Shown: piece by piece, positions 1 to 64,000 of the stretch
Numbering within the stretch: the first letter of the stretch is position 1
Layout: each line of letters starts with the position of its first letter
Origin: Steroidobacteraceae bacterium
GTDB taxonomy: Bacteria; Pseudomonadota; Gammaproteobacteria; Steroidobacterales; Steroidobacteraceae
NCBI GenBank assembly: GCA_025458905.1
Contig: JALORN010000020.1
Location: 1-64,000 of the forward strand
Direction: 5' to 3'
Length of the DNA stretch: 64,000 nt
The notes under the pieces: model-generated
Database searches by the model: none
What the model was told of the DNA's origin: nothing
What the model saw: only the letters and a program-made list of their open reading frames with translations
Made by a program: the position numbers and the translations under genes

Positions 1-801
1 TCACGCGCGGGCCTGGAGGTTGCGGATCACGCGCTGGTCGAGCCAGGTCTCGGTGTCGAGCACGTGGCGTTCCTGCACCTGCTGCAGCTGCTGCAGCAGT
101 AGCATCAGCAGGATCGACAACAGCAGCGCGATCAGCGTGGAGTTGAAGGCGACGCCGAGGCCCTCGGTGACGCCCGAGATGTCGCCGGTGACCGCCTTGT
201 GCGCCTGCGACAGCGCGTCGCCGATGCCGCGCACGGTGCCGATGAAGCCGATGGCAGGGATCGCCCAGGCGATGTAGCGCAGCATCGAGAGCTCGGAGTC
301 GAGCCGCTCGGCCTCCGACTGGCAGACGGCGTGGGCGACCGTCGAGGCATCCTGCACGTTGCGCGTCGCGCCGAAGCGCGCCAGCGCCGCGAGCACCGCG
401 CGCGGCACCAGCAGGTTGCGCTGCTCGACCGGCAGGCTCTCGATCTGCCGCGAGTACTCGCGCGTGTCCTCGGGCAGGATCTTCATGCCCTCGGCGAGCT
501 TCAGCGGCGCCTGCTCGAGCGCGCGCGCCTCCTCGCGCTGCGCGAGTGCCTTGTAGCCCATCAGCGCCAGCGCCCAGAGCATCAGCACGATGGTCGCCTC
601 CTGCTCGTAGTCCTTGACCACGATGTAGATCGAGCGCTGCGGCACGTAGTTGGGGTCCGCGGCCATCTTCTCGCGGTCGCCGGTCATGATCGCCTCGGCC
701 ATCGGCCGCACGTGCAGCACGTAGGCCGAGTGCACGATCACGATCGCCAGCGCCAGCGACACCAGGGTGAAGAAGAATTCGTTGGGCAGTTTTCGGTTCA
801 T
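1..801 (-). CDS. MotA/TolQ/ExbB-type proton channel protein
   Basis: A 266-residue inner-membrane protein with four hydrophobic segments at about residues 9-29, 68-85, 174-192 and 218-238. The stretch AIPAIGFIGTVRGI (179-193) matches the proline/GTVxG motif of the third helix of ExbB/TolQ/MotA proteins, and GLGVAFNSTLIALLLSI matches their last helix. Family members form the ion-conducting stator of machines powered by proton flow. The ATG at 801 overlaps the stop of the upstream proline-rich gene by 4 bp, so the two are probably translationally coupled. It is the last visible gene of a seven-gene run; a TolR/MotB-like partner would be expected just beyond the left edge but cannot be seen. Family call firm, role unknown. 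Confidence 0.85.
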   Translation of the reverse strand: MNRKLPNEFFFTLVSLALAIVIVHSAYVLHVRPMAEAIMTGDREKMAADPNYVPQRSIYIVVKDYEQEATIVLMLWALALMGYKALAQREEARALEQAPLKLAEGMKILPEDTREYSRQIESLPVEQRNLLVPRAVLAALARFGATRNVQDASTVAHAVCQSEAERLDSELSMLRYIAWAIPAIGFIGTVRGIGDALSQAHKAVTGDISGVTEGLGVAFNSTLIALLLSILLMLLLQQLQQVQERHVLDTETWLDQRVIRNLQARA

Positions 802-1331
802 ATGTCGATCGGCAGGCTGATGTTGTTGTCCGCGGATTCGCGGAATTCCGGCGCCTCCTCGTCGGAGGACTTCGGCGGCGCGGCGCGGCGGGGCCCTTCG
901 GCGGGTTCCGCCTCGTTGGTGTCGCCCGGGTCGCCCGCAGCCGGTGTCTCGCCCGCGGGCGACGGCCGCTCGCCGGCGGTCGCAGGCGTCGCGCCGGGCG
1001 CCGGCGCGGGCGCGGGCGCAGGAGTCGGACCCGTCGCCGGCGCAGGCCCGCCCGGCGCGGGGCCACCCTCGCCCGGCGGCGCCGGCGCCGGTGCCTCGCG
1101 GCCTGGGGACGTGGCCGGCGGCGCATCCACCGCCATGCGCAGCAGCCCCTCGGTGGCGGCGTAGACGGTGGCGGCGAACAGCCCGGTGACGAAGATCATC
1201 CGCCACTGCGCCGGCTGGCGTCGCCCGCGCGGGCGCGCCTCGCCGGCGTCGAGGTGGACCTCTGCGACGCTCGCCGGTTCCCGCGTCCCGGCCACCTCGT
1301 GTCGCGGGGTGTCTTCCCGTTCAGTCGACAT
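798..1331 (-). CDS. Proline/alanine-rich single-span membrane protein, function unknown
   Basis: A 177-residue protein with a charged N-terminal cytoplasmic stretch (about 1-43), one hydrophobic helix at about 44-60 (MIFVTGLFAATVYAAT) and a long Pro/Ala/Gly-rich extension (about 68-150), presumably periplasmic. The C-terminus is acidic. I recognise no domain. The architecture recalls the Pro-rich periplasmic spacer of TonB/TolA-like proteins, but the fold at the end is missing, so this is only an analogy. The start overlaps the end of the upstream PEGA/SUMF1 gene by 11 bp and its stop overlaps the start of the channel gene by 4 bp. That tight coupling suggests it works with the channel, perhaps as a tether. 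Confidence 0.7.
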   Translation of the reverse strand: MSTEREDTPRHEVAGTREPASVAEVHLDAGEARPRGRRQPAQWRMIFVTGLFAATVYAATEGLLRMAVDAPPATSPGREAPAPAPPGEGGPAPGGPAPATGPTPAPAPAPAPGATPATAGERPSPAGETPAAGDPGDTNEAEPAEGPRRAAPPKSSDEEAPEFRESADNNISLPIDI

Positions 1332-3825
1332 GGCGCGCCACCCGGAAGCCGATGTCCTGCGATCCGCCCTCGGCGCCCTCGCGCCAGGCCGCGCGCAGTT
1401 CGCTGAACGACGCGGTACGCCAGTTGCTGCCCTTGATCACGCGCCGCGAGCCGCTGCCCGCCGGGCCCGTCGGGTCGGTGACGGGCGCGGGCTCGATGAA
1501 CGAGGCATAGACGTCCTGGGTCCACTCCGAGACGTTGCCCGTCACGTCGAACAGGCCGAGCGCGTTCGGCGTGAAGCGGCCGGGTGGCGCCACCGACGGA
1601 TAGTCGTCGGTCCAGCCGTCGAGCGTGCGCTCGACCGCCACCGCGGCCTCGCTGCCCGCGAGGTTGGCGTGGCCCGGCGGCACCGGCAGCGCATCGCCCC
1701 AGTCGTAGCGGCGCGCCGGACGGTCGGCGCCGGCGAAGCGCGCCGCGTATTCCCACTCCGCCTCGGTCGGCAGGCGGTAGCCGGTGGTCGGCGGCGACTT
1801 CAGCACCCAGCCGCCGCCCTTCTGCTCGTAGGCGGGGGGCAGGCCTTCCTGCTCCGACAGCCAGTTGCAGTACTGCACGGCATCGGTCCAGCTGACGCCG
1901 GTCACGGCCTGCGCGTCGAGGTCGACGCTGCGCTTGTCGACGTAGCCCGAGGCGTGGTTCGGGCGGAAGCGGCGGAACTCCGCGTTGGTCACCTCGCGCA
2001 CGGCGATGTAGAACGGCCGCGAGAGCGTCACGCGCCGCAGCGTCTCGTTCGGCCGCCGTCCCTGCTCGCGCCGCTCGCTGCCCATCTGGAAGCTGCCGGC
2101 CGGCACCAGGCGCAGCGCGGTGCCGAGCTTGCCCGTCAGCGTCTCCGACGGCGGCTTCCAGCCGGGCGCGCGGCCCTCCGGCGTCAGCGCGTACTCGACG
2201 GTGCGCGCCAGCGCTGGCGTCAGGTCGACCTCGGCGCGGAACGGCTGCGAGCCCGGCCGCCGCACCTCGACCTGGTGGCGCGTCGCGAGCAGCTCGAGCG
2301 TCGCCGGCGCGCGGCCGCGCGAGGTGCCGTCGACGAACACCTCGGCATCGGCCGGCTCGCCGCGGATCGTCAGCGTCGTCGTGATCGGCTGCAGCCGCGC
2401 GTCGAGCGCGATGCGCCCGCCGGACTCGGCCGCGACGCGCCGCTGCCAGGTCGCGTGCCCGGCGCGCGTGACCAGCACGTCGTACTCGGTGCCGCCCGGC
2501 AGCGCCAGCTCGAGCGGCGTGCGGCCGCGGAACGCGCCCGCGACCGTCACCTCGGCCCCGGCCGGGCTCGAGCGCACGACCAGCGTGGCGTCCGGCGCGC
2601 CGAGCGTCAGCGGCCCGAGCGTCGTGGTCTCGCCGGCCTTGACCAGCACCGTGCTCGCCCACTCGCGCGCGCCCGGCGCGGTGATGCGCAGGCGGTGCAC
2701 GCCGGCGGGCAGGTCGAGCGTCGCCGGCAGCGGCTGCGGCGCGGCCGCACCCTCGACCGCGACCGATGCGCCGGGGGTCGTCACCGACACCGCGAGCCGG
2801 CCCCACGACGGCTGCAACTGCACCGCGAGCTCCTGGCGGGCGCCGGCGCCCTCGACCGTGATCTTCTGCACCACGTCGAGGTGGCGCTCGGCGCGCAGCG
2901 TAAGCGTGCGCTCCCCCGCGGGGATCGACAGCTCGCCGGGCGCGCGCCCCGCCTCGGCCCCATCGACGGTCACGGTGGCGGCGACGCCGCCGGTGTCGAT
3001 CGCGACGATGCCCGGCAGCTTGGTGAGGCGCAGCGCCAGCCGCGCAGGCTGGCCCTCGCGCACCTCGAGCCGCCGCTCGAGCGGCGCGTAGCCCTCGCGC
3101 TCGCCGCGCACCATGTGCGTGCCGGGCAGCACGAACAGCGTCGGCGCCGAATACCAGGACACGAGGCCCGAGCTGCCGACCGAGCTATCCGCGGGCTCGA
3201 CCTCGATCGCGACGCGCTGCAGCCGCCCGACGATGCCGAACAGGAAGGCGAGCACCAGGCCGCAGATCGCGAGCGCTCCGAGCAGCAGCCGGCGGTTGGC
3301 CGCGGCGCTGCCGCGGCGCGCGCCGTCCACGCCGCCGCCGGCCGTTCCGGCACCGGCCTCGCCGAGGTCGAGCTCCGCCGCCACCACCTCGGCGTCGGCC
3401 GCATCCTCCGCGTCGGCGCGCGAGCGCGCCACCGCGTTCAGCGGCGCGATCGTGTCGTTGCCGACGAGGTGGCGGACGTCGAGGTCGAGGCTGGCGGGCT
3501 CGAGGCGCGATGCGACGACGCGGGCCTCGCCGATCGAGAACACGTCGCCGGCGCGCAGCTCGTGGCCGGCCGCGCCGAGTGGCTCGCCGTTGACGAGCAG
3601 CGGCCCGCGGTGCGCGGCCGCCGCGTCCGCATCCGCTGGCGCCGCCGCGGGCGCATCCGGGAACACGATCCAGCCGTCACCGCGCCACTCGACCCGCAGG
3701 GCCGCGCCGTCGTCCGCGCCCGGCACTCGCACGAGGTCGCCGGCGCCGCCGCCGATGCGCAGCGGCGCATCGATCCGGCGCTCGCCGGCCGGCTCGCGCA
3801 GCCTGATCGACGGCGGTGCATCCAT
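1321..3825 (-). CDS. Transmembrane PEGA-repeat protein with C-terminal SUMF1 (FGE-like) domain
   Basis: An 834-residue protein. The cytoplasmic N-terminus (1-170) has an FHA-like feel (LLVNGEPLGAAGHELRAGDVFSIGEA resembles the tail of an FHA fold), though I cannot confirm it. One membrane helix follows at about 178-200. Then come several repeated beta-rich segments with PEGA-like signatures such as SPAGAEVTVAGAFRGRTPLEL and PADAEVFVDGTSRGRAPATL (about 208-550). The last 270 residues are a SUMF1/formylglycine-enzyme-like domain (VPAGSFQMGSE, VTNAEFRRF, RLPTEAEWEYAAR, GNVSEWTQD, IGFRVAR). The segment where true FGE carries its cysteine pair reads IKGSNWRTASFSELRAAW, without cysteine, so oxidation of sulfatases is unlikely. 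The start at 3825 lies 4 bp after the kinase stop. Confidence 0.85.
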   Translation of the reverse strand: MDAPPSIRLREPAGERRIDAPLRIGGGAGDLVRVPGADDGAALRVEWRGDGWIVFPDAPAAAPADADAAAAHRGPLLVNGEPLGAAGHELRAGDVFSIGEARVVASRLEPASLDLDVRHLVGNDTIAPLNAVARSRADAEDAADAEVVAAELDLGEAGAGTAGGGVDGARRGSAAANRRLLLGALAICGLVLAFLFGIVGRLQRVAIEVEPADSSVGSSGLVSWYSAPTLFVLPGTHMVRGEREGYAPLERRLEVREGQPARLALRLTKLPGIVAIDTGGVAATVTVDGAEAGRAPGELSIPAGERTLTLRAERHLDVVQKITVEGAGARQELAVQLQPSWGRLAVSVTTPGASVAVEGAAAPQPLPATLDLPAGVHRLRITAPGAREWASTVLVKAGETTTLGPLTLGAPDATLVVRSSPAGAEVTVAGAFRGRTPLELALPGGTEYDVLVTRAGHATWQRRVAAESGGRIALDARLQPITTTLTIRGEPADAEVFVDGTSRGRAPATLELLATRHQVEVRRPGSQPFRAEVDLTPALARTVEYALTPEGRAPGWKPPSETLTGKLGTALRLVPAGSFQMGSERREQGRRPNETLRRVTLSRPFYIAVREVTNAEFRRFRPNHASGYVDKRSVDLDAQAVTGVSWTDAVQYCNWLSEQEGLPPAYEQKGGGWVLKSPPTTGYRLPTEAEWEYAARFAGADRPARRYDWGDALPVPPGHANLAGSEAAVAVERTLDGWTDDYPSVAPPGRFTPNALGLFDVTGNVSEWTQDVYASFIEPAPVTDPTGPAGSGSRRVIKGSNWRTASFSELRAAWREGAEGGSQDIGFRVARHVD

Positions 3826-3829
3826 GGGG

Positions 3830-6364
3830 CTAGATGGGGTCGACGCAGCGGACCTGGACGGGGGCCGGCGCCTGCCCGGGCGCCACCAGGATCTCGCGCC
3901 GGACGTCGCGGTAACCCGCACGCGTCCCGACCACGACGTAACGTCCCGGCTTCAATTCGACCTCCTGTCGCGCGAAGCTGCCCAGGGCCCCGACCCGCTG
4001 GATCGCGATGCTGGTGAGCCCGTCCGATTCCAGCGCGATGCGGACCGGCCTCTCGTAGAGCGGCAGCTGCGCCTCGACCTTGCTGGCCTGCGAGCGCAGC
4101 AGCGGGCCCGGGCTGGCGACCGCCCGCGCCCGGGCCAGCAGCCGCGCGGCCTCGGCGCGTACTTCGGCGGCGGCGAGGCGATCGGGCCTGTCGATCAGAC
4201 CCTGCAGGCTGCGCGCGAGTTCCGCGCGTGGCATCGCCCGCTCGCGCCCGGCGCGTGCGAACTCCACGCTCGGGTCCTGCGCCAGCACGCCTTCGTAGAC
4301 CGTCAGCGCCTCCGCCCAGCGCTCGGCGCCCTCGAGCTCGGCGCCGCGCGCGCGCGCGCCGGAGAGGTCGCGGCCGGCGAGCGCCGAGGCGAGTTCGGCG
4401 AAGCCCGCGGCGACCTCGGCCGCCTGCGGGCGCAGCGCCCGCGCGCGCTCGAGCGCCTGGCGCGCCTCGTCGTAGCGGCCGGCGCGGAGGCTGGCGAGCG
4501 CATCGCCGACCTGGCGCGCATACGCCTCGTCGGACACCGTGCCGCGCGCGCGCCTCAGGCCCTCGCTCGCGGCGGCGTTCTGCGGATCGCCCTTCAGCAC
4601 CTGCTCGTAGAGCTCGGCGGCCCGCGCCGCGTTGCCCGCGGCGAGCGCGGTCTCGGCCTCGGCCAGCAGCGGCAGCACCGGCGCGAGCCCGCCGGTGCGC
4701 TTCAGCCCGGCCGCGGCGCGCGCGTTGCCGGGCTCGATCTGCTGAGCGAGCTCGAATGCCTGGCGCGCGACCTGCGTCTGGCCCGCCGCCAGGGCCCGCT
4801 CGCCGGCCTCGACCTGCGACAGCGCCGCAGCCGGTGCCTCGCCCGCGAGCCGCTCCAGGCGCTGGGTCGCGACCTTGATGCGGTCGAAGGCGATCTCCGT
4901 GTTGCCGGCATCGAGCGCCGCGACCGCGTCGGCGCCGAGCGCCTTCGCACCGGCGAACGCCGGCCCCCCCCAGACGGCCGCGCCACGCTGCTCGAGCGCG
5001 GCCAGCCGCGAGTCGAAGGCTTCGCGCAGGGTCGCGAACTGCTGCTGGGGATCGGGCGCGGGCGGCGCGCCCGGCCCGTCCGCCTTGCCGTCCGCCGCGG
5101 GAACCGCGGCCGGCGCGGCGGGGGCATCGGCCGCCGGCGCGATCTGCGCGGCGCGCTGCTCGGCGATCCGCGGCAGGAACACGAACACCCCGACCAGCGC
5201 CGCCGCGAGCGCGGCGAGGCCGGCCCACTTGAGGACCGCCGTGGTGCGCGAGCCGGTGGCCGGCTCTGCGGCATCGGGCTCGAGCTCGGCCTCGGTCAGG
5301 ATCAGCTCGTCGTCGCGCGCCGTGGCGAGGCGCGGGGCAGGCCCGGCCCCGACCGGGGGCGGCACGGCGTGCAGCGTCTCGGGCTCGACGCGCGGCGCCT
5401 CGACCCGCACGTCGACCGCCGGATCGGTCTCGACCTGCAGCGCCTCGGTCCGGGCCGTGTCGTCGGGGTCGGCCGGCAGGGGCTCATCGACCGCCGCGAC
5501 CCCGGCCCCGGCCCCGGCGGCCGGACCGATGCCCGCCGGCAGGGCGTCCGTCTCCTCCGCCCCGGTGCTGACCGTGTCCTGCAGCACCGCATGCAGTTCT
5601 TCCTGCAGGTCGTCCATCGACGACGGCCGCTCGGCCGGATCCTTGGCGAGCATGCGCATCACCAGGTGCACGAGGCGCGGCGGCGCCGCGTGGATCGGCA
5701 GCAGCTCGGGCACCGGCGCGCCGATCACGACGCGCGGCTCGAAGTTCGGGTAGTAGGGCGGATAGCCCGACAGCAGCTCGTAGGCGAGCGCGCCGAGGCC
5801 GTAGACGTCGTCGGCCGGGGTCGGCGGCTCGCCCTCGATCTGCTGCGGGCTCGCGCTGAAGGGCGAGCCGATGCCGCCGTGCGGCGGCACGCCGTCGAGC
5901 GCCGCCATGCCGAAGTCCGAGAGGTTGATGTGCCCCTCGACGTCGATCAGCACGTTGCTCGGCTTCAGGTCGCGGTGGATCACGCCGCGCGAATGCGCAT
6001 GGTCGAGCGCGCGCGCGATCTCGAGCAGCGCCGGCACGATCCGCGTGTACGGCTCGCCGCGCAGCCGCCGCAGGTCTCCGGTGGCCAGCGTCATCGGCAG
6101 GACCGTCGCCTCGTGGTCGCGCAGCGGCTCGCCGATCTCGACGATCCCGGGGTGGCCGAGGCGCTGCGCGACCGCGTACTCGTGCCGCAGGCTCTCCCAG
6201 GAATCAGGCGAGCGCGCCACCTCGGGATGCAGCACCTTCAGCGCCACGTCCTCGTGCCGCGTCGCGTCGTGCGCGCGCCAGACCTCGCCCTGTCCGCCGG
6301 TGCCGAGGCGCTCGATCAGCGTGAAGCGGCCGCACAGCAGGGCACCCTTGTCGAGTGTGAGCAT
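3830..6364 (-). CDS. Transmembrane serine/threonine protein kinase with TPR-like sensor and PEGA-like C-terminus
   Basis: An 844-residue Hanks-type kinase. Visible motifs are the glycine loop GTGGQGEVW (21-29), the VALKVL lysine (43), HRDLKPSN (130-137) and DFG (150-152), so the catalytic core looks active. The activation-segment end reads GSPFSASPQQ where APE is usual. A Pro/Ala-rich linker leads to one helix at about 376-398. The extracytoplasmic part has helical, TPR-like repeats (QVARQAFELAQQIEPGNARA, RAAELYEQVLKGDPQNAAA) and ends in a PEGA-like beta domain (about 770-844). It sits between a lipoprotein gene and the PEGA/SUMF1 gene with spacers of 18 and 4 bp. It probably senses an envelope signal and phosphorylates cytoplasmic partners; the FHA protein at 35496-37643 is a possible reader. 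Confidence 0.92.
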   Translation of the reverse strand: MLTLDKGALLCGRFTLIERLGTGGQGEVWRAHDATRHEDVALKVLHPEVARSPDSWESLRHEYAVAQRLGHPGIVEIGEPLRDHEATVLPMTLATGDLRRLRGEPYTRIVPALLEIARALDHAHSRGVIHRDLKPSNVLIDVEGHINLSDFGMAALDGVPPHGGIGSPFSASPQQIEGEPPTPADDVYGLGALAYELLSGYPPYYPNFEPRVVIGAPVPELLPIHAAPPRLVHLVMRMLAKDPAERPSSMDDLQEELHAVLQDTVSTGAEETDALPAGIGPAAGAGAGVAAVDEPLPADPDDTARTEALQVETDPAVDVRVEAPRVEPETLHAVPPPVGAGPAPRLATARDDELILTEAELEPDAAEPATGSRTTAVLKWAGLAALAAALVGVFVFLPRIAEQRAAQIAPAADAPAAPAAVPAADGKADGPGAPPAPDPQQQFATLREAFDSRLAALEQRGAAVWGGPAFAGAKALGADAVAALDAGNTEIAFDRIKVATQRLERLAGEAPAAALSQVEAGERALAAGQTQVARQAFELAQQIEPGNARAAAGLKRTGGLAPVLPLLAEAETALAAGNAARAAELYEQVLKGDPQNAAASEGLRRARGTVSDEAYARQVGDALASLRAGRYDEARQALERARALRPQAAEVAAGFAELASALAGRDLSGARARGAELEGAERWAEALTVYEGVLAQDPSVEFARAGRERAMPRAELARSLQGLIDRPDRLAAAEVRAEAARLLARARAVASPGPLLRSQASKVEAQLPLYERPVRIALESDGLTSIAIQRVGALGSFARQEVELKPGRYVVVGTRAGYRDVRREILVAPGQAPAPVQVRCVDPI

Positions 6365-6382
6365 GCGGACCGGATTGTACGA

Positions 6383-7693
6383 CTACGGGCGCGATGCGGG
6401 TGCCGCCGCGGGCGCGCCGGCGCCCGGGGGGGCGAGCGGCACCGCGGCGACGCCGCCAGTCTCCTCGCGGTAGAGCTCCGCGAGCAGCCGCCGCCACTCG
6501 CGATACTGCTCCTCGGCGGTACCCGTCAGCTTCAGGGTGCGTCCCTCGAGCTCGACCACCTGCGGCGCGACCTCGTTCTGGAAGCTGGTGGCGAGCTCGT
6601 TCACTTCCTGCGCCGCGACCTTGGCGTCGGAGAACTTCTTGATGCCCGACAGCACCGCGGCGGTGCCGCCGATCGTGCCGGCGGTGCGCGCCGCCTGTTC
6701 CATGCGCTGGCAGTTCCAGTCGTTCGGCGCGCAGTTGCCCGACACGAAGATGCTGGCGAGCACCGCGGCCGCGCCGAGCGCGGTGCGGGCGCGGGCCTGC
6801 GAGCGGGCGCGGTCCTCCTTCTCGATCGCGTCGAAGCTGGTGCGCCGCCAGCTGCCGTAGGAATCGCTCAGCTTGTCGGTGAAGTTGCCGTTGTAGCCGT
6901 CGACCGTGTCGATCACGCCGGCATCGCGCTCGCGGATGCGGTGGATGCGCTCGAGCAGCGGATCCTCGGCCGCCGGCAGGCGCGCGAGGCGCAGCAGCCC
7001 CTGCTCGTCCTTGCGCAGGTAGGAGGCGAAGGCGTCGGGGGCGAGGTCCTGCGCGAAGCGCAGCTCGGCGACGCGCCGCACCTCGCGGCGATCGGCCGGC
7101 GCGAGCTTGCTGCGCGCGGCGAGCAGGTCGTTCGCGACCTGCACGTAGACGTTCTGGAACGGGTCGCGGGCGCGCAGCGCGGCCTCGGTCTTGTAGGAAC
7201 CGATGTCCGCCGGGCTGCGGTAGACCTTGTCGTTGATCCAGACGCGGCCACTGGCGTCGCGCGCGGTGATCGCGAGCGACAGCTCGGTGCCGGTCGAGGC
7301 GAGGATGCGGCCATCGACGGTCACGTCGACGAACTGCACCGCCTGCGGCACGACGCGCACCGCGCCCCACTGGCCCGTCGACTCGAGGGTCGCGCGCAGC
7401 TTCGCAGGCAGCATCCGCGCCTCGGCCTTGCGCACGTCGGGGTAGATGCGACGCTTGGCGAGCACGTCCTCGTCGGTGACGTCCTTCGGCACCCCGGGAT
7501 CGAACTCGTGGATGGCGACGTCGAGCAGCTCGTCCTGCGGGATCTGCTGCGTCGCCTGCACCGCCGCCAGCTTCGGCAGCGGCTTGGTCTCCTTCACGAC
7601 GCAGCCGGCCGCGAGCAGGCTGGCCGCGAGCAGGCCGAACAGCGCGAGCGGCCGGCGGCGCGATGGGCGTTCGATGCAGGGGGCGTCGGTCAT
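6383..7693 (-). CDS. Lipoprotein of the kinase operon, function unknown
   Basis: A 436-residue predicted lipoprotein. The ATG at 7693 gives a basic n-region, a hydrophobic stretch ALFGLLAASLLAAGC and a lipobox ending at Cys about 31; an ATG 33 bp upstream would put needless residues before it. The first half (about 50-190) resembles outer-membrane-associated lipoproteins that repeat 'fraction of variable' beta strands (VDVTVDGRILASTGTELSLAITARDASGRVWINDKVY). The second half is mostly helical with a hydrophobic hairpin near 310-350. It lies 18 bp before the kinase and 29 bp after the Gly-rich lipoprotein, so it is almost certainly co-transcribed. No enzyme motif is seen. Confidence 0.75.
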   Translation of the reverse strand: MTDAPCIERPSRRRPLALFGLLAASLLAAGCVVKETKPLPKLAAVQATQQIPQDELLDVAIHEFDPGVPKDVTDEDVLAKRRIYPDVRKAEARMLPAKLRATLESTGQWGAVRVVPQAVQFVDVTVDGRILASTGTELSLAITARDASGRVWINDKVYRSPADIGSYKTEAALRARDPFQNVYVQVANDLLAARSKLAPADRREVRRVAELRFAQDLAPDAFASYLRKDEQGLLRLARLPAAEDPLLERIHRIRERDAGVIDTVDGYNGNFTDKLSDSYGSWRRTSFDAIEKEDRARSQARARTALGAAAVLASIFVSGNCAPNDWNCQRMEQAARTAGTIGGTAAVLSGIKKFSDAKVAAQEVNELATSFQNEVAPQVVELEGRTLKLTGTAEEQYREWRRLLAELYREETGGVAAVPLAPPGAGAPAAAPASRP

Positions 7694-7722
7694 GTGCGTC
7701 TTCCGTGGCTGGACCGCGCGCC

Positions 7723-9084
7723 TCACTTGCGTGAGTTGCGCTTGTATTCCTCGTATTCCTTCCAGAGCTTCTCCTTCAGCTCCGGATCGGTCTCCTGCTC
7801 GGCCGCGCGGCGCAGGCGCCGCGCGACGATGTCGTCGTCGTCCCCCGAAGGCCGGCTGCGATCCGGGCCGCCGCTGCCGGCGCCGGACACCGTGCCGCGA
7901 TCCTGGCCGTTGCCGCCGCCAGCCGACTCGCCGCGGCCGGAGGACTGCGAGGCACCCTCGGCGCCGTCCGCGCCCTCGGACCGCAGGTCGCCGGGGCGCC
8001 CGCCTGCGCCGGCGAGCGTCCCGTCGCCGAGCCCACCGCCTGCGCCGTCACCCTCGGAGCTGCTGCCGGCACCGGTCGCGGAGCGCGAGTCGCGCTCGGC
8101 GGCGTTGCGCGCCTGCTCGCCGGCGAGCGTCTTGTCGAACTGGCCGAGACTCTCCTCGAGGCGCCGGTCGAGCACCGCGCGGCGTTCCTCGGGCGTCATC
8201 ACCGTCCCGGCGGAACCGCCGCCGCCCGCACCGGCACCGGCCGCACCACCGCCCGCCGCGGCGCCACCCGCACCGGCACTGCCCGCACCGCCACTGCCGG
8301 CGCCAGCACCCGCGCCGGCCCGGCCCGCCGCGCCACCCATGGCGCCGGCTTCGGTCCCGGCAGAGCCACCCGCGCCCGCGCCAGCGCCCGCACCGCCGCC
8401 CTGCCCGGTCGTTCCGGCACCGGCCCCGCCGCCGCCGGCGCCACCGCCGGCCGGATCGCCGGGCGTGCCCGCGCTGTCGCCCCGGCCGCCCGTGCCGGCA
8501 CCCGGCATGCCGGGCAGCCCCGGCAACCCGGGCAGGCCGGCCTGCGGCGGGTTCACTGTGACCGAGCCGTCGGGATTGCGCGTGACGCTGCCTGCGCCGG
8601 TGCCGACCGTGGTCGAGACGCCGCCACCGGCCTGACCCGCCGTACCGGTCTCGGTACCCGCGGAACCGCCGCCACTGCCGTTGCCGCCCGCACTGCCGTT
8701 GCCGGAGGCACTGCCGCCGGGGGTACCCGCGCCGGCGCTGCCGCCCATGCCACCGCTGCCGGATTCGCTGCCGCCCGCGGCGCCGGGCAGCCCCGCGCCA
8801 CCGCCGCTGCTGCCGCCGGAACTGCTGCCCGAACTGCCGCCGGCGCTGCCGGGCAGGCCGGCGCCACCGCCGGCACTGCCGCCGCCGGTGGTGCCGGGGA
8901 TGCCGGCCCCGCCACCGCCGCTGCTGCCACCGCCCGTGCTGCCACCCCCGCTGCTGCCACCCCCGCTCGGCGAAGGCATGCCGGCACTGCCACCGCCGCC
9001 CGAGCTCTGCTGCTCGGGACAGCCGGACAGCAGCAGCGCGAGCGCGCCGCCGACCAGGACGCGGACCGGGAGCGAAGCGGTCAT
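7723..9084 (-). CDS. Glycine/serine-rich low-complexity lipoprotein
   Basis: A 453-residue protein. The start MTASLPVRVLVGGALALLLSGC gives a lipoprotein signal with Cys at about 22. From residue about 25 to 290 it is almost purely Gly, Ser, Ala, Thr and Pro in irregular short repeats (GGGSSGGGS, AGLPGSAGG types). A more ordinary segment follows (VMTPEERRAVLDRRLEESLGQFDKTLAG), then another Gly-rich stretch and a charged helical tail (DPELKEKLWKEYEEYKRNSRK). The stop-start overlap with the upstream lipoprotein is 4 bp. The long glycine tract could be an extended, flexible or self-associating surface polymer. The reading frame is supported by the signal, tail and operon position, although very G+C-rich low-complexity DNA makes shadow frames common here. 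Confidence 0.7.
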   Translation of the reverse strand: MTASLPVRVLVGGALALLLSGCPEQQSSGGGGSAGMPSPSGGGSSGGGSTGGGSSGGGGAGIPGTTGGGSAGGGAGLPGSAGGSSGSSSGGSSGGGAGLPGAAGGSESGSGGMGGSAGAGTPGGSASGNGSAGGNGSGGGSAGTETGTAGQAGGGVSTTVGTGAGSVTRNPDGSVTVNPPQAGLPGLPGLPGMPGAGTGGRGDSAGTPGDPAGGGAGGGGAGAGTTGQGGGAGAGAGAGGSAGTEAGAMGGAAGRAGAGAGAGSGGAGSAGAGGAAAGGGAAGAGAGGGGSAGTVMTPEERRAVLDRRLEESLGQFDKTLAGEQARNAAERDSRSATGAGSSSEGDGAGGGLGDGTLAGAGGRPGDLRSEGADGAEGASQSSGRGESAGGGNGQDRGTVSGAGSGGPDRSRPSGDDDDIVARRLRRAAEQETDPELKEKLWKEYEEYKRNSRK

Positions 9085-9797
9085 GTGCCCGGGTCGCCGG
9101 CGGCGGCGGTCACTTCCCCGCCGCCCTGGAAGAAGGAGCGCAACTGCTCGGCCATGCGATTGCAGGCCGTGCCCTCGACGCGCGCGATGAACGGCAGCGG
9201 CACGACCGCGCCGACGATCGCCGAGGTGCCGGTGACGTTGGTGCCGACCGAGCCGGCCGACTTGGCCTGCTTCAGATCCCAGATGGTCGCCTCGTAGGCG
9301 GATTCCTTTTCCCACCAGCCGAAGCCGATGCAGCCGGCCGCCCCGGGCGCGGCCCCGCAGGCGAGGCTGCCGCCCCCGTCGGTCTTGCGGGTGTTGCCGT
9401 CGAGCCAGACGATGTAGCGGACGCCGGTCTCGGCGATGCGCTCGCTGACGCCCGGGCGCGACAGCACCGACGTCACACCCTCGGGCCGCGTGGGCGCGGT
9501 GCCCGGCTCGAACCACGGGAACAGCTGGTCGACGAACTTGTCGTTGTCGCGCACCTGCAGCTTGCGGCTGCCCGAACCGAGGTTGCCACTGACGCAGTCC
9601 ATGAAGCCGTCCTCGGCCGTCGCACCCTCGATCTGCGGCTTGGCGAGGATCACCACGGCCTCATGGTCGGCGATCTTGGTCTGCAGCTCGCGCGATTCCT
9701 CGATGCGGGCGGTCATGCAACCCGGGAGCAGCGCGAGACACAGCGCCGCGACCGGCAGTGCGACGGCCGGTCGGCTCGGCGGCTGGCGAAGTTCCAT
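9081..9797 (-). CDS. Lipoprotein, first gene of the kinase operon
   Basis: A 238-residue predicted lipoprotein: ATG at 9797, hydrophobic VALPVAALCLALLPGC with lipobox Cys near 31. The mature part has a segment VRYIVWLDGNTRKTDGGGSLACG and several cysteines (LACGAAPGAAGC) that could form disulfides, then a hydrophobic stretch GTSAIVGAVVPLPFIARVEG. I recognise no named family. It heads the seven-gene minus-strand run; its stop overlaps the next start by 4 bp. A promoter for the whole run would be expected in the 97 bp before it. Confidence 0.75.
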   Translation of the reverse strand: MELRQPPSRPAVALPVAALCLALLPGCMTARIEESRELQTKIADHEAVVILAKPQIEGATAEDGFMDCVSGNLGSGSRKLQVRDNDKFVDQLFPWFEPGTAPTRPEGVTSVLSRPGVSERIAETGVRYIVWLDGNTRKTDGGGSLACGAAPGAAGCIGFGWWEKESAYEATIWDLKQAKSAGSVGTNVTGTSAIVGAVVPLPFIARVEGTACNRMAEQLRSFFQGGGEVTAAAGDPGT

Positions 9798-9894
9798 ATC
9801 TCTAGCCCCTTGCGAAGGTGCGCGGATCCGCGCCCTACGAGTATGTGCCACGTCCCTTACGAGGTGAAGGACCGCTCCGCCGCGTTTCGGTTCC
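9798..9894 (-). promoter_or_regulatory. Probable promoter/leader region of the kinase operon
   Basis: This 97-bp gap separates the radical SAM stop from the first lipoprotein start and is the only sizeable gap upstream of the seven-gene run. It contains a perfect 14-bp palindrome GCGCGGATCCGCGC at 9820-9833, 23 bp before the ATG, which could be an operator or leader hairpin. I see no convincing -35/-10 pair, so the promoter assignment rests on position. Confidence 0.3.
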
Positions 9895-12045
9895 CTAGAA
9901 GTCCAGTGACAGCTGGCCGGCCGCCGCCGCACCCGCAGCCGACGGTCGACGGAACAGGTGGGTCGCCAGCCCGAGCTCGTGGCGGGTGTCGAGGCCCAGG
10001 CGGCGACAGGCCGTCGCGAAGCGCTGCCGCAGCAGGGCGGCGAACACGCCCTGCCCGCGCATCCGCGTCCCGAACGCCGGATCGTTGTCGCGGCCGTCGC
10101 GCATCGCGGCGACCCGCGACATGACGTGCGCGGCCGTGTCCGGGAAGTGCGCCTCGAGCCACTCCCGGAACAGGGTCTTGACCTCATGCGGCAAGCGCAG
10201 CAACACGTAGCCCGCGCGGCTCGCGCCGGCGGCGGCACTGGCCTCCAGCACGCGCTCGACCTCGTGGTCGGTGAGCACCGGGATCACCGGCGCCACCAGC
10301 ACCGAGACCGGCACGCCGGCGTCGGCGAGGCGGCGCATCAGGCGCAGCCGCGCCGCCGGCGACGCGGCGCGCGGCTCGAGGATCCGCTTCAGCGCCGGAT
10401 CGAGCGTCGGCAGGCTGAGCGCGACCCGCGCGAGGCCGTCGCGGGCGAGGTCGGCGAGCAGGTCGAGGTCGCGCTCGAGCAGCGCGCCCTTGGTGACCAC
10501 CGCCACCGGATGGCGGGCCCGTGCCAGCACCTCGAGCACGCTGCGGGTGACCCGCAGCCGCTTCTCGATGGGCTGGTACGGATCGGTGTTGGCGCCGAGC
10601 ATGATCGGCTTGCAGACATAATGTGGCTTCGCCAGCTCTTGCTCGAGCAGCCGCGCGGCATCGACCTTGTAGAAGAGGCGGGTCTCGAAGTCGATGCCGG
10701 GCGAGAGGTCGACGTAGGCGTGGCTCGGACGAGCGTAGCAATTGTGGCTGATCACCCCATTCGCGATGAAGTCGCCGGTACCCGTCGTGATGTCCACCAG
10801 TTCACGACGGCCCGGCAAAGGTTCGATGTTTACGACCTCGAGGGCAGCGCTCGACTTGACCGCCATACCCTCGAGCAGGCGCTTGCGGTCGATACTCGGG
10901 TCGAACCAGTCGACGAACCGGACGAACGCTGCCAACCCACCGCGAACACGGAGGCACTGGACAGGCCGATTGACGCCCGGCCGCGGGGTGTCCAGCACGG
11001 ACTCGAATCCGAAGCAGCACAAGGCGCTGCGAAGCCGACCGATGATCGTGTCGTCGGTATTGGTCAAGCGGACGACCCCGCGCGCCGCCGAGCCCCCGGC
11101 ATCGAACATCCCTGACACGAATCCTCGCATCCAGTCCGGATCGTCGATGGGAGGCCATGCCACCAGACGGAAGACAGCCTCGACCGCGCGCCGGGAACTG
11201 CAGCGGATCGCCCGCAATTCAGCCCTTGCCGATGAGCGCCGGCTGAACAGGAACGAATCCGTGCTTACGCCAAAGCCCGAGAGGTAGGCCGCTGCCCGCT
11301 CGAGCGCCTGTCCGTCTGCCATGGCCAGCCGAAAGGTGTGACGATCCTCGGGTCCACGATCCGGCCGCGCACGGCGGTGGACGGCGAGATGGCCGTCGCC
11401 GCGGATGACCCCGCAAAGATACCCGCGGCGATAAGCCTCGACGTCGGCGAGCCTCGGCGCACGGTCCCAGTGGCCAATGCCCATCAAGGAGTTGTCGAGG
11501 GTAAGGCGCGGCCGCTGCGGCTTTACCGGGTCGTTCGCGACGAACTTCCAGCCGCGCTCGGTCAGGAATCGGTGATCCCCGCTTGCAACCAACTGTGTAC
11601 CGTCGGCCAGGGAGACCCGAAACGCGGGCTTGCGCGTCACCCACCGCGCCGTGATCACCGTGGGCACATATCGGCGGTAGTGACCGCTGCGAGACGTTCC
11701 GATGACGCGTGCGCCCGCCTCGAGTTCCGCAATGGGTCGGGTCCGACCATCCGCCATCAGTACACGCGTTGCCCCGTCTAGGCAGTAGACGCAAGCGTGC
11801 TCGCAGCCGCGATACGGATTGATCGACTGGTCGAACATGATGTCCGGCGAGTCGTTGCGGGTGACGATCGACCGGGCATGCTCCGGCAGCACCGAGATCG
11901 CGGTGCTGTCGGGCAGCGCGTCGGCCGGATCGTCGCTGCCGGCCTCCCAGCCGTCGTCCACGGCCTCGGTGACCGTGCGGGCGAAGCGGCCGGGCGGGCG
12001 CGACAGGGCACCGCGGCCCGGGGGAGGTGGGGATCGGGTCGGCAT
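9895..12045 (-). CDS. PA0069-family radical SAM protein interrupted by an intein
   Basis: The 716-residue precursor is a radical SAM protein of the PA0069/Rv2578c type with a 348-residue intein at residues 88-435; the spliced product would have 368 residues. Host landmarks are GRGALSRPPGRF, ITRND-like VTRNDSPDIMFDQSINPYRGCEHACVY before the intein and CYARPSHAYVDLSPGIDFETRL after it, so the 4Fe-4S motif CxxxCxxC is complete only after splicing. Cys81 and Cys85 lie in the N-extein, and the third ligand is the +1 Cys436. A perfect LexA box starts 2 bp upstream of the ATG, suggesting induction by DNA damage and perhaps a leaderless message. The substrate is not known; the family is related to spore-photoproduct-lyase-like enzymes. 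Confidence 0.95.
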   Translation of the reverse strand: MPTRSPPPPGRGALSRPPGRFARTVTEAVDDGWEAGSDDPADALPDSTAISVLPEHARSIVTRNDSPDIMFDQSINPYRGCEHACVYCLDGATRVLMADGRTRPIAELEAGARVIGTSRSGHYRRYVPTVITARWVTRKPAFRVSLADGTQLVASGDHRFLTERGWKFVANDPVKPQRPRLTLDNSLMGIGHWDRAPRLADVEAYRRGYLCGVIRGDGHLAVHRRARPDRGPEDRHTFRLAMADGQALERAAAYLSGFGVSTDSFLFSRRSSARAELRAIRCSSRRAVEAVFRLVAWPPIDDPDWMRGFVSGMFDAGGSAARGVVRLTNTDDTIIGRLRSALCCFGFESVLDTPRPGVNRPVQCLRVRGGLAAFVRFVDWFDPSIDRKRLLEGMAVKSSAALEVVNIEPLPGRRELVDITTGTGDFIANGVISHNCYARPSHAYVDLSPGIDFETRLFYKVDAARLLEQELAKPHYVCKPIMLGANTDPYQPIEKRLRVTRSVLEVLARARHPVAVVTKGALLERDLDLLADLARDGLARVALSLPTLDPALKRILEPRAASPAARLRLMRRLADAGVPVSVLVAPVIPVLTDHEVERVLEASAAAGASRAGYVLLRLPHEVKTLFREWLEAHFPDTAAHVMSRVAAMRDGRDNDPAFGTRMRGQGVFAALLRQRFATACRRLGLDTRHELGLATHLFRRPSAAGAAAAGQLSLDF
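10741..11784 (-). mobile_element. Intein with LAGLIDADG homing endonuclease
   Basis: A 348-residue in-frame intein. Splicing signals: Cys1 (CLDGATRVLMADG), a block-B-like SGDHRFLT with the conserved His, a block-F-like LVDITTGTGDFIANG and the C-terminal GVISHN followed by Cys+1. These predict standard class 1 splicing. The central region is a two-motif LAGLIDADG endonuclease: YLCGVIRGDG (precursor residues 209-218) keeps its metal-binding Asp217, but the second motif GFVSGMFDAGG (308-318) has Gly317 where the second acidic residue should be. The nuclease may therefore be a nickase or dead while splicing is preserved. Confidence 0.95.
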
Positions 12046-12047
12046 GG

Positions 12048-12063
12048 CTGTATATTCATACAG
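12048..12063 (-). promoter_or_regulatory. LexA (SOS) box
   Basis: CTGTATATTCATACAG is a full CTGT-N8-ACAG inverted repeat with an A/T-rich centre, the canonical LexA-binding sequence of gamma- and betaproteobacteria. It ends 2 bp before the radical SAM ATG and 51 bp after the upstream MFS gene, so it can only control the minus-strand radical SAM gene. It stands out against very G+C-rich surroundings. Confidence 0.85.
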
Positions 12064-12114
12064 TCTCGCCCGGCGGGCAAGCGGCCAGCCCTTGCCCTCT
12101 CCAGGTCGGGCGGC

Positions 12115-13371
12115 TCAGGCCTGCGGCTGCGGGAACCGGTCGAGCCGGCGCAGCTCCGGGAAGAGGCGCAGGTAGGCGAGCACCACCGCCACGCAGGCCG
12201 CGCCGCCGAACACCACCGCGGGCACGGTGCCGAACCACTTCGCCGTCACGCCGCTCTCGAACTCGCCGAGCTCGTTCGAGGCGCCGATGAACATCGCGCT
12301 GACCGCACTGACGCGGCCGCGGATCGCATCGGGCGTCTCCAGCTGCACCAGCAGGTGACGCACGAACACGCTGACCATGTCGCCGACGCCCAGCAGGAAC
12401 AGCGCGACCAGCGAGACCACGAACGAGGTCGAGACGCCGAACACCACCGTCGCCACGCCGAACAGGCCGACGCCGCCGAACATCCAGCGCCCCGCATGCC
12501 GCTCGATCGGCCGCGTCGCGAGGAAGGCCGCGGTCAGCGCCGCGCCGACGCCGGGCGCGGTGCGCAGCGTCCCGAGCCCGACCGGGCCGACGTGCAGGAT
12601 GTCGGCCGCGAACACCGGCAGCAGCGCGGTCGCGCCGCCGAACAGCACCGCGAACAGGTCGAGCGAGATCGCGCCGAGCACCGGCCGGCGGCTGAACACG
12701 AAGCGCAGGCCCTCGAAGAACTCCTGCGTGGTCACCGGCTCCTTCGACTGCGGCGCGCGCACCGGGCGCACGCCGGCGATCAGCCACACCACGATCGCCA
12801 GCAGCGCCAGGGCGACGGCGTAGACCAGCAGCGCGCCGTCGACCTCGAGCGTCGACTCGCCGAGCGCATACAGCACGCCGCCGATCGCAGGCCCCACGAT
12901 CACCGCGGTCTGGAACAGCGTGGAGTTGAGGCCGACCGCGGTCGGGAAGACCTCCGGCGGCACGAGGTTCACGACCATCGCCTGGCCGCTCGGCATCCAG
13001 AACGCGCGGCCCGCGCCGAACAGCGCCATCGCGGCGAACACCGGCCAGACCTCGCGGCTGCCGCCGAGCGTGAACCACAGCAGCACCACGACGCACAGCG
13101 CCTCGGCGAGGTAGGCGAACACCATCACCAGGCGCCGGTCGGCGCGGTCGGCGACCTGGCCGCCCGGCAGCACCAGCGCGAGGAACGGCAGGAACTGCGC
13201 GAGGCCCACCAGGCCGAGGTCGAGCGGATCCTTGGTGATCGCGTAGACCTGCCAGCCGACCGCGACGCCGAGCATCTGCCAGGCGAGCGTGGCGAAGAAG
13301 CGGCCGAGCGCGTAGCGGCGGTAGTCGCGGTAGCGGAGTGCGTCCCGCACCCCGGGCTTGCTGGCGGACAA
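12115..13371 (-). CDS. MFS transporter (EntS/MFS_3-like exporter)
   Basis: A 418-residue integral membrane protein with about 12 predicted helices. The N-terminus (YRRYALGRFFATLAWQMLGVAVGWQVYAIT) and the loop GGQVADRADRRLVMV between helices 2 and 3 are typical of the MFS_3/enterobactin-exporter-like group, as is GRVSAVSAMFIGASNELGEFESG near the C-terminus. It would export a small molecule using the proton gradient; the substrate cannot be deduced. It is followed at 51 bp by the LexA box and radical SAM gene and preceded at 10 bp by the SRPBCC-like gene, with which it may share a transcript. Confidence 0.88.
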   Translation of the reverse strand: MSASKPGVRDALRYRDYRRYALGRFFATLAWQMLGVAVGWQVYAITKDPLDLGLVGLAQFLPFLALVLPGGQVADRADRRLVMVFAYLAEALCVVVLLWFTLGGSREVWPVFAAMALFGAGRAFWMPSGQAMVVNLVPPEVFPTAVGLNSTLFQTAVIVGPAIGGVLYALGESTLEVDGALLVYAVALALLAIVVWLIAGVRPVRAPQSKEPVTTQEFFEGLRFVFSRRPVLGAISLDLFAVLFGGATALLPVFAADILHVGPVGLGTLRTAPGVGAALTAAFLATRPIERHAGRWMFGGVGLFGVATVVFGVSTSFVVSLVALFLLGVGDMVSVFVRHLLVQLETPDAIRGRVSAVSAMFIGASNELGEFESGVTAKWFGTVPAVVFGGAACVAVVLAYLRLFPELRRLDRFPQPQA

Positions 13372-13381
13372 GGGGAGACCT

Positions 13382-13996
13382 TCAGCGCGGCGAGCGCGGA
13401 TCAGAGCACCGAACCGCGAGCAGCCGCAACATCTCGCGCCGGATCAACCCGCTGGCCGGGCGGATCAGCAGCCAGTAGAGCGTCATCGCGCGCCGCGCCG
13501 CCGCGTCGTTGCAGTGGATGCGCGTCTCGGTCACCGCGAGGCAGGCGCGCCCCCCGTCGAGCGGCTGGAAATCGAACATCCAGGCGAGCCGAGCGCAGCC
13601 GGGCGAACGATCGGCCGCGAAGCGCTCCGGCGCCACGCGCACGATGCCGCCGCTGTTGCGCCAGAAGGCCCCGACCGCACCGACCACCACGCCGCGCAGC
13701 GGATCGTCGCGCAAGGTCACGAAAGCCCTCTCGAAGAACGTGCCGAGCGTGCCGGCGCGCAGCGCATCCTCCGCGCCGCCCGTGCCTGCCGCAGGCGCGG
13801 CGACCTCGCGGCCCGCGAACGCCCTCGACAGCCGCGCCGGCAGGCCGCGGATCGCGAACAGCGGCGCGATGAACGGCGAGTCCGCGAGGTCGACGGCGCG
13901 CAGCTGCGCCGCGATGCGCGACGGTGGCGCCTCGATCCGCCGCGAGTGCCGTTCGCGGAAGTGAAACACCGGCAGGAATTCTTCGATCGGCTCCAT
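13382..13996 (-). CDS. Conserved protein, possibly SRPBCC-like
   Basis: A 204-residue soluble protein. The start region MEPIEEFLPVFHFRERHSRRIEAPPSRI followed by helices and strands, and the segment AWMFDFQPLDGGRACLAVTETRIHC, recall SRPBCC/polyketide-cyclase-like folds in which a beta sheet wraps a long C-terminal helix (MTLYWLLIRPASGLIRREMLRLL). No catalytic motif is seen. The ATG at 13996 faces the divergent tandem hydrolase gene 45 bp away, so the two share a promoter region. Confidence 0.65.
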   Translation of the reverse strand: MEPIEEFLPVFHFRERHSRRIEAPPSRIAAQLRAVDLADSPFIAPLFAIRGLPARLSRAFAGREVAAPAAGTGGAEDALRAGTLGTFFERAFVTLRDDPLRGVVVGAVGAFWRNSGGIVRVAPERFAADRSPGCARLAWMFDFQPLDGGRACLAVTETRIHCNDAAARRAMTLYWLLIRPASGLIRREMLRLLAVRCSDPRSPR

Positions 13997-14041
13997 CGCG
14001 GGATGATAGTTTCCGGGCGCCAGCCGCAGGGAGAGTGTCTC

Positions 14042-15739
14042 ATGGCCGCCAACGGGATCACGCGTCACTTCGCCACCATCGAACAGGGCCGCTGGGGCCC
14101 TCGCCAGGTGCACTACAGGAAGGCAGGCAAGGGACCGCTGGTGATCTGCTTCCACCAGAGCCCGCTGTCCTCGCGCGACATGGTCGCGACGATGGAGCGC
14201 TGGCAGGACGAGTTCACGCTGATCGCGCCCGACACGCCGGGCTTCGGCCTCTCCGACCCGCTCGGCGTGCCGCGCGCCGAGATGTCCGACTACGCCGAGG
14301 CCGCGGTCGAGTTCATGGACGCGCTCGGCATCGAGAAGGCCGCGGTCTACGGCTTCCACACCGGCGCGATGGTCAGCGGCGCGCTCGCCGCGCACTACCC
14401 CGAGCGCGTGGCGTGCGCCGCCGCCAACGGCTACGTGATCCTCACCGAGCAGGAGCGCGCCGAGATCGTCGAGCACTACCTGCCGCCCTACGAGCCGAAG
14501 TGGGACGGCTCGCACCTCACCTGGCTGTGGGCGCGGCTGCGCGAGCAGACGATCTTCTTCCCGTGGTACGCCAAGACCCTCGCCGACCGCCTCGACTACG
14601 ACGTGCCGCCGCCGCGCGCGCTGCAGGAGGCGCTGCTCGACTTCATGCGCTCGGGCGACCACTACCGCGTCGGCTACCGCGCCGCCTTCACGATGCGCTC
14701 GGACCACGCGCTGCAGGTCGCCAGGGCGCCGATCCTCGTCACCGCGGCCGACACCGACGTGCTGGCGAAGCACCTCGCGCGCGTGCGGCGCCCGAGCCCG
14801 ATGGTGACCGTGCAGGCGGGAGGCACGGGTCCCGAGACGCTCGACCTGTGCCGCGACTTCCTCCGCCGGCACGCACTGCCCGCGCCATCCACGCTCGCGC
14901 CGACCCGGCCGCTGCCCGGGCGTCTCTGGCAGCAGTTCGTCGACGTGCCCGGCGGCCAGCTGCGCGTGCGGCGCAACGACGACGCGTCCGGCCGGCCGGT
15001 CCTGGTGCAGCACGACGCGGCGGGCTCCTCCGAGGTCGTGCACGCGCTCGCCAGCGGCTTCGTCGGCAGGCGCCCGGTGATCGCGATCAACCTGCCCGGC
15101 CATGCCGAGTCCGACAACGTGCTGCCACCCGGCGAGGTCACGGTCACGGCCTATGCGCGCGCGGTGCTCGCGGCCCTGCCGGCGCTCGGCGTCGCGGAGT
15201 GCGACTTCGTCGGCACCTGGGGCGGCGGGCTCGTCGGCCTCGAGCTCGCGCTGCTCGAGCCGGCGCGCGTGCGCCACCTCGCGCTCGCCGACATGCTCTA
15301 TTTCGACGACGCGCTGCGCCGCGAGCTCGCCGCGAACTACACGCCGGACATCCAGCCGGTCTGGTACGGCGGCCACCTGCTCGAGGCCTGGCACCTGATG
15401 CGCGACCAGGGACTGTTCTGGCCGTGGTACGAGCGCACCCGCAAGGGCATCATCCGCCAGCCGATCTACGTCGACACGCAGATGGTCAACGGCCGCGTGC
15501 TCGAGCTGTTCCGCTCGCAGGGCATGTGGCGCCAGGCCTACCAGGCCCACTTCGCCTACCCGCTGCAGTCGAAGCTGCCGCAGTCCAAGGTGCCAATGGC
15601 CTTCGTCGCACCCTCCTGGGACCCGCAGCTCGAGGTCACGCGCCAGGCGGCGCGCGACTTCCCGCAGAGCCCGTTCATCCCGATGCCGGACGACATGGCG
15701 AAGTGGTCCGACGAACTGCTGCCGTTCTTCGACACCTGA
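14042..15739 (+). CDS. Tandem alpha/beta-hydrolase fold protein with unusual nucleophile elbows
   Basis: A 565-residue protein made of two alpha/beta-hydrolase domains (about 10-275 and 295-560). Domain 1 carries VICFHQSPLSSRD, APDTPGFGLSDPL and the elbow GFHTG (104-108), where His106 sits at the usual Ser position of GxSxG. Domain 2 has VAINLPGHAESD-like sequence (INLPGHAESDN) and the elbow GTWGG (391-395) with Trp393 in the nucleophile position. Neither half has the normal serine. Two other proteins in this window (30902-31744 and 39796-40638) share the GxHTG elbow and the FHQSP/FHLSP motif, so this is a family feature. No signal peptide is seen. Reaction unknown. Confidence 0.9.
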   Translation: MAANGITRHFATIEQGRWGPRQVHYRKAGKGPLVICFHQSPLSSRDMVATMERWQDEFTLIAPDTPGFGLSDPLGVPRAEMSDYAEAAVEFMDALGIEKAAVYGFHTGAMVSGALAAHYPERVACAAANGYVILTEQERAEIVEHYLPPYEPKWDGSHLTWLWARLREQTIFFPWYAKTLADRLDYDVPPPRALQEALLDFMRSGDHYRVGYRAAFTMRSDHALQVARAPILVTAADTDVLAKHLARVRRPSPMVTVQAGGTGPETLDLCRDFLRRHALPAPSTLAPTRPLPGRLWQQFVDVPGGQLRVRRNDDASGRPVLVQHDAAGSSEVVHALASGFVGRRPVIAINLPGHAESDNVLPPGEVTVTAYARAVLAALPALGVAECDFVGTWGGGLVGLELALLEPARVRHLALADMLYFDDALRRELAANYTPDIQPVWYGGHLLEAWHLMRDQGLFWPWYERTRKGIIRQPIYVDTQMVNGRVLELFRSQGMWRQAYQAHFAYPLQSKLPQSKVPMAFVAPSWDPQLEVTRQAARDFPQSPFIPMPDDMAKWSDELLPFFDT

Positions 15740-15809
15740 CCCGCGGCCCTCGGTCGTGCCCGCGGGCGCGCCGCGACCGGCAGCCTGCAGCATCGAGGAG
15801 CACTAGCCG

Positions 15810-16817
15810 ATGAACACCTCCGGCCTCGCCTCGCGGATCACCGCCATCGCCGCGACCCTCACGACCGCGGCGGGCGCAGCGTTCGCCGCGGGCCCGCTGC
15901 GCGCGGCGACCGAGCCACCGTTCGTCGCGCCCGGCACGGTGATCGCCTCCGGCACCGCGGAAGGCCTCGCGCCCTCCACCAGCGACGCGCCCACGCCCGC
16001 CGGCACGGCGCTGCGCGTGCCGGTCGCCGGCTGGGACATCACGCAGGTCGGCCCGGGCTACTACAGCTTCCGCTACACCGGCGTGCGCAACGTGTTCCTG
16101 GTCACGCCGAAGGGCGTGATCGTCACCGACCCGATCGAGCCGCGGGCCGCGCGCATCCTGCGCGACGAGATCCGCAAGCTGACCGACCAGCCGGTGAAGT
16201 ACGTCGTCTACAGCCACCAGCACTGGGACCACGTGCTCGGCGGCCAGGTGTTCAAAGACGAGGGCGCGACCTTCGTCAGCCACGCCAACTGCCGCGTGCA
16301 CTTCGACGACATGCCGAACCCGCTGCTGGTGCGCCCCGACGTCACCTTCGCGGGCGAGCGCAAGGTGCTGCGGCTCGGCGGCCGCACGCTGACGCTGCGC
16401 TGGCTCGGGCGCAACCACGGCGACTGCCTGGTCGTGATGACCCCCGACGGCACCAACGTGCCCTTCATCGTCGACCTCGCGAGCCCGGGCGGGATGCCGC
16501 TGCCGATGATCCCGGACTACTCGCTGCACCACTGGGTGCGCACCTTGCGCGAGCTCGAGGGCTGGGACTTCGCGCAGTACGTCGGCGGCCACGGCCCGGC
16601 GCTGGCCGACAAGTCGCGGCTCGGCGAGCGCCGCGAGTACCTCGAGGCGCTGATGGCCGAGACGAAGAAGGAGATGGACGCGCGCACGCCCGACGCCCAG
16701 ATCCCCGACATCGTCGCCGCCCGGCTCGCCGGCCGCTTCTCCCACCTGCGCGGCTTCAACGGCATCGTCCGCGACAACGTGCGGCGCGCGATGGCCTACT
16801 ACGGCATGGGGTGGTGA
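15810..16817 (+). CDS. Exported metallo-beta-lactamase-fold hydrolase
   Basis: A 335-residue protein with a signal peptide (MNTSGLASRITAIAATLTTAAGAAFAAG) and an MBL fold beginning near residue 70. The zinc motif is YSHQHWDHVLGG (HxHxDH), with later ligands probably in RNHGD and GGHGP. The RBS-like GAGGAG lies about 10 bp before the ATG. It follows the tandem hydrolase by 70 bp in the same direction. A second, cytoplasmic-looking MBL protein of the same subgroup lies at 60162-61028. The substrate is unknown; lactonase, thioesterase and glyoxalase II activities all occur in such folds. Confidence 0.88.
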   Translation: MNTSGLASRITAIAATLTTAAGAAFAAGPLRAATEPPFVAPGTVIASGTAEGLAPSTSDAPTPAGTALRVPVAGWDITQVGPGYYSFRYTGVRNVFLVTPKGVIVTDPIEPRAARILRDEIRKLTDQPVKYVVYSHQHWDHVLGGQVFKDEGATFVSHANCRVHFDDMPNPLLVRPDVTFAGERKVLRLGGRTLTLRWLGRNHGDCLVVMTPDGTNVPFIVDLASPGGMPLPMIPDYSLHHWVRTLRELEGWDFAQYVGGHGPALADKSRLGERREYLEALMAETKKEMDARTPDAQIPDIVAARLAGRFSHLRGFNGIVRDNVRRAMAYYGMGW

Positions 16818-16843
16818 AGGCGCGGCGCGCGCCGCGGTCGGAG

Positions 16844-16865
16844 GGCCCCGGCATGCACCGGGGCC
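16844..16865. terminator. Hairpin between convergent genes
   Basis: GGCCCCGG, a CATGCA loop and CCGGGGCC form a perfect 8-bp stem between the convergent MBL and aldolase genes. There is no U-tract, so it may act as a bidirectional terminator or simply an RNA-stabilising hairpin. Confidence 0.5.
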
Positions 16866-16875
16866 GTCGCCGGAC

Positions 16876-17769
16876 TCAGGTCTTCGAGGCGTCGAAGATG
16901 CTCTGGATCGCCTGGTCGAGCGCCGCGTTGAACTCGGCGTCGCTCTGCTGCGCCGTCAGGCCCTCGGTCAGCGCACGCGAGAAGCTCGCGACCATGCCGT
17001 GCTGGCGCGCGAGCTTGGCGTTCGCCTCGGCGCGCGAGTAACCGCCGGAGAGCGCCACCACCTTCAGCACCCGCGGGTGCTTCACGAAGTCGGCGTACAG
17101 GTCGTCCTCGTTCGGCAGCGTGAGCTTCAGCATCACGAGCTGGCCCTCGGGCAGCGCGTCGAGGCCCTTCTTCAGAGCGGCCTTCAGGATCTTCTCGGCG
17201 CCGGCCTTGTCCGGGCACTTGATGTCGACCTCGGGCTCGATGATCGGCACGAGCCCGGCCGCGATCACCTGCCTCGCGACCGCGAACTGCTGGTCGACGA
17301 CCGCCTGGATGCCGGCGGCGTTCGCCTGCTTGATGACCGAGCGCTCCTTGGTGCCGAAGATGCCCTTGGACTTCGCCTTCGCGAGCAGCTTGTCGAGCTC
17401 CGGCATCGGCTTCATCGCCTGCACGCCGTCGGCCTCGTCGGCGAGCCCCTTGTCGATCTTCAGGATCGGCACGACCTTCTTCACGTCCCAGAGGAACTGC
17501 GCGGTCGGCTTGCCCTGGATGTCGCGGTCCATGGTCGCCTCGAACAGGATCGCGGCGAGGATGCGGTCACCGTTGAACGCAGGGCTGGTGATGATCCGCG
17601 TCCGCATCTGGTGGATCAGGTCCATCATCTGCGCGTCGCCGGAATAGGCGCTCTCGGGGATGCCGTAGAGCTTCAGCGCCTTCGGGGTGCTGCCGCCGCT
17701 CTGGTCGAGCGCGGCGATGAACCCGGGCTGCGTGCGGAACTTGGCTTTCTGCTGTTCGAAATTGCTCAT
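16876..17769 (-). CDS. fda: Fructose-bisphosphate aldolase, class I
   Basis: A 297-residue cytoplasmic enzyme that cleaves fructose 1,6-bisphosphate to glyceraldehyde 3-phosphate and dihydroxyacetone phosphate in glycolysis and forms it in gluconeogenesis. The near-N-terminal GFIAALDQSGGSTPKALK, MRTRIITSPAF, ILFEATMDR, KIDKGLA, GLVPIIEPEVD and ALSGGYSR are hallmarks of the short bacterial class I type; the Schiff-base lysine is probably the one in VMLKLTLP. The length matches the Staphylococcus-type enzyme. The start MSNFEQQ at 17769 is chosen over an upstream in-frame ATG because it matches family N-termini. A TAGAAT -10-like hexamer lies 47 bp upstream. Confidence 0.95.
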   Translation of the reverse strand: MSNFEQQKAKFRTQPGFIAALDQSGGSTPKALKLYGIPESAYSGDAQMMDLIHQMRTRIITSPAFNGDRILAAILFEATMDRDIQGKPTAQFLWDVKKVVPILKIDKGLADEADGVQAMKPMPELDKLLAKAKSKGIFGTKERSVIKQANAAGIQAVVDQQFAVARQVIAAGLVPIIEPEVDIKCPDKAGAEKILKAALKKGLDALPEGQLVMLKLTLPNEDDLYADFVKHPRVLKVVALSGGYSRAEANAKLARQHGMVASFSRALTEGLTAQQSDAEFNAALDQAIQSIFDASKT

Positions 17770-17815
17770 GGATCGGCCTCGCGTGCGATTCTTCGGGCTG
17801 GCTTGATGGCGGCGC

Positions 17816-17821
17816 ATTCTA
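17816..17821 (-). promoter_or_regulatory. Candidate -10 box for fda
   Basis: TAGAAT on the minus strand, 47 bp before the fda ATG. No recognisable -35 hexamer at 17-bp spacing. The same TAGAAT motif precedes three other genes in this window. Confidence 0.35.
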
Positions 17822-17850
17822 GCCGGTCCGGGCGCCGCGGCGGCCCCGGG

Positions 17851-17872
17851 CCTGCCCGGAACGTCGGGCAGG
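17851..17872 (-). terminator. Hairpin directly after the MDR stop
   Basis: CCTGCCCG, loop GAACGT and CGGGCAGG form a perfect 8-bp stem abutting the stop codon of the membrane-anchored reductase gene and preceding the fda promoter region. No U-tract follows, so efficiency is uncertain. Confidence 0.5.
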
Positions 17873-19012
17873 TCACGTCCCGGGCGGTTCCGCGACCTCG
17901 ATCACGACCTTGCCGCGGGCCCGTCCCCGTTCGACGTACTCGATCGCGGCCGGCACCTCGCGCAGCGGATGGCGCCGCTCGATCACCGGCCGCAACTTCC
18001 CGGCCGCGGCCATGCGTGCCACGGCCTCGAGGTCGGCACGGTTGCCGACGCTGAAGAACGGGACGATCCGCTGGCTGGCGAAGGGCGCATGGGCGAGCGC
18101 GCGCAGCAGGCTCGCCACCGGGCCGAGCCAGGGCCCGTCACTGGGCCCGCCGACGACGACCCACGTGCCCCCGGGCCGCAGCGCCGCCAGCACCTCGGCC
18201 GGCGCGCGGTTGCCCACCATGTCGACCACGAGGTCGTAGACCGCGCCCTCGCCGGCGAAGTCCTCGCGCGTGTAGTCGATCACCCGGTCGGCGCCGAGTC
18301 CGCGCACCAGCGCGACGTTGCGCGTGCTGCAGACGCCGGTGACCTCGGCGCCCATTGCCTTGGCCATCTGCACCGCGTAGGTGCCGACGCCGCCCGAGGC
18401 GCCGTTGACCAGCACCTTCTGGCCGGGCCGCAGCGCGCCGTGGTCGCGCAGCGCCTGCAGCGCCGTCAGCGCCGCGACCGGCAGCGCCGCCGCCTGCGCG
18501 AAATCGAGGTTCTCGGGCTTGCGCGCGATCGTGCCGTCGGCGCGGGCGACGAGGTACTCGCCGAAGGCGCCGGCGCGCATGCCGAACACCTCGTCTCCCG
18601 GCCGCCACGCCATGACGCCGGGACCGACTGCGTCGATCACGCCCGCATAGTCGGCGCCGAGCCGCGGCTCCCGGGGACGCCCCATCCCGGAGGCGAGCCG
18701 CATCACCCGCGGCTCGCCGCGTACGTAGTGCCAGTCGAGGGGATTGACCGAGGCGGCGACGACGCGCACCCGGACCTGGCCTGGCCCGGGTTCGGGCCTG
18801 GGCAGTCGCGCGAGTTCGAGGCTTTCCGGCGGACCGTAGCAGCGCTGCAGGATCGCCACCATCGTGTTGCCACCCGAGGCTCCCGCCGCCACGCCCGGAC
18901 CGGCACTCGCGGGGCATGGCGCGGCATGATGCAAGGCGATCGCGAGCCCGGCGCCCGCAAGCACCGAGACCCCCAGCAACCCGATCGCGGCGATTCGCAG
19001 TCTGCGTCCCAT
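17873..19012 (-). CDS. Membrane-anchored or exported MDR-family NAD(P)-dependent oxidoreductase
   Basis: A 379-residue protein. Residues 51-379 are a zinc-independent medium-chain reductase (quinone-oxidoreductase-like): PGPGQVRVRVVAASVNPLDWHYVRG, GADYAGVIDAVGPGV and the cofactor motif VLVNGASGGVGTYAVQMAKA. Ahead of it is an extra hydrophobic segment (residues 5-28, RIAAIGLLGVSVLAGAGLAIA). The upstream ATG at 19012 has a good GGGAGAGGAAG ribosome site, while the internal ATG at 18862 has none, so the extension is probably real. MDR reductases are normally cytosolic; a signal anchor is unusual since NADPH is absent from the periplasm. The active domain could stay cytoplasmic with an N-out anchor. 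Confidence 0.85.
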   Translation of the reverse strand: MGRRLRIAAIGLLGVSVLAGAGLAIALHHAAPCPASAGPGVAAGASGGNTMVAILQRCYGPPESLELARLPRPEPGPGQVRVRVVAASVNPLDWHYVRGEPRVMRLASGMGRPREPRLGADYAGVIDAVGPGVMAWRPGDEVFGMRAGAFGEYLVARADGTIARKPENLDFAQAAALPVAALTALQALRDHGALRPGQKVLVNGASGGVGTYAVQMAKAMGAEVTGVCSTRNVALVRGLGADRVIDYTREDFAGEGAVYDLVVDMVGNRAPAEVLAALRPGGTWVVVGGPSDGPWLGPVASLLRALAHAPFASQRIVPFFSVGNRADLEAVARMAAAGKLRPVIERRHPLREVPAAIEYVERGRARGKVVIEVAEPPGT

Positions 19013-19354
19013 CGTCTTCCTCTCCCAAGGCAGGCCCGTCGGCAACAGTCTCGCATCGCGACGCCGCCGCGCGCGCCCGCGACGGGACGAAGGCGTGGCC
19101 CCGCGGGACGGATGCGCCCCCGGCAGATCGCGACCCCGCCGCCGGGTCCCGGCGCACACCCGCACCCGCACCCGCGCGGGAAACCGCACGACGGCAGGCG
19201 CGGCCATTGCCGTTCGTTCATCGCTCCGACCGCTGGTTCGTCCGCGCGAGACCCGGGTGCAACGACGACCTTAGTGTCGCGGTCCATCACGGCACCGCGA
19301 GCGCGCTGCCGCGATCTCGCGAGGATGTTCAACCCCGTTGCATGGAGTAGCCCG
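19013..19354. other. 342-bp divergent intergenic region
   Basis: This lies between the MDR gene (minus) and the outer-membrane barrel gene (plus). Overlapping open frames here are G+C-driven shadows with no recognisable domain or ribosome site. It must hold both promoters; I see no clear operator, repeat or RNA. Confidence 0.4.
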
Positions 19355-20068
19355 ATGTTCAGCGATTCGACGTCGAGAAAACCGTCCCTGGGGCACCGCC
19401 CCGCCACGGCTTGCGCCCTGTTGTGGCTCGCCGCTGCCGGCAGCGCGGGCGCGGCGACCGGTCCCGCCGGCGCGGGTGCCGGGCAGTGGTACGCCACCGG
19501 CATCCTGGGCGCCGTCACACAGTCCGACCAGCGGCTCGACTATCGCCGACCCGGGGTCACCGCCTCCGCCTCGCAGACGCTGCCGCTCGACACCGGCTTC
19601 GCCGCGGGCGGATCGATCGGTCGCTACTTCGGCGACGCCTGGCGCATCGAGGCGGAGTTCATGTACCAGTCGGTCGACCACCCGGCGTTCACGCTCTCGG
19701 GAGGCGGCCCGTCCGGCGACGGCAACTACGCCTCCACGACCATCGCCGTGAACGCGCTGCGCGAGTTCGACCTGTTCGGCTCGTCGCGCGCGCGAACCTA
19801 CGCCGGCATCGGCGCCGTCTACGCGACAGAGGTGGACCTCGACTTCGAGCGCGGCGGCATCGAGCAGTCGTTCAGTGGCTCGGGCGCGGGAGTGCAGGCG
19901 CTGCTCGGGGCACGCTACTCGCTCGGCGAACGCGCCTTCGTCGACGCGGGCTTGCGCTACCTGCTCGTGTCCGGCGTGGCACTCGACGGCGAGGCGGGGG
20001 CCTCGGGCCGGATCGAGGCCGACTACGAGCCGATCGCCCTCACGCTGTCTTTCGGCTGGCGGTTCTGA
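19355..20068 (+). CDS. Outer-membrane beta-barrel protein
   Basis: A 237-residue protein with a signal peptide (RPATACALLWLAAAGSAGAA) and a series of alternating amphipathic strands typical of an 8-stranded barrel (WYATGILGAVTQSD, GGSIGRYFGDAWRIEAEFMYQSVD, RTYAGIGAVYATEVDLDFERG, ALLGARYSLGERAFVDAGLRY). It ends ITLSFGWRF-like (ALTLSFGWRF) with the C-terminal Phe that directs BAM-mediated assembly. An in-frame ATG 30 bp upstream is also possible. Similar small barrels (OmpA/OmpW/porin-like) have varied roles; no specific function can be given. Confidence 0.8.
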   Translation: MFSDSTSRKPSLGHRPATACALLWLAAAGSAGAATGPAGAGAGQWYATGILGAVTQSDQRLDYRRPGVTASASQTLPLDTGFAAGGSIGRYFGDAWRIEAEFMYQSVDHPAFTLSGGGPSGDGNYASTTIAVNALREFDLFGSSRARTYAGIGAVYATEVDLDFERGGIEQSFSGSGAGVQALLGARYSLGERAFVDAGLRYLLVSGVALDGEAGASGRIEADYEPIALTLSFGWRF

Positions 20069-20245
20069 GGGCGCCGACAGACCGCTGACCGCCGCGACCG
20101 GGCGCCCGCGATCGGGCCGAGTCCCGATCCGGGCGCCCGCAGCCTCGCGCTTCACGCGCCGTCGACGGCCGTTTCACGCGTCGTTCACCCGGTCGACCAC
20201 ATGCTGTGACGGTGGTCGGCACGCCGACGTCCGCACGAACGGGTC

Positions 20246-21049
20246 ATGTCACAGCGCTGGGGTCGTTTCGCAGCGACGGTGTTCCTGCTGGTCGGCGTGA
20301 CGCTCGCCTACCTGCAGGCGGGTCCGGTCGCCTCGCACGGCGCCGTGGTGCGCCACGCGTTCTGGGTGGCGACGGCGGTCGCGACCTTCGTGTGCTGGTG
20401 GCTCAGCCAATGGCTCGTCGTGTCGGGCCGGGACCGGCTGGGCCGCAGGCTGCTGGTGCTCTCCAGCCTCGTGGCCACGCTGCTGTTCGTGCCCGCGTCG
20501 CTGGCCATCGACCTCCTGTTCTCGCTGCCCGAGGAGGAGCCCCCCGGGCTGGCGCTGTTCGTCGACGAGTGGCTGGCCAGCGCCGTGCCCGTCTTCTCGT
20601 GCTGCATGATCGCCAGCCTGCCGGCCTGGCTCTCGACCACCGGGCCCGCCGCACCCGCGCCGGCTCCGGCCCTGCTGCCCCGGGGTGAAGTGCCGCAGCC
20701 CGAGGCCCCGGCTGGGCCCCCGTCCGAGACCCGCGTCGACGGCGGCCTGCTGCCGAGCGCGGTGCGCGGCGGAGTGCTGCGCGCCACCGCCGACCTGCAG
20801 TACGTCCACCTGCACAGCCCCGAGGGGGTGACCACGGTTCCAGGCCCGATGCACCGGGTCGTCGGCCTGTTGGGCGATCACGGGCTCGAAGTCCGCCGCG
20901 GCGAATGGATCGCCGACCGTCACGTGAAACGACTCAAGTCGATCCGCGGACGCTGGTTCGTGTTGCTCAGGGACGGACAGCAGGTCGCCGTGAGCCGGCG
21001 TCGGTTGGCGGAGGTCAAGGAGCGCTGGGGCTCGACCCGCTACGCGTGA
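20246..21049 (+). CDS. Membrane-bound LytTR-domain transcriptional regulator
   Basis: A 267-residue protein with four hydrophobic helices in the first ~130 residues, a Pro/Ala-rich linker, then a LytTR DNA-binding domain (about 172-262): LRATADLQYVHLHSPEG, GDHGLEVRRGEWIADRHVKRLKSIRGRWFVLLRDGQQVAVSRRRLAEVKE. In membrane LytTR regulators the helices usually act as a sensor or bind a partner that sequesters the regulator. There is no receiver domain. It follows the barrel gene by 177 bp; regulation of that neighbour or of itself is plausible but unproven. Confidence 0.85.
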   Translation: MSQRWGRFAATVFLLVGVTLAYLQAGPVASHGAVVRHAFWVATAVATFVCWWLSQWLVVSGRDRLGRRLLVLSSLVATLLFVPASLAIDLLFSLPEEEPPGLALFVDEWLASAVPVFSCCMIASLPAWLSTTGPAAPAPAPALLPRGEVPQPEAPAGPPSETRVDGGLLPSAVRGGVLRATADLQYVHLHSPEGVTTVPGPMHRVVGLLGDHGLEVRRGEWIADRHVKRLKSIRGRWFVLLRDGQQVAVSRRRLAEVKERWGSTRYA

Positions 21050-21124
21050 GCGTTCCGGGCGCGAGCTCGCCCACTCGCCCACCCGACGACGGCGCCCGGA
21101 GGCCCCGCCGGCACCGGCGCGCGC

Positions 21125-21571
21125 TCAGCCCTGGACCAGCGTCGCTTCCAGCGTGACGTCCGGGACCGCGGCCAGCGCCTTGGAGAGCGGGCAGCTGGTC
21201 TTGGCGGTCTGCGCGATCATCGCGAACCGCGTCTCGTCGATGCCCGGCACCACGGCCTGCATCTGCAGCGCGATCCGGTCGATCGTGAAGCCCTCGCCCT
21301 CGGACACCAGCCGCACGGTCGCGCGCGTGTCGATCGACGAGGTCGCGAAGCCTGCCTTGTCACAGGCGAACGAGAACGCCATCGTGAAGCAGGCGGCGTG
21401 CGCCGCCGCGAGCAGCTCCTCGGGGTTGGTGCCGCGGCGCTCGTCCTGGAAACGGCTGCCGAAGCCATAAGGATAGGCGCTCAGCGCCGCGGTCTGCGTG
21501 CTGATCGCGCCCCTACCCTGCCGGCCGGCGCCGTCCCAGTGGACGCTCGCGGTCTTCTCGATCGGGTACAT
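21125..21571 (-). CDS. osmC: OsmC-family peroxiredoxin
   Basis: A 148-residue protein of the OsmC group, which reduces organic hydroperoxides with a pair of cysteines. The two catalytic cysteines are visible in AAAHAACFTMAFSFA and AKTSCPLSKAL. Start MYPIEKTASVHWDG at 21571 matches family N-termini (xxxKxAxVxWxG); the upstream in-frame start lacks support. The next gene upstream on this strand is YheU, 76 bp away. OsmC proteins are usually induced by osmotic or stationary-phase stress. Confidence 0.92.
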   Translation of the reverse strand: MYPIEKTASVHWDGAGRQGRGAISTQTAALSAYPYGFGSRFQDERRGTNPEELLAAAHAACFTMAFSFACDKAGFATSSIDTRATVRLVSEGEGFTIDRIALQMQAVVPGIDETRFAMIAQTAKTSCPLSKALAAVPDVTLEATLVQG

Positions 21572-21647
21572 GCCCGGGACACTAGGCGGCGGGCGGCGGA
21601 CCGTCTGTGCAGCGACGCACCGAGGCCACGCTGGCACCCGCCGAGGC

Positions 21648-21968
21648 TCAGCGCCCCGGGGGACGCCCGAGGCTGCGCGTCGTGACGATGTCGACGACCT
21701 CGGTGTCTGGGTCGAAGATCACCTGGGCCTCGCCGCGCCCGAGCTGGCGCATCACCTGCGCCACCTTGGTCTCCAGCGGGACGTCGTGCTCGCCGTATTC
21801 GGTGCCCTCGCGCAGCACGAAGGCCTCGACGACGCCGCGCAGGGCCTCGGGCGAGAGCGACTCGTGCGGGATGCGCAGCGGCCCGGCGTCGGCGACGCGC
21901 CCCGCGCAGGCGCCCGGGGATGCGGCCCCGCCGTCCGCGTCCGGGGTGTCGTGGTCGATCGATGCCAT
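21648..21968 (-). CDS. yheU: YheU-family protein (UPF0270)
   Basis: A 106-residue protein whose C-terminal 75 residues match the UPF0270/YheU family: IPHESLSPEALRGVVEAFVLREGTEYG, then VPLETKVAQVMRQLGRGEAQVIFD. The N-terminal ~30 residues are a low-complexity extension absent from the E. coli protein (72 aa). The function is unknown. The family is largely gammaproteobacterial, which helps place the organism. Confidence 0.88.
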   Translation of the reverse strand: MASIDHDTPDADGGAASPGACAGRVADAGPLRIPHESLSPEALRGVVEAFVLREGTEYGEHDVPLETKVAQVMRQLGRGEAQVIFDPDTEVVDIVTTRSLGRPPGR

Positions 21969-22007
21969 GCCCGCAGTCTAGCGGGAGCGGCATCCGCGGA
22001 CCGTGCG

Positions 22008-22481
22008 TCAGGAGAGGTGCTGGTTGACCTCGCTGTAGATGCCGTTCGGGTCGAACATCGAGAAGGTGCGCAGCCGGATCACGCTGCTGCCGTCGTGCGA
22101 GGGCACCTCCCAGGTGGTCGGCGGCACCGCGACGTTCGCACCCGCGGCGACCGCACGCGCGTGCGCGCCATCGGCGTCCGCGGTCTGCACCACGAGGATC
22201 GCCTCGCCCATCCGCACCTTGCTGCGGTTGACCGGCACCGCGGTGTCGAACGGCGGGTCGACGTACTGCAGGAAGCCGACCATGCCGACCCGCGGGTCCT
22301 CGGCCTTCAGCAACACCAGCTTGACCGGCTCGTCGTTGGGGCCGACCGGCGGGAAGCCGCGCCTGGCGACCAGCGAATGATCGTAGAAGCGCGTCCAGCC
22401 GAACACCGACTCGTAGAACTGCGCCGCCTTCGCGGCGTCCGGCACGATGAAGGTCGTGCGCCTGAGGATCCCCGTCGTCAT
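22008..22481 (-). CDS. VOC-family (glyoxalase-like) protein
   Basis: A 157-residue protein with the paired beta-alpha-beta-beta-beta modules of the vicinal oxygen chelate fold: TTFIVPDAAKAAQFYESVFGW in the first half, VQTADADGAHARAVAAGANVAVPP and FSMFDPNGIYSEVNQH in the second. Such proteins use a metal bound by His/Glu side chains to act on lactoylglutathione, catechols or antibiotics; the substrate cannot be told. Start MTTGIL at 22481 fits the family; an upstream in-frame ATG adds unrelated sequence. Confidence 0.85.
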   Translation of the reverse strand: MTTGILRRTTFIVPDAAKAAQFYESVFGWTRFYDHSLVARRGFPPVGPNDEPVKLVLLKAEDPRVGMVGFLQYVDPPFDTAVPVNRSKVRMGEAILVVQTADADGAHARAVAAGANVAVPPTTWEVPSHDGSSVIRLRTFSMFDPNGIYSEVNQHLS

Positions 22482-22578
22482 CCCTCGCCCCTCCCGATGA
22501 AGACGCTTCGCACCGGCCCCGCCGACCGGCAGCGCTGCGCCCGGCATACCCACTCCCGCGGCCGTGCCGCGCGCGGCC

Positions 22579-23649
22579 TCAACCCACCGGGTCGCCCTCG
22601 GCGCGCTTCTCCGCGAGCCACTCGCGCCACACGGCGACCAGCACCGCGAGGATCACCGGCCCGATGAACAGCCCCACCAGGCCGAAGGCGGTCAGCCCGC
22701 CGAGCACGCCGAACATGACCAGCAGGAAAGGTATCTGGGTCGCGCCGCTGATCACCAGCGGGCGCACGATGTTGTCGATCCAGCTGACCGCGGTCAGGCC
22801 CCAGACGAACAGCCCGATCGCTGCCCCCGTCTCGCCATTGACCAGCAGCCACAGGCTCGCGCCGCCCCACATGAACGGCACCACGAACGGGATCAGCGCC
22901 ACCAGGAAGGTCAGCGCCGCGAGGAACACCGGCGCCTCGAGGCCCGCGAACCAGTAGCCGACGCCGGCGAGCGTGCCCTGCGCGAGCGCCGCGAGGATCA
23001 GGCCGTAGACCACCGCCTTCACCGTGTCGCCGATCGCGACCAGGTAGTGATCGACGCGGCTGCCGAGGAACTGGTGCAGGCCGCGGCTCAGCTGCGCGGC
23101 GAGCACGTGGCCGTCGCGGAACATGAAGTAGAGGCTGAGGATGGCGATGACCAGCTTGACGACGTTGCGGCCGACGCCGCCGATGAAGCCGCCGAACTCG
23201 CCGGAGGATCGGTCGAGGAAGGCGCGGATCTCGTTCAGCAGCTCGTCGGGGTTGGCGCTGATGCGTGCGATCCAGTCGCGCAGCCAGTCGCCGACCAGCG
23301 GCAGCTCGAGCACGAAGTCGGGCAGGCGCAGCCCGCGCGAGAGCAGCACGGTGATCTCGCGGTAGGCGTCGATCACCTCGGTCTGCACCAGCACCACCAG
23401 CCAGGCGATCGGCGCGACGATCAGCGCTGCGAGCAGGATCGTCATGACCAGCGCGGCAGGGCCACGCTGGCCGCGGAACAGCCGCACCAGGCGCTCGTGC
23501 GCCGGCCAGGTGACGTAGGCGAGGATCACCGCCCAGATCACCGGCACGATGAACGGCTGCAGCACCTGGAAGGCGAGCAGCAGCAGGCCCGCCAGCAGGC
23601 CCGCGACGATCATCCGGCGCAGCCACAGCGCCCGTGTCAGGTCTTCCAT
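22579..23649 (-). CDS. AI-2E family transporter (TqsA/PerM-like)
   Basis: A 356-residue protein with about eight membrane helices: the N-terminal pair (GLLAGLLLLAFQVLQPFIVPVIWAVILAYVTWP), a soluble middle region, and the C-terminal bundle with the family signatures FLVALIPFVVPFMWGGASLWLL, SWIDNIVRPLVISGATQIPFLLVMFGVLGGLTAFGLVGLFIGPVILAV. Members export autoinducer-2 or act as Na+/H+ antiporters. The ATG at 23649 follows the cupin gene by 10 bp, so they may be co-transcribed. Confidence 0.93.
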   Translation of the reverse strand: MEDLTRALWLRRMIVAGLLAGLLLLAFQVLQPFIVPVIWAVILAYVTWPAHERLVRLFRGQRGPAALVMTILLAALIVAPIAWLVVLVQTEVIDAYREITVLLSRGLRLPDFVLELPLVGDWLRDWIARISANPDELLNEIRAFLDRSSGEFGGFIGGVGRNVVKLVIAILSLYFMFRDGHVLAAQLSRGLHQFLGSRVDHYLVAIGDTVKAVVYGLILAALAQGTLAGVGYWFAGLEAPVFLAALTFLVALIPFVVPFMWGGASLWLLVNGETGAAIGLFVWGLTAVSWIDNIVRPLVISGATQIPFLLVMFGVLGGLTAFGLVGLFIGPVILAVLVAVWREWLAEKRAEGDPVG

Positions 23650-23659
23650 CGTCCCCTGC

Positions 23660-24316
23660 TCAGGCGCTGCGCGAGGCGCCACTGACGACCACGAACAGCA
23701 GCAGGCAGGGCTCGTCCCAGCGATTGATCCAGCTGTGCTCGTTGCCGCCCTGCACCAGCGTGTCGCCGGCGCCCAGCTCGATCTCGCGGTCCTGCATCTT
23801 GAAGACGATGCGACCGGAGAGGATGGCCATGTAGTCGAGCGTGGCATTGCGGTGCATCGGGATCGACGGTGCGCGCGCGCCGCCCGGCAGCTCGGCCACG
23901 TAGAAGCTCGTGCCCTGGAAGCCCTCGCGATAGGCATTGCCCGCGGTCGCGCCGGCGTCGCCCTGCAGCGGCAGCGGCACGGGCAGCCCCGCCGACTCCC
24001 AGAGGCGCACGATGCGCGTGCCGTTGAGCTCGAGCGCGTTGCCGGGCTCGCCGTCGGCGACCACGATGCCGCGGCCGGAGGCGTCGTCGGTGGTGACGAC
24101 GCGGCGGATCCGCGTCCAGCGGCCATCCGGCGTGCGTCGCGGCGGCGGGGCCGGCGGTGCACCGCGCGCTGCCGCCCCGGCCTGTGCCGCGCCGGCGGCG
24201 TCGGCCGCGGCCGCGGCCGCGCCGCCGACCAGCGCGATGGAACCGGCGGCGCCCGCGCTGGCGGCCGAGCGCAGCAACAGCCGGCGCGAGACGCGCATCG
24301 CCTTGCGGACGGTCAT
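23660..24316 (-). CDS. Exported cupin-domain protein with Tat-like signal
   Basis: A 218-residue protein starting with a twin-arginine-like signal (RVSRRLLLRSAASAGAAGSIAL). The mature part is a single cupin: PMHRNATLDYMAILSGRIVFKMQDREIELGAGDTLVQGGNEHSWINRW, where the His of MHR, Glu/Asp substitutes and the late His form the usual metal site (HxN variant; the second ligand of the first motif is weak). It overlaps the MOSC gene by 4 bp, hence coupled translation. Small exported cupins occur as dioxygenase-like or sensor proteins; function unknown. Confidence 0.85.
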   Translation of the reverse strand: MTVRKAMRVSRRLLLRSAASAGAAGSIALVGGAAAAAADAAGAAQAGAAARGAPPAPPPRRTPDGRWTRIRRVVTTDDASGRGIVVADGEPGNALELNGTRIVRLWESAGLPVPLPLQGDAGATAGNAYREGFQGTSFYVAELPGGARAPSIPMHRNATLDYMAILSGRIVFKMQDREIELGAGDTLVQGGNEHSWINRWDEPCLLLFVVVSGASRSA

Positions 24317-24837
24317 AGGAGTTCCCCCTGTGCCGGCGTGCCGCCCGGCTCCGGCACGAGCCGGACCTCGGCGCCGACCTCGATCATCCCGGGCTCGAGC
24401 ACCCGGGCCGTGATTCCACCATGACCGCGCAGCGCATTGAAACCGCCGGGCCCCAGGGCCTCCTCCATGCGGCTGCAGGGATCGCAGGTGCCGGTGCCCT
24501 CGAGCAGCGCCGCGCCGACACGGAAGCGCGCCTGGCGCAGCGCGAGCAGGTTCACGCCGCGCACGACGAGGTTGCGCCGCAGGCTCGCGGGATCGACCGT
24601 CCCGGGCGCCTGGCCGAGCAGCGAGGCGATCACGTCGAGGTGCTCGGCCTGCAGCAGCGTCACCTGGCGACGGCCGGCACCGCGGTGGCGATCGCCCTCG
24701 AGCCCCTGCCCCGCCCGCGCCCAGGCCGACGCCGGCCGCTCTACCGGCGCGCGATGCGCGGGCCGCAGCAGGATCGCCTCGACGTACCCCACTTGCGGCA
24801 GCGTGCCGAGGCGGTCGCGGATCGAGCGGAACACCAT
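24313..24837 (-). CDS. MOSC-domain protein
   Basis: A 174-residue MOSC (molybdenum cofactor sulfurase C-terminal) protein. GLEGDRHRGAGRRQVTLLQAEHLDVI, RNLVVRGVNLLAL, LEGTGTCDPCSRMEEALG and GGITARVLEPGMIEVGAEV are the standard landmarks; the Cys of GTCDPC is the presumed sulfur or Moco ligand. YiiM-like stand-alone MOSC proteins detoxify N-hydroxylated bases or deliver sulfur to molybdoenzymes. The molybdenum hydroxylase at 46253 is not adjacent. A tetranucleotide repeat lies in its 5' leader. Confidence 0.9.
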   Translation of the reverse strand: MVFRSIRDRLGTLPQVGYVEAILLRPAHRAPVERPASAWARAGQGLEGDRHRGAGRRQVTLLQAEHLDVIASLLGQAPGTVDPASLRRNLVVRGVNLLALRQARFRVGAALLEGTGTCDPCSRMEEALGPGGFNALRGHGGITARVLEPGMIEVGAEVRLVPEPGGTPAQGELL

Positions 24838-24841
24838 CGGT

Positions 24842-24873
24842 GCGAGCGAGCGAGCGAGCGGGCGGGCGGGCGG
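24842..24873. repeat. Tetranucleotide tandem repeat (GCGA)4(GCGG)4
   Basis: Eight consecutive 4-bp units, four GCGA then four GCGG, 5-36 bp upstream of the MOSC ATG. Tandem repeats in a leader can change length by slippage; here they would move the ribosome-binding region. Confidence 0.8.
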
Positions 24874-24884
24874 CGGCGGCGCGC

Positions 24885-25355
24885 TCAGCGCAGCCCGGCG
24901 CGCTCCGAGAGGATCATGGTGAGCGCCAGCAGCGCGCAGACCGCGAGGCTCAGCGTCCGGCGCAGCGCGACGTAGTCCGGCGGCAGCGAGGCCCCGAGGC
25001 GCCGGTGCTCGTAGACCCAGAAGAGGCCGAAGCCGACGACCAGCAGGCCGAGGCCGCGCTGTCCACCGAGCAGCACCGCCAGCGTGGCGACCACCGAGGG
25101 GGCGATCGAGCCGAACGCGACGCCCGCGCTCCAGCGCCAGCGACCGGCGACCGCGAGGCCCCAGTGCACCGCACCGACGAAGCTGAGGATGGTCGCGCCG
25201 TAGCCGATGCCGAGGCGCTGCGCGAGGTCGCGCTGGTCGATGCCGGGGGCGAGGCCCACGCCGAGCATCGCGCCGAGGAAGGGCAGCAGACCCGCGTAGC
25301 CGATCCACTCCGCCAGCGGCGAGAGCCCGCCGCGGTTCACGTCCTGTTGCTGCAA
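24885..25355 (-). CDS. DUF3429-family membrane protein
   Basis: A 156-residue protein with about five hydrophobic helices (EWIGYAGLLPFLGAMLGVGLA, GIGYGATILSFVGAVHWGLAVAG, FGSIAPSVVATLAVLLGG, GLGLLVVGFGLFWVYEHR, TLSLAVCALLALTMILS). GAxILSFVGAxHWG is typical of DUF3429. I place the start at a TTG (25355) because a perfect GGAGG lies 6 bp before it and no ATG exists in the frame nearby. Function unknown. Confidence 0.78.
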   Translation of the reverse strand: MQQQDVNRGGLSPLAEWIGYAGLLPFLGAMLGVGLAPGIDQRDLAQRLGIGYGATILSFVGAVHWGLAVAGRWRWSAGVAFGSIAPSVVATLAVLLGGQRGLGLLVVGFGLFWVYEHRRLGASLPPDYVALRRTLSLAVCALLALTMILSERAGLR

Positions 25356-25486
25356 CGCACGCCTCCCTGGAGGCGGGCATTGTCGCAGGAGCCTGCGGCG
25401 GTCGCGAGCATGGCGGCGCAGCGACACGGGCCATGGCTGCGCAGCGAGGCACGACGGCGCGGCGTGGCGCGCCGTCGCCCGGGGCG

Positions 25487-25873
25487 TCAGTCGTTGCCGG
25501 GGCGCCGGCCGTCGGGCAAGGGTGCCGGGTTCGCGTCGGCGGCGGCGACGCCGTTGCCGATCGCACGGCGTGCGGCCTGCCACAGCCGACGGGTGATCCA
25601 GGCGCCGACCACGACGCCGATGGTGCCGAGCGCCCAGACGATCGCCAGCAGCCAGGCGCCCGAGGTCTCGAGCAGCCGCTGCGTCCATTGCGTCCACCAC
25701 AGCAGCTCGGGCCAGGCCGCGAGCCAGCCGCTGCCGGCGTCCAGCAGCACGCCACCCGCCTGCACCAGCAGCCACGCCGCCGCGCACAGCAGCGTCCAGG
25801 CAACCAGCAGCGCCGCGACCAGCAGCGGGAAGGCCCAGCGCGGCGTCGCGCGATCCGGTGCCGCGGTGACCAT
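25487..25873 (-). CDS. Small two-helix membrane protein, function unknown
   Basis: A 128-residue protein with two strong hydrophobic helices (residues about 14-40 and 73-95) and a Trp-rich loop between them (WLAAWPELLWWTQWTQ). The ATG overlaps the TerC stop as TGATG, so it is translated by coupling with TerC. No family is recognised. Confidence 0.65.
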   Translation of the reverse strand: MVTAAPDRATPRWAFPLLVAALLVAWTLLCAAAWLLVQAGGVLLDAGSGWLAAWPELLWWTQWTQRLLETSGAWLLAIVWALGTIGVVVGAWITRRLWQAARRAIGNGVAAADANPAPLPDGRRPGND

Positions 25874-26892
25874 CAGCCGGCTTCCTGGCCGCCGAGTGGC
25901 AGCGGCTTGGCGCGGCGACGCGCGGCGCGATACCGCGAATAGGACAGCGCGCCGCAGACCGCACCGACCGTCACCGCCAGCGAGGCCCACGCCGGCAGCC
26001 TGCCGAGCAGGTCCACCGCGAGCACCTTCGCACCGACGAACAGCAGCACGAGCGCCAGCGCATGCTTCAAGGGGCGGAAGCGGTGGATCAGCGCGGCCAG
26101 TGCGAAGTAGAGGGCGCGCAGGCCGAGGATGCCGAAGGTCCCGGCCGCGCAGGCGATGAAGGGATCCTGCGTGATCACGAGGATCGCCGGCACCGAGTCC
26201 ATCGCGGACACGAGGTAGGCGCAGGCCACCAGGACCAGTGCCAGCAACGACGGCGTCGCCCACCACACGCGCGGCACACCGCCGGCCGCGGACGGCGCGC
26301 CGCCCCGCGAGGCCGGCGCAGGCAGCCTCACCCAGAAGCGCTCGCCATGCGGCGCGTCGGTGACGCGCAGCCGGGTGCGCAGCCAGCGCAGCACGGGATT
26401 CTTGGCGACGTCGAAGTCCACCTGGACGAACAGCAGCATCCGCAGGCCCGTGGCGATCACGATCGCGGCGAACAGGTACAGCACCCAGTCGAACTGGCCC
26501 ACCAGCGCGGCGCCGAGGGCGATCACCAGCGCACGCGTCGCCACCACGACGATGATGCCCCAGAACAGCACGCGATGCTGGCATTCGCGCGGCACCGCGA
26601 GGAAGGTGAAGACCATCGCGATGGCCAGCGCGTCGTCCATCGCGAGGGTCTTCTCCATCAGGTACGCCGTCAGGTACTGCTGGCCGCGCTCGGCCCCGAG
26701 CTGCCACCAGAGGCCGGCGCCGAACGCGAGGCCGGCCGCGAAGCAGGCGCCTGCCTGCGCGAGCCCCTGGCGCACGCCGATTTCCCCGCCACGGCGTCCC
26801 GGCATGCCGAGGTCGAACGCCAGCACCAGCATGGCAATCGCGAGCAGCGCGAGCCACAGCCAGGCCGGCGTGCCGAGGACTTCGGCCGACAT
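25873..26892 (-). CDS. TerC/Alx-family integral membrane protein
   Basis: A 339-residue polytopic protein with TerC signatures: helices around 10-30 and 45-62, EKTLAMDDALAIAMVFTFLAVPRECQHRVLFWGI with the conserved acidic residues, and SAMDSVPAILVITQDPFIACAAGTFGILGLRALYFAL containing the invariant D-S-P motif. Members are linked to tellurite resistance and to Mn2+ efflux (E. coli Alx). Upstream at 8 bp is the HPF-like gene and downstream a coupled small membrane protein, so the three form an operon. Confidence 0.93.
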   Translation of the reverse strand: MSAEVLGTPAWLWLALLAIAMLVLAFDLGMPGRRGGEIGVRQGLAQAGACFAAGLAFGAGLWWQLGAERGQQYLTAYLMEKTLAMDDALAIAMVFTFLAVPRECQHRVLFWGIIVVVATRALVIALGAALVGQFDWVLYLFAAIVIATGLRMLLFVQVDFDVAKNPVLRWLRTRLRVTDAPHGERFWVRLPAPASRGGAPSAAGGVPRVWWATPSLLALVLVACAYLVSAMDSVPAILVITQDPFIACAAGTFGILGLRALYFALAALIHRFRPLKHALALVLLFVGAKVLAVDLLGRLPAWASLAVTVGAVCGALSYSRYRAARRRAKPLPLGGQEAG

Positions 26893-26900
26893 CGCGGCGC

Positions 26901-27320
26901 TCAGGGCGGGACGGCGACCACCGCGACGCCCGGCGCCGGTTCCATCATCAGCGGCACGCCGCTGCTGGCCGGCTCGTGTCGCACGGCCGCACCGGCCAGC
27001 GCCGACCGGCGACCCGCGCGCCCGCGCTCGATCGCGGCCCGGGCGCCGCGTTGCAGCTTGTCGAAGGCGCGCTCGATCGCGCGGTACAGGTCTTCGTCGA
27101 CCTCGGTCGCGACCACGCTGGTGCCGCGGCGCGCGAGACGCGCATGCACCAGGCAACCCTTGTCGGGTCCGCCACGCGTGCCGTTGACGTCGAAGAGGCG
27201 CACCGACAGCGCGCCGAGGCGGCCCGGCAGGCGCAGCCGCAGCGCCTGCGCGCGCGACTCGACCGCATCGCGCAGCGCCGGCGTCAGGGTGAAGCCCATG
27301 GCGTGAATGTCCGTATCCAT
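26901..27320 (-). CDS. HPF/RaiA-family ribosome-associated protein
   Basis: A 139-residue protein. Its first ~100 residues follow the beta-alpha-beta-beta-beta-alpha pattern of HPF/YfiA: MGFTLTPALRDAVESRAQALRLRLPGRLGALSVRLFDVNGTRGG, VHARLARRGTSVVATEVDEDLYRAIERAFDKLQRGARAAIERGR. Such proteins bind the 30S decoding site and hibernate ribosomes. The C-terminal ~35 residues are low-complexity and hydrophobic, not a dimerising HPF-long domain. The gene is divergent from the thioredoxin-like gene; it may instead be a stress-linked partner of TerC. Confidence 0.8.
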   Translation of the reverse strand: MDTDIHAMGFTLTPALRDAVESRAQALRLRLPGRLGALSVRLFDVNGTRGGPDKGCLVHARLARRGTSVVATEVDEDLYRAIERAFDKLQRGARAAIERGRAGRRSALAGAAVRHEPASSGVPLMMEPAPGVAVVAVPP

Positions 27321-27483
27321 CGTCGGTCCCTCGAGCATGGGGAAGGTCGTCACGCGATCGAGCATAGGCAGGCGCAAGGTTGGCAAAAAGCAGAAAATAG
27401 ACGCCGATCGCTTCGGGCATCCCGAAGTTGCGCCGGCCCCGCCCGGTCCGCGCCGGCGTACCGTGGCGCCGACCGCGCGGCGC

Positions 27484-27489
27484 TAGAAT
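27484..27489 (+). promoter_or_regulatory. Candidate -10 box for the thioredoxin-like gene
   Basis: TAGAAT 24 bp before the ATG and just upstream of a strong GGAGG ribosome site at 27501-27505. No clear -35. Confidence 0.35.
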
Positions 27490-27512
27490 CGTCCTTCACA
27501 GGAGGTCCCCCG

Positions 27513-28115
27513 ATGTCCCACGCCCGCCTCGTCGTTCCTGCATCGCTGCTGCTCGCCGCCAGCGGCGCCGCCGCGGCCGTCACGCTGGCCGCCGAGCCCT
27601 CGGCGGGCGGGCTCCTCGTCCCGCCGGCCGCGACCCTGGCGATCGCCCAGGTGAAGCCCGACGGCGCCGCTGCGGCGGCCGGTAGCGTGGCGCCGGCCGC
27701 TGAGCTGATCGACCCTGCCGGCCTGCGCAAGCTGCTCGCAGCCCAGCGCGGCAAGGTCGTGGTGCTGAACCTCTGGGCCACTTGGTGCGTGCCCTGCCTG
27801 CGCGAGATCCCGGACCTGGTGGCGCTCGAGAAGGAACTCGCGCCGCGCGGTGTCACCCTGATCGGCCTCGGCATGGACGAGCCCTCGGCGCTCGCCGAAC
27901 AGGTCGAGCCGTTCCGCCGCAAGAACTTCCCGGCGTTCCGCACCTGGCTGCGCAGCGAGCCGGACATGGACGCGCTGGTCAGCGTGGTCGACCCGGCCTG
28001 GAACGAGATCCTGCCGACCACCTACCTGATCGGCCGCGACGGCAAGGTCGCGCAGAAGATCCAGGGCAAGCGCACACTCGAGCAATTCCGCGAGCTGATC
28101 CGCGAGGTGCCGTGA
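27513..28115 (+). CDS. TlpA/ResA-like exported thioredoxin-fold protein
   Basis: A 200-residue protein with a signal peptide (MSHARLVVPASLLLAASGAAAA) and a thioredoxin fold with the redox motif WATWCVPC at about 89-96, the usual TlpA/ResA type, and the cis-proline loop EILPTTYLIGRDG. It would reduce disulfides or cytochrome-c hemes in the periplasm. A GGAGG 7 bp before the ATG fixes the start. Its stop overlaps the next ATG (TGATG), so it is coupled to the aldo/keto reductase. Confidence 0.92.
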   Translation: MSHARLVVPASLLLAASGAAAAVTLAAEPSAGGLLVPPAATLAIAQVKPDGAAAAAGSVAPAAELIDPAGLRKLLAAQRGKVVVLNLWATWCVPCLREIPDLVALEKELAPRGVTLIGLGMDEPSALAEQVEPFRRKNFPAFRTWLRSEPDMDALVSVVDPAWNEILPTTYLIGRDGKVAQKIQGKRTLEQFRELIREVP

Positions 28116-29107
28116 TGACCCCCGAGGAGCGCGAGCGCAGGGACTTCATCGGCCGGGCGACCGCGTTGCTCGCGGCCTCCGGCCTGGCGGGCGGCATGGC
28201 CTCGCGCGACGCCGACGCTGCCGCCACGCCGCAGCGCGTCGTCGACCGCGGCGCGCCCGCGGCGGCCTCCGGCACGCTCCGGCTCGGCGGCGACCTCGAG
28301 GTCGCACGCATGGGCTTCGGCGCGATGCGCCTCACCGGCGACGGCATCTGGGGCGAGCCGCGGGACGCGCAGGCCTGTCGCGCGGTGCTGCGCCGCACGC
28401 TCGAGCTCGGCGTGAACTTCATCGACACCGCCGACTCGTACGGGCCCGCGGTCAGCGAGCGGCTGATCGCCGAGGCGCTGCACCCGTACCCGCGTGGCCT
28501 CGTGATCGCGACCAAGGGCGGCCTGACGCGTCCCGGCCCCAACAAGTGGGTGCCCGACTGTCGTCCCGAACACCTGCGCGCGGCGCTGCAGGGCAGCCTG
28601 AAGCGACTGAAGGTGTCGCAGGTCGACCTCTACCAGCTGCACACCGCCGACCCGAAGGTGCCGTACGAGGACTCGCTCGGCGAGGTCGCGCGCCTGCAGC
28701 AGGAAGGCCTGATCCGCCACGTCGGCATCTCCAACGTGAACGTCGAGCAGCTCGCGAAGGCGCGAGCGATCCTGAAGGTGGTCTCGGTGCAGAACCGCTA
28801 CAACGTCACCGACCGCGGCTCGGAGGCGGTGCTGCAGGCCTGCGAGCAGGCCGGCATCGCCTTCATCCCCTGGGGGCCACTGGCACGGATGGGCGCCGGC
28901 GCGGCGGCCAACCCGGCGCTCGCCGCACTGGACGCGGTCGCGAAGCAGCGCGGCATCGAGCGCTCGCAGGCGCTGCTCGCCTGGCTGCTCGCGAAGTCGA
29001 AGGTGATGCTGCCGATTCCCGGCACCTCCAGGCTCGAGCACCTCGAGGAGAACGTCGCCGCCGCGAACGTGCGCCTCGACGCAGCGGAGATGCAGCGCAT
29101 CGGCTGA
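28115..29107 (+). CDS. Aldo/keto reductase with twin-arginine-like leader
   Basis: A 330-residue AKR with the TIM-barrel landmarks GFGAMRLTG, NFIDTADSYGPAVSERLIAEAL (catalytic Asp and Tyr), IATKGG (catalytic Lys), DLYQLHTADP (His), IRHVGISNVNVEQL and MLPIPGTSRLEHLEEN. The first ~45 residues (RRDFIGRATALLAASGLAGGMA) look like a Tat signal, unusual for a NADPH enzyme. Tat can export folded proteins with bound cofactor, so periplasmic action is possible. Translation is coupled to the thioredoxin-like gene. Confidence 0.92.
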   Translation: MTPEERERRDFIGRATALLAASGLAGGMASRDADAAATPQRVVDRGAPAAASGTLRLGGDLEVARMGFGAMRLTGDGIWGEPRDAQACRAVLRRTLELGVNFIDTADSYGPAVSERLIAEALHPYPRGLVIATKGGLTRPGPNKWVPDCRPEHLRAALQGSLKRLKVSQVDLYQLHTADPKVPYEDSLGEVARLQQEGLIRHVGISNVNVEQLAKARAILKVVSVQNRYNVTDRGSEAVLQACEQAGIAFIPWGPLARMGAGAAANPALAALDAVAKQRGIERSQALLAWLLAKSKVMLPIPGTSRLEHLEENVAAANVRLDAAEMQRIG

Positions 29108-29169
29108 GCCGCGGCGGCCGCGAGCCCGAGCGACCGCCGGCCGCGCGGCTGGCGGGCCCGGCGCCCGCG

Positions 29170-29469
29170 CTATGGGGCGCGATCGCGCCTGAGGCCGTCG
29201 GCCGCGGCGCGGGCCAGCTCGCCGCCCTTGGCCTTGACGCGCGCCAGCCAGGCGCGCGCCCAGGCGTACTCGAGGCCGAGGATGGCGAGGCCCGCGGGGA
29301 TCACGACGAAAGCCGGCCCGGGCAGCACCAGCATCGCGAGGCCGACCAGCAGCACGCTCGACCCGAGCAGCGTGACGGCGATCCGCTTGGCCCAGCGATA
29401 GGGGGACGACCCACCCGCCGCAGGCGCGCCGCGCTTCAGCGGCCCGGAAGGCACACGGCCACCTTCCAA
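29170..29469 (-). CDS. PGPGW-type small transmembrane protein
   Basis: A 99-residue protein with a hydrophobic hairpin: KRIAVTLLGSSVLLVGLAMLVLPGPAFVVIPAGLAILGLEYAWARAWLARVK. The LVLPGPAxVxIPxGLAILxLE core matches the small PGPGW family of unknown function. The gene is convergent with the aldo/keto reductase (62 bp apart). Start uncertain; upstream sequence is low-complexity. Confidence 0.8.
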   Translation of the reverse strand: MEGGRVPSGPLKRGAPAAGGSSPYRWAKRIAVTLLGSSVLLVGLAMLVLPGPAFVVIPAGLAILGLEYAWARAWLARVKAKGGELARAAADGLRRDRAP

Positions 29470-29739
29470 GGGTCGCCGCCACGACGGGCGGCGAAGCAGG
29501 AGTGGATGCTCTCGAGGGCGCGATGCGGGGGCGGAGCCGGCGGGGCACTGCTCATGAGTGGGTCGCGGGGGCCGAGGATGAGCCTGGGGAATGGTGCAGC
29601 GGAGTCTGACCCGAGGCTACCCGAGCGGTTCCCCGGGTCCGGAAACGGCGCCAACAGGATCCGCCTCGCGGTTCGTGGGCTCGCCGGGGCGTGTAGAGTC
29701 GCCCCTGCGGCACCTCGCCGCCTGTGCCGGACCCCCGCC

Positions 29740-30210
29740 ATGACTGCACTCGAAGCCGAGCTCGACGCCCTGATGGCGCGCTACTACGACCGCTTCGGCG
29801 CGATGGACTTCGCCGAGGCGCGCCGCGTCTTCGACACCGCCGACCCGCAGCCGGTCTACCTCGCCGAGGAGATCGACGAGTTCCTGCGCGACTGGCCGGC
29901 GATCGAGGCCTACTGGGCCGCGAGCCAGGCGGCGATGTCGAAGCTCTCCTCGCGCCACTGGGACCTGCGCGCGCGGCAGGTCGCCGACGATCTCGCGACC
30001 GCGACCTGGCGGCTGCACTGGAACGCGCAGGTGGTCGGCCAGCAGAAGCCGGTCGGCGGCGAGGTGCGCGTCACCGCGATGTTCCGCCGCCGCCCCGAGG
30101 GTTGGCGCCTGTTCCACTACGTCGAGGCGCCGCTCGCGCCGATCCTGTACGTGCGCAAGCTCTACGAAGGCCAGGTGGACGCGGACTTCCTCGGCGACGC
30201 GCAGCGCTGA
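29740..30210 (+). CDS. NTF2-like/SnoaL-type protein
   Basis: A 156-residue protein with the cone-shaped NTF2 layout: a first helix (LEAELDALMARYYDRFGAMDFAEARRVFD), a second (EFLRDWPAIEAYWAASQAAM), then long strands (SRHWDLRARQVADDLATATWRLHWNAQVVG, GEVRVTAMFRRRPEGWRLFHYVEAPLAP). Such folds serve as isomerases, dehydratases or ligand binders; residues for a specific reaction are not obvious. The promoter region is shared with the divergent PGPGW gene (270 bp, no other gene seen). Confidence 0.82.
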   Translation: MTALEAELDALMARYYDRFGAMDFAEARRVFDTADPQPVYLAEEIDEFLRDWPAIEAYWAASQAAMSKLSSRHWDLRARQVADDLATATWRLHWNAQVVGQQKPVGGEVRVTAMFRRRPEGWRLFHYVEAPLAPILYVRKLYEGQVDADFLGDAQR

Positions 30211-30241
30211 ACCCGGCGCCCGGCGCGAGCACTCGCGGGGA

Positions 30242-30256
30242 CCGCCGCGCCGGCGG
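30242..30256. terminator. Small hairpin between convergent genes
   Basis: CCGCCG, a CGC loop and CGGCGG in the 57-bp gap between the NTF2-like and DUF2238 genes. Short stem, no U-tract. Confidence 0.3.
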
Positions 30257-30267
30257 CGCGTGCCGCT

Positions 30268-30909
30268 TCAGCGCGGGCCGACGCCGGCATCGCCGCCGAC
30301 GCCGAGCCGTGCGAGGCCGCGGTCGTGCAGGCCGCCGAGCAGCAGCTGCGCGCTGATCGCGCCGCAGAGCGCGAGGAACATGTCCCACTGCGTGTCCCAG
30401 ACGTCGCCCTGGGTGCCGAGGAAGGCCTCCGCGCTGCCGCCGCCGATCAGCGCGGTCCACCATTCGAGGAACTCGTAGCAGGCGCTGATCGCGAGGCACA
30501 TGCCGGCGACGATCGTGAACAGCCAGCCGCTGCGGCGCAGCGGCGTGTGCCGCAGCAGCAGCTCGCGCGCGATGATCGCCGGCACGAAGCCCTGCGCGAA
30601 ATGGCCAATGCGATCGTAGGGGTTGCGCGACAGGTCGAGCAGGTCCTGCAGCCAGAAGCCGAGCGGCACCTTGGCATAGGTGTAGCGGGCGCCGAGCATC
30701 AGGATCGCGGCGTGCACCGCGATCAGCACGTAGGCGAGCGGCGTCAGCGGGAAGCGCGCCAGCGTCGCGCCGAGCAGCGGCACGGCGACCAGCACCGGCG
30801 CGACCTCGAGCCACCAGGTCAGGCGATCCTCGGGCGCGTAGCCCGACAGCACCAGCCCCGCGACCCCCACCGCGCACAGTGCGAGGAACGCGCGCCGCGA
30901 CTCAGCCAT
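30268..30909 (-). CDS. DUF2238 (YjdF-like) membrane protein
   Basis: A 213-residue protein with about six hydrophobic helices and the family's conserved core: ALYTYAKVPLGFWL-like (GARYTYAKVPLGFW), NPYDRIGHFAQGFVPAIIARELLLRH, CLAISACYEFLEWW and GTQGDVWDTQWDMFLALCGA. This matches DUF2238/YjdF, of unknown function. The ATG at 30909 lies within the end of the upstream hydrolase gene (8-bp overlap). Confidence 0.88.
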   Translation of the reverse strand: MAESRRAFLALCAVGVAGLVLSGYAPEDRLTWWLEVAPVLVAVPLLGATLARFPLTPLAYVLIAVHAAILMLGARYTYAKVPLGFWLQDLLDLSRNPYDRIGHFAQGFVPAIIARELLLRHTPLRRSGWLFTIVAGMCLAISACYEFLEWWTALIGGGSAEAFLGTQGDVWDTQWDMFLALCGAISAQLLLGGLHDRGLARLGVGGDAGVGPR

Positions 30910-31744
30910 CGACGAACTCCCGCACCATGCGCCCGAACTCGGCGGTGTGCAGGTCGAGGAAGCCGTGTCCCCAGTCGGGACGATCGACGAGCCTGCCGTC
31001 GCGGATGTAGGGCATCGCACGCGGCGTGAACTGCTGCAGGTCGTCGTTGTTGTTCAGCACCAGGATCGGCTGGTGCGCCCGCGGCAGGTTCTCCGGGTAG
31101 GAATAGTTGAAGGCCGCGCGATGGCCCCAGTGGCGGTGCGCCCCGCCCCGCACGTGGTCGGGGTAGTAGCGCATGATCATCTCGAGCGTCTGGCCTGGGC
31201 CGCGGAAGTTCACCAGTGCGCGCCAGTAGTCGGTGAGGTGGCTGCCATCCTCGCGCAGGTCCATCGGCGCGAACTCGGCGCGCATCTGCGCGAGCTCCGC
31301 GTCGGTGTAGACCGGCGTCGAGATCAGCACCAGGTGCCGGATCGCCTGTGGCCGCTGCAGCGCGAGCTCGAGCGCGATCTTGGAACCCGTGTGGAAGCCG
31401 ACGCAGTCGGCCTCGGCGATGCCGAGCAGGTCCATCACCTCGCCCATCGCTGCCGCATAGTCGCCGATCTCCGGCGGCTCGCGCGGCGGGTCGCTCGCGC
31501 CGTAGCCGGGCGTGTCGGGCGCGACGGCGAGCCGGTCGCGACCCATCTCGCCGAGGAAGCGCGCGTAGATCGCGCCGGAGACCGGGCTCAGGTGGAAGCA
31601 CAGCAGCGGCCGCCGCGCGCCCACGGGCGGCGGCCCGGCGACGCGCAGGTGCAGCTGGCCGAAGCGGCCATCGACGTAGCGCCGGCGCACCGCGGCGGGC
31701 GCCGCGCCAGCGGCCGCGGGCAGGTCGGGCCGCGGTGAGTTCAT
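30902..31744 (-). CDS. Alpha/beta hydrolase with GFHTG elbow
   Basis: A 280-residue single-domain hydrolase fold. LLCFHLSPVSGAIYARFL, APDTPGYGASDPPREP, the elbow VGFHTGSKIALELAL (GFHTG at 116-120, His118 where Ser is usual) and a late Asp/His pair (NNNDDLQQFTPRAM, PDWGHGFLDLHTAEF). It closely resembles domain 1 of the tandem protein at 14042 and the protein at 39796. It is flanked by a Sel1-like exported protein (4-bp overlap upstream) and DUF2238. Substrate unknown. Confidence 0.88.
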   Translation of the reverse strand: MNSPRPDLPAAAGAAPAAVRRRYVDGRFGQLHLRVAGPPPVGARRPLLCFHLSPVSGAIYARFLGEMGRDRLAVAPDTPGYGASDPPREPPEIGDYAAAMGEVMDLLGIAEADCVGFHTGSKIALELALQRPQAIRHLVLISTPVYTDAELAQMRAEFAPMDLREDGSHLTDYWRALVNFRGPGQTLEMIMRYYPDHVRGGAHRHWGHRAAFNYSYPENLPRAHQPILVLNNNDDLQQFTPRAMPYIRDGRLVDRPDWGHGFLDLHTAEFGRMVREFVDG

Positions 31745-32409
31745 CGACGCGCCTCGATCTCGCGCTGCAGCTGGTCGGCGAGCAGGCCCTGGTAGTAATC
31801 GCCCGCGAACTGCTTGCGCGCCGCGGCGAGGAAACCGAGCATCTCCTGCCGGTCCTTGCGCACCGGGCAGCCGTCGAACAGCCCCTGAACGACGTACGCG
31901 GGGAAGCCGAGTTGCCCGGCGAGGCGGCCCTGCAGGGCCGAGCGGCGGATCAGCTCGGCGCCCTTGCATACGTCCTTCGGCTGCTGGTTCATGCCGAACA
32001 CGGTGATGTAGCCGATCACGAACAGCGCCTGCGGATAGTCGGCGTCGACCGCGGCCTGGCGGTTGGCGAGCGCCTCGGCGCCGCGACCGCTGTAGCCGAG
32101 GACCCGGCCGAGCAGGTAGTTGAGCCGCGGGTTCCCGGGGTCGGCCTGCACTGCCGCACGGCAGGCCTCGATCGCCTTCGGCAGGTCGATCTGCGGCCGC
32201 TCGCGGCCCTCGGCGACGCGGTTCGGATCCTCGGGGTGCGAGGCCATGCGGTCGCACTCGGTGACCTGCTGCGAGTACCCGGACGGGTCGAACTTCGCGA
32301 CCGGCGCAGCCGCCGCCGCTGTCGCGGCATGCGCCGGTGCCATCAGCACGAGGCCGCAGAGCAGCCGTGACGCGATCGATGCCGCGCGATGGGCGGCGAC
32401 GAGTCTCAT
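31741..32409 (-). CDS. Exported TPR/Sel1-like protein
   Basis: A 222-residue protein with a signal peptide (ASIASRLLCGLVLMAPAHAATA). The mature part has helical repeats: IEACRAAVQADPGNPRLNYLLGRVLGYSGRGAEALANRQAAVDADYPQALFVIGYI, resembling TPR/Sel1 motifs that hold protein partners. Cysteines at several repeat ends may pair. The stop overlaps the hydrolase start by 4 bp. An in-frame ATG 27 bp upstream is an alternative start. Confidence 0.75.
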   Translation of the reverse strand: MRLVAAHRAASIASRLLCGLVLMAPAHAATAAAAAPVAKFDPSGYSQQVTECDRMASHPEDPNRVAEGRERPQIDLPKAIEACRAAVQADPGNPRLNYLLGRVLGYSGRGAEALANRQAAVDADYPQALFVIGYITVFGMNQQPKDVCKGAELIRRSALQGRLAGQLGFPAYVVQGLFDGCPVRKDRQEMLGFLAAARKQFAGDYYQGLLADQLQREIEARR

Positions 32410-32539
32410 GAGTCTCACTCCCCGGGACGGTCCCACTGACGCGGGCTGCGCCGCGGCGCGCCGGCGGCCCGCTCACGGCCGCGGCGCCGGACCCGCACGG
32501 CCGCCCGATGATCGGCGCGCGGCGCGCGAAAATCCACCG

Positions 32540-33460
32540 TCAAGCCTGCCGTGCGGCCCAGTCCGTGATCGCCCGCGCCACGGCCAGCGGCGACTCGTGG
32601 TGCATCATGTGGCCGGCGCCCGGGATGTTCGCGAGCTCGAACCGGCGGAAGATCGCGCCGAAGTAGGATTCGCTGCCGTCCGGCCCGAGCCGGCGATGGA
32701 ACTCGGATTCCGTGCCGCACACCAGCAGCACCGGCACCTCGACGCGCCGCCAGCAGGCCTCGGCCTCCTCGCGGCGGTAGAGCACGGGATTGGCCAGCCG
32801 ATGCCAGGGATCCGCGCGCAGCTCGATGCCGCCGTCCGGCTGCGGCCGGGACCACGCGCGCGCCAGGAACTCGGCGTGCGCCGGCGGCAGGCGCGCATGC
32901 CGCCGGCCGATCACCCGTGCGAGCTGCGCGACCGACTCGTAGCGCGACTGCCGCACCGGCTCGCGCAGCTGGTCGAGCCACTCGGCGTAGCGCGCGGGCG
33001 CGTCCTCGGGCGTGGTGCGCCGCAACCCGAAGCCCTCGAGCGACGCCAGCCAGCGGAAGCGGCCGGGGCGGATGCCGGCATACAGCGCGGCGACGTTGCC
33101 GCCCATGCTGTGCCCGATCACGCGCAGCGCGCGGCCCGCCGCAGGCGGGGCGCCATCGACGCCGAGCCGCTCGAGCAGGGCCTCGAGGTCGGCGAGGTAG
33201 TCCGGGAACCAGTACGGCGCGTCGTTCCAGCCGCTGCCGCCGAAGCCGCGCCAGTCGAGCGCGACGAACGACCAGTCGCGCGGCAGCGCATCGACCAGGA
33301 ACTGGAAGGTGTCGGCGCAGTCGAGGAAGCCGTGCAGCAGCAGCACCGGGTCGGCGGAGGGCGGGCCCCAGCGCAGCACGCGGTGCGCGAGCCCGCGCAG
33401 CTCGAGGGCCTCGCTGCGCGCCGGCACCTGTGCCTCGTAGACCGCCGCCGCGCCGGCCAT
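32540..33460 (-). CDS. Alpha/beta hydrolase with canonical GHSMG
   Basis: A 306-residue hydrolase with a complete catalytic set: the oxyanion segment LLLHGFLDCADTF, the nucleophile elbow VIGHSMGGNVAALYAG, an Asp/Glu in the GTESEF strand and the late His in NIPGAGHMMHHESP. It is unlike the GxHTG proteins nearby. I chose the ATG at 33460; a GTG at 33478 overlaps the end of ilvA. It follows ilvA directly and is probably co-transcribed. Substrate unknown. Confidence 0.87.
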   Translation of the reverse strand: MAGAAAVYEAQVPARSEALELRGLAHRVLRWGPPSADPVLLLHGFLDCADTFQFLVDALPRDWSFVALDWRGFGGSGWNDAPYWFPDYLADLEALLERLGVDGAPPAAGRALRVIGHSMGGNVAALYAGIRPGRFRWLASLEGFGLRRTTPEDAPARYAEWLDQLREPVRQSRYESVAQLARVIGRRHARLPPAHAEFLARAWSRPQPDGGIELRADPWHRLANPVLYRREEAEACWRRVEVPVLLVCGTESEFHRRLGPDGSESYFGAIFRRFELANIPGAGHMMHHESPLAVARAITDWAARQA

Positions 33461-33470
33461 GGCCGCCGCC

Positions 33471-34985
33471 TCAGGCACCGAGGAACAGGCGGTACGCCGG
33501 GTTCGCCGTCTCGTCCGTGTAGGGATAGTGCAGCTCGGCGAGGTGCAGGTCGAAGTCGGTGCGCGTCGCCGGCGGTACCTGGATGCCGGCGAGCACCCGC
33601 CCTGCGTCGGAGCCGTGGTTGCGATAGTGGAACAGGCTGATGTTCCAGCGCGAGCCGATCGCCTCGAGGAAGCGCAGCAGCGCGCCCGGTCGCTCCGGGA
33701 ACTCGAAGCGCAGCAGCACCTCGTGCGCGAGGCCGCGGGCGTGGCCGCCGACCATGTAGCGCACGTGCAGCTTCGCCATCTCGTTGTCGGTCATGTCGGT
33801 GACCTTGTAGCCCGCGGCGCGCAGGTCGGCGATCACCTGGTCGCGCTCGGCGCGGCCGCCGGAGAGCCCGAAGCCGACGAACACCATCGCCGCGTGGGCG
33901 CTCTCGTAGCGGTAGTTGAACTCCGTGACGGCACGCCGGCCGAGCACGCCGCAGAAGCGCAGGAAGCTGCCCGGCTCCTCCGGGATCTCGACCGCGAGCA
34001 GCGCCTCGCGCTGCGCGCCGATCTCGGCGCGCTCGGCGATGTGCCGCAACCGGTCGAAATTGAGGTTCGCGCCGCAGTTGATCGCGACCAGGCGCTTGTC
34101 GCGGGCCTTTTCGCGCGCCACGTATTTCTTCAGCGCCGCGACCGCGAGCGCGCCGGCCGGCTCGACGATCGAGCGGGTGTCCTCGAAGATGTCCTGCACG
34201 CCGGCGCAGATCTCGTCGGTGTCCACCGTGATCATCTCGTCGACGTGCGCGCGCGCCAGGCGGAAGGTCTCCTCGCCGACGCGCCGCACCGCGCAACCGT
34301 CGGCGAAGATGCCGACCTTGTCGAGCGCCACGCGCCTGCCCTGGCGCAGCGACTCGGTCATCGCGGTCGAATCGGCGGCGTTGACGCCGACGATGCGCAC
34401 ACGCGGGTAGAGGTACTTGAGGTAGACCGCGATGCCGGCGATCAACCCGCCTCCGCCGACCGGCACGAACACCGCGTCGAGCTGGCCCGCGGTCTGGCGC
34501 GCGATCTCCATGCCGATCGTGCCCTGGCCGGCGATCACGTCCGGGTCGTCGAACGGGTGCACGAACACCAGGTTGCGCTCGCGCGCGACCACCAGCGAGC
34601 GCTCGTAGGCCGCATCGTAATCGTCGCCGTGCAGCAGCACCTCGCCGCCGAGGTCGATCACCGCCTGCACCTTGATCGCGGGCGTCGTCTGCGGCATCAC
34701 GATCACCGCCGGGATGCCGCGGCGGCGCGCCGCCAGCGCGACGCCCTGGGCGTGGTTGCCGGCCGAGGCGCAGATCACGCCGCGCTGCGCGGCCGACTCG
34801 GAGAGGCTCGCGATCTTGTTGTACGCGCCGCGCAGCTTGAACGAGAACACCGGCTGCAGGTCCTCGCGCTTCAGCAGCACCGAGTTGCCGAGGCGACGCG
34901 AGAGGCGCGGCGCCGGGTCGAGCGGCGACTCGATCGCCACGTCGTAGACGCGCGCCCGCAGGATCCGCTCGATGTATTCGCTCAT
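33471..34985 (-). CDS. ilvA: Threonine ammonia-lyase, biosynthetic (IlvA)
   Basis: A 504-residue PLP enzyme converting L-threonine to 2-oxobutanoate, the first step of isoleucine synthesis. The PLP lysine lies in FSFKLRGAYNKI, followed by ICASAGNHAQGVALAA, the glycine-rich phosphate loop FVPVGGGGLIAGIA and CGANLNFDRL. Two C-terminal ACT-like regulatory domains (about 325-400 and 420-500; IPEEPGSFLRFCGVLG and FPERPGALLRFLEAIG) allow feedback inhibition by isoleucine and activation by valine. The length equals the E. coli type enzyme. Confidence 0.97.
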   Translation of the reverse strand: MSEYIERILRARVYDVAIESPLDPAPRLSRRLGNSVLLKREDLQPVFSFKLRGAYNKIASLSESAAQRGVICASAGNHAQGVALAARRRGIPAVIVMPQTTPAIKVQAVIDLGGEVLLHGDDYDAAYERSLVVARERNLVFVHPFDDPDVIAGQGTIGMEIARQTAGQLDAVFVPVGGGGLIAGIAVYLKYLYPRVRIVGVNAADSTAMTESLRQGRRVALDKVGIFADGCAVRRVGEETFRLARAHVDEMITVDTDEICAGVQDIFEDTRSIVEPAGALAVAALKKYVAREKARDKRLVAINCGANLNFDRLRHIAERAEIGAQREALLAVEIPEEPGSFLRFCGVLGRRAVTEFNYRYESAHAAMVFVGFGLSGGRAERDQVIADLRAAGYKVTDMTDNEMAKLHVRYMVGGHARGLAHEVLLRFEFPERPGALLRFLEAIGSRWNISLFHYRNHGSDAGRVLAGIQVPPATRTDFDLHLAELHYPYTDETANPAYRLFLGA

Positions 34986-35076
34986 GGCTGGCTCGTCGCA
35001 GGGCAGGCGGGACGCGGCGGGCGCCGGCCCGCACCAGCGGGACGGTGCAGCCTGGCGCAGCGGTGCCGGCGCGGCG

Positions 35077-35397
35077 TCAGGCGTCGGGCGTCGCCTTGAC
35101 CGTCGGGCGCGCGAACGCGCCGTAGACCCGGCTGACGAAGGCATCGCGCTCGGCGCGCGACTTCGCGGCCTCGGCGTCCGACGGCAGGTACTGCTCGATC
35201 ATCTCCGGCGTGACCACGCCCTGGGTGGCGAGCAGCGACTCGACGACCCGCATCCGCTCGCGCTGCACCCAGAGCTCCGCGCCGAGCTCGAGCGTGACGG
35301 CGATCAGGTTGTCGATCGCAGGGTTGTCGAAGAACGCCGGCTCGGGAGCCGGGGTGGGGGGCGCCGGATGCCCGGAGCGGCTGTCGGTGTCTGACAT
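35077..35397 (-). CDS. Small conserved protein of unknown function
   Basis: A 106-residue soluble protein: a disordered Pro-rich N-terminus (to about 23) and then helices, NPAIDNLIAVTLELGAELWVQRERMRVVESLLATQGVVTPEMIEQYLPS, and a charged tail. I recognise no named family. Start MSDTDSR at 35397 preferred over an upstream ATG that adds odd residues. It lies 91 bp upstream of ilvA on the same strand. Confidence 0.6.
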   Translation of the reverse strand: MSDTDSRSGHPAPPTPAPEPAFFDNPAIDNLIAVTLELGAELWVQRERMRVVESLLATQGVVTPEMIEQYLPSDAEAAKSRAERDAFVSRVYGAFARPTVKATPDA

Positions 35398-35495
35398 GGT
35401 GCGGGCAGCATAGCGGAGCCCGGCCCGCGGGCCCAAGTCGCCGCGCCGCGACGCGACCCGTACCGGAGGACCGCGCGCGGCCGGCGCCGCCCGCC

Positions 35496-37643
35496 TCAGC
35501 GCTCGCGGGTGCGCTGCACGAAGCGGAACTGGGTCTTGCCGACGTGCACCACGTCGCCGTCCCGCAGCACCGCGCGCGTCACCCGGCGGCCGTTCACCAG
35601 CACGCCGTTGGTGCTGCGCAGGTCCTCGACCACGGTCTGGTTAGGGCCGGCGAGCACGACGGCGTGGTGGCGGCTCACGAACTTGGTGTCGATCCGCACG
35701 TCGTTGTCGAGCCCGCGGCCGATGGTGGTGCGGCGGCCGAGGACGTGGACGATCTCGGTGTCCCCGTCGGTCATGACGAAGTAGCGGGTCACGCCGTCCG
35801 CCCCGGCGGCCGCGACGCCCGCGAACGGGGCCTCGGCCGGGATCGCCGACTCGCCGGTCGAGCCGGCATCGAGCCGGCCGCGAGCCAGCTCCTCGCGCCG
35901 CCGCGTGCCGTCGCCCGCGTCCGCGGCCGGAGGGCCCCAGCCGCCGCCCCGCGACAGCTCCTCGAGCCGTGCGTTCTTGGTGCGCAGCTCGCCCTCCAGA
36001 CGGTGGATCTGGTCCTCCGCGGCCCGCAGGTCCGACTCCAGCTCCGCGACGCGCTCGGCGCTGCGCCGCAGCTCCGCCTGCAGGCTGCGCAACTCCTCGG
36101 CCGGGCCCGCCGCCGCGGCGGCGAGTTCCTCGGCACGCTGCAACTGTGCGGCCAGCGCCGCGTTCGCGTCGGCGAGCGTCGCGCGCTCCCCGGCCAGCGC
36201 GGCGAGCTCGCCGCGCAGCGAGGCCTCGGTCGCGGCGGCCGTGCCGCGCAGCTCCCCGAGCGCCGCCTCGGCACTCGCCAGCGCGGCCTGCAGCGCCTCG
36301 CCGCGGGCTTCCGCCTCGCGCGCGCGGCCGCTCGCCGCATCGGCCTCGGCCCGGAAGGTCGTGGCCTGCTCGGCCGCGCGCAACTGCAGTGCCTCGAGCT
36401 CGGCCTGGGCGGCGCCCGCCCGCTGGCGCTCGGCGTCGGCGGCCGCGCGCGCCTCGCCGAGCGCAGCCTCGTGCGCCGTCTCGACGTCGCCCAGCAGGCT
36501 CGCCCAGATGCCGCGCCGCGACTCCGCGGCCTGCAGCGCCTCGACCTGCGCCGCCGCCAGGGCGCGCAGTTCCGCCAGCTCGCGGCGCGCGCCCTCCAGC
36601 TCGCGCGACTGCTCGCCGGCCGACTGGCGCGCCTGCAGTTCGGCTGCCTCGAGCGCCGCGCGCGCCGCGGCGAGCTCGCCTTCGAGCTGCCCGATGCGCG
36701 TGCGCGCCTCGGCCAGTGCAGCGTCGCCCGTGGCGCAGCGCGCGCCGAGTTCCTCGAGCTGGCGGGCCGACGCAGCCGCCTCGGCGCGCACCGCCTGCAG
36801 CGCGAGCTCCTGCGCGGCCGCACGATCCGCCGCCGCGGCCAGCGCCGCGGCAAGCTCGTCCGCCTGGTGTCGGCGCCGTTCCTCCAGCGCGGCCAGGTGC
36901 TGCTGCCGCGCCTCGTCGAGCTGCGCCGCGTGCCGGCTGCGCAGCCCCTCGAGCTCGGCCGCCTGCGACGCCAGCAGCTGCGCGACCTGCTGCTCGCGCG
37001 CCGTGCGCCCCGCCGCGTACTCGCCCTCGAGCGTCGCGACGCGCTCCTCCGCGGCGGCACGCCGCGCCTCTGCTTCGCGGCGCATCGCGTCGAGGTCCTC
37101 GCCGAGGCGGCGCGCAGCGTCGAGGTCGAGCTCCAGCCGCTCCTCGCGCTGCGCCGCCAGCTCGCTCGCGCGCTGCAGCTCGCGCTGCAAGCCGGACTGC
37201 GCATGGCGCATCTCGCCGAGCTGCGCATCGCGCTCGACCAGCATCCGCCCCAGCCGGGTCAGCTCACCGTTCAGCTCGCCGACCTGGCGCTCGAGGTCCA
37301 CGACCTGCGACTCGAAGCCCGCGAGCTCGCGCTCGAGCGCGGCGCGCGACTCGCCGTAGGCCGGGTCGGGCTCGTAGTTCCCTTGCGACGGCTCGCCGGA
37401 ACGGACCACGACCCGCGCTTCCATGTCGGCGATCAGCTCGGGGGGCGCGTTGAGCACGGGGATCCCCGGATGCGTGCCTTCGTCGTGGAACGCCTCCGGC
37501 GGCAGCACGGTGGTGCGCAGGTGGGACTCGTGCTCGTCGACCTCGAGCGACTCCAGCGCCGCCGCGTCGAGCACGGGCAGCTTGGCGGTCGACTCGAGAT
37601 CCTCGAGCCGCGCGTCCTCGGCTTCGGGCCGCTGCCCCGTCAT
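35496..37643 (-). CDS. Long coiled-coil protein with C-terminal FHA domain
   Basis: A 715-residue protein. An acidic N-terminal region (1-90) precedes a very long Ala/Glu/Arg-rich coiled coil (about 95-560) with heptad-like repeats, then a short linker and an FHA domain (about 618-710): VLGRRTTIGRGLDNDVRIDTKFVSRHHAVV, VEDLRSTNGVLVNGRRVTRAVLRDGDVVHVGKTQFRFVQ. The Arg, Ser-Arg-His and Asn-Gly residues that bind phosphothreonine are all present. No enzymatic domain. It could read marks made by the kinase at 3830-6364, the only Hanks kinase in the window, but the two are 29 kb apart. Confidence 0.93.
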   Translation of the reverse strand: MTGQRPEAEDARLEDLESTAKLPVLDAAALESLEVDEHESHLRTTVLPPEAFHDEGTHPGIPVLNAPPELIADMEARVVVRSGEPSQGNYEPDPAYGESRAALERELAGFESQVVDLERQVGELNGELTRLGRMLVERDAQLGEMRHAQSGLQRELQRASELAAQREERLELDLDAARRLGEDLDAMRREAEARRAAAEERVATLEGEYAAGRTAREQQVAQLLASQAAELEGLRSRHAAQLDEARQQHLAALEERRRHQADELAAALAAAADRAAAQELALQAVRAEAAASARQLEELGARCATGDAALAEARTRIGQLEGELAAARAALEAAELQARQSAGEQSRELEGARRELAELRALAAAQVEALQAAESRRGIWASLLGDVETAHEAALGEARAAADAERQRAGAAQAELEALQLRAAEQATTFRAEADAASGRAREAEARGEALQAALASAEAALGELRGTAAATEASLRGELAALAGERATLADANAALAAQLQRAEELAAAAAGPAEELRSLQAELRRSAERVAELESDLRAAEDQIHRLEGELRTKNARLEELSRGGGWGPPAADAGDGTRRREELARGRLDAGSTGESAIPAEAPFAGVAAAGADGVTRYFVMTDGDTEIVHVLGRRTTIGRGLDNDVRIDTKFVSRHHAVVLAGPNQTVVEDLRSTNGVLVNGRRVTRAVLRDGDVVHVGKTQFRFVQRTRER

Positions 37644-37754
37644 GTCCCCGCGTCCCCTCGTACCCTGGCGTCACTCCGTGGCGAGAGTGCCACAGGGCTG
37701 GCGGCGAGGCCATGTCGCCACCCGGCCGCACCTGCGGCGTGGCGCGCAGCCCTC

Positions 37755-37760
37755 TAGAAT
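37755..37760 (+). promoter_or_regulatory. Candidate -10 box for the MFS gene
   Basis: TAGAAT 61 bp before the MFS ATG, in the 177-bp divergent gap with the FHA gene. No clear -35. Confidence 0.3.
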
Positions 37761-37820
37761 GTCCGCGCCGACCGGCCCGACTGATCGTGGCGCCGCCGGG
37801 GCCGGCCCCGAGCCCCTGCC

Positions 37821-38999
37821 ATGCGCAACGTCTGGATCCTCACCCTCGCACAGGCCTTCGCCGCCTGCGGCACGCTGACCCTGTTCGCCTTCGGCGGCAT
37901 CGTCGGCACGCACATCGCGCCGACGCCGGCGGTCGCGACGCTGCCGCTGACTTGCTCGATCGCCGGTGTCGCGCTGGCCTCGCTGCCGGTGGCCCTGCTG
38001 ATGCAGCGCACCGGCCGCAAGCCGGTCCTGGTCGGCAGCGCGCTGCTCGCCGCGGCCGCGGCCCTGCTGTGCGCCTGGGCGATCGCCCACGCGGACTTCG
38101 CGCTGCTCTGCGCGGGCGGCTTCCTGCTCGGCTGCAACATGTCGGTGGTCCAGCAGTACCGCTTCGCGGCCGCGGAGTTCGTGGCGCCGGAGCAGGCCGG
38201 TCGCGCGGTCTCGACCGTCATGCTCGGCACCCTCGCCGCCGCGATCGGCGCGCCGACCCTCGGTGCGCTCGCGAGCCGGCTCGGGGGCTGGCCGGAGTTC
38301 ACGGGCTCGTTCGTGGTGCTCTCGGGCCTGCTGGTCGTGGCCGCCGGCGTGCTGGGGCTGCTCGGCCGCACGCCGGTACGCGCCGAACCGCCGCGCGGCG
38401 CGGGCCGCCCGCTGCGCGAGATCCTGCGCCAGCCGGCGTATCGCATCGCCGTGACCTGCGGCCTCGTCTCCTATGCCGTGATGAGCTTCATCATGACGGC
38501 CACGCCGATCAGCATGCACGTTCACGACGGGTTCTCGGGCGGTGAGACCACCTCGGTGATCTCCGCCCACCTGCTCGGCATGTACCTGCCCTCGCTGGCC
38601 ACGCCGCTGATCGTGCGCACGCTCGGCCTGCGCGCCATGCTGTACCTCGGTGTCGCCGCGATGGCGCTGTGCGTGGGCGTCTCCGCCTTCGCCGGCCACG
38701 CGTTCGTGCACTACTTCTCGGGCCTGGTGCTGCTGGGGCTCGGCTGGAACCTGATGTTCGTCGCCAGCACGACGCTGCTGACGACCACCTACGCGAGCCA
38801 CGAGCGCTTCCGCGCCCAGGGCTTCAACGACCTCGCGATCTTCGGCTCGCAGGCCACTGCCTCGCTGCTCGCGGGCACCGCGATGGAAACGCTCGGCTGG
38901 GAGGCGCTGAACCTCGCGAGCGTGCCGCTGCTGCTGGTCGCGCTGCTGGCGCTGCGCGCGCTGCCCGCCACGCCCGCGGCGCTGCCGGCGCGCACCTGA
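37821..38999 (+). CDS. MFS transporter
   Basis: A 392-residue protein with about 12 helices. Helix 1 ILTLAQAFAACGTLTLFAFGGIVG, loop 2-3 MQRTGRKPVLVGSALL, and SFVVLSGLLVVAAGVLGLLGRTP mark the two-half MFS layout; the second half begins near 210 (YRIAVTCGLVSYAVMSFIMTATPISMH). Similar proteins are listed as general drug/sugar-phosphate-like permeases; substrate unknown. It is divergent from the FHA gene and 30 bp upstream of the DUF4272 gene. Confidence 0.9.
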   Translation: MRNVWILTLAQAFAACGTLTLFAFGGIVGTHIAPTPAVATLPLTCSIAGVALASLPVALLMQRTGRKPVLVGSALLAAAAALLCAWAIAHADFALLCAGGFLLGCNMSVVQQYRFAAAEFVAPEQAGRAVSTVMLGTLAAAIGAPTLGALASRLGGWPEFTGSFVVLSGLLVVAAGVLGLLGRTPVRAEPPRGAGRPLREILRQPAYRIAVTCGLVSYAVMSFIMTATPISMHVHDGFSGGETTSVISAHLLGMYLPSLATPLIVRTLGLRAMLYLGVAAMALCVGVSAFAGHAFVHYFSGLVLLGLGWNLMFVASTTLLTTTYASHERFRAQGFNDLAIFGSQATASLLAGTAMETLGWEALNLASVPLLLVALLALRALPATPAALPART

Positions 39000-39029
39000 A
39001 CCGCTTCCCGGCACGACGAGGGACACCCC

Positions 39030-39806
39030 ATGAAGCCGCCCGCACGCCGCTCCGGCCAGCCCCTGCAATTCGGCTTCCTGCCCTCGCCGCCGCCGCTGCC
39101 GCGCATCGTCGCGCGCGCGATGGCCTGCTGCGCGCTGGCGCAGCGCGTCGAGGTCGAGCCGCCGGCGGGCGAGCCGCTCGACGCGCCGACGCTGCAGGGC
39201 ACCGACGAGCTGCTGCAGCTGTCGCGCGACTGGCTGGCGGGGCACGCGATGGATGCGGAACTCTCCACCGCCGAGCGCGCGGCGCTCGCGGCCGCGACCG
39301 GCACGCTCGACGCGGCTGCGCGCGAGCGCTTCGCCGACGCCGGCGAGGGCGCGGCGGTGATCGCCTGGGCGCTGCGCTGCGCCGACCTGCCATCGTTCGA
39401 CGCCGACGCCGACGCCGCAGCCATCGCCGCCTCGCTCGGCTGGCTCGCCGAGGCGGGCACCACGCTCGGCAGCCGCGCCCGGCTGCGCAGCCGCGATGAA
39501 CTCGGCGCCGCCCTCGATGCGATCGGCGCGGTGCACTGGCGGCTGCGGGCCCGCACCGCGCCTGCGGCCGACGCGGGCACGGTCTCGATGGCCCGCTGGC
39601 AGCCCGACCGCTTCGCCTGGCCCGAGGGCATGACGCCCCTCGCGCTCGCGTCGGACGGCGACCTCGCGCTCGACGGCGGCCCGATCGCGGCCGCCTCGCC
39701 GCAGCAGCTGCTCGCGGGCCTGCGGCGGCTGCGGGCCCGGCACCGCGCGATCCTGTGGCTGCTCGGCCAGCAGCGCGACTGGGACGCGATCGAGCTCAGC
39801 CTCTGA
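39030..39806 (+). CDS. DUF4272-family protein
   Basis: A 258-residue soluble, Ala/Leu-rich helical protein. RIVARAMACCALAQRVEVE, LQLSRDWLAGHAMDAELSTAERAAL, GEGAAVIAWALRCADLPSFD and the C-terminal LRRLRARHRAILWLLGQQRDWDAIELSL fit the DUF4272 pattern. Function unknown. Its last 11 bp overlap the convergent hydrolase gene. Confidence 0.75.
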   Translation: MKPPARRSGQPLQFGFLPSPPPLPRIVARAMACCALAQRVEVEPPAGEPLDAPTLQGTDELLQLSRDWLAGHAMDAELSTAERAALAAATGTLDAAARERFADAGEGAAVIAWALRCADLPSFDADADAAAIAASLGWLAEAGTTLGSRARLRSRDELGAALDAIGAVHWRLRARTAPAADAGTVSMARWQPDRFAWPEGMTPLALASDGDLALDGGPIAAASPQQLLAGLRRLRARHRAILWLLGQQRDWDAIELSL

Positions 39807-40638
39807 GAAACTCCGCGGTCGCATCCACGACCGCCTGCGGGGCCACGTCGAACAGCCCGTGCCCGAACTGCGGCAGGTCGACGAAGCGCGCGTCGCGCAG
39901 CACCCCGCGGGCGCGCAGCGTCGCCTCCCACAGGTCGTCCTGCGGTCGCAGCACCAGCACCGGTGACTTCAACAGCGCGAGGCGCTCGCGCGCCGCGTAA
40001 TCCATCACCGCGCTCGCGCCCCACCAGGCCTGCGGCCCATTGCGCAGTTTCTCGGCGAAGCCGCGCGCCAGCTGCTCGAGCGTGACCCCCGGCCCGCGCC
40101 ACTTCTGGCTGTGCTGCCACTCCGTCGCGAGGTGGCTGCCGTCCTCGGCCAGCGGCACCGGCCAGGGCGCCCGGCGGAACGCCGCGCGCTCCTCCTCGGT
40201 GAGCACCGGCACGGCGGCCATCACAATGCGGCGCACGAGCTCGGGCCGCGCCAGCGCCACCTCGGCCGCGATCAGCGACCCGGTGTGGTAGCCGAGCAGG
40301 TCGACCTTGCGGAAGCGCATCTGGTCGAGGAAGTCGACCATCGCGCCGGCGTAGTCGGCGATCGCCGGCTTCGTGGGCGGCGCATCCGATTCGCCGAAGC
40401 CCGGGGTGTCCGGCGCATACACGGAGCGATCGCGCCCCATCAGCGCGAGGAAGCCGCGGAACACCCGTCCCGACATCGGGCTCTGGTGGAAGCACACCAG
40501 CGTCGTCGCCTCGTCGAAGCCGCCGCCGGTCGGCATCGCACCGTGCACGTGCAGCTGCCCGAAACGCGTCTCGAAATAGGCCCGGCGCATCCGGGGGGCG
40601 GTCGCCGCCGGGGGCTTCGGGGTGCTGGCTCGGGGCAT
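39796..40638 (-). CDS. Alpha/beta hydrolase with GYHTG elbow
   Basis: A 280-residue paralogue of the protein at 30902, with the same length and motif positions. TLVCFHQSPMSGRVFRGFL, APDTPGFGESDAPPTK, LLGYHTGSLIAAEVALA (GYHTG 116-120, His118) and a late HGLFDVAP. The Ser of GxSxG is replaced by His. No signal peptide. It is divergent from the glutathione-transferase gene, with a 166-bp gap that holds two copies of CCGGGAACA. Confidence 0.88.
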   Translation of the reverse strand: MPRASTPKPPAATAPRMRRAYFETRFGQLHVHGAMPTGGGFDEATTLVCFHQSPMSGRVFRGFLALMGRDRSVYAPDTPGFGESDAPPTKPAIADYAGAMVDFLDQMRFRKVDLLGYHTGSLIAAEVALARPELVRRIVMAAVPVLTEEERAAFRRAPWPVPLAEDGSHLATEWQHSQKWRGPGVTLEQLARGFAEKLRNGPQAWWGASAVMDYAARERLALLKSPVLVLRPQDDLWEATLRARGVLRDARFVDLPQFGHGLFDVAPQAVVDATAEFLRG

Positions 40639-40804
40639 GGATCCTCTTCTCCTTGGGCGCCGCCGCCCGGTTTGGTAACGTCGCGTTCGCCGTGCAGCCG
40701 GATCGGCGGGTGCGGCACCGAACGCCCGGGCGGGGACGCCCGAGGCATCCGCCCTGGAACCCTGCCCGGGAACATCGTCCGGGAACACTGTCAGGAGTCG
40801 ACCG

Positions 40805-41461
40805 ATGAAGCTCTACGGGTCCCTCGTCTCGCCCTACGTCGCCCGCGCCGTGCTCGCCGCTCGCTACAAGGGCATCGACCTCACCCCGGAGGGCCCGCCG
40901 GGCGGCGGCATCAAGTCCGCCGAGTATCTCGCGCTGAACCCGATGGGCAAGATGCCGGCGCTCGAGGTCGGCGGCAAGTGCCTCGCCGAGTCGATGGTCA
41001 TCGTCGAGTACATCGAGGATGCGCACCCGCAGAAGCCGCTGCTGCCGCAGGACCCGGTCGAGCGCGCCAACGCCCGCCTGCTCGCGCGCATCGTCGACCT
41101 CTACATCGCGCCGCAGAGCGGCCCGTTCTTCCGCAACATGAACCCGGCGACGCGCAACGAGGCCGAGGTGGAGGCCGGCAAGAAGGCTCTCGCCAAGGCG
41201 CTCGCCGACCTCGAGCACTTCATGAGCGCACAGGGCCCGTGGGCCAACGGCGCGGCGTTCTCGATCGCCGACGTCGCGATGCTGCCGAGCCTGCTGATGA
41301 CCAGCGGCATCGTCATCGGGTTCGGGGTCACCAACCTGTTCGAAGGCATGCCGAAGCTCGGCGCCTGGTGGAAGCACTGCCACGCCGATGCGCTGACCGG
41401 CGCTTTCGCCAAGGAGTACCTCGCCGCGATGCAGGCCTTCCTGTCCAGCCGCCGCGGCTGA
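40805..41461 (+). CDS. Glutathione S-transferase family protein
   Basis: A 218-residue protein with a thioredoxin-like N-domain (MKLYGSLVSPYVARAVLAARYKGIDL, NPMGKMPALEVGGKCLAESMVIVEYIED) and a helical C-domain (WANGAAFSIADVAMLPSLLM). The catalytic Ser/Cys is probably Ser9 of SLVSPYV. Conjugates glutathione to electrophiles or acts as isomerase/dehalogenase; substrate unknown. Confidence 0.92.
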   Translation: MKLYGSLVSPYVARAVLAARYKGIDLTPEGPPGGGIKSAEYLALNPMGKMPALEVGGKCLAESMVIVEYIEDAHPQKPLLPQDPVERANARLLARIVDLYIAPQSGPFFRNMNPATRNEAEVEAGKKALAKALADLEHFMSAQGPWANGAAFSIADVAMLPSLLMTSGIVIGFGVTNLFEGMPKLGAWWKHCHADALTGAFAKEYLAAMQAFLSSRRG

Positions 41462-41510
41462 ACCTGCGCCCCCGCGTTCCCTCGGTCCCGCGTCACACCA
41501 AGGTGCCGTC

Positions 41511-42626
41511 ATGAACCACCGCCTCCGCTGCCTCGCGCTCGCTGCGCTGCTGCCGTTCTCGCTTGCACAGGTCGTGCTCGCACAGGCCCCCACGCCCGGC
41601 GAGCGCTGGCGCAGCACGACCTCGATGGAGGCGATGGGCATGAAGCTGCCCCCGACGACCGTGGAGGTCTGCTCGCCGAAGGGCGCGGAGGACGGGCCGC
41701 CACCGGCGACGAACGAGGACTGCCAGGCCGTGAACGAGCGCCGTACGCCCAAGTCCTACTCCTTCGACATGCAGTGCAAGGACGGCACCACCGGCTCGAT
41801 GGAGATGACGCAGGAAAGCCCGACGAAATGGTCGGGGAAGATGGTGGTGAATTCCGAAGGCCGGCAGATGACCATGCGCACCACCAGCGAGAAGCTGCCG
41901 GGCGAGTGCGACGCGAGCGAGATGGAACGGCGGATGAACAAGATGATGGCCGCGGGCGCCGCCCAGCAGGCCAAGGCCTGCCTGGAGGGTGCGCGGGCCG
42001 GCAACTCGGAGCAGTTCGTCGGTGCGAACGCTTCGTGCAAGGACAAGGCGAGCGTCGATGCCTACTGCAGCAACTCCCGGACCATGTCCGGGTACAGCGG
42101 GCTCGCCAGCCGCGTCCGCTTCGCCACCACCGGCGCGGGCGCCCGCTCCGTGTCACCCAGCTGGCGCACGGCGCTCGCCGACACCGGAAAGCTCTGCAAG
42201 TTCGAGCCCGAGACCGTGCGCAAGGAGTATTGCAGCAGCGCGCAAGCCAAGAGGGAATGGAAGTTCCTGGCCGAGGAATGCCCCGAACTGGCGAAGCCGC
42301 TCGCGCAGCGCGAGTGCGCGGGTCGCGACTTCACCACCCCGGTCGCGCCGGCGTTCCGCGACTTCTGCTCGGCTGCCGCGGCGGCGGGCCGCTCGGGTGG
42401 CAGCGGAGCCGGCGGCGGCGGCGGCGGCGGGGCCGGTGCGGGCGGAGCAGCCGGCGGCACCGGCAGCGGCGCAGCGTCTACCGGTGTCGTGGACGCGACG
42501 ACCCCCGCTGCGGGCCAGCAGGACCCGAACAAGCCCGCGGGCGATCAGCCGCAGACGCCGACCGACAAGGCCAAGGAAGCGGTGCAGCGGGGGCGCGAGG
42601 CCCTGAAGGGTCTGTTCGGTCGCTGA
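41511..42626 (+). CDS. Exported DUF3617-like protein with Gly-rich linker
   Basis: A 371-residue protein with a signal peptide (LALAALLPFSLAQVVLAQA). The mature N-domain starts GERWRSTTSMEAMGMKLPPTTVEVCSPKG, a DUF3617-like pattern, followed by Cys-rich helical sequence (many cysteines, CDASEMERRMNK, KACLEGARAG, CKDKASVDAYC). Then a Gly/Ala-rich stretch (about 290-315) and a Pro/Lys-rich end. Periplasmic, probably disulfide-bonded. Function unknown. Confidence 0.8.
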   Translation: MNHRLRCLALAALLPFSLAQVVLAQAPTPGERWRSTTSMEAMGMKLPPTTVEVCSPKGAEDGPPPATNEDCQAVNERRTPKSYSFDMQCKDGTTGSMEMTQESPTKWSGKMVVNSEGRQMTMRTTSEKLPGECDASEMERRMNKMMAAGAAQQAKACLEGARAGNSEQFVGANASCKDKASVDAYCSNSRTMSGYSGLASRVRFATTGAGARSVSPSWRTALADTGKLCKFEPETVRKEYCSSAQAKREWKFLAEECPELAKPLAQRECAGRDFTTPVAPAFRDFCSAAAAAGRSGGSGAGGGGGGGAGAGGAAGGTGSGAASTGVVDATTPAAGQQDPNKPAGDQPQTPTDKAKEAVQRGREALKGLFGR

Positions 42627-42678
42627 TGTCCGGGCCGCGGCACACACCGCGGCCCGTTCCTTCGCGCGCGCACACCCC

Positions 42679-43560
42679 GTGGTGAAGTCCTCGCGCGTCT
42701 CGCGCCGCCACGTCGCGGGCGCGCTCGCCCTCGCCCCCTGCGCGATCGCCCTGCGGGGCCGGTGGGCCATCGCCGCAGGCCCGGCCGCGGCCAGCGCAGC
42801 GGTCGTCGTCGACGCCTATCCCGCCGCCGCGCCCGCCTATGCGGTCGTCGTGGACGGACGGCTCACCTGGGCGCGCGGCCTCGACCTGCCGCGGCCGCCC
42901 GCCTCGCTCACCAAGCTGCTGACCGCGCTGGTGCTGCTCCGCGATCCGGCCTGGGATGACGCGGCGCCCGTGACGGTGAGCGCGCGCGCCGCGACGGTCG
43001 AGGGTTCGCAACTCGGACTGCGCGCGGGCGAGTCGCTGCGCGCCGGCGAGGCGCTGACGGCGCTGCTGGTGCGTTCGGCGAACGATGCCTGCGTTGCGCT
43101 CGCCGAGCACGTCGCCGGCTCGGTCGAGGCCTTCGTGCCGCGGATGAACGCCGCGGCGGCGGGCCTCGGCATGTCCGGCTCGCGCTTCGGCGATCCCTGC
43201 GGCCTGGACTCTGCCGGCCAGCGTAGCTGTGCCCGCGACCTGTTGCGCCTCGGCGGCGCGGCGCTCGCGAACCCGGCGATCGCCGCGCGCGTGCGTCTCG
43301 CCGAGGCAGCGGTCACGACCCTCGGCCCCGCGCCGCGGCGGCTCGCCTTCGTCAACGGCAACGCCCTGGTCGGCCGGGTCGACGGCGTCATCGGCATGAA
43401 GAGCGGCTTCACCTCGCGGGCCGGCAAATGCGTGATCGCGGTGGCGGTGCGCGGCGCCCACCACGTGTGGCTGGTGATGCTCGGCGCCGAGGAGCGCTGG
43501 TGGACCGCGGCCGGCATGATCGACGCGGCGTTCGCCACGCTTCCCGCCCCGGGCGCATGA
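42679..43560 (+). CDS. D-alanyl-D-alanine carboxypeptidase-like serine peptidase
   Basis: A 293-residue S11-type penicillin-binding protein. A leader with RRHVAGALALAPCAIAL (possible Tat/Sec signal) is followed by the three active-site motifs: SLTK in PPASLTKLLTALVLL, SAN in LVRSANDACVALAEH, and KSG in GMKSGFTSRAGKC (KTG variant). It removes the terminal D-Ala of peptidoglycan stem peptides in the periplasm. It lacks the C-terminal PBP5-like anchor. GTG start; an alternative GTG follows at once. Its stop overlaps the next ATG by 4 bp. Confidence 0.93.
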   Translation: MVKSSRVSRRHVAGALALAPCAIALRGRWAIAAGPAAASAAVVVDAYPAAAPAYAVVVDGRLTWARGLDLPRPPASLTKLLTALVLLRDPAWDDAAPVTVSARAATVEGSQLGLRAGESLRAGEALTALLVRSANDACVALAEHVAGSVEAFVPRMNAAAAGLGMSGSRFGDPCGLDSAGQRSCARDLLRLGGAALANPAIAARVRLAEAAVTTLGPAPRRLAFVNGNALVGRVDGVIGMKSGFTSRAGKCVIAVAVRGAHHVWLVMLGAEERWWTAAGMIDAAFATLPAPGA

Positions 43561-45056
43561 CGCCGGGACCCTCGATGAGCGCCGAGGCTCGCGCGCCGCT
43601 CGCGCCGGAACGCGGGCCCGCGCTGCTGCTCGCCGCGGCGGTCGTCGCCACCTGGCTACCCTCGCTCGGCGCGAGCTTCCAGTTCGACGACTGGAACGTG
43701 ATCGTGCGCGACCCACGCGTCCAGTCGCTCGGCGCATGGTTCGCGTCGATGCCGGGTACGCGCCCGCTGCTGAAGCTCGGCTACGCCGTCGGCAATGAGC
43801 TCGGCAGCGGGCCTGCCGGGTTCCGCGCCTTCAACGTCGCGGTGCATGCGCTGAACGCGCTGCTGGTGCTCGGGCTGCTGCGCGGGCTCGGCCGGCGCCT
43901 CGCCCTGCCCGAACGACAGGCGGCGCTGGCCGCGCTCGCCGGCGCGACCGTGTTCGCCCTTCACCCGGTGCAGACCGAGGCCGTCACCTACGCCAGCGGC
44001 GGCTCGACGGCGCTCGCGGCGCTATTCGCGCTCGGCGCGCTGCTCGCCTGGCTGCGCGGCCTCGACACCGCGACCGAAGCACGCTGGCGCGTCATCTCGC
44101 TCGCGCTGTTCGTGGCGGCGCTCGGCGTCAAGGAGACCGTGGCCGCCCTGCCGCTGGTCATGGCCGCCTGGCTGCTCGCGGCCGGCGATGCCGCCAGCAT
44201 CCCCCGGCGCGTCGCGCCGCACCTGCTGCCGCTGCTCGCCGGCCTGCTGGTGCTGCTCGCCTGGCCACCGTACCGGGCCGTGCTCGACGGCAGCCTCGAG
44301 GCACGCACGCTCGGCGAGACCCTGCTCTCGCAGGTGAACGGTGTCGCCTGGCTGCTCGGCCAGCTGCTGCGCTTCGACCGCCTGAACGCCGACCCGGCGA
44401 TGCCGACCGCCACGCGCGTCGATGCCGCGCTGGCGCTGCGCGCCGCCGCGTTGCTGGCGCTCGCCGCCGGCGGTGCCTTGCTGCTGCGCCGCCGCCGCCC
44501 GGCCGGCTTCGCAATCGCCTGGTTCTTCCTGTGGCTGCTGCCGACCAATTCGGTCGTGCCGCGACTCGACCTCGTGAACGACCGCCAGCTCTACCTGCCG
44601 ATCGTCGGCCCGGCCTGGCTGCTCGGGCTGCTGCTCGCGGCACCGTTCGGCGCACGCACCGGCGCCGCGCCACGCTGGCAGCACCTCGCGCTCGGCGCGC
44701 TGGCGCTGCTGCTCGCCGCCGCGACCCTGGTCCGCAACCGCGTCTACGCCGACGAGGTCACGTTCTGGCAGGACGTCGCCCGCAAGTCGCCGCACAACCC
44801 GCGGGCCGCCAACAACCTCGGCTACGCCTACGCACTCGCCTGCCGCGAGCCCGAGGCGCTGGCCGAATTCGAGCGCGCGATGCGCCTCGACCCCGCCGAC
44901 TACCGCGCGCCGATCAACCATCGCCTGCTGTCCGAAGGCGCGCTGTTCGCGGACACTCCACGGCGCTGCGGCCCCGCAGCGGCCGACGCGGCCCACGCAG
45001 CCGAAGCGGCCGAAGCGGCGGCGACCGCGACCCCGGGCCCGGCGACCTCACCCTAG
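43557..45056 (+). CDS. TMTC-like multispanning protein with TPR tail
   Basis: A 499-residue membrane protein with roughly ten helices. FQFDDWNVIVRDPRV, TVFALHPVQTEAVTYASGGSTALAALFALGALLAW, LGVKETVAALPLVMAAWLL and WFFLWLLPTNSVVPRLDLVNDRQLYLPIVG are the family hallmarks of the TMTC/GT-C-like group that carries C-terminal TPRs; here one TPR-like unit (NNLGYAYALACREPEALAEFERAMRLDPADYR) follows. The first-loop Asp-Asp suggests a GT-C glycosyltransferase of lipid-linked sugars. The start is coupled to the DD-peptidase gene, so a cell-envelope role is likely. Confidence 0.85.
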   Translation: MTPGPSMSAEARAPLAPERGPALLLAAAVVATWLPSLGASFQFDDWNVIVRDPRVQSLGAWFASMPGTRPLLKLGYAVGNELGSGPAGFRAFNVAVHALNALLVLGLLRGLGRRLALPERQAALAALAGATVFALHPVQTEAVTYASGGSTALAALFALGALLAWLRGLDTATEARWRVISLALFVAALGVKETVAALPLVMAAWLLAAGDAASIPRRVAPHLLPLLAGLLVLLAWPPYRAVLDGSLEARTLGETLLSQVNGVAWLLGQLLRFDRLNADPAMPTATRVDAALALRAAALLALAAGGALLLRRRRPAGFAIAWFFLWLLPTNSVVPRLDLVNDRQLYLPIVGPAWLLGLLLAAPFGARTGAAPRWQHLALGALALLLAAATLVRNRVYADEVTFWQDVARKSPHNPRAANNLGYAYALACREPEALAEFERAMRLDPADYRAPINHRLLSEGALFADTPRRCGPAAADAAHAAEAAEAAATATPGPATSP

Positions 45057-45064
45057 CGACGCGC

Positions 45065-45089
45065 CCCTTTCGATCCTCCCTTTCGATCC
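45065..45089. repeat. 12-bp direct repeat
   Basis: CCCTTTCGATCC occurs twice with one base between, between the TMTC-like stop and the quinone-reductase ribosome site (CAGGAGA). Could be a small duplication; no role evident. Confidence 0.7.
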
Positions 45090-45107
45090 CTGCCAGGAGA
45101 GCACCGC

Positions 45108-46076
45108 ATGCACGGCTACCAGGTCACCGAGTTCGGCGGCGTCGAGGTCATGAAGTGGGTCGAGCTGCCCGACCCGGTGCCCGGCCCCGGCCAGCTGCGC
45201 GTCGCGGTGCGCGCCTCCGGCATCAACTTCGCCGAGACGCGGATGCGCGCCGGCACCTACTCCGGCCAGGCGCTGCCCTTCGTGATGGGCATGGAGTCCG
45301 CGGGCGTCGTCGAGGCCGTCGGCCCGGGGGTCACGGCCTTCCGCCCCGGCGATCGCGTGTTCGGCCGCGCCCGCGGCTCGCATGCGACCAAGGTGCTCTA
45401 CGACGTCGAACACACGCTGCCGCTGCCGGACGCCCTCGACTTCGTGCAGGGCGCGGCGATCCCCGTCGGCTGGCTCACCGCCTGGCACGCGCTGGTCACG
45501 GTCGCCGACGCGCGCGCCGGCCAGCGCGTGCTGATCGAGGCAGTGGCGAGCAGCGTCGGCAGCGCCGCATTGCAGATCGCGAAGTGGCGTGGCTGCTGGG
45601 TCGCCGGCACCGCGAGCCGCGACGACAAGTGCGCGCGGGCGCTCGCCGCCGGCGCCGACGCCGCCTACAACTACAAGACCGCGGACCTGCCACGATGCGT
45701 GCACGCCGACACCGCCGGCCACGGCATCGACGTCGGCCTGATGACCATCGGCGAGGAGACCGCGACCGCGCTGCTCGACTCGATGGCCTACGAGGGCAAG
45801 GTGGTGATGTACGGCAGCACCGGCGGCCGCCAGGTCTGCTTCAGCCTGAACATCGGCACCCGCAACCTGCAGCTGCTGGCGATGAGCATCTCGACCAGCG
45901 CGCGCTTCGTCCCCGAGTCGATGCGCAGCTTCCGCGAGGTCGCGGTGCCGAAGTTCGCCCGCGGCGAGTTCCGGGCGGTGGTCGACACGGTGCTGCCGAT
46001 GCGCGAGCTGGCGCGGGCGCACGCCATGGTCGACTCGCGCACCCACTACGGCAAGGTGGTGCTGGTCAACGACTGA
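45108..46076 (+). CDS. MDR-family quinone oxidoreductase-like protein
   Basis: A 322-residue zinc-independent reductase (quinone oxidoreductase/VAT-1 type). VPGPGQLRVAVRASGINFAETRMRAGTY, GMESAGVVEAVGPGV, IPVGWLTAWHALV and the cofactor motif VLIEAVASSVGSAALQIAKW mark the fold; the usual nucleotide motif GAAGGVG reads VASSVGS here, a loose version. No cysteine/His zinc ligands. RBS GGAGA at the usual distance. Substrate unknown. Confidence 0.88.
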   Translation: MHGYQVTEFGGVEVMKWVELPDPVPGPGQLRVAVRASGINFAETRMRAGTYSGQALPFVMGMESAGVVEAVGPGVTAFRPGDRVFGRARGSHATKVLYDVEHTLPLPDALDFVQGAAIPVGWLTAWHALVTVADARAGQRVLIEAVASSVGSAALQIAKWRGCWVAGTASRDDKCARALAAGADAAYNYKTADLPRCVHADTAGHGIDVGLMTIGEETATALLDSMAYEGKVVMYGSTGGRQVCFSLNIGTRNLQLLAMSISTSARFVPESMRSFREVAVPKFARGEFRAVVDTVLPMRELARAHAMVDSRTHYGKVVLVND

Positions 46077-46096
46077 GGCGCCCGCGGGTCCGCCCG

Positions 46097-46136
46097 GCCG
46101 ACCAGCCGACCAGCCGATCGACCCACCGACCGACCG
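46097..46136. repeat. Degenerate tandem repeat of CCGACCAG/CCGACCGA units
   Basis: Repeated 8-bp-like units (GCCGACCAGCCGACCAGCCG followed by CCACCGACCGACCG) in the 176-bp gap before the molybdenum hydroxylase gene. Otherwise the gap shows no clear promoter elements. Confidence 0.6.
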
Positions 46137-46252
46137 CGGGATGGACCGCCCGGCCAGCCCGCCGTCGCGGCAAGCCACGACGCGCCGGTGGGGCGGCCGA
46201 GTTACCATTCGGGCGCGGCAGGACGCCGCGCCATCCAGCCAGGACCGGACCC

Positions 46253-48523
46253 ATGGGCAAGTGGACACGTCGGGCAGTGATCGCCAGCGGCAGCGTCGTC
46301 GGCGGCGGCCTGCTGCTCGGGACCAGCTGGTTCGCGTTCGCGCCGAACCGCCTCGGGATGCGCCCGGAGCAGGGCCGTGACGGCGCCGCGCAGCTCGCGA
46401 CCTGGCTGCGGATCACCCCCGCGGGCGAGGTCGTCGTGCTGGTGCCCCACTGCGAGTTCGGCCAGGGTTCGCAGACCGCGCTCGCGATGATGCTCGCCGA
46501 CGAGCTCGACGCCGACTGGTCGCGGGTGCGCGTCGAGGAGGCGCCCGCCCTGCCCGCCTATGCCAACGGCCACGTGCTGCGCGGCTTCGTCGGCGGGCTC
46601 CCGGGCATGCCCAAGGCGATGGACCGCGGCTTCGAGTACCTCACCTACCGCGTCACGCGCTTCAGCGACTTCCAGGTCACCGGCGGCAGCGTCAGCGTCC
46701 GCGGCACCGGGCAGTTCGGCATGCGCGTCGCCGGCGCCGCCGCCCGCAGCATGCTGGTCGACGCCGCCGCGGCGCGCTGGGGCGTACCCGCCGCCGAGTG
46801 CAGCGCACGCGCCTCGGTGGTCACCCATGCCGCCAGCGGCCGCAGCGCCGGTTACGGCGAGCTCGCCACCGAGGCCGCGCGCCTCGACGTGCCGGTGCAC
46901 CCGCGCCTCAAGTCCCCGTCCGAGTTCACGATCATCGGCACCCCGCGCCGGCGCTTCGACCTGCCCTCGAAGACCGACGGCAGCGCCGTCTACGCGGTCG
47001 ACGTGCGCCTGCCGGGCATGCTCTACGCCGCGGTGCGCGCGGCCCCGGTGTTCGGCGGCACGCCGCAGGCCGTCGACGAGAAGGCGCTCGCGGGCCGGCG
47101 CGGCGTGCGCCAGGTCGTGCGCCTGCCGAACGCGGTCGCCGTGGTCGCCGAGTCGACCTGGCAGGCCCAGCAGGCGCTCGCCGCGCTCGACCCGGGCTTC
47201 ACCGACGGCGGCAACGGCGCGATGACCACTGCGAACTGGTTCGCACGGCAGGGCACCGCGCTCGAGGGAGAGAAGCTCGAGGAGGACAGCGTCGCCGGCG
47301 ATGCCGGTGCCGCGCTCGAGGGCGCCACGCGCCGCATCCGCGCCGAGTACCGCGTGCCCTTCCTCTACCACGCGACCATGGAGCCGATGTGCGCCACGGT
47401 GCGCATCGCCGAAGGCCGCTGCGAGGTCTGGACCGGCGTGCAGAACCCGCTGAACGCGCGCCGCCTCGCCGCCGAGGTCACCGGCCTCGATCCCGACGCC
47501 ATCACCATCCACAACCAGATGATCGGCGGCGGCTTCGGCCGCCGGCTGCCGAACAAGGGCGACTTCGTCGAGCAGGCGCTGCGCATCGCGCAGGCGGTCT
47601 CGCCGGCGCCGGTTCAGCTTGCCTGGTCGCGCGAGGAAGACCTGCGGCACGGCTTCTACCGCCCGGCCGTCACCTCGCGCTTCGAAGGCGCGGTCGATGC
47701 GAACGGCACGCCGGTCGCCTGGACCAACCGCTACACCGGCGACAGCGAGGGCCCCTCGGCGCGGCCGCTCTACGCGATCCCCAACCTCGACATCCGCCAC
47801 GCGCCGCTGCGCAGCCACGTGCCGGAGGGCCCGTGGCGCTCGGTGACGTTCTCCTACCAGGGCTACTTCGTCGAGTCCTTCGTCGACGAGCTCGCGCAGG
47901 CCGCCGGTCGCGACCCGTACGAATTCCGCCGCGCCGGCCTCGCCGGCAAGCCGCGCCACCTCGCCGTGCTCGAGCGCGCCGCGCAGCGCGCCGGCTGGGG
48001 CACGCCGCCCGGGCCGAAGTCCGAGACGCCGGTCGCGGGCGGCGTCATCGACGCAGCCCCGCCGCTGGTGCGCCGCGGTCGCGGCATCGCGATCATCGAG
48101 AGCTTCGGCACGATCGTCGCCGAGGTCTGCGAGGTCGCAGTCGATGCCGGCGGCGCAGTCCGCGTCGAGCGCGTGGTCGCGGCCGTCGACTGCGGCATCG
48201 TCGTCAACCCCGAGACCGCCGAGGCGCAGGTGCAGGGCGGCATCCTCTACGGCCTCTCGGCCGCGCTCGGCGAGCGCATCACCATCGACGCCGGCAAGGT
48301 CGCCGAGGCCAATTTCCACGACTACCCGATCCTGCGCCTCAACGAGGCACCGAAGATCGAAGTGGAGTTCATCCGCTCCGAGGCGCCCCCCGGCGGCCTC
48401 GGCGAGCCCGGCACGCCACCGATCGCCGCCGCGCTCTGCAACGCCGTCTACGCCGCTACCGGCGTGCGCGTCCGCCAGCTCCCGCTGCGCGACGTCGCCC
48501 TCTCCGCCCCACCCCCGATCTGA
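46253..48523 (+). CDS. Molybdenum hydroxylase large subunit (IorB/aldehyde-oxidase-like), unaccompanied
   Basis: A 756-residue exported protein. An N-terminal twin-arginine-like signal (TRRAVIASGSVVGGGLLLG) precedes the xanthine-dehydrogenase-family molybdopterin domain: LVPHCEFGQGSQTALAMMLADELDADW, GTPRRRFDLPSKTDGSAVYAVDVRLPGMLYAAV, YRVPFLYHATMEPMCATV, MIGGGFGRRLPNKGDFVEQAL, VDCGIVVNPETAEAQVQGG and GLGEPGTPPIAAALCNAVY. The last Glu (LGEPG) is the usual catalytic base. These bind Moco and oxidise heterocycles or aldehydes. The usual [2Fe-2S] small subunit gene is not adjacent; the neighbours are a quinone reductase and a REP-like repeat. Confidence 0.93.
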   Translation: MGKWTRRAVIASGSVVGGGLLLGTSWFAFAPNRLGMRPEQGRDGAAQLATWLRITPAGEVVVLVPHCEFGQGSQTALAMMLADELDADWSRVRVEEAPALPAYANGHVLRGFVGGLPGMPKAMDRGFEYLTYRVTRFSDFQVTGGSVSVRGTGQFGMRVAGAAARSMLVDAAAARWGVPAAECSARASVVTHAASGRSAGYGELATEAARLDVPVHPRLKSPSEFTIIGTPRRRFDLPSKTDGSAVYAVDVRLPGMLYAAVRAAPVFGGTPQAVDEKALAGRRGVRQVVRLPNAVAVVAESTWQAQQALAALDPGFTDGGNGAMTTANWFARQGTALEGEKLEEDSVAGDAGAALEGATRRIRAEYRVPFLYHATMEPMCATVRIAEGRCEVWTGVQNPLNARRLAAEVTGLDPDAITIHNQMIGGGFGRRLPNKGDFVEQALRIAQAVSPAPVQLAWSREEDLRHGFYRPAVTSRFEGAVDANGTPVAWTNRYTGDSEGPSARPLYAIPNLDIRHAPLRSHVPEGPWRSVTFSYQGYFVESFVDELAQAAGRDPYEFRRAGLAGKPRHLAVLERAAQRAGWGTPPGPKSETPVAGGVIDAAPPLVRRGRGIAIIESFGTIVAEVCEVAVDAGGAVRVERVVAAVDCGIVVNPETAEAQVQGGILYGLSAALGERITIDAGKVAEANFHDYPILRLNEAPKIEVEFIRSEAPPGGLGEPGTPPIAAALCNAVYAATGVRVRQLPLRDVALSAPPPI

Positions 48524-48560
48524 AAAGGGGACAGATCTATTTTCTGAAAATAGATCGGAT
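48524..48560. repeat. REP-like palindrome with GGGGACAGATCTATTTT motif
   Basis: Positions 48534-48556 form a perfect 11-bp inverted repeat (GATCTATTTTC and its complement) around one T. The preceding AAAAGGGGACAG and following TTATTTTT are like the GGGGACAGATTTATTTT elements scattered in many proteobacterial genomes near REP-associated (RAYT) transposases. A/T-rich in a G+C-rich genome and located between convergent genes. Confidence 0.6.
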
Positions 48561-49169
48561 TTATTTTTCGGGCGATTCGTCGAGCGTCGAGGGCGTGCCG
48601 GGCGGCAGCTGCTGGTCGAACACGGTCAGCAGCACTGCGGTGCCCGTGTACGAGGCCATCACGGCGACCAGGCTCACCAGCGCACGCCTTCCCAGCAGAC
48701 GCTCGGCCTCCGCATAGGTCTCGGGTCGCACGCGCCGCATGCCGAAGACTTCGCTACCGAGGCGGATCACGATCGCCTCGCGCGGCGCCAGGCCCTCGAC
48801 CGGCAGGCGCTGCCGCACCACCTCGATGGTCCGCTCGGCGAGGCCCGCGGCGCGTGCCGCCGGCTCGTGCGTGGTCCACTCGAAAGGTTGATCCATGCCG
48901 CGCGCCGTCACCAGGATGGCGAGCTCGGTGAGCGCCGGCCCGAGTTCCGGGAGCGTACGCAGCGCGCGGTTGTAGGCCCGATGCACCGCCACCAGCGCGG
49001 GGCTGTGCAGCATGATCCCGCCGGGCCCCTGCAGCCCCGCGACCGAGGTCGCGGAGCGCGTCGCGATCTCGTCGTACGCGGCCTGCGTGGCCTCGTCGAG
49101 CGCCTCGCGGCGCACGACGGGCAGGCGGCTGCGGGATTCGGGGTCGATGTCCGGCGGCAGGCGCGTCAT
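48561..49169 (-). CDS. Carboxymuconolactone-decarboxylase-like (CMD/AhpD fold) protein
   Basis: A 202-residue all-helical protein of the CMD group: ALTELAILVTARGMDQPFEWTTHEPAARAAGL fits the family helix, with Glu replacing the usual Cys-X-X-Cys of AhpD, which argues against peroxidase activity. It ends with a hydrophobic segment (LVSLVAVMASYTGTAVLLTVFDQQLPPG). Its start overlaps the CHAD-gene stop by 4 bp. Function unknown; similar proteins act on lactones. Confidence 0.88.
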   Translation of the reverse strand: MTRLPPDIDPESRSRLPVVRREALDEATQAAYDEIATRSATSVAGLQGPGGIMLHSPALVAVHRAYNRALRTLPELGPALTELAILVTARGMDQPFEWTTHEPAARAAGLAERTIEVVRQRLPVEGLAPREAIVIRLGSEVFGMRRVRPETYAEAERLLGRRALVSLVAVMASYTGTAVLLTVFDQQLPPGTPSTLDESPEK

Positions 49170-49993
49170 GTCCCGGACTTCCGTCGATGCGCTGCGACGG
49201 GGTCCGCGGGGAAGGAACGCAGCGCCTGGCGGAACGACGCAACCTGTCGTCTCCGCAACGCGCGGCCGAACACCTGCGCTTCGCCGGCGTCTCCCGGGTG
49301 CCGTCGCGCGAACTGCGCGAGGCGATCCTGCAGCACCGCGAGGTCGGCGACTTCGCCCAGGGCCCGTTGCTGGCGCGCCAGCGCGCGCGCGGTCGCGGCG
49401 TACCGGACACCGCGCGGCAGGCGCGCGACCGCCTCCGAGAGATAGCGTGCGCGCTTCACCGCGACGCGCAGGCGGTGCGAGTCGGAGGGCGGGCTGGCGA
49501 GCGTCAGCCGCGCGCGCCGGGTCCGTACCTTGCGCAGCGCGGCGTCGCAGCGCTCGAACGCGAGCGCGCCGCGTGCCTCGATGTCGGGCCGCGACGTCGG
49601 CAGGTCGCGCTCGACGATCCGCGACACGCGCCGCCGTTCAACCTCGGCGAGGCGCACCAGCAGCCGCCGCCGCCACCGCGGCACCCGGTGCCGCAGCCAC
49701 GAAGCCAGCCCGAGGGCACAGGGATCGGCGGGCGCCATGGCCCGGGCGAGATCGATGCCGACCTGCGCGTCCCGCAGCTTCCCGGACGCGCGGAAGGCGC
49801 GCCGCAGCTCGCGTTCGATCCGGCGGCTCGCGGCCGGCTCGAGACCGGCGTCGGCGAGCGCCAGCAGCCGGCGCGTCGCGATGCGCCACGCGTGCACGTC
49901 GCCGCGGCGCGCGTTGCCGCGCAGCGCGTCGCGCGACGCGGCCCGCCAGTCGCGCAGCGCGGCCCTCAGCAGCGCATCGACGCCGACGGTCAC
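49166..49993 (-). CDS. CHAD-domain protein
   Basis: A 275-residue, Arg-rich helical protein. WRAASRDALRGNARRGDVHAWRIATRRLLALADAG, the HxxRxxxR-type motifs (DVHAWRIATRR, SHRLRVAVKRARYLSEAVA) mark the CHAD fold, which binds polyphosphate and phosphate-rich molecules through its basic patch. GTG start at 49993 overlaps the upstream stop (GTGA). Unlike many CHAD proteins it has no CYTH domain. Confidence 0.93.
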   Translation of the reverse strand: MTVGVDALLRAALRDWRAASRDALRGNARRGDVHAWRIATRRLLALADAGLEPAASRRIERELRRAFRASGKLRDAQVGIDLARAMAPADPCALGLASWLRHRVPRWRRRLLVRLAEVERRRVSRIVERDLPTSRPDIEARGALAFERCDAALRKVRTRRARLTLASPPSDSHRLRVAVKRARYLSEAVARLPRGVRYAATARALARQQRALGEVADLAVLQDRLAQFARRHPGDAGEAQVFGRALRRRQVASFRQALRSFPADPVAAHRRKSGT

Positions 49994-50559
49994 GGAGCAC
50001 CCGCCGCGACTTCGACTGGCATGCGCGACAGGGCCGCGAAACGACGCAGCCGGCGACGCACCGGCCACCAGTCGTAGAGGAAGATCTCGACCGGACGCCA
50101 CAGACCGACCCAGCCGATGATCAGCAGGCCTTCGGCGAGCACCGCGTAGCGCGGGTCGCCCGCGATCGGCGTGCGCAGCCACAGGCAGAGGACCAGGAAC
50201 CCGAGGCCGATCGCCAGGCTCACCCCGCCACGGCCCAGCAACCGCCGCAGGTCGACGCCGGCCTGCGCGGCGCGATAGTCGAAGTGGCGGGCGATCGCCT
50301 CCGGTAGCGTCCGCGCATCCTCGGAGCCGAGTGCCGCCGCAGGCAGGTGGATGCGCAGGCGGATCGGCCGCGTCGGCCCGATGTCGCGCACCGCCTCCTC
50401 CAGATAGTCCTCGGCCGCCGGGTCGAGGTCCTTCTCGCGAAAGGGCGCGGGGTCCAGGGAATGGAACATCTGGCGCACGTCGCGGAGCCGGATCTCCACC
50501 AGCCACCAGTCCCCGTCGCGGCGGTAGGCCGCGAGATGAGTGCGAAACCCTTGCGCCAC
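49990..50559 (-). CDS. Membrane protein, function unknown, coupled to CHAD
   Basis: A 189-residue protein (GTG start at 50559). A soluble N-terminal part (VRQMFHSLDPAPFREKDLDPAAEDYLEEAVRDIG, PIRLRIHLPAAALG) is followed by two hydrophobic helices (GVSLAIGLGFLVLCLWL and YAVLAEGLLIIGWVGLWRPVEIFLYDWWPVR). Its stop overlaps the CHAD GTG by 4 bp. It might localise the CHAD protein at the membrane. No family recognised. Confidence 0.7.
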   Translation of the reverse strand: MAQGFRTHLAAYRRDGDWWLVEIRLRDVRQMFHSLDPAPFREKDLDPAAEDYLEEAVRDIGPTRPIRLRIHLPAAALGSEDARTLPEAIARHFDYRAAQAGVDLRRLLGRGGVSLAIGLGFLVLCLWLRTPIAGDPRYAVLAEGLLIIGWVGLWRPVEIFLYDWWPVRRRLRRFAALSRMPVEVAAGAP

Positions 50560-50611
50560 GCCCCGAGTATAGGCCGGGGCACCGCGGCGGCGTACGCGGC
50601 TGCCGGGCGCC

Positions 50612-51171
50612 TCAGCCCTCGAAGCCCTTGGCCACCACGAACACCTCGCGCGACTCCGGCCGCGAGGCGCCGGGCTTGCGGATCGACACCTTGTCGAACG
50701 AGGTGCGCAGGTCCTTGAGCCAGGCGTCCGAGCCCGCGCCCTGGAACATCTTCGCGACGAAGGCACCGCCCGGCTTCAGCGTCTCGCGCACCGTGTCGAC
50801 CGCGAGCTCGAGGAAGTAGATCGACGAGGCCTGGTCCGCCGAGTCGATGCCGGTGATGTTCGGCGCGATGTCCGAGACGATCAGGTCGAACTTGCCGCCG
50901 CCCAGCTCTGCACGGCATCCATCGGCAGGATGTCGGTCGCCAGCACCCGCCCCTTGGCGCCGAGGAGCCGGCTCAGCACCTGCGACCAGCCACCCGGCGC
51001 GGAACCGAGGTCCATCACCCGCATGCCGGGCCGGATCAGCCGGTCCTTCTCGTTCAGCTCGATCAGCTTGTAGGCCGCGCGCGAGCGATAGCCGTCGCGC
51101 TGCGCCTGCTTGACGTAAGGGTCGTTGACGTGGCGCTGCAGCCAGCGGCCGCTGCTCTTGGTTCGGGCCAT
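50612..51171 (-). pseudogene. rlmE: rlmE (23S rRNA 2'-O-methyltransferase) with internal deletion and frameshift
   Basis: The gene encodes an RlmE/FtsJ-type enzyme in two frames. The N-terminal part, [44 protein letters not shown], then [18 protein letters not shown] and [10 protein letters not shown], is in one frame from the ATG at 51171. The rest ([51 protein letters not shown]) is in another. Between them roughly 20 residues expected by comparison with E. coli RlmE (the DF-GDFR segment after LPMD) are missing, so total length is about 186 codons against about 209. The catalytic Lys-Asp-Lys-Glu positions are otherwise present. It is either a real inactivation or a sequence/assembly error near 50900-50930. 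Confidence 0.88.
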
Positions 51172-51235
51172 CGGGATGGACTGGGGGACCGGGCGGATCG
51201 GGGCGATGCGGGCGCTGGAAGGGGCCCGGGGACGG

Positions 51236-51241
51236 TAGAAT
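51236..51241 (+). promoter_or_regulatory. Candidate -10 box for the FAD dehydrogenase gene
   Basis: TAGAAT, part of the palindrome AGAATGATTCT, 52 bp before the GTG at 51294 and between the divergent rlmE relic and this gene. Because AGAATGATTCT is self-complementary it could serve either strand. Confidence 0.35.
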
Positions 51242-51293
51242 GATTCTGCCATCTTTTCCCTCTGCCGGGACGACCCCGGCCAGGAAACCGGCC

Positions 51294-52928
51294 GTGATCC
51301 GCATCACCGAACTCGCCCTGCCGCTCGAGGCGCCCGAGGGCGCGCTGCGCGCGGCGCTGCTGAAGCGCCTGCGCCTGCGCGACGAGGAGCTGCTCGACTT
51401 CACCGTCTTCAAGCGCAGCTACGACGCGCGCAAGAAGACCACTGCGATCACCTTCGTCTACATCGTCGACCTCGCGGTGCGCGACGAGGCCGCGGTGCTG
51501 CGCCGCTTCGCCCGCGACCCGCACGTGGGCCCCGCACCGGACACCGCCTACCACCCCGTTGCGCAGGCGCCCGCCGGCCTCGCCGAGCGGCCGCTCGTGG
51601 TCGGTTTCGGCCCCGGCGGCCTGTTCGCGGCGCTGCTGCTCGCACAGATGGGCTTCCGGCCGATCGTGCTCGAGCGCGGCCGCGACGTGCGCCGCCGCAC
51701 CCAGGACACCTGGGGCCTGTGGCGCCGCAAGGTGCTCGACCCCGTGTCGAACGTGCAGTTCGGCGAGGGCGGCGCGGGCCTCTTCTCCGACGGCAAGCTC
51801 TACAGCCAGATCAAGGACCCGAAGTTCCATGGCCGCCAGGTGATGCGCGAGTTCGTCGCCGCCGGCGCGCCGGAGGAGATCCTCTACGTCAGCAAGCCGC
51901 ACATCGGCACCTTCCGCCTCACCGGCGTGGTGGCTCGGATGCGCGAGCAGATCCTCGCGCTCGGCGGCGAGGTGCGCTTCGAGAGCCGCGTCGTGGACCT
52001 CGTGCTGCGCGACGGCCAGGTCGAGGGCGTCGCGCTCGCGAGCGGCGAGGTGCTGCGCAGCCGCCACGTCGTGCTCGCGCTCGGCCACAGCTCGCGCGAC
52101 ACCTTCCGCATGCTGGTGGAGCGCGGCGTGTACGTCGAGCCGAAGCCGTTCGCGGTCGGCTTCCGCATCGAGCACCCGCAGTCGATGATCGACCGCGCCC
52201 GCCTCGGCCGCTATGCCGGCCACCCGGCGCTCGGCGCCGCCGACTACAAGCTCGTGCACCACGCGCGCAACGGCCGCGCGGTCTACAGCTTCTGCATGTG
52301 CCCCGGCGGCACCGTGGTCGCAGCGACCTCCGAGCCCGGGCGCGTGGTGACCAACGGCATGAGCCAGTACTCGCGCAACGAGCGCAACGCCAACGCCGGC
52401 ATCGTCGTCGGCATCGACCCGCAGCGGGACTTCCCCGGCGGCCCGCTCGCCGGCGTCGAGCTGCAGGAGCGGCTCGAGTCACAGGCCTATGTGCTCGGCG
52501 GCTCCGACTACTGCGCGCCGGGTCAGCTGGTGGGCGACTTCCTGCGCGGCGTGCCGTCGACGGCGCTCGGCGAGATCGAGCCCTCCTACAAGCCCGGCGT
52601 CACGCTCGGCGACCTCGGCGGCGCGCTGCCCGAGTACGCGATCGAGGCGATCCGCGAGGCGCTCCCCGCCTTCGGCCGCCAGATCGCCGGCTTCGACCGC
52701 GAGGACGCGCTGTTCACCGGCGTCGAGACGCGTACCAGCTCGCCGCTGCGCATCACGCGCGACGCGACGACGCTGCAGAGCCTGAACGTGCGCGGCCTCT
52801 TTCCCTGCGGCGAGGGCGCCGGCTACGCGGGCGGCATCCTCTCGGCCGGCGTCGACGGCATCAAGGTCGCCGAGGCCGTCGCGCTGAGCCTCGGCGGCGC
52901 GCGACGGCCCGTGGCGGTCGCCTCGTGA
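51294..52928 (+). CDS. FAD-dependent dehydrogenase (COG2509 type)
   Basis: A 544-residue flavoprotein. The N-terminal domain ([45 protein letters not shown]) is characteristic of this family; then the Rossmann FAD motif [61 protein letters not shown] and the C-terminal [32 protein letters not shown]. Function uncertain; related to GidA-like/HI0933-type dehydrogenases. GTG start; an upstream ATG at 51240 adds unrelated residues. Confidence 0.9.
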
Positions 52929-53016
52929 GCGGCTGCGACCCCGGCGCGCGACGCGCGCGACGCCCGCGCGCCCCGCACAGCCGGCGCGGCCCGACCATTC
53001 CGGAAGTGCGCGCGCG

Positions 53017-53745
53017 ATGAGCATCGACGAGCTGCGCAAGCTGCACCAGAAGAAGCATCGGGAGGAGTCCAGCGCCTTCCTGGTCGAGGGCGAGCACCTC
53101 GTGCTCGAGCTGCAGAAGGCCGCGGAGCGAGACCCGCGACTGCGCGCGAGCGAACTCTACGTCTCGCAGGAACATGCCGGCTGGCGCGCACCGTTCTCCG
53201 TGCACGTGATCGGCGCGCGGCAAATGGCACAGCTCTCCGAGACGCGCACCCCACAGGGCCTGGTGGCGCGCGTGCCGATGCTGCCCCCGCCGGCCCCGCG
53301 CCCCGGCGAGCGCGCGATCTGCCTCCACGAGATCCAGGATCCCGGCAACCTCGGCACGATCCTGCGCACCCTCGCCTGGTTCGGCGGCTTCCGCTGCCTC
53401 CTGACCCCCGGCAGCGTCGACCCCTTCAACTCCAAGGTGCTGCGCGCCAGCGCCGGCGCGATCTTCCACGTCCCCGTGGAGACCGAGGTGACTCTGGATG
53501 CGTTCCATGCCCGCTACCCGCGCATCGCCTGCCTCGACACCCAGGGCGAGCGCCTGTCGGCGCCGGGGTTCCACCACTTCGATGGCTATCTCTTCGGCAA
53601 CGAGGCGCGCGGCGTGCCGGACGAGGCGCTGGCCGGCCTCGGCGCGCAACGCTTCACGATACCGGGCAGCGGGGTCGTCGAATCACTGAACCTTGCGACC
53701 GCGGTGAACCTCTGCGTGTACGAGCTGCGTTGCCACGCGGCCTGA
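53017..53745 (+). CDS. TrmH/SpoU-family RNA 2'-O-methyltransferase
   Basis: A 242-residue enzyme with an N-terminal RNA-binding segment (LRKLHQKKHREESSAFLVEGEHLVLEL, a typical SpoU substrate-binding start) and a knotted SPOUT domain: DPGNLGTILRTLAWFG, FGNEARGVPDEAL and the knot GSGVVESLNLATAVNLCVYEL. It methylates a ribose in tRNA or rRNA with S-adenosylmethionine. Substrate position unknown. Confidence 0.93.
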   Translation: MSIDELRKLHQKKHREESSAFLVEGEHLVLELQKAAERDPRLRASELYVSQEHAGWRAPFSVHVIGARQMAQLSETRTPQGLVARVPMLPPPAPRPGERAICLHEIQDPGNLGTILRTLAWFGGFRCLLTPGSVDPFNSKVLRASAGAIFHVPVETEVTLDAFHARYPRIACLDTQGERLSAPGFHHFDGYLFGNEARGVPDEALAGLGAQRFTIPGSGVVESLNLATAVNLCVYELRCHAA

Positions 53746-54208
53746 TGGTCCGGGCCGTCTGCAATGGCCGCAGCATGTGGCGAGGGAAGTCCCGAAACAC
53801 CATGCCACCCAGTGCCTCGCGCGCGAACTGGTCGCGACGCGCCGCACCTGTCACGCGCCAGGCGCCTCGAACAGCCAGAGGCATGCAGGCCGAGCTGCTG
53901 GAGCGTGCGGTTCTCGCGTCCGGACCGCTGCCAGCCCCGCCGGCTGCGTTGCCGGCGCGAACAAGCATTGAGTCTTCGCTGGCCACCGCGCGATAGCGCC
54001 GCCTTGCGCGCCCGCGCTTGCCGAGATGCCGCGCGGTTCCAGTCGGTCCTCGGGTGTGATATATTGATATCTAGTTAACTTGCTTGTTGCCTAGCTACGC
54101 GGTCGTCTTTCGCATCTCCTACGCGCGAAGCCCTCGTCGAACAGGCGGCAGCCTAGCGTTTATTCCTGTTGATGAGTTGACTCCACACCCCTGCATCAGG
54201 AGCCCGTA
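53746..54208. other. 463-bp intergenic region before the toxin-antitoxin pair
   Basis: No credible gene is seen; short open frames are low-complexity. The A/T-rich patch GATATATTGATATCTAG (54058-54074) leads into the left copy of a 12-bp inverted repeat. The antitoxin promoter must lie here. Confidence 0.4.
54073..54084. repeat. Left 12-bp inverted repeat flanking the TA module
   Basis: AGTTAACTTGCT; its exact reverse complement AGCAAGTTAACT occurs at 54752-54763, after the toxin. The inner AGTTAACT is itself palindromic. Could be ends of a small inserted unit or a paired regulatory site. Confidence 0.6.
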
Positions 54209-54448
54209 GTGCCAACGATCGTCGATCTGAAGCCGGAGGCCGTGCGTTACGTGTCCGCAAAGGTGGCGGCCGGCGAGTTTGCGTCGCCGGATGCGCTGCT
54301 GAATGCGCTGATCGAGGAACGGATTGCCCGAGAAGCAGACTACGACCGCTGGTTCCGGGCCAAGGTGAAGGACGGGATTGACGCTGCGGAGGCGGGCGAC
54401 TTTGCCTCGGAGGCGCAGATCAAGGCCTTGCTGCAACGCTGGCCGTGA
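54209..54448 (+). CDS. ParD-like antitoxin
   Basis: A 79-residue protein. N-terminal VDLKPEAVRYVSAKVAAGEFASPDALLNALIEERIAREADYDRWF is a ribbon-helix-helix-like pattern with an IxxKVxxGxxxSxxxAL shape seen in ParD antitoxins. The tail DGIDAAEAGDFASEAQIKALLQRW is the toxin-wrapping helix. GTG start with AGGAG 6 bp upstream. It should bind the toxin and its own promoter. Its stop overlaps the toxin GTG as GTGA. Confidence 0.82.
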   Translation: MPTIVDLKPEAVRYVSAKVAAGEFASPDALLNALIEERIAREADYDRWFRAKVKDGIDAAEAGDFASEAQIKALLQRWP

Positions 54449-54726
54449 TCCCGATCCGATGGACCACGCCTGCCCTCGCGGATCTCGCTGCGATCGGCGA
54501 GTTCATCGCGGCGGACGATCCTGCAGCCGCCGGGCGCGTGGTCCGGGCGATCTGGGCCAGGACGGAGCGGTTGCAGGAGTCTCCCGACGTGGGACGGCCC
54601 GGCCGCGTGAGCGGGACACGGGAGCTCGTGCTACCGCCGCTGCCGTACATCGTCGTGTACAGCCGTCTGGAGCAAGAGCTCCAGGTCATCAGCGTTCTGC
54701 ATGGATCGCAGCAATACCCGCCGTGA
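54445..54726 (+). CDS. ParE/RelE-family toxin
   Basis: A 93-residue protein of the ParE/RelE fold: IRWTTPALADLAAIGEFIAADDPAAAGRVVRAIWARTERLQESPDVGRPGRVSGTRELVLPPLPYIVVYSRLEQELQVISVLHGSQQYP. The start WTxxALxDLxxIxxxI, the P-x-x-G-R-x-G motif and the closing VLH-x-x-Q-x-(Y/W)P match ParE more than RelE. ParE poisons DNA gyrase; RelE cuts mRNA on the ribosome. Translation is coupled to the antitoxin. Confidence 0.87.
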   Translation: MIPIRWTTPALADLAAIGEFIAADDPAAAGRVVRAIWARTERLQESPDVGRPGRVSGTRELVLPPLPYIVVYSRLEQELQVISVLHGSQQYPP

Positions 54727-55085
54727 TTCCTAGCGACCAAGCCAATTAGCCAGCAAGTTAACTTGTGAGCGACTCCCTTGCGCTCGCGGTGCCATGCCCA
54801 GGCCGCGAGGGCGTTCAGCAGGCGTTGAAGGTCGCGCGGAACGAGGGTTTCGGTTCATCGTCCTGGCCCTGCCGCCGCATGCCACGGCTCAGGTGGCCAG
54901 GCTACTGCAGGAAGCCGATGTGACCCTGCGGATCATCGGCGCGAGGCGGGATCGGATCGAATATTGCCGAGGTCTGCCTGCGGGACTCGGCGGACACGAG
55001 CTCGGCGACGAACTCGCGGAAGCCCAACTTCGGACGCACACCATGCGGGCGCTTCGCCCTCGAAATAAGGCACGAGGAACAGTTC
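54727..55085. other. 359-bp region after the toxin
   Basis: It contains the right 12-bp repeat (54752-54763) and no confident gene. A 142-codon plus-strand frame from 54794 overlaps the next gene and has no recognisable domain or ribosome site. Confidence 0.4.
54752..54763. repeat. Right 12-bp inverted repeat flanking the TA module
   Basis: AGCAAGTTAACT, exact reverse complement of 54073-54084. Located 25 bp after the toxin stop. Confidence 0.6.
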
Positions 55086-55418
55086 ATGAGCACGACACGA
55101 CGAGTTTCTCTCTCCGGTCTCGCGGTAAACACGCCTCCCGACCTGCCGGCTCCTGCGGCGGCCGCAACGCCGCGGACGACTGCCAAGCGGCGGACGGCGC
55201 GAGGGAGCGGGGCTCCTGGTGACCGTGCCAACAAGCTTAGTGGCGATGGATATGGCAAGTCCGACGAACGGGTGCAGGTTGCATTCCGCATGGACCGGCA
55301 TGCGTACAAGGAGCTCCGCCGCCAGGCGCTCGACGAGGATGTGACGGTGAACGACCTGATTCTCGCGGCCCTCAACCAGTACCGTTCACAGAAGGGCCTG
55401 AAGAAGCTCGCTGGCTAG
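55086..55418 (+). CDS. Small ribbon-helix-helix DNA-binding protein (ParG-like)
   Basis: A 110-residue protein with a disordered Ala/Thr/Pro-rich N-terminus (1-55) and a C-terminal RHH-like segment, DERVQVAFRMDRHAYKELRRQALDEDVTVNDLILAALNQYRSQKGL. This arrangement is like ParG-type partition or plasmid-control proteins. No ParA partner is seen. RBS GAGGAA 7 bp upstream. It lies 360 bp after the toxin-antitoxin pair. Its G+C content and A/T-containing codons differ somewhat from its neighbours, consistent with transfer. Confidence 0.72.
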   Translation: MSTTRRVSLSGLAVNTPPDLPAPAAAATPRTTAKRRTARGSGAPGDRANKLSGDGYGKSDERVQVAFRMDRHAYKELRRQALDEDVTVNDLILAALNQYRSQKGLKKLAG

Positions 55419-55618
55419 GGCCGCTAGCGCCGTTGGATCGCTTCCGATGCAGATCTGCTCAGGCTCGAGACGTTGGCGCGCACGAACCGCTCAGTGCTCG
55501 CCGACGATCAGGACATCGCCTTTCTGCAGTCCCGACGGAACGGACCGCGAACCGGCGGGTTTGCGGCACTGCACGATCACGCAGCGACGACGCGTAGCAC
55601 TGGGCCCGCCGGCCAGCC

Positions 55619-56419
55619 TCAGAAGCCGAGCACCCGGTAGCCGACCTCGATCCCCCACGAGCCCGGCCGGTCTCCCCCGGCGAACACCGTCGGCTTTACG
55701 AACACGATGGCATTGCCGCCGAAGGCCGGCCCGATGATGCGCCCCAGGGTCGCGCTGAAGCTCAGGTAGCGCAGGTCGTTCTGCCAGTCGAAGTTGAGCG
55801 CCGGGTCGAGCGTCACGAGGTTGCGCGGGTCGGCGACCTTCGGCACGTAGTAGAGGTCGATGGTCGTGGCGTCGACCTGCCTGCGGCGCGACGAGCCGCC
55901 GAGATCGATGCTCTGCACCCAGGCCGGCGCGAATATCGCCCCGTTGCCGAGGAAGCGCGCGTAGATCAGCGTGCCCTTGAACACGTTGCGGCCGGTGCCG
56001 AGTTCCGGCCGCTCGGCCGTGTCGCCGATCACCTCGCCCTGCGCGACCCAGGCCTGGGTCTTGGTGAGGCCGAACACGTGGCTGAGCTTCAGCGACGCGT
56101 CGCCGACCGCGAACGAGTCGTCGCCGCCGGCGTCGACCGAGGCGAGCGGCACGCGCGCGATCACGGCCCAGCGCCGCGCGTCCCCGAAGGGCTGCGTGTA
56201 GGTCAGCCGCAGCGTGCCGCTGCTCACGCCGCCGGCGAGATCCAGGTACTCGTACTTCGCATCCGCCACCGTCAGGAGTCGCGTCGGATCGGCACCGTTC
56301 TCGACCGGAGCGGCCGCCTGCTCGGCCGCGACGGGGTGCACGAGCAACCCCAGGCCGGCGGCCAGGCCGCACGCGCGCAGGCAACCGCGGATTCGATGGG
56401 TGGCGATGGCCTGCGGCAT
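55619..56419 (-). CDS. Exported outer-membrane barrel-like protein
   Basis: A 266-residue protein with a signal peptide (GCLRACGLAAGLGLLVHPVAAEQ). The mature protein consists of amphipathic strands (GTLRLTYTQPFGDARRWAVIARVPLASVD, SLKLSHVFGLTKTQAWVAQGEVIG, GTLIYARFLGNGAIFAPAWVQSIDLGG, NFDWQNDLRYLSFSATLGR) ending SWGIEVGYRVLGF with C-terminal Phe, as for an outer-membrane barrel. It is similar in style to phenol-pathway MetA-like barrels. Start MPQAIATHR at 56419. Function unknown. Confidence 0.75.
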   Translation of the reverse strand: MPQAIATHRIRGCLRACGLAAGLGLLVHPVAAEQAAAPVENGADPTRLLTVADAKYEYLDLAGGVSSGTLRLTYTQPFGDARRWAVIARVPLASVDAGGDDSFAVGDASLKLSHVFGLTKTQAWVAQGEVIGDTAERPELGTGRNVFKGTLIYARFLGNGAIFAPAWVQSIDLGGSSRRRQVDATTIDLYYVPKVADPRNLVTLDPALNFDWQNDLRYLSFSATLGRIIGPAFGGNAIVFVKPTVFAGGDRPGSWGIEVGYRVLGF

Positions 56420-56536
56420 GGATCGAACTCGACTGACGACCGTTGACTCCCGGAGTCTAGGCGGTTTCCGTCTTGCTTGGCGCATGCATCGGCCGGGACC
56501 GCCCGCGCCACGGCATGGGGCCGGGCGTGAGCCGGG

Positions 56537-58057
56537 CTACTGCCACTGCCACCCGCCCCGCGTACGCACGTACTCCTCGAGGCCAGCGGTGCGCAGCACG
56601 CGCCCGAACGCGGTGCGCGCGCCGGCGACCACGGCCTTCGCGTCCAGCCGCGGATGCCGGCCGCCCTCGATCACCCGCTCGCCGCCGACGTAGACGTCCT
56701 GCACGGCCCAGGGATCGTTCGAGTAGACGAGGTTCGAGACGATGGTCTGCGAAGGCGCGAGCGCGACGCGCTCGGTGTCGATCACGATCAGGTCCGCTAG
56801 CTTGCCCGGCTCGAGCGAGCCGATGCGGTCTTCCATGTGCAGCGCCGCGGCACCGCCGCGCGTCATCAGCTCCAGCGCGAGCTCCGCCGAGCCGAAGCTC
56901 GCCTTCTCGAGCCGCTGCTTCTGGAAGAGCATCGCCATCTTCATGGTCTCCCAGACGTTCTGGCCGTTGTTGGTCGAGGCGCCGTCGACGCCGAGACCCA
57001 CGCGCGCGCCGGCGGCCAGCAGCTCCGGCAGGCGCGCGACGCCCGAGGCGTAGTAGGCGTTGGAGACCGGGTTGTGCGAGAGGCCGGTGCCGCGCTGCGC
57101 GACCAGGCGGATCTCCGCGTCGTCGAGCCAGATCGCATGCGCCAGCAGCGTCTTCGGGCCGAGCACGCCGAGCCGCTCGAGCTCGACGATGCTGCCGTGG
57201 CCGAAGCGCCGGCGGCTCGCGTCGCGCTCGTCCTGCGAGCTCGCCGCGTGCATCGTGAACAGGCCGTCCACCTCGCGCGCGACCGCGTGCATCGCCTGCA
57301 CCATCTCCGGCGTGCAGCGCAGCACCCCGAGCGCCTCGGGCACGACCGAGACCCGCGCCGAGTCGTAGCGCCGGCGCAGTCGCCGCACCTCGTCGGCCGC
57401 GAACTGCGGCGTGTCGCGATAGCCCCGCGGGATGAACTGCGCCGGGCTCGACTCGTCGGCGCTGTCCATCGCGATCCGCGACACCACCGCGCGGATGCCG
57501 GCGCGCTCGACCGCGGTCAGCACCCCATCGAGCATCGTCGGGTGGCGCCCGGCGATCTCGCCGCTGGCCGTGGTGGTCACGCCGGTCGAGAGCAGCTCGA
57601 GCAACGCGAGGTCCGCGCCGCGTTCGGCAGCGGCCGCGTCGAGGCCGTCGAGCACCGGCCACATGCCCTGGGCGAACCACACCTCGAGCGGCATCTCGTC
57701 GTAGAGGCCACGCAGCATCCCGTTCGAGAGGTGGGTGTGGCAGTTGACCAGCCCCGGCATCACCAGCCGCCCGTCGAGCCGCCGCCGCGGCACGCCGCGC
57801 GGCGGCTCGCCGAGCTCGCGCGTCGGGCCGACGCGATGGATCCGCTCGCCGCGGATCCAGACGTAGCCGGACCGGAACGCGCGGCGGGTCCCGTCCATGG
57901 TCAGCACGATCGCGTCGGTCAGCAGCAGCTCCCGGGCCGTGGCACCACGTTCCACGGCAACGGGAGCCGCGGCGCCCGGCGCGGCGACGACCTCGCCGAG
58001 CGCGCCCGCCGCGAAGCCGGCGGCCGCGCCGGCGACGAACCGGCGTCGGTCGAGCAT
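56537..58057 (-). CDS. Exported amidohydrolase-family deaminase/hydrolase
   Basis: A 506-residue enzyme with a Tat-like signal (MLDRRRFVAGAAAGFAAGALGEVVAA). The amidohydrolase metal motifs are visible: HTH in GLVNCHTHLSNGML, the later His in FTMHAASS and LLAHAIWLDD, and the Asp in GLGVDGASTNN. It resembles atrazine chlorohydrolase/S-adenosylhomocysteine-deaminase-like enzymes (ALMTRGGAAALHMEDRIGSLEPGKLADLIVID). An upstream ATG at 58105 overlaps the SUMF1-protein stop (TGATG), so translation may start there with 16 more residues. Confidence 0.92.
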   Translation of the reverse strand: MLDRRRFVAGAAAGFAAGALGEVVAAPGAAAPVAVERGATARELLLTDAIVLTMDGTRRAFRSGYVWIRGERIHRVGPTRELGEPPRGVPRRRLDGRLVMPGLVNCHTHLSNGMLRGLYDEMPLEVWFAQGMWPVLDGLDAAAAERGADLALLELLSTGVTTTASGEIAGRHPTMLDGVLTAVERAGIRAVVSRIAMDSADESSPAQFIPRGYRDTPQFAADEVRRLRRRYDSARVSVVPEALGVLRCTPEMVQAMHAVAREVDGLFTMHAASSQDERDASRRRFGHGSIVELERLGVLGPKTLLAHAIWLDDAEIRLVAQRGTGLSHNPVSNAYYASGVARLPELLAAGARVGLGVDGASTNNGQNVWETMKMAMLFQKQRLEKASFGSAELALELMTRGGAAALHMEDRIGSLEPGKLADLIVIDTERVALAPSQTIVSNLVYSNDPWAVQDVYVGGERVIEGGRHPRLDAKAVVAGARTAFGRVLRTAGLEEYVRTRGGWQWQ

Positions 58058-58104
58058 CGCGGGCGCTCGCTCGGGACCGGTGGGCTCACCGAGCCTGCGC
58101 GGCA

Positions 58105-59091
58105 TCAGAGATCGCGCGCGATGCGGAAGCCGAAGATCTGGCTGGTCAGCGCCTCCGGATCGCGGCCGCGGAAGGTCGGCGTCTGGCGCGAGATCACTGA
58201 GCGCCAGCCACCGCCGCGCGAGCCGCGCCGCTCGCAGCCACGCGTCAGCTGCGCGGAGCCGTCCGCGGGCGTGGCGGAGTACGGCATCTCGTAGCAGTCC
58301 TCGATCCACTCCCAGACGTTGCCGATCATGTCGTGCAGGCCGAAGGCGTTCGGCGCGAGCGAGCCGACCGGCGCCACGGTCGCGAAGCCGTCGTCGCAGT
58401 CGGCGGGCGCGTACGTCGTGCTCACGCCACCGCGCGCCGAGGCGCGGTCGAAGACGTTGGCAGTGCGGCAGGCGTCCTTCTCGTCGGCCCAGGTGTGCTG
58501 GCCCGCCGTGCCGGCGCGCGCCGCGTACTCCCACTCCGCCTCGGTCAGCAGCCGGTAGCGCCGGCCGGTGACCCCTGAGAGCCAGGACACATAGGCCTTC
58601 GCATCGCTCCAGCGCACGCAGGCCACGGGTTCGTCGTCGCGGATCGGCCGGCCATAGCCGGGATCGGCCCAGCTCGTGCCCGGCAGCGCGACCAGCGCGC
58701 GCCGGTCCGGCGTCGGCACCTCGCAGCCGGCATCGGTGGTCCGGTGACCGCTGCGCTCGACGAAGCGGCGATACTGCGCGTTGGTGACCTCGGTGCGCCC
58801 GACGGCGAACGCGTAGCCGATGCGCACGCGGCGCACCGGCCCCTCGTAGCGCTGCGGCTCGCCGCCGTCGAAGCCCATGGCGAACTCGCCGGGCGGCACG
58901 ACCACCATCTCCGGGCAGTCGGGGCAGTCGCGGAAGCGCGAACCTGGCGCCGACGCGGCGCGCGAGGCCGTCGCCACCGTCGAGGCGGTGGACGACTGCC
59001 CGCCCGCGACGCTGCCGTTCGACGTGGACGTGCAGCCCGGCAGCACGCTCGTGATGCCGAGCACCGCGACGATCCATCCCGTACGCGTCAT
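58105..59091 (-). CDS. Lipoprotein SUMF1 (FGE-like) domain protein
   Basis: A 328-residue lipoprotein (MTRTGWIVAVLGITSVLPGC, lipobox Cys near 20) with a Ser/Thr-rich linker and a SUMF1 domain from about residue 60: MVVVPPGEFAMGFDG, RTEVTNAQYRRFVERSG, VACVRWSDAKAYVSWLSGVTG, RLLTEAEWEYAARAGT, HDMIGNVWEWIEDCYEMPY, RGSRGGGWRSVISRQTPTFRG and IFGFRIARDL. As in the protein at 1321-3825, the cysteine pair of true formylglycine enzyme is absent from the C-terminal GGGW segment. The stop overlaps the amidohydrolase's upstream start. Probably a structural or binding domain. Confidence 0.92.
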   Translation of the reverse strand: MTRTGWIVAVLGITSVLPGCTSTSNGSVAGGQSSTASTVATASRAASAPGSRFRDCPDCPEMVVVPPGEFAMGFDGGEPQRYEGPVRRVRIGYAFAVGRTEVTNAQYRRFVERSGHRTTDAGCEVPTPDRRALVALPGTSWADPGYGRPIRDDEPVACVRWSDAKAYVSWLSGVTGRRYRLLTEAEWEYAARAGTAGQHTWADEKDACRTANVFDRASARGGVSTTYAPADCDDGFATVAPVGSLAPNAFGLHDMIGNVWEWIEDCYEMPYSATPADGSAQLTRGCERRGSRGGGWRSVISRQTPTFRGRDPEALTSQIFGFRIARDL

Positions 59092-59164
59092 GTCGCCCCT
59101 CCCCTCTGCCATCGTGTCCGTGCGCGCCCGTGGCCGTGGCAGGCCGAGGCCGCGCCACCAGCCA

Positions 59165-60157
59165 TCAGGAAATCTTCAGGATCACCTTGCCATCGCGCTC
59201 GCTGCCGGTGCGGCCGGCGCGCGCGCAGGCCTCGACCACCTGCTCGAGCGGATAGACCCCGGCGATCTTCGCCACCAGCTCGCCGCGCGCCATCAGGTCG
59301 GCCAGCCGGGCGTACATCGCGCGCACCTGCTGCGGGGTGCGCTTCAGCTGGAACTGGCGCGTGAACGCCACGCCGACCAGGCGGATGTCCCTGCGGAACA
59401 TCAGGTAGAAGTCGATCTCGCAGCGCGTGTTGGTCATCGAGCCGTAGCTCGCGACCGTGCTGCCGGGCGCGAGGCACTCGGCGATGCGCTGCGTCGCCGG
59501 CCCCGCGACCGCGTCGATGCCGAGCTTCACCGGCGCGCCGCCGACCGCCGCCGCGACGCGCCTCGCGAGGTCCGGCCCGTCGACCAGCACCACGTCGCCG
59601 CCGAGCTCGCGCAGCTCCTCGACCATCTCCGGGCGGCGCACCACGTTGACCGTGCGCACGCCCTTCAGGCGCGCGAGGCGGATCAGGTAACGGCCGCAAC
59701 TCGAATTCGCGGCGTTCTGGACCAGCCAGTCGCCGGCCGCGAGGTCCGCGAAGTCCTCGAGCAGCACCTCGGCCGTCGGGCCGTTCACGGTCAGCAGGCT
59801 GAGCTGGATCGCATCGCCGCTCGCGGGAGCAGGCAGGCAGCCTGCCGCCTTGCAGCGCACCTCCTCGCGATAGGTGCCGCTCGCCAGCGCCGGGAACACG
59901 CGGTCGCCGACCCGGTACTCCGTGACCGCGCTGCCGACGCGCACCACGTGCCCGATGCCCTCGAAGCCCGGTGTGCGCGGCACCGGGAAGCGGAACGCGT
60001 CGTCCTCGCCGGTGATGGTGCGCAGGTCGGCGATGTGCATCGCCGCCGCTTCCATCCGCACCACCACCTCGTCGGCCGCCGGCTGCTCGGCCGGCACGTC
60101 GAGCACGCGCAGCACGCTCGCCGGGTCGCCATGGCCCGACTGGATGACGGCTTTCAT
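59165..60157 (-). CDS. MDR-family reductase, enoyl-CoA/quinone reductase-like
   Basis: A 330-residue zinc-independent reductase. MKAVIQSGHGDPASVLRVLDVP, TPGFEGIGHVVRVGSAVTEYRVGDRVFPAL and the cofactor region WLVQNAANSSCGRYLIRLARLKGVRTVNVVRRPEMVEELRELGGD, which is closest to mitochondrial-type trans-2-enoyl-CoA reductase (MECR/ETR1). It would use NADPH. It is 4 bp from the MBL-gene stop and 73 bp after the SUMF1 lipoprotein start. Confidence 0.9.
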   Translation of the reverse strand: MKAVIQSGHGDPASVLRVLDVPAEQPAADEVVVRMEAAAMHIADLRTITGEDDAFRFPVPRTPGFEGIGHVVRVGSAVTEYRVGDRVFPALASGTYREEVRCKAAGCLPAPASGDAIQLSLLTVNGPTAEVLLEDFADLAAGDWLVQNAANSSCGRYLIRLARLKGVRTVNVVRRPEMVEELRELGGDVVLVDGPDLARRVAAAVGGAPVKLGIDAVAGPATQRIAECLAPGSTVASYGSMTNTRCEIDFYLMFRRDIRLVGVAFTRQFQLKRTPQQVRAMYARLADLMARGELVAKIAGVYPLEQVVEACARAGRTGSERDGKVILKIS

Positions 60158-60161
60158 CGGT

Positions 60162-61028
60162 TCAGTTCCCCGTGATCAGGTAGCTCAGGATGCGGTCGGC
60201 GGTCTGCGGCGCCCACTGTGCATAGCCGCTCCAGTGGCCGAAGCGCTCGCGCAGCGTCGCGGCCGCCGCGGCCGCGACCTCGCCGCGCACGCGCTCGGTC
60301 ATCGCCACGCCGTCCTCGCCGGGCCGCGGCGTCTGCTCGCCGATCGCGCGGTAGGCCACGCGGGTCGCCTCGAGCAGGCGCAGCACGTACTCGCGATAGT
60401 CCGCGACCCACTCGGGCCCGCCGGGGCCGGTGTGGCCGCCGACGACGAAGTCGAACTGCAGCTTCATCGCCTCGTCGAGCGAGTGCAGGTAGCCGCCGAA
60501 GTCGGTGTCCGGCAGGTTGCGGTACGGTGCGACGCCCGGCTCGATGCCGTCGACCCAGACCAGCATGCGGCCGCGGTCGGTGGGCAGCAGGAACAGCAGG
60601 TTCGAGTCCGAGTGGTTCGGGCCGAAATAGCGGACTTCCAGCGTCGCCGCACCGTCGGCGATCACCTCGCCGTCGCCGATCAGCCGCGTCGGCGGCAGCA
60701 CGTCGGCGTCGCCGCGCCGCGCGATGCGCCGCTGCGCCGCCTCGTGCGCGCAGACCTCGCAACCCTCGCCCGCCGCGAGCACGTGGCCGCCGCAGATGTG
60801 GTCGCGGTGGTCGTGCGAATAGACGATGCGGGCGAGCGGCCGGTCGGTGACGCTGGCGATCGCCTCGCGATAGGCCGCCGCCGCCACGTCGCCGATCGGG
60901 TCGATCGCCGTGACGCCGCGCTCGCCGACGACGAAGGTGCTGAGGTAGAAGCCCTTGTTCCAGCGGAACAGGAACACGCCGCGGCCGAGGCTCTCGACCT
61001 GCCAAGACCCGGCCGCGCCGGCGCTCAC
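60162..61028 (-). CDS. Metallo-beta-lactamase-fold hydrolase
   Basis: A 288-residue MBL protein without signal peptide. GVFLFRWNKGFYLSTFVVGERGVTAIDPIG, the metal motif IVYSHDHRDHICGG (HxHxDH), FGPNHSDSNLLFLLP (ligand His) and VVGGHTGPGG (last His) are in place. It is a divergent paralogue of the exported MBL protein at 15810-16817. Its stop is 4 bp before the reductase ATG. Confidence 0.92.
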   Translation of the reverse strand: MSAGAAGSWQVESLGRGVFLFRWNKGFYLSTFVVGERGVTAIDPIGDVAAAAYREAIASVTDRPLARIVYSHDHRDHICGGHVLAAGEGCEVCAHEAAQRRIARRGDADVLPPTRLIGDGEVIADGAATLEVRYFGPNHSDSNLLFLLPTDRGRMLVWVDGIEPGVAPYRNLPDTDFGGYLHSLDEAMKLQFDFVVGGHTGPGGPEWVADYREYVLRLLEATRVAYRAIGEQTPRPGEDGVAMTERVRGEVAAAAAATLRERFGHWSGYAQWAPQTADRILSYLITGN

Positions 61029-61097
61029 CGGGCGCTCCGCACGTCGCCGCTGCTGCGCCGGCTCATCGCGCGCCAGGACCGCACCGCGCGCGCCCCC

Positions 61098-62150
61098 TCA
61101 GAGGATCCCGCGCTCGACCATGCGCTGGATCGCATCGGCCTGGCGCTGCTGGAAGTAGCTGCGGTCGGGGATCTTCACCTTGTCGCCGTCGAGCAGGCCG
61201 TTGCGGCGGCGCAGGTCGGCCTTCGCATACGACTCGGCGAACAGCTCGAGCGCCTGGCGCGACAGCATGTTGGACATCTGTGGCCGGCGGCGCGCGGCGC
61301 GCAGGCCGGCCATGTCGAGGTACGCGTTCGCGACCGAGGAGTTGCCGACGCCGGCGACGACCATCTGGTTGCCCTGCAGGTCGATGATGTCGGAGAAGCC
61401 GTTGCTCGAATCCACCGGCACGTCGATGCCGGTGAGACGCGCGTTGTTCGCCGAGACCACGTAGGCGAGGTTCTCGAGTGCGCGCGCGCGGCGCGCGATC
61501 TGCTTGATCGTGAGGTTCGGCGAGGCGACCTCGCTGGTCGAATGCAGGAACACCTCGGCGCCGCGGATCGCGTGGCAGCGCGCGACCTCCGGGTAGAGGA
61601 TCTCCTCGGAGGCGATCGCCGCGAGTTTGCCGATCGGCGTGTCCGCGACCGGGAACACCCCCTCGAGCCCGTAGACGTCGAGGTACTTGTCCCAGACGTC
61701 GTGCGGCGTCGGCGCGAAGATCGAGATCAGCCGCCGGTAGGTGAGGATCTTCCTGCCGGCCGGGTCGAACACCCAGCAGGCCTGGAAATAGAGGCCGGGG
61801 AAGTGCCGGTCGGTCTCGTAGCCGTTGCCCGCGAGATAGACGCCGTGCTTCTGCGCGACCGCGGCCAGCGCATCGTACTCGGGGCCGTCCGGGGCGACGG
61901 CGCCCTTCTCGGCCCACTCCGGGATGGTCTCGCCCCAGGGCGGACCGCTCAGGATGTACTCCGGCAGCACCACCAGCTTCAGGTCGGCGCCGATCCAGCG
62001 CTTCGCGCCCTGGATCGCGAGGCTGATGCGGTCGATCGACGACTTCATGCGCGCCGCCGCCGCGGCCCGGCCGGAATCCAGGTGGACACCGTCGCAGTCG
62101 ATCTGCAGCGCGAGGGCGACGTATCGGTCGAGCTTGGCGGGTGCGTTCAT
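61098..62150 (-). CDS. Nitrilase-fold (carbon-nitrogen hydrolase) protein lacking catalytic Cys and Lys
   Basis: A 350-residue nitrilase-superfamily protein: VALALQIDCDGV, LKLVVLPEYILSGPPWG (catalytic Glu present), ILTYRRLISIFAPTP where the Lys of YRK is Arg, and GKLAAIASEEILYPEVARCHAIRGAEVFLHSTSE where the nucleophile Cys of the usual CxDxxxPE is Ser. The remainder (YVVSANNARL, GNQMVVAGVGNSSVANAYLDM) is the normal fold. RBS GGAGG before the ATG. With Cys absent, amidase activity is doubtful. It is divergent from the TRAP binding-protein gene (71 bp). Confidence 0.88.
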   Translation of the reverse strand: MNAPAKLDRYVALALQIDCDGVHLDSGRAAAAARMKSSIDRISLAIQGAKRWIGADLKLVVLPEYILSGPPWGETIPEWAEKGAVAPDGPEYDALAAVAQKHGVYLAGNGYETDRHFPGLYFQACWVFDPAGRKILTYRRLISIFAPTPHDVWDKYLDVYGLEGVFPVADTPIGKLAAIASEEILYPEVARCHAIRGAEVFLHSTSEVASPNLTIKQIARRARALENLAYVVSANNARLTGIDVPVDSSNGFSDIIDLQGNQMVVAGVGNSSVANAYLDMAGLRAARRRPQMSNMLSRQALELFAESYAKADLRRRNGLLDGDKVKIPDRSYFQQRQADAIQRMVERGIL

Positions 62151-62221
62151 GGGACCTCCGGTCTGGCTATAGTAGCCGCTGAAGCCGCCCGGACGCCCGC
62201 CCAGGACCCGCGTACCAGCCC

Positions 62222-63355
62222 ATGAATCGCCGCCATTTCCTGCGGGACGCGCTCGCGGGCGCCGTGACCCTGCCGCGGCTTGCGGCAGCGCCCCGGCTCG
62301 CAGGCGCGCTCGCGGGCGCAGCGACGCTGGGCCTCGGCGGCTGCGCCGGCGAGTCCAAGGGTCCGCGCCGCAAGCTGGTCTACGCGAGCGGCTTCTCGCT
62401 CGCCAAGTCGATCGACGAGCGCCTCTGGCTCGACTTCGAGAAGCGCGTCGAGGCGGCGCTGCCGGACAACGACGTGCGGCTGCTGATCCGCGGCGAGGCC
62501 GGCCCCGAGGAACAGATGTTCGGCAGCCTGCGCCGCGACCGCATCCAGGTCGCGGGCGGCTCGTTCGCCGGCGTCGCGATGCTCGTGCCGGAGATCGCGC
62601 TATTGTCGGCACCGTTCCTGTTCGACTCCGAGCAGGAAGTCGACTTCGTGATGGACCGCTACATGCTCGGCGCGTTCCGCGAGCTGTTCGGGCGGATCGG
62701 GCTGCGGCTGCTGCACTGGACCGAGATCGGCTGGGTCAACCTCTACGGCAAGCGACCGATGTGGACGCCCGCAGCCGCGCGCGGCCAGCGGGTGCGCGCC
62801 TCGGCCTCGATCGCCTCGCAGGCCTTCGTCCGCGAGATCGGCGCGGACACCATCACCCTGCCCTTTTCCGAGGTGCTGCCGAGCCTGCAGACGGGACTGA
62901 TCGACGCCGGCGTCACCAGCGTGACCATGTACGCGCTGTCGGGCATCCCGGGCGAGGCGCCTTACTACGTGCTGACGCGCCACACCTACGACATGGGCGT
63001 GATGCTCGCGAGCGCCGAGTGGTACGACGGCTTGTCCGAGCGCGAGCGCGCGGTCTACGCGCTCGGCCTCGGCGGCGCCGAGAGCACCCGGCGCGCGGCG
63101 CGCGACTCGGTCGCGGCGCTGCTGCGCGAACTGCCCGGGAGAGGCGTCCGCATCCACGATCCCTCGCCGCAGGAACGGGCCACGTGGCGCGCAGCGGCCT
63201 GGCCCTCGCACCGCAAGCTGGTCCGCCAGATCGGCGGGCAGGCACAGCGGATCTACGACACGCTGCTCGAGGGTCGCGAGGCGTTCGCGCGCTCGCGGGA
63301 CGCCGCGCTCGCCGGCACGGCCGCCGCCGCGGCACCCGACGACAGCGCCCGCTGA
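62222..63355 (+). CDS. TRAP-type (DctP-family) substrate-binding lipoprotein
   Basis: A 377-residue periplasmic binding protein with a Tat-like leader (MNRRHFLRDALAGAVTL) and a lipobox in TLGLGGC. The mature part has the DctP landmarks: WLDFEKRVEAALPDNDVRLLI, QVAGGSFAGVAMLVPEIALLSAPFLFDSEQEVDFVMD, RVRASASIASQAFVREIGADTITLPFSEVLPSLQTGLIDAGVTS. It captures organic acids for a DctQM permease; no permease genes are visible, though they may lie beyond the right edge. Confidence 0.9.
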   Translation: MNRRHFLRDALAGAVTLPRLAAAPRLAGALAGAATLGLGGCAGESKGPRRKLVYASGFSLAKSIDERLWLDFEKRVEAALPDNDVRLLIRGEAGPEEQMFGSLRRDRIQVAGGSFAGVAMLVPEIALLSAPFLFDSEQEVDFVMDRYMLGAFRELFGRIGLRLLHWTEIGWVNLYGKRPMWTPAAARGQRVRASASIASQAFVREIGADTITLPFSEVLPSLQTGLIDAGVTSVTMYALSGIPGEAPYYVLTRHTYDMGVMLASAEWYDGLSERERAVYALGLGGAESTRRAARDSVAALLRELPGRGVRIHDPSPQERATWRAAAWPSHRKLVRQIGGQAQRIYDTLLEGREAFARSRDAALAGTAAAAAPDDSAR

Positions 63356-63368
63356 ACCCGGAGCCGCG

Positions 63369-64000
63369 ATGCGCCCGCACATCGAGTTCATCCCGTCACA
63401 GTGGCTGCCGTGGGACGAGGCGGTCCTCGCGGCGGCGCGACCTGGCGTCGCCGCGCGCGTGCTGTCGCGCGACGATGCCGACGGTGCCTGCAGCCTGGTG
63501 GTGCGCTACCCACCGGGCTACGCGCGTGGGCCGGAGGCGCTCGACGCCGACGAGGAGTTCATCGTTCTTCAGGGGGCGCTCGAGATCGATGGCGTCGTCT
63601 ACGGCCGCCACGACTATGCGCACCTGCCGCGTGGGCTGCGGCGCTCGGGGATGATGAGCCGCGGCGGCGCGGAGGTGCTGACCTTCTTCTCCGAGGCGCC
63701 GCTCGCCCATGCCGGCGATGGCGGCGCGCTGCCGGCTGCCGATCCTGCGCGCCTCGTGCGCCGCATCGACACGCGCGCGATGGCGGGCATGCAGGGGCCG
63801 CGCCGGCACATGGCGAGCGAGGGCTTCAATCACGGCGGCACCGTCCACAAGCTGCTGTTCGACGATCCGCTGACGCACGACAAGACCTGGATCGCGGGCC
63901 TGCCGCCGTACTGGACCTGCGACACCGTCGAGCGCCACCCGGTCTGCGAGGAGGAATTCGCGCTCGCCGGCGACATCCACATGCCGAACGGCGTGATGTA
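63369..64000 (+). CDS. Cupin-domain protein, partial (runs off the right edge)
   Basis: The frame is open from the ATG at 63369 to the last base (210 residues without a stop). A first cupin-like module reads VVRYPPGYARGPEALDADEEFIVLQGALEIDGVVYGRHDYAHLPRGL (metal-binding His/Glu variant), and the second half (THDKTWIAGLPPYWTCDTVERHPVCEEEFALAGDI) starts another. This fits two-cupin (bicupin) proteins such as DUF4437/ChrR-like. It follows the TRAP binding protein by 13 bp. Truncated only by the window. Confidence 0.75.
   Translation, partial: MRPHIEFIPSQWLPWDEAVLAAARPGVAARVLSRDDADGACSLVVRYPPGYARGPEALDADEEFIVLQGALEIDGVVYGRHDYAHLPRGLRRSGMMSRGGAEVLTFFSEAPLAHAGDGGALPAADPARLVRRIDTRAMAGMQGPRRHMASEGFNHGGTVHKLLFDDPLTHDKTWIAGLPPYWTCDTVERHPVCEEEFALAGDIHMPNGVM

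Follow-up and report, generated by a model that had tools for sequence, protein, structure and literature searches.

The redox trap of the Pyrococcus abyssi MoaA intein is said to have been described originally by Callahan et al. in 2011. Going by the MoaA motif, the +1 residue of this intein is presumably the third ligand of the host cluster. According to two papers, a disulfide between the N-extein Cys-3 and Cys1 of this radical SAM protein blocks splicing until it is reduced (PMC3922620, PMC10663303). Two further papers place the M. smegmatis DnaBi1 intein in a P-loop, one serine of which is used in splicing and again by the mature enzyme, and describe the splicing of this intein and of M. 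tuberculosis SufB as oxidation-sensitive (PMC6195587, PMC8891592). The NCBIfam collection holds a curated model, NF038136, for intein-containing Rv2578c family radical SAM proteins. Both a catalogued intein-bearing radical SAM family and a published redox-trap precedent in a radical SAM enzyme are already known. As far as these sources describe it, the MoaA intein shares with the intein analyzed here a radical SAM host and a Cys-3 beside Cys1, but it resides in another radical SAM family and in an archaeal host; the DnaBi1 and SufB inteins occupy other hosts at other sites, and DnaBi1 is a class 3 mini-intein. A literature search at the level of titles and the beginnings of abstracts, with most subscription journals outside its coverage, found no paper on PA0069, Rv2578c or DUF5131 inteins.

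We analyzed a 64,000-nt stretch of DNA from a Steroidobacteraceae bacterium (hereafter the window; GenBank assembly GCA_025458905.1, contig JALORN010000020.1). A minus-strand open reading frame at 9895..12045 translates into 716 aa without an internal stop, and residues 88–435 of this precursor, at window positions 10741–11784, form a 348-aa insert with the junctions CEHACVY/C...HN/CYAR (slashes mark the splice junctions). When the insert was removed in silico, the joined exteins gave 368 residues with one CxxxCxxC motif, CEHACVYC. The first-pass annotation of this DNA had drawn a 348-residue intein at exactly these positions, with its +1 Cys as the third ligand of CxxxCxxC and with products of 368 and 348 residues, and all of this was borne out. 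Its assignment of the host to the PA0069 family agrees with the NCBIfam PA0069 model NF033668, which the precursor matched with 462.4 bits (cut-off 360). NF038136 matched across both the radical SAM host and the intein (residues 56–637), but the window host is of the PA0069 type and the score of 476.6 bits did not reach the 700-bit cut-off of that model. The Pfam Radical_SAM profile gave 64 bits, with the match starting only at profile position 42. Pfam LAGLIDADG_3 scored above its cut-off (33.2 versus 22.5 bits) and Intein_splicing below (21.4 versus 35.8), and the NCBIfam N-terminal and C-terminal splice models fell slightly under theirs (24.4 versus 24.5 and 13.1 versus 15.6, respectively). 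At the sequence level, the insert was confirmed as an intein interrupting the cluster motif of a radical SAM protein (Table 1).

Table 1 Features of the intein-bearing radical SAM gene in the window
Feature	Window position	Strand	Remarks
N-extein, residues 1–87	11785..12045	-	Ends ...YRGCEHACVY; intein-free loci continue C[YF]AR (47/48)
Radical SAM ligands 1 and 2 in N-extein	11803–11805 and 11791–11793	-	
Intein Cys1, putative first nucleophile	11782..11784	-	Forms CxxC with the second ligand (Cys-3); Cys in 98/98
Intein, 348 aa	10741..11784	-	Hint at ~1–83 and 306–348, LAGLIDADG at ~114–303 nested inside (intein residues)
Block B His71 of the intein (SGDH)	11572..11574	-	98/98; coordinate derived from residue numbering
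LAGLIDADG motif 1 YLCGVIRGDGH, intein residues 122–132	11389..11421	-	Acid D130 present; coordinate derived
LAGLIDADG motif 2 FVSGMFDAGGS, intein residues 222–232	11089..11121	-	Coordinate derived
Motif 2 Gly230 codon	11095–11097	-	Glu or Asp at this position in 89/98
Intein C-terminal His347-Asn348	10741..10746	-	98/98
+1 Cys, predicted to be the third [4Fe-4S] ligand after splicing	10738..10740	-	
C-extein, remaining PA0069-family radical SAM barrel and stop codon	9895..10740	-	

The intein structure was predicted with AlphaFold2 using 47 relatives and was compared with known folds by VIA-align. The model had a mean pLDDT of 93.3, with a confident Hint plus LAGLIDADG fold. Its nearest folds were mini-inteins (Z 19.0–19.6, spanning residues 1..348), namely 6y75 (Z 19.6, 2.2 Å, 137 residues), 1mi8 (Z 19.3, 1.8 Å, 132 residues) and 4o1r (Z 19.0, 1.7 Å, 134 residues), and intein residues 114–306 matched the homing endonuclease I-DmoI (4unb; Z 17.1, 2.6 Å, 173 residues). 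The model of the whole precursor had a mean pLDDT of 81.7 and a pTM of 0.52, with pLDDT below 50 in residues 1–38, 173–177 and 705–716 and in the junction flanks 80–86 and 437–445. Its extein parts matched spore photoproduct lyase (4rh0; Z 16.9, 3.5 Å, 254 residues, range 45..689), with an identity of just 13–14%. Because the modeled extein fold resembles this enzyme, the host is probably a spore-lyase-like radical SAM enzyme.

The same codon is occupied in many relatives. Scanning named genomes with four aligned inteins as the query returned at least 457 relatives, of which the best 80 were kept; together with loci from further searches this gave 124 loci with a match to the intein profile. 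Profile scores exceeded 200 bits at 114 of these loci, and 112 of the 114 carried the pattern C...C../C...HN/C[YF]A. The two loci lacking its N-side part, L122 (cut by the start of a contig) and L127 (a frame break on the N side), have an identical C-side junction. The remaining 10 loci scored 30–45 bits, and those inspected start like DnaB. From the 112 patterned loci, at least 98 distinct inteins at the same codon were excised, a set for which the junction pattern doubled as the excision criterion and which is biased to high scorers (best 80 of at least 457). At the intein-free loci, 47 of 48 sequences read straight through C-x3-C-x2-C-[YF]-A-R at the site, with L055 as the sole non-match and with L025, which has a 22-bit match, excluded beforehand. 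The agreement of the junctions across these sequences lies far beyond chance. By record titles and NCBI ranks, the hosts belong to Pseudomonadota, Actinomycetota, Omnitrophota, Planctomycetota, Myxococcota and Rhodothermota. Same-site inteins in relatives, which the first-pass annotation had anticipated and had proposed to look for among PA0069 homologues, were found, mostly in actinobacterial hosts. Its statement that none was known in this setting has to be revised, both for the curated Rv2578c model and for the setting itself, with same-codon inteins common in Steroidobacteraceae and present in other Proteobacteria. The window intein is not unique; it is a member of a widespread, already catalogued type.

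Across the 98 distinct inteins, the alignment showed C1, T6, H71, D331, D338, H347 and N348 to be invariant (98/98), and Cys-3 and the +1 Cys likewise. The Cys-to-Asn termini, whose conservation as intein motifs had been proposed as a check on the original reading, were retained in every one. At the position of the block-B Thr (TxxH) that a review names (PMC10663303), 74 inteins have Ser, the window intein among them, 24 have Gly and none has Thr. Of the class 1 features, Cys1, the HN/C end, the Hint fold and a host that reads through without the insert were present in the window, and block B has its His with Ser in place of Thr. The Ser at block B and the sub-threshold scores of the splice models count against a working intein. 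On balance we consider it very likely that the window holds a class 1 mobile intein at a fixed address, which would still splice, has lost an endonuclease acid and is chemically prone to redox- or metal-trapping of its precursor.

Occupation of the site was patchy. In a sample of 200 genomes from the family, a PA0069 match was found in 131 and none in 69, and among the 114 better assemblies the match was missing in 40. A strong intein match, defined as at least 150 bits in one piece and counted from the family-sample rows, was present in 34 of the 131 PA0069-positive genomes, the window's own included, which is about one quarter; genome G615 carries two occupied copies. In a phylum sample, the Rv2578c-intein model matched in 178 of 398 genomes, none above the cut-off, and among the matches listed only the window's own spans the intein, the others starting at model position 334–335. 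A further search of 60 genomes, including the window's own, gave a PA0069 match in 23 (22 over the cut-off), 4 of which had the intein. No PA0069 match was found in any of the 23 other genomes searched from the same genus. This raised the possibility of a mis-binned contig, which was rejected: a threonine dehydratase encoded in the window shares 86% identity with its counterpart in the same-genus genome G017, so that the contig fits the genus. A search for a carrier of the PA0069-type intein gave only three weak relatives (25–30%) on viral contigs, and no plasmid or phage record matched 80% of the precursor at a single location, so that no carrier emerged from these collections.

We compared the trees of exteins and inteins. 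In the extein tree, a long branch (support 100) separates 43 from 55 rows, which, judging by the taxa, we read as the PA0069 and Rv2578c types. There the window sequence has L064 and L146 as its closest partners (support 85), within a Steroidobacteraceae clade of 22 rows (support 99). These three also group together in the intein tree (96), on a side of 71 rows, and the other 18 included members of the clade fall on the opposite side of 26 rows. An intein tree constrained to keep these 21 together was 83 log units worse (AU p = 0.0012). The trees in this test were quick ones, and the group came from the extein tree and was named after both trees had been seen, with L165, which has no endonuclease, left out. 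Because the two trees disagree, transfer of the intein from one host gene to another, independently of the gene itself, is probable; differential loss or long branches are other possible causes of the disagreement.

The endonuclease of the window intein bears a mark of decay. The motif 1 acid is kept in 93 of the 98 aligned inteins and the motif 2 acid in 89, and of the two acids expected of an active LAGLIDADG enzyme the window has D130 but not the second: its motif 2 reads GMFDAGGS where L021 and L023 have GMFDAEG. The motif 2 acid is missing from only nine inteins, a group that takes in L022, L164 and L165, all three clearly decayed, and at least one lost acid or a length below 330 aa was seen in 10 of 98, including the window. 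The shortened inteins in Steroidobacteraceae are 302 aa (L022), 328 aa (L164) and 158 aa (L165), and inteins with a lost acid or a reduced length retain intact splice residues. Since the second catalytic acid is lost, the endonuclease of the window is probably inactive. A single lost acid does not prove a dead nuclease, residual nickase activity being possible, and because the sequence comes from a draft genome of 109 contigs, there may be a consensus error at the motif 2 codon. Relative rates gave mixed support. Against L146, the endonuclease of the window was faster with four of four outgroups (35:16, 30:14, 29:14 and 32:13; p 0.005–0.022, uncorrected for multiple tests, as are all p values of these comparisons); against L064, it was even with three of four (30:23, 27:24 and 24:22) and faster in the window with one (32:18, p 0.048). 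The splicing part was faster in the window in 4 of 8 comparisons (p 0.02–0.05) and not in the other 4, and the extein was even in 6 of 6, for example 37:37, 34:37 and 33:31 against L146. On these rates the intein as a whole evolves somewhat faster than its host, and the endonuclease is not marked out in particular.

A fully active homing intein that is still invading would accord with the frame that is open throughout, the retained motif 1 acid, the confident LAGLIDADG fold of the model and the probable independent movement of this lineage; the glycine that replaces Glu or Asp in motif 2, a loss seen in only 9 of 98 inteins, clearly decayed ones among them, makes us regard this reading as quite improbable. 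An intein that no longer works, left as an unspliced insertion in a dead gene, has parallels elsewhere: genome G517 (L180) holds a dead remnant with only an intein tail followed by a broken extein, and Streptomyces NBC_01445 (L190) holds another. At the window locus, the frame is open over 716 codons, the splice residues are retained and the extein evolves at the same rate as those of its sisters in all six comparisons, against which such a reading is extremely improbable. The favored reading is a putatively splicing-competent intein whose endonuclease is probably inactive.

For such an intein, the invariant residues suggest a conventional course in which Cys1 would attack the bond of Tyr-1, the +1 Cys would take over the N-extein and Asn348 would then cyclize. 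Once the exteins are joined, the resulting 368-residue enzyme would have the +1 Cys as its third [4Fe-4S] ligand. The intein would have spread as a homing parasite, with a target DNA that encodes the near-unchangeable GCxxxCxxC[YF]AR. The persistence of the window intein most likely rests only on retained splicing and on the damage that any imprecise deletion would do to the cluster motif. The first-pass annotation had held that the 4Fe-4S site cannot form without splicing. This was too strong, as Cys1 occupies the third-ligand position in the precursor and C-x3-C-x2-C is spelled both before and after splicing in 98/98 inteins, so that Cys1 could allow the precursor to take up a cluster or a metal; what stands is that activity should depend on splicing, since no active enzyme is expected before the C-extein barrel is in place. 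Splicing would presumably also be blocked by a metal or cluster bound at Cys-7/Cys-3/Cys1. A trapped precursor, held by a Cys-3–Cys1 disulfide or by metal on Cys-7/Cys-3/Cys1, is likely to be a chemical property of the site.

It is a further step to propose, in line with the redox- or metal-sensitive switch raised by the first-pass annotation, that the intein is a beneficial switch, in which oxygen or metal would lock Cys-3 and Cys1 and reduction would free splicing when the cluster can be built. Consistent with a switch, Cys-3, Cys1 and the +1 Cys are present in 98/98 inteins, those with a lost or decayed endonuclease at this site keep their splice residues, the MoaA intein is a published precedent, and the predicted model matches 3nzm, the DnaE intein 'with N-extein in redox trap' (Z 16.7, 2.6 Å, 146 residues), a match equalled or bettered by many other inteins. 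However, the MoaA-type layout with Cys-3 next to Cys1, present in 98/98, is imposed by the motif of the host, which requires Cys-3 as a cluster ligand with or without an intein, so its conservation says nothing on regulation and cannot separate a switch from a by-product. The splice residues, likewise, have to be retained by any cell that needs the enzyme, whether or not there is a switch. The lack of a match to the host gene in all 23 other searched genomes of the genus and in 69 of 200 of the family indicates that neither the gene nor a switch is generally needed. We therefore judge a beneficial switch unlikely and favor a mobile intein for which trapping of the precursor would be a consequence of where it sits.

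The third cysteine has also been hit in another family. The window intein is 26.7% identical over its full length to an unannotated stretch of the Streptomyces sp. P9-2B-2 plasmid NZ_CP129127.1, whose frame encodes a DUF5131 protein (Pfam PF07505, 320.6 bits) adjoining tcmP. This protein contains a 335-aa intein at GCDN/C...HN/CYALTLAK, at the third Cys and with Cys-3 present, and an intein-free DUF5131 relative from Streptomyces NBC_00271 reads GCDNCYALTLAK. The viral contig IMGVR_UViG_2867339791_000001 (L189) shows the same arrangement with a 341-aa intein (DUF5131, 235.6 bits), and the remnant in Streptomyces NBC_01445 is the start of a DUF5131-type intein followed by a stop. The DUF5131 (phage Gp37-Gp68, 'three-Cys-motif') proteins are presumably radical-SAM-like, a view that rests on the three-Cys motif and on a match to the 'radical SAM mobile pair protein A' model that lies below the cut-off (67.6 versus 355 bits). 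Their inteins are related to that of the window and lie at the third Cys of the motif with Cys-3 present, but the identity is about 27%, the spacing is C-x6-C-x2-C and the partner is tcmP. Against the PA0069/Rv2578c intein profile they scored 151–153 bits, and the intein of the putative Rctr197k helicase scored 96 bits, a selective comparison as far as other hosts are concerned. A tree of DUF5131 and PA0069 inteins joins very long branches and neither supports nor refutes one ancestral jump.

Two other candidates for further hosts were rejected. The Virus Rctr197k 'radical SAM protein-like protein' (27% over 54% of the precursor) looks like an SF2-type helicase carrying an intein related to that of the window; NCBIfam matched it solely in the intein portion of NF038136, so its name probably derives from the intein. 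Halobaculum and Natrialbaceae plasmid matches (24–27% over the intein) are intein- or endonuclease-like, and no radical SAM host was found in the frames read. A broader proposal would make the third cluster Cys a recurrent intein site across PA0069/Rv2578c, DUF5131/Gp37-Gp68 and presumably MoaA, with the Cys1 mimic keeping the precursor back through disulfide formation, bound metal or a nascent cluster, and with cluster supply or redox state as the release signal. We regard this proposal as doubtful and offer it tentatively.

Beyond the record visible to us, the analysis shows how widely this codon is occupied in PA0069 genes, that the endonuclease has decayed by degrees, and that a second family carries inteins at its third Cys. 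At this site two cysteine chemistries are tied to one place, where the splice acceptor would become a cluster ligand. Intact, acid-lost and endonuclease-less versions at one codon within one lineage form a natural series, and the DUF5131 cases bring in the third cysteine of a second family. Such a series can address whether radical SAM inteins are sensors, or parasites that sit where deletion is hardest.

A match to PA0069, the radical-SAM family whose gene carries the intein in the window, was found in the window's own genome and in none of the 23 other genomes of its genus that were searched (G001–G023). At 4.28 Mb, this genome is the largest of the set, compared with 1.4–3.6 Mb for the others.

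Positions of the features, by window or locus
Feature	Position	Strand	Source
Reading frame in which a lipoprotein-like LLSGC precedes a long low-complexity stretch rich in Gly and Ser	7723-9516	-	window sequence
Intein-bearing protein named 'radical SAM protein-like'	L179:1819-5088		Virus Rctr197k, APU88855.1
Intein-bearing DUF5131/Gp37-Gp68 gene, without annotation in the record	L186:2327-4171		NZ_CP129127.1, Streptomyces sp. P9-2B-2 plasmid
DUF5131 protein with a related intein	L189:2402-4435		viral contig IMGVR_UViG_2867339791_000001

Related inteins were present in DUF5131, a second, radical-SAM-like family. The intein of the Streptomyces plasmid lies at the third cysteine of the three-cysteine motif, and that of the viral contig shares 58% identity with it and the identical cysteine position. 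In PADLOC, the candidate defence models PDC-M41B (346 bits) and PDC-M30B (334 bits) matched the DUF5131 part of the plasmid gene, and PDC-M30A matched the TcmP encoded by the adjoining tcmP, over residues 1–100 (83.5 bits). The Virus Rctr197k protein was rejected as a radical-SAM host; its sequence resembles an SF2-type helicase with an intein, from which its record name probably derives.

Intein remnants occupied the same site in a broken PA0069 gene (L180, genome G517) and in a broken DUF5131 gene (L190, Streptomyces NBC_01445); these remnants are dead ends of the homing cycle. The PA0069 gene of G553 (L183) has no intein, and its frame breaks a few codons past the intein site; the break may be a scar left by repair, or else an error of assembly. 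In G599 (L185/L165), the same site holds a mini-intein of 158 residues that has lost its endonuclease. The G599 element represents a natural compact intein for an identical extein junction.
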